From an uncultured Anaeroplasma sp. (GTDB taxonomy: Bacteria > Bacillota_I > Bacilli_A > Acholeplasmatales > Anaeroplasmataceae): a stretch of DNA of 30,059 bases. Where the stretch lies: contig CAKQBG010000022.1 of the NCBI GenBank assembly GCA_934216145.1, positions 1 through 30,059 of the forward strand, read 5' to 3'. This document shows positions 1-30,059 of the stretch, piece by piece (position 1 is the stretch's first letter; each line of letters starts with the position of its first letter). Both the position numbers and the translations under genes were made by a program. The notes below the pieces were generated by a model. It saw only the letters and a program-made list of their open reading frames with translations, did no database searches and had not been told where the DNA came from.

Positions 1-71
1 TAGATGTTTTAACACCAGCTTCATATTTAATTATTATATTTAACTTATCATCATCTGTTAATTTTGCCATA
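1..71 (-). CDS. IS3-family-like transposase OrfA, N-terminal fragment (runs off the window)
   Basis: An open frame starts with ATG at 71 and runs off the left edge. The roughly 23 visible residues (starting MAKLTDDDKLNIIIKYEAG) resemble the start of the helix-turn-helix OrfA protein of IS3/IS150-type elements. A G-rich stretch lies just before the ATG. The non-coding DNA between the ATG and about 140 contains GTGAACCCCAAATCTTGG on the minus strand, which resembles the terminal sequence of IS150-like elements from memory. Only a fragment is visible, so the family is an inference. Confidence 0.5.
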
Positions 72-140
72 ATAAAACCCCCATTTCCTGCTCGATTCCT
101 CGAGTCCAAGATTTGGGGTTCACATCAAAAAGGGGTATTA
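72..140 (-). mobile_element. Probable terminal end of an IS3/IS150-like insertion sequence
   Basis: Between the HD hydrolase gene and the truncated transposase start is a non-coding stretch that on the minus strand reads ACCCCTTTTTGATGTGAACC and continues with CCAAATCTTGG. This resembles the left inverted repeat of IS150-group elements. The exact terminus and the target duplication cannot be set because the other end lies outside the window. A TATAAT-like box sits at the presumed outer edge (about 136-146). Confidence 0.4.
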
Positions 141-190
141 TATCATAAAAAGCCTCTATTGATAAATATATTATATATTCTATGTGTATT

Positions 191-850
191 TTACATTAAT
201 GATTGTTCATTTATAATAAGCTTAAACTTCAATCCTAATGTTTCTGCAGCCTTTCTACATAAAACCATTCTAGCCATAAATATTTCAAAATATTCCATAA
301 CAGGACTTATTTTAGTGTCAATATCAAGTTTTAATTTAATAATAGTATGCTCAGTATTTATTTTTAATGATGCTTTTTCAACAGAATAATTCACTCTATC
401 ATGAATATCAAAATTTAACTCACTTTGATTCCTTACTCTACTTCTTCTAACATCAGCCTTATCTGCAATAATTAATGCTGCCGCAATAGGATTGACAGGC
501 ACTCCATTTCCTTCATCATGATTACCAATTGCTGAAACAATATCACTTATATCACTTGGATCCATATTTAAATGATCTAATATTCTAAATGCCATAATAG
601 CTCCACTTTGCGAGTGATCACATCTATTGACTAAATTACCAATATCATGCAAATATCCAGCTATTTTGACAAGTTCTACTGTATGCTTATCATAATTTAA
701 TGTTTCTAATATATATGCTGCATCAGTACTAACCTTTGTTACATGTGGAAATGAATGTTCAGTATATCCTAAAGCCTTTAATGATAAATCAGCTTTTTCA
801 ATATAAGTATTTATTTCTTTATTATTTTTAATTTCTTCAAAAGTTATCAT
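191..850 (-). CDS. HD-domain phosphohydrolase
   Basis: The 219-residue protein carries the HD-superfamily metal signature: His36 (FPHV), His68-Asp69 (LHDIGN), a later His111 (GNHDEGNG) and Asp130 (IADKAD). Such proteins are metal-dependent phosphohydrolases, often acting on nucleotides or phosphorylated small molecules; the substrate cannot be read from the sequence. No membrane segment or signal peptide is visible, so it should be cytoplasmic. The start at 850 is chosen because AAGGTG lies about 6 bases upstream; an upstream in-frame Met at 901 has no such site. It lies between an IS end and a decayed gene, and no operon partner is apparent. Confidence 0.75.
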   Translation of the reverse strand: MITFEEIKNNKEINTYIEKADLSLKALGYTEHSFPHVTKVSTDAAYILETLNYDKHTVELVKIAGYLHDIGNLVNRCDHSQSGAIMAFRILDHLNMDPSDISDIVSAIGNHDEGNGVPVNPIAAALIIADKADVRRSRVRNQSELNFDIHDRVNYSVEKASLKINTEHTIIKLKLDIDTKISPVMEYFEIFMARMVLCRKAAETLGLKFKLIINEQSLM

Positions 851-939
851 TTGTTCACCTTTTATTATATTAATTTTTGAATAAAAAATGGTATTAGTCA
901 AAACAATTAATATATCTAATAATATCTAATACTATTTAA

Positions 940-1380
940 TTATTCCTTTACTAAATAATAATGCTTATCAGCCTTAATTACATTTACTTCTTTAACATTT
1001 TCATCTAATGCATATTTAGAAGCTTTTCTTTTATATTCATATCCATCTAATAAAACCTTAACTGTAGTTGGAGTAACTGAATCAATGTAATATGGCTTTT
1101 CCATAAAAACCATAATAGAATTTTTCTTTAATTCCTGTTCACCATATGCAATTAATGTATTATCTTCTAAATAACCATATACTGTATTAGGCAATAATGT
1201 ATCGTTATAAATATCTGCATCGCCATTATCATTCTTAAATTATTTTCAATTTTCATTTCAAGAACACTATTACTTACTGTTTCCTTTGTCTTTATGAAAA
1301 TTTAGAAAATTAATTTTCTTTCTTCTCTTCATTTTTTACTTCTATTTCATTATTCTCACTCAGTTTATCAATCTTCCTTT
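940..1380 (-). pseudogene. Frameshifted hypothetical protein gene (intact remnant 940-1194)
   Basis: The open part, 940-1194, encodes 84 residues with no family I recognise; it contains a lysine- and tyrosine-rich segment and ends in HYYLVKE. Coding-like sequence continues upstream in other frames: the same frame reads NDNGDADIYNDTLLPNTVYG with no start codon, preceded in a shifted frame by ETVSNSVLEMKIENNLR, and further up by SENNEIEVKNEEKKEN after an AAGGAAG ribosome-site-like stretch near 1380. I read this as one gene of about 140 residues broken by at least two indels. The alternative is that 940-1194 is an independent short gene, but its start lacks a good ribosome site. Confidence 0.5.
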
Positions 1381-1447
1381 AAAATAATTATAGCTTTTTT
1401 TAAAATTAAAATAAAGGTGTGCTAACAATATATTTATAAATAATGAT

Positions 1448-1498
1448 AAAAAGCCTAACTATTAGACTATATAATATAGCTTTTAATAGCTAGGCTTT
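1448..1498 (-). terminator. Rho-independent terminator of the ESCRT/TIR operon
   Basis: Two 15-base arms at 1450-1464 and 1484-1498 are complementary with a single G-U wobble (minus strand AAAGCCTAGCTATTA and TAATAGTTAGGCTTT). The second arm runs straight into a short T-rich tail on the minus strand. It sits just after the stop of the protease gene and closes the seven-gene operon. Confidence 0.85.
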
Positions 1499-1506
1499 AA
1501 TAAAAT

Positions 1507-2301
1507 TTAAATCCTAATATTTAATTCTTCAGTATCAATTGCTCTTCTAATAAAGCTAACTAATACACTTACTGGTATAGCATAATTCATAGTTTGAACA
1601 ACTTCATCTCCTAAAGTAATCATTCCTACTAATTTTCCTTTAGAATCAAGTAAAGGTCCACCAGAATTACCATTAGTAGTAGGAGCTGAAATCATAATAT
1701 ATTCTTTTTTATTGATAATTCTAGATTTATCACTTACTAATCCATTCACAATACATAGCCCATGTCCCTTACTATTACCAATTGCATAAATACTATCACC
1801 AGTTTCTACAGCTTCATTTGAAAAAGAAATCTGTCCCTTTAGCATATCAGAATACATTAATGCAATATCATTTTCCTTATCAGCATATATAAATTCCAAT
1901 TCACAAGAAGAAATAGCTTCGCCATTACAAATATATGTATCACATAAATCAATAATATCATTAGTATTACTACTATTTCCAATAACAACATGCTTATTAG
2001 TTAAAACATACCCATTACCAATTAAAATACCAGTACCACACTTAATTATTTCATTATGCTTACATCTAATAGAAATAACATTATTAATATTCATCTTAAA
2101 AATCTCATTAGGTGATAAAATATTATTATTACTTAAGCTTTTATTCTTTTCTTTTTCTAAAAAAGACCTTTTTGTTGAAAAAACCTCAAGACAAGCATTA
2201 CATCCATATTTATAGAATACATTATCATATATATATTCTTTATTAATCTCAACTATATCAATTGAACCACATATAGGACATTTTTTTGCTTTATATTCCA
2301 T
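1507..2301 (-). CDS. Zinc-ribbon trypsin-like (HtrA/S1C-type) serine protease without PDZ
   Basis: A 264-residue protein. An N-terminal zinc ribbon has Cys8, Cys11, Cys34 and Cys37. The rest is a chymotrypsin-fold protease with an apparently complete triad: His104 in LTNKHVV, Asp145 in ENDIAL and Ser213 in GNSGGP. No PDZ domain, signal peptide or membrane segment is visible, so unlike DegP/HtrA it should act in the cytoplasm; the ribbon may bind nucleic acid or protein. The start at 2301 follows an AAGGA site, 4 bases after the AAA ATPase stop. A TTG at 2337, inside the ATPase gene, would add 12 residues but has no good ribosome site. It is the last gene of the operon and a candidate effector of it. 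Similar proteases act in bacterial conflict systems and are often held inactive until triggered; that role here is inference. Confidence 0.85.
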   Translation of the reverse strand: MEYKAKKCPICGSIDIVEINKEYIYDNVFYKYGCNACLEVFSTKRSFLEKEKNKSLSNNNILSPNEIFKMNINNVISIRCKHNEIIKCGTGILIGNGYVLTNKHVVIGNSSNTNDIIDLCDTYICNGEAISSCELEFIYADKENDIALMYSDMLKGQISFSNEAVETGDSIYAIGNSKGHGLCIVNGLVSDKSRIINKKEYIMISAPTTNGNSGGPLLDSKGKLVGMITLGDEVVQTMNYAIPVSVLVSFIRRAIDTEELNIRI

Positions 2302-2305
2302 AAAA

Positions 2306-3415
2306 CTATATCCTTCCATTCTCTTTAAACGCTTCAAATTTTAAAATATCCTCTTCACTAATCATGTTATGTGAAGAACTAATAGCTATATTACAATCCT
2401 CATTATTAATCTTTTGATAATCTCCCATACTTAATGATCTAGAATAAGCATTTAATCTAATCTTTTCACATATAGCAGTTATATCTCCACCACCATATCC
2501 TTTAAGACGCTTTGCAATCTCACTAATATTTAAATCATCTTCCAGTACTACACCATCTAATGCCTTTGATACTAAGAATTCTCTAGCATCTTGATCGGGA
2601 ATAGATACATAAATATGAGTATCAAATCTACCACCTCTAAGCATAGCAGAATCAATAGCCCATGGTCTATTAGTAGCTGCTATTAACAAAAGCATTTTAT
2701 TTTTATTTTTTTTAAATCCATCTACCTTTGTTAAAAATGTCGCAACAAATCTACTCATTTCTTGATCTACTCCATCACTAGTATCAGATCTTTTACTAGC
2801 TACAGAATCAAATTCATCAAAAAATATAATAGCTCTATCATTCTTTTCAGCTTCATTAAATAAATCATCAAGCCTTTTACTAGAATCTCCCATATATTTA
2901 GAAATTAAATCTTGACAATTAACTGCATAAAAAGCTGCATCTACCTCTCCTGCAATCGCTCTTGCAATAAAGGTTTTACCAGTACCAGGTGGACCATATA
3001 ATAATATTTTAGCTCCTGGTGTAATTTTATACATTGAAGCAAGTTTAGGATTTTTTAATGGTTCTAATACCTTAAGTCTAATTTGCTCTTTAACATCATC
3101 TAATCCAGCAACATCCTTAAATGTAATTAGAGATTTCTCTAATGGTTTAAATTCATTAACAACATCACTAGATCCATTTTCAATTTTTTTAGGCTTTACT
3201 ACACATTCATTTTTTATAAAAGCTAATATCTTTACTGCATTTTTATAATAGATATTTCTTACCTCAAATGATGAAGAATTAATAGAAATATCATTAGCTA
3301 GCTCACAAGCCTTTATAAAAGCCTCTCTAGCGCCATTAATATCACCATTAGTATATAATTCTTTTCCTTGTGCATAAAAGCTATTAAACGCTTCTATTTT
3401 GGGTTGATTATTCAT
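2306..3415 (-). CDS. MIT-like domain + AAA ATPase (Vps4/katanin/spastin-like)
   Basis: A 369-residue protein. Residues about 8-70 form a helical, TPR/MIT-like three-helix segment; about 98-330 is an AAA domain with Walker A GPPGTGKT (141-148), Walker B IIFFDE (196-201), sensor 1 ATN (247-249), arginine fingers in LRGGRFD (Arg260, Arg263) and pore loop KYMGDSSK (173-180), close to the SKW-x-GES-x-K loop of Vps4-type enzymes. MIT-AAA architecture is that of Vps4 and spastin, which pull ESCRT-III or tubulin tails through a hexameric pore. The partner gene for an ESCRT-III-like protein with a MIM1-like tail lies two genes upstream. It overlaps the TIR gene by ATGA, which indicates translational coupling. 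An alternative reading is a FtsH/Cdc48-like AAA with a TPR head. Confidence 0.85.
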   Translation of the reverse strand: MNNQPKIEAFNSFYAQGKELYTNGDINGAREAFIKACELANDISINSSSFEVRNIYYKNAVKILAFIKNECVVKPKKIENGSSDVVNEFKPLEKSLITFKDVAGLDDVKEQIRLKVLEPLKNPKLASMYKITPGAKILLYGPPGTGKTFIARAIAGEVDAAFYAVNCQDLISKYMGDSSKRLDDLFNEAEKNDRAIIFFDEFDSVASKRSDTSDGVDQEMSRFVATFLTKVDGFKKNKNKMLLLIAATNRPWAIDSAMLRGGRFDTHIYVSIPDQDAREFLVSKALDGVVLEDDLNISEIAKRLKGYGGGDITAICEKIRLNAYSRSLSMGDYQKINNEDCNIAISSSHNMISEEDILKFEAFKENGRI

Positions 3416-4908
3416 TGTTTTAAATTCCTTCTTAATTCATAATATTCTATAGCCTTAGCAAAATGGATAAATAAGCTAATAATCCATCCATAAACAAATA
3501 AACCAAAAGTGAATAAAAATAAAAAGCCTCTTTTTATATCTCCTCTAGCAAAATGATGAATTCCAAAAACACCAAAAAATAAGCATAAAATAAAAATCAA
3601 CCAAGGACTTCTTCCTCTATAATACTTTCTAAGCTTTTCAAATTCTGGATTTTTCTTAGTTTGCTTGTTAATATAAGTATTATTAGTTCTTTCATTTGAA
3701 TAGCTTTTATTTTCGAATGAACTATTTGATTCATTATAGCTTTTATTATCCTTTTGATATTTTTCATATTTAGTTTTAATCTTTTCTTTTTCATGATTTA
3801 TCTTTGTAAGAATTTCATCTTTAATATTTTTTTTATTATTAAAATCATTTTGTTTTCTATTATTTAAAAAATCATATCCACATTTTTTACAAAATTTATA
3901 ATTTATATCATTAATTTCATAACAATTAGGACAGGTTTTTTCATTAATACTATTCTTTTTATTATCAGTGCTTTCTTCTTTAGATTCTATTTTTTCTTCT
4001 TTATTAGAATTCAAAAATTTTTTTATTACATCCTCAATATCAGAATAAAAATGCTTAGTATCAGCATTAATTGCTTGAATTTTTTTTAACGCAATAGGTA
4101 ATTCTCTTGCATCAAAGCCTTCATAGCAAACAATTAATGAGCCTTCTTTCTTTTTTTCATTTGCAATAGCCAAATTATATCTACGCCATTCATTTTGAAC
4201 CCAAGTAGATGTAAAATATTCAGGCTTAGTCCCATATACTATCATAACCTTAGCTTTAAGAATTGCATCAAAAATAAATGGCTCACAATTTTCTCCATAA
4301 ATACCATTAGCATTTAAGGTAACATCACTAAAAAATACTTTATATCCTTTATTAGTTAAATACCAATATAATTCACGCATATTTGTTCTATCTATTGTAT
4401 CATTATTTGTTTCATCATCTGTACCTTTAAAGCTGATAAATATATCAGTATTAATTCTTGAAGCCTTTTCTCTCCATATTTTTGAAACGTTAGCTATTTT
4501 TTCTGCTTCAGCTTGATATTTCATTCTAAGATTATCAGGAGCATATTTTAAAGCCTTTTTATAATCATCACTTTCTCTTATATCCTCATAGCTCTCTATA
4601 TAGCATGAAGGAGTAGACTTTCCTTTATCATATTCATATTTAATTCCATATTTTGCAAGTAACCTTCCCCAATATCCACTACTCCAATTAGGATATTTTT
4701 TAATTATCAAATCAAATCTAGATTCAGCCTCTTCAAATCTAGGAGGTGTATCTATTAAATATTTAATTGCATCATTATATTCAATATCCTGTTCATTAGA
4801 TTCTTCTAATACTTTAGTAGCACCACATGCTTCACATTTATAATAAGAGTCCTTTTTTTCAAGCCTAGGATATCCACATACCTGACACTTCAAATCTATA
4901 AAGTTCAT
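3412..4908 (-). CDS. Zinc ribbon - TIR domain - zinc ribbon - TM2 membrane protein
   Basis: A 498-residue protein with four parts. A zinc ribbon has Cys8, 11, 25 and 28. After a helical region (about 40-148), residues 154-300 form a TIR domain: DIFISFKG opening strand, GYKVFFSD second strand, FIFDAILKAKVMIVYG, and STWVQNEW, where Glu240 takes the place of the catalytic Glu of NAD-cleaving TIRs such as SARM1. A second ribbon has Cys326, 329, 340 and 343. A charged, asparagine/lysine-rich linker leads to a TM2 domain (about 433-482) with two membrane segments and FGVFGIHHFARGD. TIR domains hydrolyse NAD or make signalling nucleotides from it; here the enzyme would be tethered to the membrane. 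Ribosome site AGGAG lies 7 bases before the start. Confidence 0.85.
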   Translation of the reverse strand: MNFIDLKCQVCGYPRLEKKDSYYKCEACGATKVLEESNEQDIEYNDAIKYLIDTPPRFEEAESRFDLIIKKYPNWSSGYWGRLLAKYGIKYEYDKGKSTPSCYIESYEDIRESDDYKKALKYAPDNLRMKYQAEAEKIANVSKIWREKASRINTDIFISFKGTDDETNNDTIDRTNMRELYWYLTNKGYKVFFSDVTLNANGIYGENCEPFIFDAILKAKVMIVYGTKPEYFTSTWVQNEWRRYNLAIANEKKKEGSLIVCYEGFDARELPIALKKIQAINADTKHFYSDIEDVIKKFLNSNKEEKIESKEESTDNKKNSINEKTCPNCYEINDINYKFCKKCGYDFLNNRKQNDFNNKKNIKDEILTKINHEKEKIKTKYEKYQKDNKSYNESNSSFENKSYSNERTNNTYINKQTKKNPEFEKLRKYYRGRSPWLIFILCLFFGVFGIHHFARGDIKRGFLFLFTFGLFVYGWIISLFIHFAKAIEYYELRRNLKQ

Positions 4909-4934
4909 AATAAAACTCCTAAAAATTAAAATTA

Positions 4935-5525
4935 TTAATTGGTTTTATTCTTTAATGCATTAATTTCATCAGTTAAATCAATTCCAACACTTTTAGAACT
5001 AGGTGTTGAAATGCCACTTAATTTACTACGCTCTAAATCAATCATAGGTCTAACAGAATTAATTTCCTCTTCACTTCTAGCATGATTAGCTGGATTAGAT
5101 CTTTTCATAGCACTACTCATAGCCTTCTGAGATATTTTTACATTCCTCATATATTTAGCAATCTTTTGATTAGCTCTCTGTATTTTCTTAATATTTGGTA
5201 AATTAACCTTTCCATTTGCCATTTTATCTAATGCATTCATAGCTGTAGCTGTACTAATAGCAATAGAGTTAGAAATATTTATTATATCAAAATTAGCTTT
5301 TGTTTGAGTTAAGCTAGAAATAACATCATTCAATTCTATTAAAGCATTTAAAGCAACATCATAAGTACCTGTATCACCATTTATTTCAGCTTCAGCAGCA
5401 ACCTTAGCATATTCTGTTCTTTTAACCTTTAAAGTATTAATTTGTTCATTAAATATTTCCATTTGCTCATCTCGTTCCATTTGAGCTTCTATTTCCTTTT
5501 CCTGCTTTGACTTAAAAAATGCCAT
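4935..5525 (-). CDS. ESCRT-III/Snf7-like filament protein with C-terminal MIM1-like motif
   Basis: A 196-residue, almost entirely helical, charged protein. By eye it follows the eukaryotic/archaeal CHMP2-type pattern: a long first helical hairpin (about 5-75), a TKANFDII segment, a helix ending MNALDKMANGKVNLPNIKKI (96-115; CHMP2 proteins have AM...L-LPQIQKI here), then KIAKYM...AMSSAM (121-140). After a polar linker the C-terminus reads LTDEINALK (184-192), which fits the MIT-interacting motif 1 spacing L-x-x-R-L-x-x-L-K except that Arg is Glu. ESCRT-III proteins polymerise on membranes and are disassembled by Vps4. AAGGAGG lies 9 bases before the start, and the gap to the upstream gene is one base. 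The bacterial relatives PspA/Vipp1 normally lack a MIM tail. Family assignment rests on recalled sequences. Confidence 0.65.
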   Translation of the reverse strand: MAFFKSKQEKEIEAQMERDEQMEIFNEQINTLKVKRTEYAKVAAEAEINGDTGTYDVALNALIELNDVISSLTQTKANFDIINISNSIAISTATAMNALDKMANGKVNLPNIKKIQRANQKIAKYMRNVKISQKAMSSAMKRSNPANHARSEEEINSVRPMIDLERSKLSGISTPSSKSVGIDLTDEINALKNKTN

Positions 5526-5526
5526 G

Positions 5527-6534
5527 TTATTTATCCTCCTTAACTACTTCTATATTTTTCATTTTAGATAAATCATCATTAAATAATTCTCTTTCTCTTT
5601 TTTTTCTAATTAATTCTGCTTTTCTTTTTTGAGCAGAATCAGTAGCTTTAATATTATGATTATCTAAATTGTTAAATGTTTTTTGATCTATTTTTTCTAT
5701 ATTTTCAGATATTTTTAAAGAATCATTGTTCATTCTTTTTAATATAGATAAAGCTTTATCAGGGCTATCTAATACTGATTTTAATGCATTAATATTTAAT
5801 AATGCATTAGCTCTATCAAGACTATTTAAGGACAAATTGCTTTCATATTCAACTATTGATTTTAATCTAGAATAAATATTATTTAATAATTCATAACAAG
5901 CTGAATAATTACTTCTATTTATATTTTTAGATTCAATAATAGATTCAATAGAAGATATTTTTCTATCTAATTCGTTTAAGATTCTTTCATTATCCTCTTC
6001 TATCATTATATCCTCTAATTCAGATTTTTCTTTTTCATCAATTTGAATATCATTTTCTAATTTTTTAGAATATTCCAAAATCATATTCTTAATACTATAT
6101 AATTCAGTAAGCTTCTCATAAACAAGCTTTCGCTTCTTTTCAACTCCAAATCCTTCCTTTTTATTATTATCAATATCACAAGATAAATTTCCATCAGAAA
6201 TTAGCTTTAATTTTTCGGATAATGCTAATAAATCATTAGCCTTTAATAGAGCTTTATTATTAGAATCATTATTTAATTGATTTTTTAATTCAGTTATTGC
6301 TTTATCTATATTTTCATATTCTAATTTTATATTCTCTTTACCAGTAAATACCAATGATTCTATTTTAGATAATGCTTCAATTACAATTGATAACACCTTA
6401 TCTATAGTATCTTTAGATAAGCTTCCTAAATATTTATTATTTTGAATATCAAAAATAATATAATTTAATTTGTTTTTTAGATTATCTTGATATTCAATAT
6501 TTTCATTTAATAAATTCTTTTTTCTAAATAGCAT
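5527..6534 (-). CDS. Coiled-coil protein, possible second ESCRT-III-like component
   Basis: A 335-residue, lysine/glutamate/asparagine-rich protein predicted by eye to be long helices throughout. It opens MLFRKKNLL, a short basic-hydrophobic stretch that could touch membrane. The C-terminal third (about 240-300) has the same helix rhythm as the neighbouring ESCRT-III-like protein, but no motif clear enough to call. The start at 6534 is chosen because AGGAG lies 7 bases upstream; an in-frame ATG at 6552 overlaps the end of the SPFH gene and precedes that site. Gene spacing is 10 bases upstream and one base downstream, so it is translated with the ESCRT-III-like protein. No recognised family; function unknown. 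Confidence 0.7.
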   Translation of the reverse strand: MLFRKKNLLNENIEYQDNLKNKLNYIIFDIQNNKYLGSLSKDTIDKVLSIVIEALSKIESLVFTGKENIKLEYENIDKAITELKNQLNNDSNNKALLKANDLLALSEKLKLISDGNLSCDIDNNKKEGFGVEKKRKLVYEKLTELYSIKNMILEYSKKLENDIQIDEKEKSELEDIMIEEDNERILNELDRKISSIESIIESKNINRSNYSACYELLNNIYSRLKSIVEYESNLSLNSLDRANALLNINALKSVLDSPDKALSILKRMNNDSLKISENIEKIDQKTFNNLDNHNIKATDSAQKRKAELIRKKRERELFNDDLSKMKNIEVVKEDK

Positions 6535-6544
6535 ATACATTCTC

Positions 6545-7195
6545 CTATCCATTAATATGATTTCTTATTATATCTAAATCATCATCATTAACATGTATAA
6601 TATTTACTACTAATGATTTAACCTTTAAGCCCATATTCTTTATAATTAATTCATTAGAAAGAGAATTAAATAATTGAATTCTTATATCCTCAAGCTTAGA
6701 ATTGATTTCAAATACAGATACATCAGTATTAGCAAAATATTTACTTAATACATCAGCTCCAATATTTTTTATCACTGGAATAATTTTAAATTTTATCATA
6801 TCAACACTAATATTTTTTCCCCAAATAAATGAATCGACCAATTTTACTCTATCTATTATTTCGAATTGCAATGTTCCATTAGAACCAACTCTATAGCATT
6901 CCTTTAATCTTTGATTATTTACATTAATGTCTCCAAATCCCCATATGATATCAGGTAAGGCTTTCTTTTTTATAAAAGCAACCTTAAAATTCTTTTTTAA
7001 AAAATCCTTATTTATTTTATAAATAATATATCTTCCATCATTTTCTCTAAATGATACTTTTCCATTAATATACCCAATCATTTCATATTGATTAGGTACA
7101 TCTACTACTAAATTCTTTTCAACAATATAATCATCACTAAATTGAATAATAATATCATTATTTATTTCCTGTGGTGTAATAATCATTTCCTTCAT
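6545..7195 (-). CDS. SPFH/band-7 domain protein (YdjI-like)
   Basis: A 216-residue protein. The order of features matches cytosolic SPFH proteins of the YdjI type: a PDIIWGFGDI segment (81-90) where YdjI-like proteins have a PLLWGTG-type stretch, the strand with YRVGSNGTLQFEIID (101-115), then a helical part SKLEDIRIQLFNSL (166-179) and a closing strand NMGLKVKSLVVNII (187-200). SPFH proteins scaffold membrane patches; in Bacillus subtilis, YdjI is encoded with PspA (an ESCRT-III relative) and helps place it at the membrane. No membrane segment is visible here. AGGAG lies 6 bases before the start, 9 bases after the regulator's stop. The downstream ESCRT-III-like and zinc-ribbon/membrane proteins echo the ydjFGHI layout. 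Confidence 0.8.
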   Translation of the reverse strand: MKEMIITPQEINNDIIIQFSDDYIVEKNLVVDVPNQYEMIGYINGKVSFRENDGRYIIYKINKDFLKKNFKVAFIKKKALPDIIWGFGDINVNNQRLKECYRVGSNGTLQFEIIDRVKLVDSFIWGKNISVDMIKFKIIPVIKNIGADVLSKYFANTDVSVFEINSKLEDIRIQLFNSLSNELIIKNMGLKVKSLVVNIIHVNDDDLDIIRNHING

Positions 7196-7204
7196 ATAAA
7201 GCTC

Positions 7205-7549
7205 CTATTTATTGATAATTTCATTTAATTTTATTAATGTCTCTTCATCTATGTCATCAGACATTATTTTGGAAATCATTTGTTTTTTCACTTCAGCTAA
7301 TTCAGTTAAATCTATTTTTATTGTTTTACTAGAAGCTAAAATTGAATCCTTTAGCTTCTTTTTATCTTTATCAGATAAAGAATATGCATGGCAAATATTA
7401 TCATATAATGAATCAGGTATAGGCCTTTTTCCATTTTCAATAGAAGATAAATATGCAGCGCTTATTCCAAGCTTATTTGCCATTCCCCTTAAACTATCTT
7501 CACTATTTATTCTTATTATTCTTAATATTTTTCCAAATTCAGTAACCAT
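7205..7549 (-). CDS. XRE-family transcriptional regulator
   Basis: A 114-residue protein with a Cro/CI-type helix-turn-helix at about residues 18-42, including SLRGMANKLGISAAYLSSIE, followed by a helical tail with no sensor domain. The start at 7549 follows AAGGAGGAGC; the in-frame ATG at 7573 cannot be used because it overlaps the promoter's -10 box. It is the first gene of the operon, 9 bases from the SPFH gene, and three TTTGYGAA repeats lie just upstream of its promoter, so it probably controls its own operon. Whether it represses or activates cannot be told from the sequence. Confidence 0.9.
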   Translation of the reverse strand: MVTEFGKILRIIRINSEDSLRGMANKLGISAAYLSSIENGKRPIPDSLYDNICHAYSLSDKDKKKLKDSILASSKTIKIDLTELAEVKKQMISKIMSDDIDEETLIKLNEIINK

Positions 7550-7571
7550 AAATAGCTCCTCCTTATATTTC

Positions 7572-7600
7572 ATTATATTCTTTCATTCCTCTTTTGTCAA
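7572..7600 (-). promoter_or_regulatory. Consensus sigma-A promoter of the ESCRT/TIR operon
   Basis: On the minus strand a perfect TTGACA (7600-7595) and a perfect TATAAT (7577-7572) are separated by exactly 17 bases. Transcription should start near 7565, just before the ribosome site of the regulator gene. A perfect consensus promoter upstream of potentially toxic genes suggests that it is normally repressed. Confidence 0.85.
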
Positions 7601-7604
7601 CTAA

Positions 7605-7657
7605 TTTGTGAACGAATTTTACGTATTTTTGCGAAATGGTTTCACTCTTTTGTGAAC
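7605..7657. promoter_or_regulatory. Three phased operator-like repeats TTTGYGAA
   Basis: Direct repeats TTTGTGAAC (7605-7613), TTTGCGAA (7628-7635) and TTTGTGAAC (7649-7657) lie immediately upstream of the -35 box. Their starts are 23 and 21 bases apart, about two helical turns each, so a bound protein would sit on one face of the DNA. The XRE protein encoded next door is the obvious candidate binder. Confidence 0.6.
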
Positions 7658-7666
7658 AAAGAGAGT

Positions 7667-7702
7667 AAAAAAAAGATAATCCTTATATTTAGGGTTATCT
7701 TT
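7667..7702 (-). terminator. Rho-independent terminator after the 7748 lipoprotein gene
   Basis: Arms at 7672-7682 and 7692-7702 pair over 11 bases (one wobble) and are followed on the minus strand by eight T. It isolates the ESCRT/TIR operon from the upstream genes. Confidence 0.85.
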
Positions 7703-7747
7703 GACTGTTAACGAAAATATATTTATTAATAATATGAATAATAATCA

Positions 7748-8362
7748 TTATTTATTCACTTCATTATAAATTCTATTGTAAGTCTCAATTAAATCTTTAT
7801 CTGATTCAATCATAAACTTTTTAAAATATTTATCCATATATTTTTCATGATTTTCTTTAATTATTAGAGCTTCTTCTAAAGAAATATCAATATATTTAGC
7901 TAAATCATATTCGTCTTTATTAATTTTTTCAAATTTTCCATTTGAATATATATATGTATTTTCATATTGAACATTAAATACAGAATAATCATTTAACAAT
8001 TCATTTTCACCATATTTTAAATATACATATTCAGTTGTAATTTTTGGTAAATCATATTCACAAAGAATATATGTATCTTGATGTTTCCCATATAATCTTA
8101 GGCCATAATTAGATTCAATATAAGCATTTAATGATGAAATTGAATCAAATGAAGAAATATTATCGTTAGGAGCACACCATTTTATATCTTTCCCATATTT
8201 TGCTTTATAGGACGCTTCTATCTCTTTCTGAGTTTCATCATTAATAGATGTATATACATCACTATATTCATTTAAAGAAACATATTTATCTGAACATGAA
8301 GTTAAAACTATAAATAATGAAATAATAAATGTAAGGATAGTAACTAATTTTATTTTTTTCAT
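7748..8362 (-). CDS. Putative lipoprotein of unknown function
   Basis: A 204-residue protein with a lipoprotein signal peptide: MKKIK, a hydrophobic stretch (6-20) and lipobox LTSC with the lipidated Cys at 23. The mature part is tyrosine-rich, and I recognise no family. It should be anchored on the outer face of the cytoplasmic membrane. AAGGGGA precedes the start. The upstream neighbour is a ruined S8 protease gene 15 bases away, so it may once have been the second gene of that operon. Confidence 0.75.
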   Translation of the reverse strand: MKKIKLVTILTFIISLFIVLTSCSDKYVSLNEYSDVYTSINDETQKEIEASYKAKYGKDIKWCAPNDNISSFDSISSLNAYIESNYGLRLYGKHQDTYILCEYDLPKITTEYVYLKYGENELLNDYSVFNVQYENTYIYSNGKFEKINKDEYDLAKYIDISLEEALIIKENHEKYMDKYFKKFMIESDKDLIETYNRIYNEVNK

Positions 8363-8377
8363 AATTAATTTCCCCTT

Positions 8378-9337
8378 TTATCCCAAATAAAACTTAGTAG
8401 AAACCGATCTACTACTACAAAATTCAAATGTTAAATTGCTTTTACCTTTGTAAACATAAAATACGCAATTATCACCATTTTTCCACTTGACAATAAAATC
8501 TTTTCTTCCATCATTATTTATATCTGATAAATATAACGAAGTAGGAAAAATAGAAATATCATGAGTATTACTAGTTGTAGTGGTAATGCTAGATTCAAAA
8601 TTTCCATTAACATCGCCTTTAAAAATATCAAATGTCCTTTTCTTATTAGCGTTGGCATAATGAATTATCAAATCATCATTTCCATCTCCATTAATATCAC
8701 CTAAAAATCTCGATTCACCATTATGAACATTTTCATATTTTAACATTGTATCATATATAGAGTCGATTATATATGGGCTAGAATTACAACCTTTATAAGT
8801 TAATGAATTTCTAAAATTATTATCAATAAAAATATCAATAAAATCCGTCTTATTATCTCCATTTATATCGCCAACTAAATATTCAAATTCAAATATCTCA
8901 GGTAAATGATTTCTTGTACTTGTTAAAATCCTTCCTTCATTAAAGGAACCATCATTATTGCCTTTTGCTCCTATAATTCCAGCGACAGATGTTCCATGAT
9001 TACGCTCGTCTAAAATAGTCGAACTAGATGAAATTTTTCCATTCATAATTGTTGCACTCTTGCTTATATCTATATTGCATGAAATATCTGAATGTCCGCT
9101 TTGTATCCCACTATCAATTACTCCTACTGAAACAAAACTAGAGCCTATCATAATATTCCATGCATCGCTCAAATTAATGTTTTTTATCGCCCATTGTTGA
9201 TTAGAATATACATCATTAACACTTGTAGAAAGCGACTCAATTATATAGTCTGGACTTATTGCAACAACTTCTATTTTTAAAAATATTTCTATTGCTTTAA
9301 CTACATTACTATTATTAATAAATAAAGATATATTACA
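8378..9337 (-). pseudogene. Remnant of an S8 (subtilisin-like) protease with FG-GAP/VCBS repeats
   Basis: The frame is open from 9337 to 8378 but begins right after a stop and has no ATG near its start; the first usable codon is a TTG at 9172. Coding similarity starts before that TTG: NQQWAIKNINLSDAWNI is the usual run-up to the S8 domain. The catalytic Asp (VGVIDSGI) and His (RNHGTSVAGIIGA) regions are present, but the catalytic Ser motif (GTSMA) is missing; the protein jumps straight to calcium-binding-like FG-GAP repeats (DINGDNKTDFID, DINGDGNDDLI, DINNDGRKDFI). So both the signal peptide end and the middle of the catalytic domain are lost. Confidence 0.75.
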
Positions 9338-9342
9338 TCACC

Positions 9343-10362
9343 TTAATATTTTTTTATATATTTATTAACAATATGATACTTAAAATTAATACCTAAATCA
9401 CATATCCATTGATAATTTAAAATATAATTACATATTAACTTTATTAAATAATTACCTAATAAAATAATTAATAAAATAGATATACCTAAAGCACAAACAA
9501 TATTTAAGCCTTCATTATAAGTGAAAACATTTAATTTACCTAAATATTTAACAAAAAAACCATGTAAAATAAATATATAAAAAGTATTACTGCCTAAATA
9601 TGAAACAATAGGTATTTTCTTTCTTGGAAAAAATACAATAAAAAAAGCAATCCAAACTAAACCTAAAAATATTAAAAATGACTTCATACCAAAATTGTAA
9701 TATGCACTTTCATAATTATACGATCCATATAAGACCCATTTTGTATATTCTTTTGTAAAAATAACATATAATGAACTAACAATTATAATTATAGAAGCTA
9801 AAATACATATAATAATTCGAATATTTTTTTTATCAATAATTTCTTTTAATTTTGAAGTTTTAAAATAATATCCAATAATAAAATATGGTAAGAATGTAAA
9901 AAATCTATGTAATGAAGCATAATATCCGACATTTTTAGTAAAACTAATAAATAATGATAAAAAAACACTACTAAAAATAAAAAATAATTTATTAAAATTA
10001 TTTTGTGTATCAATTAAAGGAATCAGTAAATAATAATACAATAATGATAATATAAACCATAATAACCAATAAGGAGTCACATATTGAATAACAATATCTG
10101 ATGAAGAGATAATTTTACAATCAAAAATAATATAAATTGTTTGTAATATAAAATAAGGGATTAATAATTGGAAAATAATCTTTTTCTTTTTAAATTTAGC
10201 AAAATAACCAGAAATAAAAACAAATACTGGCATATGAAAAGTATATATAATACGATATATATTCTCAGAAATATCTCCTCTAATATATTCTAATAAATGA
10301 CCAAAAACTACCAATAGAATTAATATGAATTTCATATTATCATATTGATATTCTCTTTCCAT
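9343..10362 (-). CDS. Membrane acyltransferase (acyltransferase 3 family)
   Basis: A 339-residue protein with about ten membrane segments and the family's N-terminal layout: YDNMKFILILLVVFGHLLE with the active-site-type His in helix 1, followed by YTFHMPVFVFISGYF. Members transfer acyl groups (often acetyl) to sugars or lipids at the cell surface; the acceptor is unknown here. The start at 10362 follows GAGGTGG; the GTG at 10371 lies within that site. No glycan-synthesis genes are nearby, and the gene sits among decayed genes, consistent with acquired accessory DNA. Confidence 0.85.
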   Translation of the reverse strand: MEREYQYDNMKFILILLVVFGHLLEYIRGDISENIYRIIYTFHMPVFVFISGYFAKFKKKKIIFQLLIPYFILQTIYIIFDCKIISSSDIVIQYVTPYWLLWFILSLLYYYLLIPLIDTQNNFNKLFFIFSSVFLSLFISFTKNVGYYASLHRFFTFLPYFIIGYYFKTSKLKEIIDKKNIRIIICILASIIIIVSSLYVIFTKEYTKWVLYGSYNYESAYYNFGMKSFLIFLGLVWIAFFIVFFPRKKIPIVSYLGSNTFYIFILHGFFVKYLGKLNVFTYNEGLNIVCALGISILLIILLGNYLIKLICNYILNYQWICDLGINFKYHIVNKYIKKY

Positions 10363-10554
10363 ATAATCCACCTCATTTTTATCATAAATTTATAAATATA
10401 AATTCATTAAAAATTATTGTAAAAAGAATCAAATTAAGCATAACGTAAAAGATATAATAATATTAAACTAAAAAATAAAAAGGAATATATCTATGTACAC
10501 AATTAATATTAACATATCTAAATAAAAAAATAAATATTTATCTTAATTTTTGAT
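10363..10554. other. AT-rich intergenic stretch
   Basis: About 190 bases upstream of the acyltransferase gene hold no open frame of interest and no strong hairpin. The stretch joins the reverse-transcriptase remnant and probably includes the acyltransferase promoter, which I could not place with confidence. Confidence 0.5.
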
Positions 10555-10569
10555 TAAGAAATAAAGTTT

Positions 10570-10829
10570 TTACACAATCGTTTGTTTATATTAATAATCA
10601 TATGCCTTATTTATTGCTGTTCAATAGTTTTTATTGACCCTTAAACCATAAGAACAATCACTAAATACCTTTCATATATTAGTGATAATCTTTGAGATAT
10701 AACTTGTTGTATTACTCTATCAACTTCAGTTAATATTCCTAGGGATCTTATTTGGCCATTAGATTTTAAAATATAAACTCTTCTTACGGGCTTTGACTTA
10801 TAAGCTTTGTTCATTATATAAATTACCAC
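10570..10829 (-). pseudogene. Group II intron reverse transcriptase remnant
   Basis: A short frame (10641-10829) reads YKSKPVRRVYILKSNGQIRS, then LGILTEVDRVIQQVISQ, clearly the RT finger region of LtrA-type proteins (KPVRRVYIPK-NG-RPLGIPT--DRV-QQ). After a frameshift near 10660 the neighbouring frame continues FSDCSYGLR, matching the family's FSDNSYGFRP, then a stop and TAINKAYDY. Only this central piece is left; the maturase and endonuclease parts and the intron RNA were not found. It marks an old mobile-element insertion. Confidence 0.85.
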
Positions 10830-10884
10830 TTTATTTAATATTAATACTATATATTTACATCAAAATATAAAAGGATAGCCTTAA

Positions 10885-11214
10885 TTAATATGAAAAAAAA
10901 TCAGCAAGAATTTTCTTCTTACTGATACTGAAATCGCAATTCGATAAACTTATACTTCCATCAAGATTATCTTTATAATGAATTTTCCTAGATTTATCTA
11001 ATGTAGTTTGTATTACTATAAATAATTTTGTCATATGACACATTTTTCTAGGACTATTATTAATACCATGGCATGTCTTAATTGAATTATTCTTAAATGT
11101 AACTACTAGCTTCCATTCAAACTAATTTTCAACTATTCCTTCAGAATTATCAAGCAAATATTCTTCCTTCCAATTCTTAAAATTAGTTTTTATTAAATAT
11201 TCATTTATTTTGTT
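10885..11214 (-). pseudogene. Decayed hypothetical protein gene with in-frame stop
   Basis: The frame from 11214 reads KINEYLIKTNFKNWKEEYLL, then DNSEGIVEN, a TAG, then FEWKLVVTFKNNSIKTCHGI and NNSPRKMCHMTKLF. It has no start codon and one internal stop, but the reading looks protein-like throughout. I do not recognise the family. The coding-like part ends in a terminator hairpin at 10892-10925. Confidence 0.5.
10892..10925 (-). terminator. Rho-independent terminator
   Basis: Arms 10901-10910 and 10916-10925 pair over 10 bases with one wobble, and nine T follow on the minus strand. It belongs to the decayed gene upstream or to the Fic gene transcript. Confidence 0.75.
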
Positions 11215-11366
11215 TTATCCTTCAATACCAACTGGAACACACTTTCAACAGTATATCACAAAGCACAAATTGAAATAATTCTATCAATTAATAAATACTT
11301 ATTAGTTATTATCATATAACCTAATTTAGCTCTTTGTCGTAGAATATTCTATTTAAAATTAGCAAC

Positions 11367-12470
11367 TCACTTTGTAAAACTAATATATGATACTTTTAAT
11401 CCTGAATATTTATAAGATAAACTATAACTTGTGATTCTTGTTGTTCCAGAATTTGGAATTAATATTCCTTTTTCGACCCATTCATTCATCCATTTAGATA
11501 TTGCACGTGGTGTTACACCAAATAAATTTGCAATCTCTTTGTTTTTTACAATTTTTAAATTATTTTCTATACAATATCTAAGTAATGTTAAATCTTTTTT
11601 ATTTAGGTATTTTAAAAATTCATTTGACCCACTTTGTGATGCTTCTAAAGCCTGTTCATATATCTTTTCAGCATTAAGCGCCATAATTTTACAGAAATAC
11701 TCAATCCATATTTCTAAGTGAGGCGGATTTTCTCTACTAGAATAAAATAATGCTGGAAGTCCCATCTGAATAGATTCATAATATCCATTTAAATCAGACA
11801 TATAATATTCTTCAAATGAATTAAAACCTTTAAAATCATAATCATGCTGCATAAGTACATATGTTGATAAAGCCCTTGATGTTCTACCGTTTCCATCTAT
11901 AAATGGATGAATTGTAACTAATGCATAATGCATGATTGCAGATAAAATTGGTACTGGTAAATCTTGATTATTATCATACCAGTTAATCAATTCATTAATA
12001 AGTGGTTCAATATCTATCCATTCAGGTGGAATATATTCAGCTTGCTTTGATATAGAATCATATACTGCAAATAATACTCCAGGAGGAGTTTGTCCTCTAA
12101 AAGGTATTCTTGATAATTTACCTTTTTTTTGAATAATATCATGAAGTTTTAATATAAATTCCATATCAATTTTTGTATTTTTCTTTTTTTCTTCTTCAAG
12201 ATAAGTTAGTGCATCCCAATAATTTTGAACCTCTTGTTCAGCGGTTATTCTATTATCCTTTTTATTTGCAATAACTCGTTCAACTTGATTATATGACAAA
12301 ACGTTTCCTTCTATACTTGTAGAAAAATGAGTTTTCTTTAATTTTGCTTCATACATTAACTTTTGCTTTTCTCTTGTAGGTAGCAACAAATAATCTAATG
12401 CTGTTTTATATTTTTCAATTTTTAAAAGACTATTTACTAATTCATTAGTATATTTAAATTCCAATTTCAT
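11367..12470 (-). CDS. Fic-domain protein with N-terminal inhibitory motif and C-terminal winged helix
   Basis: A 367-residue protein of the common DUF4172-like/Fic_N architecture. The Fic active site is complete: HPFIDGNGR at 188-196. The inhibitory helix motif S-x-x-x-E-G is present at 50-55 (STSIEG), making this a class II Fic protein whose own Glu54 blocks the nucleotide until relieved. Residues about 300-345 form a winged helix (NKEIANLFGVTPRAISKWMN). Fic enzymes usually transfer AMP to hydroxyl side chains of proteins. AGGTGG precedes the start. Tandem repeats in its promoter suggest autoregulation through the winged helix. There is no antitoxin gene next door, as expected for the self-inhibited class. 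Confidence 0.9.
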   Translation of the reverse strand: MKLEFKYTNELVNSLLKIEKYKTALDYLLLPTREKQKLMYEAKLKKTHFSTSIEGNVLSYNQVERVIANKKDNRITAEQEVQNYWDALTYLEEEKKKNTKIDMEFILKLHDIIQKKGKLSRIPFRGQTPPGVLFAVYDSISKQAEYIPPEWIDIEPLINELINWYDNNQDLPVPILSAIMHYALVTIHPFIDGNGRTSRALSTYVLMQHDYDFKGFNSFEEYYMSDLNGYYESIQMGLPALFYSSRENPPHLEIWIEYFCKIMALNAEKIYEQALEASQSGSNEFLKYLNKKDLTLLRYCIENNLKIVKNKEIANLFGVTPRAISKWMNEWVEKGILIPNSGTTRITSYSLSYKYSGLKVSYISFTK

Positions 12471-12487
12471 TATATCAACCCACCTAT

Positions 12488-12565
12488 ATTATAACAAATT
12501 AAGGAACACAAAAGCAATATTTTCATTCCTTATTTGTTCCTTATTCATTCCCTATTTGTTCCTTA
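12488..12565 (-). promoter_or_regulatory. Fic gene promoter with tandem 21-base repeats
   Basis: A TATAAT box lies at 12493-12488 on the minus strand. Upstream are two nearly identical 21-base units at 12523-12543 and 12545-12565 (TCATTCCYTATTTGTTCCTTA), period 22 bases, and a single inverted half-site TTAAGGAACA at 12499-12508 between the -10 and -35 regions. The arrangement looks like an operator array, probably for the winged helix of the Fic protein itself. Confidence 0.65.
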
Positions 12566-12652
12566 TTTTATTATCAACAGAAAGAAAAATAGACTTTCAG
12601 CCAAAAAATATTATTAATAAAATTTTATTTGATTATGCTTAGTGAAAAAAGC

Positions 12653-12687
12653 AAAAAAAGTGAACTACTCATAAAGAGTAAATTCAC
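12653..12687 (-). terminator. Rho-independent terminator after rlmD
   Basis: Arms around 12660-12670 and 12676-12687 (GTGAATTTACTC with GAGTAGTTCAC on the minus strand, one bulge) are followed by seven T. It ends the cdsA-dxr-rseP-GH43-rlmD transcript. Confidence 0.8.
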
Positions 12688-12698
12688 CAATATTATAT

Positions 12699-14057
12699 TT
12701 ACTTTTCAAGCTTTTTTGTAAGAGAAACTACAGATTCAATTAAAGAAGTTTGTGGAAATAAATCAACAGGTGCAATAGACATAACCTTATACTTTTCTCT
12801 TAAAACCTCAAGATTCTTAGCTAATGTTGAAGGATTACAAGAAACATAAATAATTCTCTTAACATTAGAATCTAGTAAAGATTTTAAAAAATCATCACTT
12901 AAACCAGTTCTAGGTGGATCCACAACAATAACATCAAACTTCTTACCATCATTTAAAAGCTTTGGTAATAATTTAGCTGCGTCGCCATCATAAAATGTAG
13001 CATTTGTAATTTTATTTAAAATTGCATTTTTCTTAGCTGATTCAATAGAATCTTTATTACTTTCAATTCCTATAACTTCCTTAGCCATTTTAGCTATAAA
13101 TAAGCCAATTGAGCCTACTCCACAATAAGCATCAAGTACTGTTTCTTTTCTAGAAAGCTTACAGTTCTTTAAAACAATATTATAAAGCTTTTCAGCTTGT
13201 TCTGAATTCAATTGAAAGAATGTTGTAGGGTAAATCTGATATTTAATATTACCTAATGTTTCGATAATATATTCATCACCACATAAATGAGTAGTTTTAT
13301 CACCTAGGATTTCACTATCCTTTACATTTGAATTAATACTTTCATATACACCCTTAACCTGAGGTATATTTAATACCTCTTTTGCTAAAGACTTAATAAT
13401 ATCATCATGCTTATAGCATACTATACAAACTAAGCATTCATCCTTCTTATTAGCTCTAACAGTAATGAATCTAACTAAGCCACTCTTGTTCTTATGATTA
13501 TAAGCATCTACATGCATAGACTTCATAATTCCTAGAATCTTCTCATTAACTTCATTAATAACATTCTTTTGAACTAAACAGTTACTAATAGGTACAGTAA
13601 TATTACTATTTTCTTTAAGCATACATACATGTAATCCATCTTCATAGTTTCTAACCTGTAATTGAGAACGATTACGATAATTAAATTCTAAATTTGATCC
13701 AACGACAGGATGAATTTCAAATTGCTTTGGGTTTAATTTAGTATATCTATTAATTGATTCAATTATTAGATTTCTCTTTTCCTCTAGCATCTTTAGATAA
13801 TTAATGTGCATTGTATGACATCCACCACAAACTCCATAATATGGACATTCAGGTATACGTCTATCAGGTGATGAATGCTTAATTTCTAATGTTTTCGCGA
13901 AAGCCATTTTACCATTAACACTAGTAACTTCTACATTATGTCCCTCACCAGGAATAGCGCCTGGTACAAATACAGCCATACGATTATAAAAGCCTATTCC
14001 CTCTCCATTAATTCCTAATCTTTTAATATCTAAAATAAATTGATCATTCTCTTTCAT
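12699..14057 (-). CDS. rlmD: 23S rRNA (uracil-C5) methyltransferase, RlmD/RlmCD type
   Basis: A 452-residue enzyme with an N-terminal TRAM domain (about 5-60), four Cys for an iron-sulfur cluster (Cys71, 77, 80, 160; CPYYGVCGGC), a Rossmann AdoMet site (LDAYCGVGSIGLF) and the nucleophile motif YVSCNPSTLAKN with VVDPPRTGL before it. It methylates C5 of uridines in 23S rRNA; in Firmicutes a single enzyme (RlmCD) often does both U747 and U1939, and I cannot tell which applies here. The start follows AAGGGTG, 2 bases after the GH43 stop, so the two genes are translated together. It is the last gene of the transcript. Confidence 0.9.
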   Translation of the reverse strand: MKENDQFILDIKRLGINGEGIGFYNRMAVFVPGAIPGEGHNVEVTSVNGKMAFAKTLEIKHSSPDRRIPECPYYGVCGGCHTMHINYLKMLEEKRNLIIESINRYTKLNPKQFEIHPVVGSNLEFNYRNRSQLQVRNYEDGLHVCMLKENSNITVPISNCLVQKNVINEVNEKILGIMKSMHVDAYNHKNKSGLVRFITVRANKKDECLVCIVCYKHDDIIKSLAKEVLNIPQVKGVYESINSNVKDSEILGDKTTHLCGDEYIIETLGNIKYQIYPTTFFQLNSEQAEKLYNIVLKNCKLSRKETVLDAYCGVGSIGLFIAKMAKEVIGIESNKDSIESAKKNAILNKITNATFYDGDAAKLLPKLLNDGKKFDVIVVDPPRTGLSDDFLKSLLDSNVKRIIYVSCNPSTLAKNLEVLREKYKVMSIAPVDLFPQTSLIESVVSLTKKLEK

Positions 14058-14059
14058 AG

Positions 14060-15538
14060 CTACACCCTTTTAACTTTAAAATATTGAAATATTCCCTCTC
14101 CTAAAGAACTTTGATTTCCTCTTGCGAAAATACCATATTTGCCACCAATCCATCTACCAGGATAAGCAGTAAATACATTTTTAAAATATTGACCATTAAA
14201 GCCTAGCTGATATTTACCAGGCTCCTTAAACTTCATAATAAATTCTATTGAATTACCATTAAATACATAATTTTCTAATATTATATCATTGTTTTGATTA
14301 AAGGCTCCACTAGATAATAAAATATGATTAATTCCATTAATTCTTTTTAATGAAACATAGGCATATTCTCTTCCCATAAATGTTAAGCCTACCTCATCAT
14401 TATCATTTTTAAAATTAGTAACACATAATGTTTTTACTGTAAAAGATTTATACATTATCTTTGTTAAAAATAAATTAGGTGCTAAATTTAAAGCATTAGC
14501 TGATTTCGTAGAATGATAAACACAATTTAAATGTAAAGAATTATCTACTCTATACCAATTATCCCCCTTATTAGCAGGAGTTTGCCATATTAATGAAAGA
14601 GTATTTCCTTTAAAATCATCTGATACTGGAATAGAATAAATAGATTTCTTAGGAATTAAATAATCATGCCTTTGATAAGGAGTACCAGGTAAAAGCTCAT
14701 CTCTTATTTCTCCACAAACTGGCCAATCATTAATAAATTTTACAGGCTGTAAATTGATAACTCTACCATATACACCTAAATCCTGAAAATGAATAAACGC
14801 AAATTCTTTATTAGGTAAACCAATTAAAGCTCCTTGATGTGGACCATTTATATTAGAATCATTTTGCATCATAACAATCTTTTCCTCATATGGTCCATAT
14901 ATATTCTTACTTCTTAAACAAACCTGCCATCCTGTTTTAACACTACCAGCAGGTGCCATTATATAAATATAATCATTGTAATAATAAAATTTAGGTCCTT
15001 CAATAGTTGGTTGAGTATTATGTCCATCAAAAATAATTTTATAATCTTTAGAGATATTTTTCTTTAAATCGATAGATACCTCATATAAGCCTAAAACTGA
15101 ATTAATACCACTTCTACTCTTGGCAAATCCTATAACTAAATAGCATTTATCATTTAACCAAATAGGACAAGGGTCCTCAAGACCCTTTCCTTCTATTAAG
15201 CACCAAGGCTTACACCAATCACCTTTTTCTATATCATCACATGATGATACATATATTCCTTCATCAGGAAAAGGGATACAAACATAGTATTTATGATTAT
15301 GATATCTTATAGATGGGGCCCATGCGCCATCGCCATGACATACATCTTTAAATCTTTCAAAGGGAATTTCATTATAAACATAATTAATTATTTTCCAATC
15401 TACTAAATTCTTACTTTTTAATACTGGTACACCTGGAGTATGATTAAAGCTTGAAGCTACCATATAATAATTTTCATTTCTTCTAATAACATCTGGATCA
15501 CTATAATCAGAAAAGATAATAGGATTATCATAAATCAT
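14060..15538 (-). CDS. Glycoside hydrolase family 43 (beta-xylosidase/arabinofuranosidase type)
   Basis: A 492-residue protein with a five-bladed propeller GH43 domain (about 1-300) and a C-terminal concanavalin-like beta-sandwich (about 305-490). The expected acidic triad is visible: Asp14 in YSDPDVIR (base), Asp122 in GLEDPCPIW and Glu180 in TIEGPKFYY (acid). There is no signal peptide, so it should act on imported short xylo- or arabino-oligosaccharides in the cytoplasm. GGGTGA precedes the start, 12 bases after rseP. Its place between rseP and rlmD is odd: no transporter or other sugar gene is near, so expression would follow the housekeeping transcript. Confidence 0.85.
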   Translation of the reverse strand: MIYDNPIIFSDYSDPDVIRRNENYYMVASSFNHTPGVPVLKSKNLVDWKIINYVYNEIPFERFKDVCHGDGAWAPSIRYHNHKYYVCIPFPDEGIYVSSCDDIEKGDWCKPWCLIEGKGLEDPCPIWLNDKCYLVIGFAKSRSGINSVLGLYEVSIDLKKNISKDYKIIFDGHNTQPTIEGPKFYYYNDYIYIMAPAGSVKTGWQVCLRSKNIYGPYEEKIVMMQNDSNINGPHQGALIGLPNKEFAFIHFQDLGVYGRVINLQPVKFINDWPVCGEIRDELLPGTPYQRHDYLIPKKSIYSIPVSDDFKGNTLSLIWQTPANKGDNWYRVDNSLHLNCVYHSTKSANALNLAPNLFLTKIMYKSFTVKTLCVTNFKNDNDEVGLTFMGREYAYVSLKRINGINHILLSSGAFNQNNDIILENYVFNGNSIEFIMKFKEPGKYQLGFNGQYFKNVFTAYPGRWIGGKYGIFARGNQSSLGEGIFQYFKVKRV

Positions 15539-15550
15539 AATTTCACCCGC

Positions 15551-17233
15551 CTAAAATAGCCTCATAATATCATGTATATTTATGTAAACAAATAATATCA
15601 TCAATAATATAAAGAAAATATTGTTAACTGTATTTTCAATCTTCTTACTTGGCTTCTTTCTAGTTATTAGTTCAATAAATAAGAAGAATATTCTACCACC
15701 ATCTAATGCTGGAATTGGTAATAAATTCATTACACCAATATTAACAGATAATAGAGCACTAAATGATAATAAAGCTAATAATCCGGCACCAATATATGTT
15801 TCAATCATTGAGAAGATACCAACAAAGCCAGATAAATCATTTACTCCAACCTGTCTAACTCCTGATGGAGCGATTAATAGCTTTAATGTTCTAAAGATTA
15901 ATGTAAAATCATCCCAGAAATTAGTAAATGCACTACCAATACAGCCAAAGAAATCAAAATGCATAATTGGAGATACTCCAATCTTCTGTTGAATCTTTTC
16001 AATTCTTTGATTATTTAAAACCTCATTAGTATATGGTTCAATAATACTACAATCCTTATAATTAACATATTCATATGAATCTCTACTAGATAAATCTAAA
16101 TCATCACCCTTTAAATGATAATATCCAAATTGAACATTAGCTACATCAATTTCTTTAAATATTTTAATTAATTGAGACCAGCTTATAACATCTACATCAT
16201 ATAATACTGTATTAGGATTATTATATTCTGTAATATAAACATGATCAATAATATCTCCTGCCTTTATATTACCTGAATTAGATTGATATCTAATATTATT
16301 AGCTCCAACTCTTACACCAGTAATTCCAGTAGGTAATTCCTTATCACTTTTACTAATATCTGATAATCCAATAGAAACAATATATGATGTTGACTCAATT
16401 GTAATAGGATCTAGCTCCTCACCATCACGCTCTATTCTTAATGTAATAGTAGTTTCATTTTTATCATATATCGCATCTAGTGCATTTTCAAAATCAACCC
16501 AAGTATTGATAGGAGTATCTCCTACATAGGTAATAGAATCTCCTTCTTTCAATACAGAAGCTGCAGGAAGAGATGATGAAACAGTTCCAACAATATTATC
16601 TCCATAATTAGGAACACCTGTAGCGAACGCTACTATTAAATAAATAATAATAGCTAAAATAAAATTCATTACAGGACCAGCAAAAATAGTTAAAAATCTA
16701 TTTAATAATGATTTAGATTCAAAACTTCTATCATATGGAGTTATTTGTAATGTTTTATTATGCTCAAAAACATAAAAAGCATTTCTTTTAACTGGATAAT
16801 ATTGACTTTGAAAGCCATTATCAAGAGTTACATAAAGCTCTTCATTATCTTTACCATATAAATCAATATTGACAACCTTACCTCTAATTTGACATTCTCT
16901 TTTATTATCTAAAATAATTTCAGATACCATATCATTTTCAAGGTTAAGTCCTATTTCAGTTCCTGTCTTAATAGCGTCCTCCATTGTGTCCTCGCCTGCC
17001 ATTGAAACGAAGCCTCCAATTGGAATAGCACGAATACAAAATTTAGTTTCTCCAAATTGTTTATGATAAATGATAGGACCCATTCCAATTGAAAACTCAT
17101 GACATAAAATTCCCGCTCTTTTAGCGAAAAAGAAATGTCCACCCTCATGTATCGCAACAATAACACCAATTATAACTATAAAAGCTATAATTGATAATAT
17201 AATTAGTGGAGCCCCTGTTAAAGCTAAAATCAT
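15551..17233 (-). CDS. rseP: RseP/RasP site-2 intramembrane metalloprotease with enlarged PDZ region
   Basis: A 560-residue membrane protease. Zinc ligands are in HEGGH (29-33) within the first membrane helix and LPIPALDGG (Asp511) near the C-terminus. After the Bacilli-typical insert (about 80-170) comes a PDZ domain (about 212-288). The region 290-440 is extra compared with the roughly 420-residue RasP of Bacillus; part of it (303-375) has a second PDZ-like run, GNIKAGDIIDHV and SWSQLIKIF. RseP-type proteases cut anti-sigma factors and leftover signal peptides in the membrane. Its start overlaps the dxr stop as ATGA, so translation is coupled. Confidence 0.93.
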   Translation of the reverse strand: MILALTGAPLIILSIIAFIVIIGVIVAIHEGGHFFFAKRAGILCHEFSIGMGPIIYHKQFGETKFCIRAIPIGGFVSMAGEDTMEDAIKTGTEIGLNLENDMVSEIILDNKRECQIRGKVVNIDLYGKDNEELYVTLDNGFQSQYYPVKRNAFYVFEHNKTLQITPYDRSFESKSLLNRFLTIFAGPVMNFILAIIIYLIVAFATGVPNYGDNIVGTVSSSLPAASVLKEGDSITYVGDTPINTWVDFENALDAIYDKNETTITLRIERDGEELDPITIESTSYIVSIGLSDISKSDKELPTGITGVRVGANNIRYQSNSGNIKAGDIIDHVYITEYNNPNTVLYDVDVISWSQLIKIFKEIDVANVQFGYYHLKGDDLDLSSRDSYEYVNYKDCSIIEPYTNEVLNNQRIEKIQQKIGVSPIMHFDFFGCIGSAFTNFWDDFTLIFRTLKLLIAPSGVRQVGVNDLSGFVGIFSMIETYIGAGLLALLSFSALLSVNIGVMNLLPIPALDGGRIFFLFIELITRKKPSKKIENTVNNIFFILLMILFVYINIHDIMRLF

Positions 17234-18387
17234 TCTGATTTCACCCCGTATCTTTCTAATATCTCTTTCATTATCTTTTTACTATAATAAACAATATTTT
17301 CTAAATTATATTCAATATTAGAATAAATATCCTTTGATATTTCTTCTAATATAATTTTTTCAATATCTAAAAATTCAATTTTATCATGTAAGAATAAATA
17401 AACCGCTGCTTCATTGCTAGCATTAAGTGCAGTTAAATATAATCCACCCTTTTTAGCCGCAATATAGGCATATTCTAAGCATGGGAACCTATCATGTGAT
17501 AATTCTCTAAACTCTAAATTTAAGCCTATTAAATTCAAGTTTTTACTAGCCTCTAAATCATGTCTAGGATAACGTAATGCGTAAGCAATAGGTGTATGCA
17601 TATCAGCAGTACCTAATTCAGCCTTAATTGTTCCATCATTAAATTCTACTAATGAGTGAACAATACTACCCGGATGAAGGATTGTATCAATCTTCTCATA
17701 AGGTAAATTAAATAAATAATGTGCTTCAATTACCTCAAATCCCTTATTCATCATTGTAGCAGAATCAATTGTTATTTTTTGTCCCATTTTCCAATTTGGA
17801 TGCTTCAAGGCCATTTCCTTTGTCGCACCCTTAAGTTCTTCACGAGTCTTATCTCTAAATGAACCGCCTGATGCCGTAATAATTAATCTTTTGACATCAT
17901 CATGCTTTTCTCCTGAAAGACACTGAAGAATAGCCGAATGCTCAGAATCAATTGGAGTTAATTTAACATTATAATCCTTAACCATTTGGTTAATAATATC
18001 TCCACCAACTACTAGTGTTTCCTTATTAGCTAAAGCAATAGATTTTAATGCTTTAATAGCTTCAACAGTAGGTAATAATCCTGACATACCTACTAAAGCA
18101 TTAACAAATACCTCATCATCATATTTATGATATCTAGCTATTTCTAATAGACCTTCATCTCCATAACAAGATATAGGAGAATAATCTATATTTACACTAA
18201 AAATATGTTCTTTTTTTCTATAACATACTATTTCAGGCTTAAATTCATTTATTAGCTTTTGAGCTAAATCTAAATTAGAGCCAACTGACATACCAATAAC
18301 CTTATAATCATTAGGGTTTTCTCTAACAATATCTAATGTTTGAGTTCCGATAGAGCCACAAGCACCAACAATATATAAATTTCTCAT
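17230..18387 (-). CDS. dxr: 1-deoxy-D-xylulose-5-phosphate reductoisomerase
   Basis: A 385-residue enzyme of the MEP isoprenoid pathway that rearranges and reduces DXP to MEP with NADPH. Seen: the N-terminal nucleotide motif GACGSIGTQTLDIV, LANKETLVVGG, DSEHSAI with the metal-binding Asp/Glu, TASGGSFRD and IDSATMMNKGFEVIEA. Length is normal. GGAGG precedes the start, 9 bases after cdsA. Followed by rseP with a 4-base overlap, the usual Firmicutes cdsA-dxr-rseP order. Confidence 0.96.
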   Translation of the reverse strand: MRNLYIVGACGSIGTQTLDIVRENPNDYKVIGMSVGSNLDLAQKLINEFKPEIVCYRKKEHIFSVNIDYSPISCYGDEGLLEIARYHKYDDEVFVNALVGMSGLLPTVEAIKALKSIALANKETLVVGGDIINQMVKDYNVKLTPIDSEHSAILQCLSGEKHDDVKRLIITASGGSFRDKTREELKGATKEMALKHPNWKMGQKITIDSATMMNKGFEVIEAHYLFNLPYEKIDTILHPGSIVHSLVEFNDGTIKAELGTADMHTPIAYALRYPRHDLEASKNLNLIGLNLEFRELSHDRFPCLEYAYIAAKKGGLYLTALNASNEAAVYLFLHDKIEFLDIEKIILEEISKDIYSNIEYNLENIVYYSKKIMKEILERYGVKSE

Positions 18388-18396
18388 AATAGCCTC

Positions 18397-19413
18397 CTAA
18401 ATTAATCCCGATGATTGTAATAAAGGGAAAAGATTTTGTTCAATCATAATAAATACTAAAAATACCGCAGATGCAAAAAAAGCTGAATCAAATCTATCTA
18501 ATATACCACCATGACCTGGAAAAATGTTAGAATAATCCTTAATTCCATAGTTTCTTTTTAACTTAGAAGCAATTAAATCTCCAATTTGAGAACAAATTGA
18601 AATTGCTAATGTTAATAATAAAATAAATACTACCTTACCAGGTGTTGAAAAAGTATCAAATGCAAAGAAACCAACAAAGAAATTATTATGTGGAATTGCA
18701 TCAACTAAACAGGCTATATTCTCATAGAAAAATAAAAATAAAAAGCCTAATATCACAGCTGAAACAGTACCACCAATTGCACCCTCCCATGTTTTCTTAG
18801 GAGAAATGTATGGAGCCATTTTATGCTTACCAAAGGCCATACCAAAGAAATAAGCAAAAATATCTGTTGCTGTACTTACAATTAATAAATAAATAATAAA
18901 TCTAACACCCGCAAACCATAATACAGTAAAAGCACCAGCGCATATACCTACATATAGAATACAAGTGAATATTTTTCCTACATCTGGAACTGATAAATCA
19001 TGATTTAATACCATTGTCGCCATTATAATAATAAATGAAATAGCTAAAGAATTTAATGGTGTTGCAACCTTAGCTATATGCATTCTTTCAAATACCTTAT
19101 AAATTAATGTTACATAATCCTTTCCCTCAGAAATAGCCCCAATATCATGTAAATAATTAAATGAGCCTTGGTATGAGGCAACCATACCTGAATATAATCC
19201 AACTGTTAATATAACTGTCATAATTTTTAAAGAAATATGCATTTTCTTTTCTTTATCATACATATTTAAAAGCTCAATACTTGCTACTATAACAAATAAG
19301 AAAATAATAACTTCTGTTAATTTTGTCAAACTTGGAACCAATAAAACAGGTACTAATATAAGAGCCATTATAATACCTGTAATTACACGTTTTTTCAAAT
19401 GAATCAACTCCAT
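18397..19413 (-). CDS. cdsA: Phosphatidate cytidylyltransferase
   Basis: A 338-residue membrane enzyme that makes CDP-diacylglycerol for phospholipid synthesis. About eight membrane helices are visible, with the CdsA signature near the C-terminus: SPKKTWEGAIGG, then KDYSNIFPGHGGILDRFDS. It is about 60 residues longer than the usual 270, mainly through an extra stretch at residues 70-130. The start is uncertain: ATG at 19413 has only a weak site, whereas GGAG lies 8 bases before a TTG at 19398 that would give the typical opening MKKRVITGI. Confidence 0.93.
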   Translation of the reverse strand: MELIHLKKRVITGIIMALILVPVLLVPSLTKLTEVIIFLFVIVASIELLNMYDKEKKMHISLKIMTVILTVGLYSGMVASYQGSFNYLHDIGAISEGKDYVTLIYKVFERMHIAKVATPLNSLAISFIIIMATMVLNHDLSVPDVGKIFTCILYVGICAGAFTVLWFAGVRFIIYLLIVSTATDIFAYFFGMAFGKHKMAPYISPKKTWEGAIGGTVSAVILGFLFLFFYENIACLVDAIPHNNFFVGFFAFDTFSTPGKVVFILLLTLAISICSQIGDLIASKLKRNYGIKDYSNIFPGHGGILDRFDSAFFASAVFLVFIMIEQNLFPLLQSSGLI

Positions 19414-19438
19414 CTTTTATTAAATAAATATATTTCCT

Positions 19439-19444
19439 ATTATA
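19439..19444 (-). promoter_or_regulatory. Candidate -10 box for the cdsA transcript
   Basis: A TATAAT lies on the minus strand between the frr terminator and cdsA, where a promoter is needed. No convincing -35 box is found at 17 bases (the hexamer there is CTAGAT), so the call is weak. Confidence 0.35.
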
Positions 19445-19454
19445 TCATTTATAT

Positions 19455-19519
19455 AAAAAAAATCTAGTAAAAAGAGCCCATCTATTGCAATTACCTAGAA
19501 GCTCCCTCTTACTAGATTT
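19455..19519 (-). terminator. Terminator between frr and cdsA
   Basis: Outer arms AAATCTAGTAAGAG (19519-19506) and CTCTTTTTACTAGATTT end in a run of eight T on the minus strand. The loop between is about 23 bases and may fold further. It ends the rpsB-tsf-pyrH-frr transcript. Confidence 0.75.
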
Positions 19520-19530
19520 AATTTATTAAA

Positions 19531-20085
19531 TTAGATAGACATTAAGTCCTTACTCTTTTCTTCTGTTAGTTTTTCAATAGAAGCAATCTTCTTATCAGTT
19601 AATGTTTGAACATCATCTAAATAACCCTTCTCATCATCCTCAGGTAAATCAAGCTTCTTAATATCATCATTAATTTCTCTACGAATATTACGAATATGGA
19701 CCTTTGCTTGTTCTTCCATTTTATTAACTAGTTTAACTAAATCTCTACGTCTTTCCTCTGTCATCTTTGGTAATATTAAACGAATACCATTACCATCACT
19801 TTGAGGAGTTAATCCTAAAGGTGATGCTAAAATAGCAGTTTCAATAAGTTTAAGTGATGACTTGTCATAAGGCTTAATATATAATTGGCTAGCTTCTGGA
19901 ATAGAAACAGTTGCTACCTGCTTAACTGGAGTAGGAACACCATAATATTCGATTGAAATTGAATCTAATAATGAAGCAGATGCTCTACCAGTACGAACTG
20001 TAGAAAGCTCATGCTTATAAGACTCAATTGCCTTATCCATTTTTTCTTCGCCCTCTAAAAGGACCATTTCTAATTCTTCCATCAT
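19531..20085 (-). CDS. frr: Ribosome recycling factor
   Basis: A 184-residue protein of normal length that, with EF-G, splits ribosomes after termination. Seen: the conserved RTGRASASLLD motif, then VEYYG-type IEYYGVPTPVKQVA, and the C-terminal helix LPKMTEERRRDLVKLV. Two ATG codons in a row; AGGTGG fits the second (20082) slightly better. The first ATG shares its A with the pyrH stop, so the genes are translationally linked. Confidence 0.97.
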   Translation of the reverse strand: MMEELEMVLLEGEEKMDKAIESYKHELSTVRTGRASASLLDSISIEYYGVPTPVKQVATVSIPEASQLYIKPYDKSSLKLIETAILASPLGLTPQSDGNGIRLILPKMTEERRRDLVKLVNKMEEQAKVHIRNIRREINDDIKKLDLPEDDEKGYLDDVQTLTDKKIASIEKLTEEKSKDLMSI

Positions 20086-20795
20086 TAATCCACCTTTACT
20101 AAAGTTCCGATTTTTTCGCCCTTTACAGCACGAACAATATTTCCACTCTTATTCATATTGAATACAATAATTTGCTTTTTATTATCCTTACATAAAGATG
20201 CAGCTGTTGAATCCATAACAGCAAGGTTTTTAGCAAGAATTTCAGCAAAAGTTATTTCATGGTATAATTTAGCATTAGGGTTAGTTCTTGGATCAGAATC
20301 ATAAACACCCTCTGTACCATTTTTAGCCATTAAAACTACATCAGCTTCAATTTCTGTTGCACGAAGTACACAAGCAGTATCAGTTGAGAAATAAGGTGAA
20401 CCTAAACCACCAACAAAAATACATACTCTTCCTTTTCCTAAATGAGAAATTGCCTTTCTACGAATATAAGGCTCTGCAACCTGATTAATTGATAAAGCAG
20501 TCATTACTCTTGTAGGAACTGATAAATGCTCTAGCGCGTCCTGAACAGCTAATCCATTCATAACAGTAGCTAGCATTCCCATATAATCAGCTTGTGCTCT
20601 ATCCATTCCCATTGTTTCAGCTGTCTTACCTCTCCAGATATTACCACCACCAACAACGATACCAATCTCAACACCAAGATCATAAACGTCCTTGATTTGT
20701 TCAGCAATTTCGCTTACAGTTTTAGGGTCAATTCCAAATTCGGTTTCACCCTTTAAAGCTTCACCACTTAGTTTTAAAAGTATTCTATGATACAT
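20085..20795 (-). CDS. pyrH: UMP kinase
   Basis: A 236-residue amino-acid-kinase-fold enzyme that phosphorylates UMP to UDP. Seen: LLKLSGEAL at the N-terminus, [22 protein letters not shown] and the C-terminal [14 protein letters not shown]. The start is the ATG at 20795, 8 bases after GGAGG; the in-frame TTG at 20810 overlaps that site. Part of rpsB-tsf-pyrH-frr, separated from tsf by a hairpin. Confidence 0.97.
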
Positions 20796-20832
20796 TACTA
20801 AATCCTCCAAATATGAATATTTTTAAAAATAA

Positions 20833-20857
20833 GGGAGCACTAAAAGTCCTCCCTTTT
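20833..20857 (-). terminator. Hairpin between tsf and pyrH (partial terminator/attenuator)
   Basis: AAGGGAG and CTCCCTT on the minus strand pair across a loop, followed by TATTTTT. Since pyrH and frr downstream lack another obvious promoter, it probably only lowers readthrough and sets a higher level of rpsB-tsf than of pyrH-frr. Confidence 0.65.
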
Positions 20858-20862
20858 TAATT

Positions 20863-21771
20863 CTAGTTATTGAAAGCAGCAGATTGAGCAGCAACCTCAG
20901 CAGCAAAATCTATTTCAGCCTTTTCAATACCCTCGCCAACCTCTAGACGAACAAATGTAACAACATGTGACTTAGCACCTTGAACATAAGCCTCTACAGT
21001 TTGATCTGGGTTCTTAACAAATGCTTGTGATAATAAGCAAATTTCCTTTAATTGCTTTTCAAGACGACCTGGTACGATTCTTTCAGCAATAATATTTTCA
21101 GGCTTTGGCTTATTAGATTGTGCATTTTCATTTAAAGCAGCATGAAGAATAACTTCTCTTTCTTGCTCAATTGCTTCAGCAGGAATATCATCCTTAGATA
21201 CATACTTAGGATTTAATGCTGCAACGTGCATTGCTACATCCTTAGCAACAACATCATTGTTTCCATCAAGTAATGCAACTGTAACGATACGACCACCCAT
21301 ATGCTTATAAGCACCGAATACTTGGTCATCAGTCTTATTTAAAACAGTAACACGACGAAGAGAAATTTTTTCTCCAATTACACCTGAAGCTTCAAGAATA
21401 ATTGTAGCTAAAGTCTTTCCTTCTGATTCAACATTTAATGCTTCTTCAGTATTAGTAGCATTAGAATTAACAATAATTTGACCTACAGTTTCAAGTAAGC
21501 TAACGAACTTAGCATTTTGAGCAACGAAGTCAGTTTGTGAGTTTAACTCAAATAAAACACACTTATTACCATTAATTGCATAAGAGCATAAGCCCTCAGC
21601 AGCAACAGCGCCTTCCTTTTTTACTGCCTTAGCGATACCACGCTCACGTAACCAAGTTACAGCAGCTTCCATATCACCATCTGTAGCAGATAAAGCCTTC
21701 TTGCAGTCCATCATACCAGCTGATGTCTTTTCACGTAATTCTTTTACCATTGATGCAGTAATGTTTGCCAT
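20863..21771 (-). CDS. tsf: Elongation factor Ts
   Basis: A 302-residue nucleotide-exchange factor for EF-Tu. Seen: the N-terminal UBA-like domain with VKELREKTSAGMMDCKKAL and the TDFVAQNAKF motif of the EF-Tu contact region. GGAGG-type site precedes the start, 17 bases after rpsB. Normal length and place. Confidence 0.97.
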   Translation of the reverse strand: MANITASMVKELREKTSAGMMDCKKALSATDGDMEAAVTWLRERGIAKAVKKEGAVAAEGLCSYAINGNKCVLFELNSQTDFVAQNAKFVSLLETVGQIIVNSNATNTEEALNVESEGKTLATIILEASGVIGEKISLRRVTVLNKTDDQVFGAYKHMGGRIVTVALLDGNNDVVAKDVAMHVAALNPKYVSKDDIPAEAIEQEREVILHAALNENAQSNKPKPENIIAERIVPGRLEKQLKEICLLSQAFVKNPDQTVEAYVQGAKSHVVTFVRLEVGEGIEKAEIDFAAEVAAQSAAFNN

Positions 21772-21788
21772 TTTTATATCCTCCGTAA

Positions 21789-22640
21789 TTATTCAGCCTT
21801 TGGAGCTTCTGCTTCAGCCTTCTTAGCTGGAGCCTTTCTAGGTGCTCTCTTAACTGGAGCCTTTCTTTCGCCCTTATTGTCTTGAGGCTTTTCCTTAGAA
21901 ATTTCTTCACCTAAATTAACTTGCTCTTGAGAGTCATCGAACTTTTCAACAACTCCACCATTTGCTTCGATAACAGCGTTACCCATAACCCAAGTTACTA
22001 ACTTAACTGCACGAATTGCATCATCATTAGCAGGGATTACATAGTCAACATCATCAGGATCACAGTTTGTATCAACAATACCGAATACTGGGATATTTAA
22101 CTTACGAGCCTCAAGGATTGCATTATGCTCCTTACGAGGATCAACAATGAATAAAGCGTCAGGAAGCTTCTTCATTTCCTTAATACCGCCTAGGAACTTC
22201 TCAAGCTTTTCACGTTCAGCAATAAGCTTAATTACTTCCTTCTTTGGAAGCTTAGCGAATTCGCCATCCTCTTCCATCTTATATAAATCTTGAAGCTTTT
22301 TAATTCTCTTTCTAATTGTCTTGAAGTTAGTTAAAGTACCACCTAACCATCTTTGGTTAACGTAGAATTGGTCACAACGTAATGCTTCTTCCTTAACTGC
22401 TTCTTGAGCTTGCTTCTTAGTACCAACAAATAAAACCTTACCGCCATCCTTAACGATGTTTAATAATGCAGCATAAGCCTTCTCGATTTCATTTGCAGTT
22501 TTTTGTAAATCGATAATATAGATTCCGTTTCTAGCTGTAAAGATATACTTAGCCATCTTTGGATTCCATCTACGAGTAGCATGTCCAAAATGAACACCTG
22601 ACTCTAATAATTGTTTCATTGAAACTACTGATTCAGACAT
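21789..22640 (-). CDS. rpsB: 30S ribosomal protein S2
   Basis: A 283-residue protein. Seen: [34 protein letters not shown] and [22 protein letters not shown]. The last 40 residues are a lysine/alanine/proline-rich tail ([15 protein letters not shown]) beyond the core, a common low-complexity extension in this group. First gene of its transcript, with GGAGG before the start. Confidence 0.97.
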
Positions 22641-22789
22641 TTTTTTCTTTCCTCCATTTTATTTTTGTTATGTCCTCTGCTTTCTTCAACGCTAGCCTCC
22701 ATCAATTTTACTTGCACACGACGGCCAACTCCAAAAGCATGTGTATTTTGTGCCTTTTAAAGTTTATCATATGTTTTTGTTGATTGCAA
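22641..22789 (-). promoter_or_regulatory. rpsB promoter and leader
   Basis: TTGCAA (22789-22784) and TAAACT (22766-22761) on the minus strand are 17 bases apart, a good sigma-A promoter. The transcribed leader is about 115 bases and contains a G/C-richer, partly self-complementary block (about 22690-22735) that stands out from the AT-rich surroundings. S2 regulates its own synthesis in other bacteria, so an S2-binding leader is plausible but not shown. Confidence 0.6.
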
Positions 22790-22831
22790 GTTTTTTTTAA
22801 TTATTGATTATTGAAAATGAATGAAAGCGTA

Positions 22832-22865
22832 AAAAAATCACCTTTTTAATTTCAAAAGGTGATTA
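22832..22865 (-). terminator. Rho-independent terminator after the 22873 lipoprotein gene
   Basis: Arms AATCACCTTTT and AAAAGGTGATT on the minus strand pair over 11 bases and run into seven T. It lies directly after the stop. Confidence 0.9.
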
Positions 22866-22872
22866 ATTACTA

Positions 22873-23625
22873 TTATACAGCTAAAATTGTACTTGAACCC
22901 TCTCTGAATTTAAGTGAAACTTTTTTAATATCCTTAATAGTTGATGACTTAGCCTCACCATTAATAATCTCTGTTTCACCATTAGAGTATGTATAAGCTG
23001 TATAAATAGGTGTTATAATGTATTGCTCTAATACTACATTTCCATTATTCTTTCTTACAAAGTAAGTAGGAATATATACAACATTACACTTTAGTTCAGT
23101 TAAATTATTATTTTTATAATACTCATAAGGAGTCTTTAAATCAGATGTCTTTGTCCATGATATTGAATAATCAGGAGTGAAGCCTAAATATTCACTGTTT
23201 GCTAGTTTAGCAATTCCATCAGTAGTATTATAGAATAAATTTAAATATTGAGTTATTTCAGTAGTATATAAAGCACTAGTACCATCTGAGAATACTAATG
23301 ATTGAGAAGTAATATTTCTTAGTTTATCTCCATCATTTTCTACTAAGTTTTTATCATTAATGTCTTTTATTGCTAAAACATCAATTTGATTAGTAAATAA
23401 AGAAGCCTTTATATCCTTTGCTACATAAATAGAATATGTATCAGATTCATATAAAACTTGACCATCAGTTGTAAAATTTAAATTATATAGCTCTTTAATT
23501 TCATCACTTGGTGTTGCTTTTCTAGTAACGGATAAATCCTCGCTACTTGTACTACAAGAAACTAAAGATAAAGCTGTAACAGCAACTAAAGATACTACTC
23601 CAAATATTTTTTTTGTTATTTTCAT
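22873..23625 (-). CDS. Putative lipoprotein of unknown function
   Basis: A 250-residue protein with signal peptide and lipobox SLVSC (lipidated Cys24) followed by a serine-rich spacer. The start at 23625 is set by GGAG 8 bases upstream. The mature domain has alternating strands and tyrosines, and I recognise no family. It is a single-gene unit with its own terminator, between xerC and rpsB. Confidence 0.75.
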   Translation of the reverse strand: MKITKKIFGVVSLVAVTALSLVSCSTSSEDLSVTRKATPSDEIKELYNLNFTTDGQVLYESDTYSIYVAKDIKASLFTNQIDVLAIKDINDKNLVENDGDKLRNITSQSLVFSDGTSALYTTEITQYLNLFYNTTDGIAKLANSEYLGFTPDYSISWTKTSDLKTPYEYYKNNNLTELKCNVVYIPTYFVRKNNGNVVLEQYIITPIYTAYTYSNGETEIINGEAKSSTIKDIKKVSLKFREGSSTILAV

Positions 23626-23703
23626 ATCAATTACTCCATTTCTAAACATTGTGATTATATCAAAACAATAAACGGATTACAAGTAAGTATTTAATTAAAA
23701 AAA

Positions 23704-24648
23704 CTACTTATCAACCTTTTTAACTTTTTCATTTATTTTCATAGCTCTAGGATGAGCTATTTGATAAGACTCTCTCATAGTCTCATAGGATACATGAGTA
23801 TAAATCTGAGTAGTACTTAGGCTCTCATGGCCTAATAGCTCTTGAACACTACGCATATCTGCTCCATGATTTAATAAAGCTGTTGCGAAGCTATGTCTAA
23901 GCATATGAGGAGAAATATGATAATTTTCTCCACAAATATTAACTATCTTTTCAAGAATCTTTCTAACACCTACACGTGTTAGTGTTGTACCATTCTTATT
24001 TAAAAATACCTTTCTATTTTCTAAATCCTTTGAATTATATAATAAATCAACTCTAAAGCTAGAAATATAATGCTTAAGGCATTCTGATAGCTCCTCATAC
24101 ATTATAACAACCCTATCCTTACTACCTTTACCATGAATTAGAATAGTTCTATTAGAAAAATCAATATCCTTAATTTCTAAATTACATAATTCACTAACAC
24201 GAAGACCACATCCATATAAGCATCCTAATATACAATAATTTCTATAGCCTAGCTTATTATTTAAATCACAGCTATCAAATAGAAGCATTATTTCCTCTTC
24301 TTTTATTATCTTAGGTAATCTTTTAGGTATTTTAGGTAAATCAATATCCTTAAAATAATTATCCTTAACAATTCCTTTAGCTAATAAATAATCATAGAAA
24401 GTTGTTAATGCTGAAATCTTTTGATGAATTGATGTTGATGCTAGATTTTCTTTAGATAAATAAGAAACATAATTTTGAGAAATTCTAGAATTCCTAAGCA
24501 TAAGTAATCCTCTAGCCATTCTTTCTGAAACTAAAAAATCTTTAAATTCTAAAATATCTCTATTATAGCTTTCAATAGTATTACTAGAATACCCCTTTTC
24601 ACTTGTTAAATAAATTATAAATAGATCTAATGCCTCTTGATCAGTCAT
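23704..24648 (-). CDS. xerC: Tyrosine recombinase XerC-type
   Basis: A 314-residue recombinase with the SAM-like N-terminal core-binding domain (1-95) and the complete catalytic set: Arg150 (CGLRVSEL), Lys174 (HGKGSKDR), His248 and Arg251 (HMLRHSFA), His274 (LGHESL) and Tyr283 (TQIYTH). Xer enzymes resolve chromosome dimers at dif. Length and core context beside trmFO argue for the housekeeping enzyme rather than a phage integrase. It overlaps the end of trmFO by 8 bases. Confidence 0.92.
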
Positions 24649-25939
24649 TTAGCTTTTCAATCTCACTTTCCATTACAGCTAATGCTCTTTCAGCATACAT
24701 AGCCTTTCTACTCTTCTTATTATGATTTTCTTCTAGTGGGGCAACAATACCAAAATTAGCATTCATAGGCTGAAAGCCTTCTTTATTAGCATTACAAATA
24801 TATAAGGACATAGAACCCATAATAGTTGATTGAGGAAATACATGTAATTCCTTTCCTCTTAAATATCTATCCATATTAATGGCTGCATATATTCCTGAAG
24901 CAGCAGATTCAACATATCCTTCAACTCCACTAATTTGTCCTGCAAAGAATAAATTAGGATATTTCTTAGTTTGATATGTAGGATTTAAAATAACAGGTGC
25001 ATTTATATAAGTATTCTTATGCATACGACCATATTTAGCAAACCTACAATTTTCAAGTCCAGGTATCATTTGAAATACTCTTTTTTGTTCAGGAAATTTC
25101 AAATGAGTTTGAAATCCAACTAAATTATACATTTCTTTAGCAGCATCATCCTGACGTAATTGTACAACTGCATAAGGCTTTTCGCCAGTAGGCGTTCTTA
25201 ATCCTACAGGCTTCATAGGTCCAAATGTTAGAGTTTGAGGGCCTCTTTTAGCCATTACCTCTACAGGCATACACCCCTCAAAAACCTTTAGCTCAAAATC
25301 AGGTGTTTCAACAGCAAGAGCTGTAATTAAAGCTTCATAGAAACGATCGAATTCTTCCTTTGTCATTGGACAATTATAATAAGAAGCAACCCCCTTATCA
25401 TATCTACTCTTTAAATAAACCTTACTATAATCAATAGAATCAGCATAAATTATAGGTGCTTGAGCATCAAAAAAATAAAAATCATCGCAACCAAATAATT
25501 CCTTTATTTCTTTACATAATTGATCACTAGTTAAAGGACCAGTCGCAATAATAGTTGGAATAGAAGTATCAATATGAGTTATTTCTTCATTAATAACCTC
25601 TATATTAGATAAAGACTTAATATAATTAGTAACAAATTCAGAATAGCCCTCTCTATCAACTGCTAAAGCTCCACCAGCCTCAACATGATGTAATCTTGCA
25701 GCTTTAATAATAATACTATCAAGCATTTCCATCTCACGCTTTAATACCCCACAAGCATTTTCGATTGAATCACTTCTTAGACTATTAGAACAAACCAGCT
25801 CAGCAAACTTCTCAGTTTTATGAGCAGGTGTCATAACCTTTGGTCTCATTTCATATAACCTAATATTATATCCTTTTTTTGATAAATAATGACATGCCTC
25901 ACATCCTGCAAGTCCAGCACCAATAACATTAACAATCAT
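24641..25939 (-). CDS. trmFO: Folate-dependent tRNA (uracil-54-C5) methyltransferase
   Basis: A 432-residue flavoenzyme that makes m5U54 in tRNA from methylenetetrahydrofolate. Seen: the FAD-binding [39 protein letters not shown] and the later [21 protein letters not shown] precedes the start, 9 bases after the nitroreductase stop. Next to xerC as in many Firmicutes. Confidence 0.96.
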
Positions 25940-25948
25940 ATTTAACTC

Positions 25949-26449
25949 CTACTTATAACAAACAAATTCCTCTAATTTTTTTCTATCACCATGAGGTTTT
26001 ATTTCCATTGGATAACCAATAGGAAGCATACAAGTTATACCATAATTATCGGGAATTTCAAGTATTTTTCTTAATATATCATCCTTAAATGAACATACAA
26101 AGCAGCTCCCTAGATTAATAGCTGTAGCAGCAAGCATCATTTGTGTAGCAACAATAGTTCCATCAATATCGCCATGATCCTTACCATCATTTCTTCTATG
26201 CCATGAAGCATTCTTATCATAACAAACAACAATAATAGTTTTAGCATCAAAGGTAAATCTTGTTGCTTCTTTCATTTTCAAAAGAATCTCTTCATTCTCA
26301 ACAACTATAATTCTTTCGGGCTGAAAATTAACAGCAGTAGGTGCTAATATTCCTGCATTTAAAACTTTATTTAATTCTTCTTTAGTAATTTTCTTTGGCA
26401 AAAAACCTCTACAAGAAAAGCGTTTATTTATAACATCAAAATAATCCAT
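25949..26449 (-). CDS. Nitroreductase-family flavoprotein
   Basis: A 166-residue FMN oxidoreductase of the short nitroreductase type. Seen: RFSCRGFLPKKI at the start (FMN phosphate contact), LAPTAVNFQPERIIVV, and ATQMMLAATAINLGSCFV in the second half, then PIGYP. Substrate not predictable. GGAGG precedes the start; lies 9 bases from trmFO and 3 bases from the HD gene in one operon. Confidence 0.9.
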   Translation of the reverse strand: MDYFDVINKRFSCRGFLPKKITKEELNKVLNAGILAPTAVNFQPERIIVVENEEILLKMKEATRFTFDAKTIIVVCYDKNASWHRRNDGKDHGDIDGTIVATQMMLAATAINLGSCFVCSFKDDILRKILEIPDNYGITCMLPIGYPMEIKPHGDRKKLEEFVCYK

Positions 26450-26452
26450 TTA

Positions 26453-27073
26453 CTATTCCTCCAAAAATAAATCCCTTTTTATCTCATTAATATATTCATT
26501 GACAAATTTCTTTTTCTCTTCCCAATATTTTTTAGCAAGAGGTGTAACCATATAATCCTGATTTAAAATATGTGCAGAATGCTTATTAATTGCTTCAATT
26601 ACCTCTTCATAATCATTAGGTCTATTAAAGCCTAAAGCCATTAAATCCCAGCTAATTCCCATTGCGCCCTCTTCATCTAATAAATCAGCCTCTAATAAAA
26701 GAATAAGCTCAATACTACTATTTTCATTTTTAATTAGACTCTTATCAGAGTGATTTTTAATATTTTTTGAAACAATACTAATAAATAATGGATCAAAATT
26801 ATTATTTTTAGCATATTCTTCAAATATTAAGCTACTAATAAAAGCGTGATTTTCCTTTCCAACGGAATAACCAGCATCATGAAATATAGCTGATGTTAAT
26901 AAAATCTCCTCATTAACATCATTATAATCCTTCATCAATCTAAGACACCAGGAATATACTCTTTTAGTATGTAAATACCTATTTCTAAATGATGATTCCT
27001 TTTTCTTAGATTTAATAGCATTAGCGTCATTTAATACTTTATATACATATTGAAACATATCATCATAATTCAT
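26453..27073 (-). CDS. HD-domain phosphohydrolase
   Basis: A 206-residue protein with the HD metal-site order His35 (RYLHTKRV), His65-Asp66 (IFHDAGYS), His108 and Asp130 (LLLEADLLDE). Likely a metal-dependent phosphohydrolase of unknown substrate in the cytoplasm. First gene of the operon with nitroreductase, trmFO and xerC; GGTGAT precedes the start. A TATAAT at 27108-27103 may be its -10 box. Confidence 0.85.
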   Translation of the reverse strand: MNYDDMFQYVYKVLNDANAIKSKKKESSFRNRYLHTKRVYSWCLRLMKDYNDVNEEILLTSAIFHDAGYSVGKENHAFISSLIFEEYAKNNNFDPLFISIVSKNIKNHSDKSLIKNENSSIELILLLEADLLDEEGAMGISWDLMALGFNRPNDYEEVIEAINKHSAHILNQDYMVTPLAKKYWEEKKKFVNEYINEIKRDLFLEE

Positions 27074-27102
27074 ATCAATATCACCATAATTTCATTTGTT
27101 TA

Positions 27103-27108
27103 ATTATA
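27103..27108 (-). promoter_or_regulatory. Candidate -10 box of the HD-nitroreductase-trmFO-xerC operon
   Basis: A TATAAT on the minus strand 30 bases upstream of the first gene. No clear -35 box at the right spacing. Confidence 0.4.
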
Positions 27109-27180
27109 CAACAAATTCTATCACTTTTCTAGATTTATAATAATTAACATAATAATAAAAAAAGCTGCAAAATTAAATAA

Positions 27181-27240
27181 AATAAACCCCACAAAGTAGA
27201 ATCCACTTTTTTTAAGTGTCTACTTTATAGGGTCTATTTT
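27181..27240 (-). terminator. Terminator after the ABC protein gene
   Basis: Long, imperfect arms (minus strand ATAGACCCTATAAAGTAGAC with CTACTTTGTGGGGTTTAT) close over an A-rich loop and run into TTTTATTT. Its location 6 bases after the stop supports the call. Confidence 0.8.
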
Positions 27241-27245
27241 AAAAA

Positions 27246-29573
27246 TTAGAATTTAATACCTTTTTTCTTTAAATGACATAAAATAGAAATTGAGCTTATA
27301 AACATTAAAAGAATATCAATTCCTAATATTGATAAAACAACCTTCCAATTTATAAATAAATATTTAATATTCTCATATGGCTTAGATTTCAAAGCTTCAT
27401 TAATAATAAAATTAATAATACCAATTTCAAAAAAACCTAATATTATAGTAATAATAGCTATTATACAAATTGGTATTATAAATACTAAGAATGTCTCCTT
27501 TTTAGAATATCCAATTCTATATAATATTCCAATATCATTATTGCGTTTGTTTAATTTTGTCTTTATTAAATTATAACAAATAAAACTAATAATAATTAAA
27601 AGAAAAAACGCTATAGGTAATAATGATAATCCTATACTATTAAAGCTTGAACTATACTTACCTACATCATCTGCCATTAATCCATAAACCCAAATTTTTC
27701 TATCTTTAAGTTTATTTAAAACCTCATACTTATTATTTATATTTTTCCAATCAATTTCTAATAAATGATTAGCATAACAAATATCATTATTAACGTGAAA
27801 TAAATCCTTTGTTCTAAATATTTTATATTTACCAATTGATGATCCAGTATTTGGACTAACACCTATTATATTAACATTATCTTTAAAGAAAAATCCATCA
27901 GATTCAATACACAATCCAATTGTTTTACCTATATATGGAATAGGAATTGATGTACCATTTGAAGCTTCTCTATCAATAGTTAACCAATCTAAATTAACAT
28001 TAAATATTATATTATATAAATCCGAACTAATTACTACATCATTTCTATTAATATCACCATTTTCTAAATCATAATCTAGATTATATATGCTCCTATAATT
28101 ACCATTTTCATCAATATAGCGACAATTTTGTAATCCATCGCTTATTATTTCGTTTAGTGTATATTCTTCTCCCTGACATATAACATTTATTTTTGAATTA
28201 TTATTTGACTTAAAATAATATTCTGTATTATCATATGGTAAATTATTGAATGTATTTAAACCTAAATAACATACATTATATCTATATCGTGTTAAATATT
28301 TTAAATCATGATTATAGTATCTTTCACTCTCATAATTATCTTTAACCTTTGATTCTTTATACGAAGGATAATAATCCTTATAATTAGTTTTAATTACACC
28401 AGCTATCCTAAATAATAATTCATCTTTATAATAAATCTTTTTTCCTATTGCATCATTATATTCTTTATATTCAATTTCAGTAAAAAACTTTTCTTCATTA
28501 ACTACTTTATCTAAATAATAATCAGTTACATAAGCATAGCCATCCACTAAATTGTATTTACAATAAAATGAATGGTAATCTAATATTCCTTCATTGTATT
28601 CATTCACTATAAACATATTTCCAACTGACATTGAATAACATTTTAAATATTTATCATTAGGAATAATACTATCTAAATCTTTTAAATTTTTAGTATTATA
28701 AAAAGCATTTTCTAAATAAATATTATCATCATAAATTGTTTTAGCAAGTGCCTCATTACAATCATATGTTGAGGATATAACTGCAAAAGCCGTTAATGCC
28801 ATTGTTAACGATGATATTATTATTGAGATAATAGTTCTAATTTTATTACTAAATAAGATAGTTAACGAATATTTGAACATTGATGAAAAAGAAATCTTTC
28901 TTTTAGTAATAGTATAGATATTTCCATCGTCAATTGATAATGAGTCTTTAATTATTATACCTTTATCAAGCTTAATAATTGAATTAGAATAAGAAGCTAT
29001 ATTATCATCATATGTAAATATAATTACTAGTTTATCTTTAGAAATTTCAGATAATAAAGAATCTATTTTTTTAATAGATTTAGAATCTAAGTTTTCAGTA
29101 GGTTCATCTAATAATAATATTTTTTTATTAGACGCTAAAAATCTAGCAATAGCTACCTTTTGTTTTTCAAGGATAGTTAAAGAATTTATTTTTTTATTTT
29201 CATAACCATCAAGTCCAACTATATTTAATACTTCTTTTGTTTTTTCAATTTTGTTTTCTATAATATTAAGTGATATATTATCAAAAACGTTTAAATCATC
29301 TAATAAATTATTATCTTTATATAAAACATCTACTATATTTCTTCTATATTCATCAAATGATAATTCTATACCTAATTCTTTATTATCTAAATATATTTTT
29401 CCTGATGTAGGAGTAGTTATACAACCCAGTATATTTAAAAGAGTTGTTTTTCCACTTTGAGAATCACCTGTTACATAAACCAAGCCTTTATTAGGAAATG
29501 TGATATTTATATTATTTAAAATTTCAGAATTTGTATCTTTATATATTTTTGATATATTTTCTACCTTTAACAT
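27246..29573 (-). CDS. ABC protein: ATPase fused to FtsX-type permease, ATPase motifs degenerate
   Basis: A 775-residue protein with an N-terminal ATPase domain (1-215), one membrane segment after it (about 244-270), a large extracellular domain (about 275-630) and three C-terminal membrane segments: the MacB/FtsX layout with the ATPase fused in front. Walker A GDSQSGKT (36-43) and Walker B ILLLDEP with catalytic Glu are intact. The Q-loop Gln is replaced (LYKDNNLL, Lys86), the signature LSGGQ reads LTILEKQ, and the switch His is Tyr188 (FTYDDN). The start at 29573 follows AGAGGAA. Such proteins usually act as mechanotransmitters or peptide exporters at the membrane; turnover by this ATPase is doubtful. 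Confidence 0.85.
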   Translation of the reverse strand: MLKVENISKIYKDTNSEILNNINITFPNKGLVYVTGDSQSGKTTLLNILGCITTPTSGKIYLDNKELGIELSFDEYRRNIVDVLYKDNNLLDDLNVFDNISLNIIENKIEKTKEVLNIVGLDGYENKKINSLTILEKQKVAIARFLASNKKILLLDEPTENLDSKSIKKIDSLLSEISKDKLVIIFTYDDNIASYSNSIIKLDKGIIIKDSLSIDDGNIYTITKRKISFSSMFKYSLTILFSNKIRTIISIIISSLTMALTAFAVISSTYDCNEALAKTIYDDNIYLENAFYNTKNLKDLDSIIPNDKYLKCYSMSVGNMFIVNEYNEGILDYHSFYCKYNLVDGYAYVTDYYLDKVVNEEKFFTEIEYKEYNDAIGKKIYYKDELLFRIAGVIKTNYKDYYPSYKESKVKDNYESERYYNHDLKYLTRYRYNVCYLGLNTFNNLPYDNTEYYFKSNNNSKINVICQGEEYTLNEIISDGLQNCRYIDENGNYRSIYNLDYDLENGDINRNDVVISSDLYNIIFNVNLDWLTIDREASNGTSIPIPYIGKTIGLCIESDGFFFKDNVNIIGVSPNTGSSIGKYKIFRTKDLFHVNNDICYANHLLEIDWKNINNKYEVLNKLKDRKIWVYGLMADDVGKYSSSFNSIGLSLLPIAFFLLIIISFICYNLIKTKLNKRNNDIGILYRIGYSKKETFLVFIIPICIIAIITIILGFFEIGIINFIINEALKSKPYENIKYLFINWKVVLSILGIDILLMFISSISILCHLKKKGIKF

Positions 29574-29575
29574 AC

Positions 29576-30031
29576 TTATTCCTCTTTCCATCCTATATTT
29601 TGATCCATGAATTTGAAAATTCTTCCACTTTGATCATATATACAAATTCCTAAAAAATAACTGCTATTATATTCGAATTCATATCCGACGTTAATTTCAG
29701 TTATTGCGCATTTACCATCTAATCCATTCCAACCAATCAGTTTACCTATTGCTGGTAATATATTACTATTTGTGTCTTTACATTTCCAATATAACATACC
29801 ACCAATATGCCCTAAAACAATACTTTCATTATTGTAACCACAAGCAATACCAATATTACCATTTTCTAAGAAATAAGAATAAGTAGTATGACAATCATAA
29901 ACTTCACACCGTAAAATAAAGTATAAAAAACTATAGAATTCATATACTTCAGCCCTTACGGTTAGGCTTTTATAGATTATAGTTTCATTCTATTCTCCAA
30001 TTAATAAAGCCTTACTATTTGGGGTATACAT
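29576..30031 (-). pseudogene. Hypothetical protein gene interrupted by an in-frame TAG
   Basis: From an ATG at 30031 the frame reads MYTPNSKALLIGE, then TAG (29992-29990), then stays open to 29576: NETIIYKSLTVRAEVYEFYS, and on to RIFKFMDQNIGWKEE. No in-frame start follows the TAG until the ATG at 29797. The text after the stop looks fully protein-like (glycine- and tyrosine-rich), so I read it as one roughly 150-residue gene with a nonsense mutation. Family not recognised. It ends 2 bases before the ABC gene start. Confidence 0.5.
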
Positions 30032-30059
30032 AAAACTAACTTATAATCTATTTAATACT

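Follow-up and report, generated by a model that had tools for sequence, protein, structure and literature searches.

An ESCRT-III-like protein and an MIT-type AAA ATPase encoded with SPFH, TIR and trypsin-like proteins: a candidate membrane-breach-triggered filament system in bacteria

A compact bacterial operon encodes an ESCRT-III-like protein, which we call ESC, together with an AAA ATPase predicted to carry an MIT-like N-terminal domain; SPFH, TIR and trypsin-like proteins are encoded alongside. We read this gene set as a filament system that would be triggered by a breach of the membrane, a proposal that we believe about as readily as we doubt it. The ESCRT-like core is its best supported part: ESC as a putative polymer on the membrane side, served by a dedicated MIT-AAA motor and partnered by SPFH. 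The operon lies in a stretch of 30,059 nucleotides from an uncultured Anaeroplasma sp., referred to here as the window.

All seven open reading frames (ORFs) of the operon are on the minus strand and run from 7549 down to 1507, in the order HTH, SPFH, coiled coil, ESC, TIR/TM2, AAA ATPase and trypsin-like protease (Table 1). The genes are separated by 9, 10, 1, 26, -4 and 4 bases once three starts are corrected on the basis of ribosome-binding sites and of where relatives begin; with the starts as listed, two of the gaps become -8 and -32. The listed ATG of the HTH gene, 7573, falls within the -10 box; translation thus likely begins at ATG 7549, residue 9 of the listed ORF, and the first residue of most relatives aligns to residue 9-10 of that ORF. 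The earlier note had described tight packing, with gaps of -4 to +26 bases, between one perfect promoter and one strong terminator, and this description is reproduced with the corrected starts. The promoter is the sole 12/12 match to the sigma-70 consensus in 7.7 kb, where first-order Markov resampling gives an expectation of 0.013. Of 12 relatives examined, four (L001, L002, L006 and L030) also have a 12/12 promoter ahead of the HTH gene. None of 200 shuffles was as stable as the terminator; a simple terminator scan missed it, which the interior loop in its stem probably explains. This order of genes was found again on other contigs.

Table 1. Features of the operon in the window.
Feature	Position	Strand	Basis and remarks
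Promoter TTGACA-17-TATAAT, 12/12 match	7572..7600	-	consensus scan
HTH regulator	7205..7549	-	Pfam HTH_3 34.2 bits, cut-off 23
SPFH / Band 7 protein, 216 aa	6545..7195	-	Pfam Band_7_1 26.5 bits, cut-off 24
Coiled-coil protein (CC)	5527..6534	-	likely start 6534; ORF listed to 6552
ESC, ESCRT-III-like, 196 aa	4935..5525	-	AF2, Foldseek, hhalign
Zinc ribbon - TIR - zinc ribbon - TM2 protein, 498 aa	3412..4908	-	Pfam TIR_2, TM2
MIT-like N-terminal domain (residues ~1-75) + AAA ATPase, 369 aa	2306..3415	-	Pfam AAA, predicted fold
Trypsin-like serine protease	1507..2301	-	Pfam Trypsin_2 75 bits, cut-off 27.6; likely start 2301; ORF listed to 2337
Rho-independent terminator	1445..1506	-	folding -22.5 kcal/mol, z -5.1

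The ESCRT-III-like helical protein claimed in the earlier note draws support from both its predicted fold and its profile similarity, with the Snf7 cut-off not reached; we file ESC as ESCRT-III-like, a predicted member of the ESCRT-III superfamily. AF2 predicts helices at residues 7-49, 52-102, 112-142, 152-170 and 184-195, and the predicted fold has the arrangement by which we recognise ESCRT-III, a long alpha1-alpha2 hairpin followed by shorter helices. The ESCRT-III superfamily occupies 20 of the top 21 Foldseek ranks against this predicted fold, with no E < 0.001, and BAR domains score as high against it as ESCRT-III does (VIA). In hhalign comparisons, the ESC profile reaches 93.9% against ESCRT-III over the core, compared with at most 1.3% for shuffles; it is weaker against single sequences (CHMP2A 68%, CHMP3 6.6%, Snf7 0.4%) and gives 2.3% against PspA alone. 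Pfam searches placed no family above its cut-off in the window protein, where Snf7 scored 11.2 bits (E 0.3, cut-off 27.3) and PF04012 (PspA_IM30) was absent from the matches at E up to 10, and the best Snf7 E among 60 ESC members was 0.014. Snf7 exceeded its cut-off in none of the 10 genomes searched, and likewise in none of 14 control genomes, Sulfolobus included. A search of PDB sequences with the type II ESC profile (hmmsearch) returned six chains at E <= 10, none of them ESCRT-III.

Across 14 close relatives, ESC shows the highest conservation of any protein, with a median identity of 71%. It is doubled in one locus (L082), present in three copies in others (L079, L081 and L084) and fused to a RuvB-like helicase in L085. 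AF2 predicts a helix at its C-terminus, and the acidic-amphipathic consensus of the relatives there only partly fits the MIT-interacting motif MIM1. The coiled-coil protein, which has no Pfam family above cut-off, and hel, the helical partner found in its stead in other loci, were likewise considered as ESCRT-III; we do not call them so, because their profiles scored no higher than 3.1% against ESC, ESCRT-III, PspA or one another.

In regard to the ATPase, the earlier proposal of a Vps4-like protein stands for the N-terminal domain, which is MIT-like by predicted fold, but not for the AAA domain, which falls outside the Vps4/katanin/spastin clade. In an unrooted tree with seven references, the 16 operon AAAs group in a single clade (bootstrap 100) placed between the Vps4/katanin/spastin group and Cdc48/PAN/FtsH. 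Two findings had been named jointly as speaking against the proposal, a helical protein outside ESCRT-III and an ATPase outside Vps4/katanin, and only the one concerning the ATPase occurred. The C-terminus of the window ATPase scores 15.6 bits against Vps4_C (E 0.016, cut-off 21.3), and Vps4_C exceeds its cut-off in the ATPases of two relatives, the second AAA of L002 (24.5) and that of L027 (23.9). We predict that the ATPase works like Vps4/CdvC but do not file it as a family member.

The ESC-ATPase pair resembles eukaryotic and archaeal ESCRT-III with Vps4/CdvC in its helical hairpin subunit, whose profile similarity is collinear, in the predicted MIT-type N-terminal domain on an AAA ATPase encoded by adjoining genes, and in the several subunit paralogues of some loci, such as those with three. 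It differs in that the operon AAA has a clade of its own and the Snf7 cut-off is not reached, and also in its operon partners (SPFH, TIR and a protease) and in its hosts, which are mostly Clostridia.

A different role for the ATPase is suggested by its best PADLOC match, IetA (144 bits), and by the trypsin gene directly after it, an adjacency that recurs in relatives (e.g. L003, L007, L010-L012, L030, L070, L073 and L075). In an IetAS-like toxin pair, the AAA would feed or activate the trypsin-like protease, leaving the helical protein as a mere adaptor that forms no ESCRT-like polymer. We think this improbable, since the IetA-type NCBIfam model does not reach its cut-off on the window AAA (129.7 vs 510), since trypsin was not found in 25 of 39 loci, some of which end at a stretch border, whereas the AAA is present in 36, and since IetS is a subtilase.

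These 39 ESC-bearing loci comprise the window, 13 loci from contig records and 25 from whole genomes, and families were counted as same-strand matches within 12 kb or to the stretch end. SPFH is as frequent as the AAA (36 loci each), followed by TIR in 28 and by a helical partner in 29, either CC (14) or hel (15) and never both, which lies upstream of ESC everywhere except in L026. Trypsin was counted in 14 loci, HTH in 13, BrxL in 5 and RuvB in 2, and none of 169 matches to operon families other than ESC and RuvB was on the opposite strand. Thus the expectation of the earlier note that a core of AAA, ESC and SPFH is kept while the effectors vary held in this set, in which the counts are not independent because the loci were selected by ESC, several come from related species, several are cut at contig ends and all were scored with profiles built from the same loci. 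RuvB was counted by single-sequence search; a RuvB profile of our own spread to AAA proteins in general. Three matches (L015, L016 and L025), short and located within other frames, were left out of the counts as spurious. Of the 37 ESC places in the order, 9 and a further 26 (in 20 stretches) are covered, and two near contig ends (G474 and G476) were left out; four weak matches and one near relative were also drawn in. L008 is counted as having no AAA, perhaps through an assembly break, and one MIT match from that genome sits close to the beginning of a different contig (G611). For L001 and L002 the AAA counted is a second one; the gene there that matches the window ATPase from residue 1 starts behind the TIR gene and is truncated by the stretch end.

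The BrxL-type protein, absent from the window operon, gives a full-length 667-bit match in L027 and provides the sole connection of the operon loci to a named defence protein. Its presence in 5 of the 39 recalls BREX, unlike which none of the other BREX proteins was found among the seven L027/L029 proteins scanned.

The core pair also coincides across genomes. The ESC profile matches 29 of the 248 genomes of one order, centre genome included; the MIT-like profile matches the same 29, and the remaining 219 show neither. The probability of such a shared set in a random draw is about 10 to the -38, a figure that ignores shared profile rows and genome kinship. This co-occurrence is not a blind test, because the rows of the MIT profile all come from ESC loci, with 15 of the 29 genomes having supplied rows and 14 none. 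By their printed coordinates, the two matches are at most 250 bases apart in 23 of the 29 genomes; they share a contig within 8 kb in 28 and lie on separate contigs in one. More broadly, the type I ESC profile matched the centre genome among 391 class genomes, along with two weak matches that we judged spurious, and the type II profile matched the centre genome only among 398 phylum genomes. The 13 named records are 12 clostridial MAGs and one record (L005) labelled Elusimicrobiaceae, a label that reflects either horizontal transfer or mis-binning. No relative was found in plasmids searched by DNA, in plasmid and phage records searched by tblastn with two ESC proteins, or in viral contigs searched with peptide patterns from two ESC alignments, which reach close relatives only.

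Canonical PspA was above cut-off in none of 35 ESC genomes, with six weak matches below it, and this raises the idea that the operon serves membrane-stress housekeeping, as the clostridial substitute for the phage-shock (PspA) response. The membrane would then be kept tight by ESC, SPFH and the ATPase, the TIR protein would be a scaffold or surface receptor and not a killer, and the protease would trim damaged proteins. Such a role is consistent with the published PspA/band-7 and PspA/AAA neighbourhoods (accessible portion of PMC11237479), with the loss of the active-site Glu from some TIR domains and with the ORFs that flank the operon in the window, which by eye resemble chromosomal housekeeping genes (e.g. 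frr, pyrH, tsf, rpsB and dxr). However, PspA is rare order-wide (above cut-off in 2 of 248 genomes), so that nothing specific is shown as replaced and the idea of a PspA replacement is weakened. The system is also patchy, present in 29 of the 248 genomes, and its accessory proteins are swapped, both unlike housekeeping. We consider this role, for the core and for the TIR protein and protease alike, less likely than not.

The earlier assignments of SPFH, TIR and trypsin proteins are all above Pfam cut-offs. The TIR protein of the window matches TIR_2 at 39.7 bits (cut-off 28) and has a Glu of catalytic type, Glu240, at what we take to be the active-site position; its zinc ribbons are below the Pfam cut-off and are visible as Cys pairs. 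This short protein terminates in a TM2 domain and has no ectodomain; two TM helices are predicted at 432-450 and 463-481. The trypsin-like protease has the H, D and S motifs by pattern, as well as an N-terminal Cys-pair region that resembles a zinc ribbon. Among 32 aligned TIR domains, the active-site position holds Glu in 26, Leu in 3 and Ile in 1, with 2 unaligned; 3 of the 26 Glu-bearing domains resemble a different TIR type, where the alignment is uncertain.

A simple hydropathy scan predicts a TM helix in 20 of the 29 TIR-profile proteins longer than 600 aa and none in the other 9. Of the 20, the nine single-TM proteins carry 5-10 Lys/Arg on the TIR side of the helix and 0-3 on the other, and because of this concentration the TIR domain is predicted to lie inside. 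Past the TM helix, 6 of the 10 main TIR proteins scanned have LRR_5 and/or Flg_new (InlB-type) repeats, and the TIR protein of L005 has a C-type lectin domain. A membrane receptor or effector is the likely role of the TIR protein. Several relatives resemble Toll-like receptors in combining a predicted LRR ectodomain, one TM helix and a cytosolic TIR domain; unlike in those receptors, the order is reversed, with TIR first, the window protein has no ectodomain, and we claim no sequence relation.

The giant TIR proteins, with their LRR, InlB-type repeats and lectin domain, could instead be surface receptors or adhesins of gut bacteria, and the ESCRT-like core could shape the membrane for their display or for vesicle budding. 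The repeats and lectin agree with such a surface-adhesin or vesicle apparatus, as do the positive-inside charges that place the repeats outside, but the 9 large TIR proteins without a TM helix and the window protein without an ectodomain do not, and the TIR domain and protease would be left unexplained. We give this explanation little credence.

In the filament system that we propose, the proteins of the operon would together assemble filaments on the inside of the cell membrane and recycle them. SPFH would mark a membrane patch at which ESC polymerises, and the ATPase would reset the polymer by pulling ESC subunits out. The membrane-anchored TIR protein would be held by this scaffold and would cut NAD when the polymer is not reset, so that a membrane breach would activate both the TIR enzyme and the protease. 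As a second effector, the protease would be exchangeable, with BrxL taking that part in other loci, and the HTH protein would set the level of all seven genes. The trigger would most likely be envelope damage by a phage or by a rival's toxin. Because of the link to TIR, trypsin and BrxL, a damage- or phage-triggered response is the most likely purpose, with PSP-like maintenance as a strong rival, and the operon possibly has a role in phage defence. A more far-reaching version, which we hold as tentative and somewhat doubtful, is an ESCRT-based innate immunity in some Clostridia. It would combine transmembrane TIR receptors, several of them bearing LRR ectodomains of Toll-like kind, with true ESCRT-III, an MIT-AAA motor and an SPFH patch, and a breach would either be repaired or end in NAD loss and proteolysis.

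The accessible portion of PMC11237479 describes bacterial VPS4-like AAA genes with snf7 displaced by an unrelated gene, PspA beside a two-AAA protein whose N-terminal AAA copy is inactive, and TM-bearing Snf7 homologues that adjoin AAA genes. It associates PspA and Snf7 with two-AAA proteins or transporters, and PspA also with band-7 partners. These neighbourhoods are like ours in having bacterial ESCRT-III superfamily or VPS4-like AAA genes with membrane-proximal partners, and the two-AAA ATPases of L070-L075 may overlap with that two-AAA class; the set of SPFH, ESC, MIT/AAA and TIR is not described in that portion. With PspA/Vipp1/LiaH, ESC shares a predicted ESCRT-III superfamily fold in bacteria and the band-7 and AAA partners described there. 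It differs in that the ESC members listed have no PF04012 match and score low with PspA alone, and in that the TIR/MIT combination is absent from the accessible portion of PMC11237479, whose CesT/Tir chaperones concern a different Tir.

According to the available part of PMC7615534, bacteria lack a clear Vps4 homologue, and that of PMC7159879 describes conflict systems on other chassis in which TIR, trypsin and band-7 domains are combined. B. subtilis DynA, a membrane-remodelling protein, gives phage resistance at the population level (available part of PMC8844932), and therefore a bacterial protein of this kind can protect against phages; unlike ESC, DynA belongs to the dynamin superfamily, with neither an ESCRT fold nor TIR. 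Among the matches listed in our search, whose reach excluded most subscription papers, bioRxiv and supplements, there was no published description of the gene set.

That some bacterial PspA/Snf7 genes lie beside AAA genes is already known (PMC11237479, in its accessible portion). Here, an ESCRT-III-like protein and an MIT-type ATPase are co-encoded and were matched in the same 29 of 248 genomes, and the pair allows tests in bacteria of how and when the ESCRT machinery acquired the motor that recycles it. The operon also unites ESCRT-like membrane work with TIR enzymes. A distant ESC-family member is found in Anaerocaecibacter muris, a named species; this species presumably grows in the laboratory, and if it is culturable, experiments on the family would be possible. 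If the immunity reading is true, some bacteria would have an ESCRT-III/Vps4-type pair, and with it a forerunner or parallel of ESCRT-controlled cell death.

Two GTTCACAAA repeats lie upstream of the operon's promoter in the window (see table) and are possibly operators for the HTH protein that the first gene encodes; their GTTCAC core was not detected upstream in any of the 12 relatives examined. The short open reading frame just upstream of the operon carries, as judged by eye, the Asp and His motifs of a subtilase, while the part bearing the Ser is apparently missing.

Features in the window and in two related loci
Feature	Location	Position	Basis
Two GTTCACAAA repeats	window 7605-7660	upstream of promoter	
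Short ORF, subtilase-like start, then FG-GAP-like repeats	window 8378-9172	just upstream of operon	named by eye
Fic-family protein	window 11367-12470	4 kb upstream of operon	by eye
TIR membrane protein	L071:3202-7101		
ESC-RuvB fusion	L085:5466-7133		

Among related loci bearing the ESCRT-III-like protein (ESC; L-numbers), L071 encodes a TIR membrane protein whose last domain is the C-terminal one of ribosomal protein L7/L12. By alignment, Leu replaces the active-site Glu in the long TIR-like membrane proteins of L067, L068 and L069, and that of L067 (1256 aa) matches no Pfam family at E <= 0.001.

A BrxL-type protein is encoded downstream of the ESC-AAA pair in L027, L028, L029, L066 and L076, and in L029 a trypsin gene lies between the two; no BREX protein besides BrxL was found among seven scanned proteins of L027 and L029. 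In L085, ESC (residues ~2-183) and a RuvB-like helicase (~181-547, 27% identity) form a single 555-aa protein, and a family search around ESC loci also placed a RuvB gene within the operons of L012 and L084.

The same operon is present in L005 (JAEEIL010000020.1), whose contig bears the label Elusimicrobiaceae and hence that of another phylum; this reflects either transfer or mis-binning.

In L070-L075, the ATPases (686-729 aa) have a C-terminal AAA domain within the clade of the operon ATPases; the N-terminal AAA, scanned in L070 only, matches SpoVK/CbbX. These ATPases may represent the two-AAA class described in PMC11237479.
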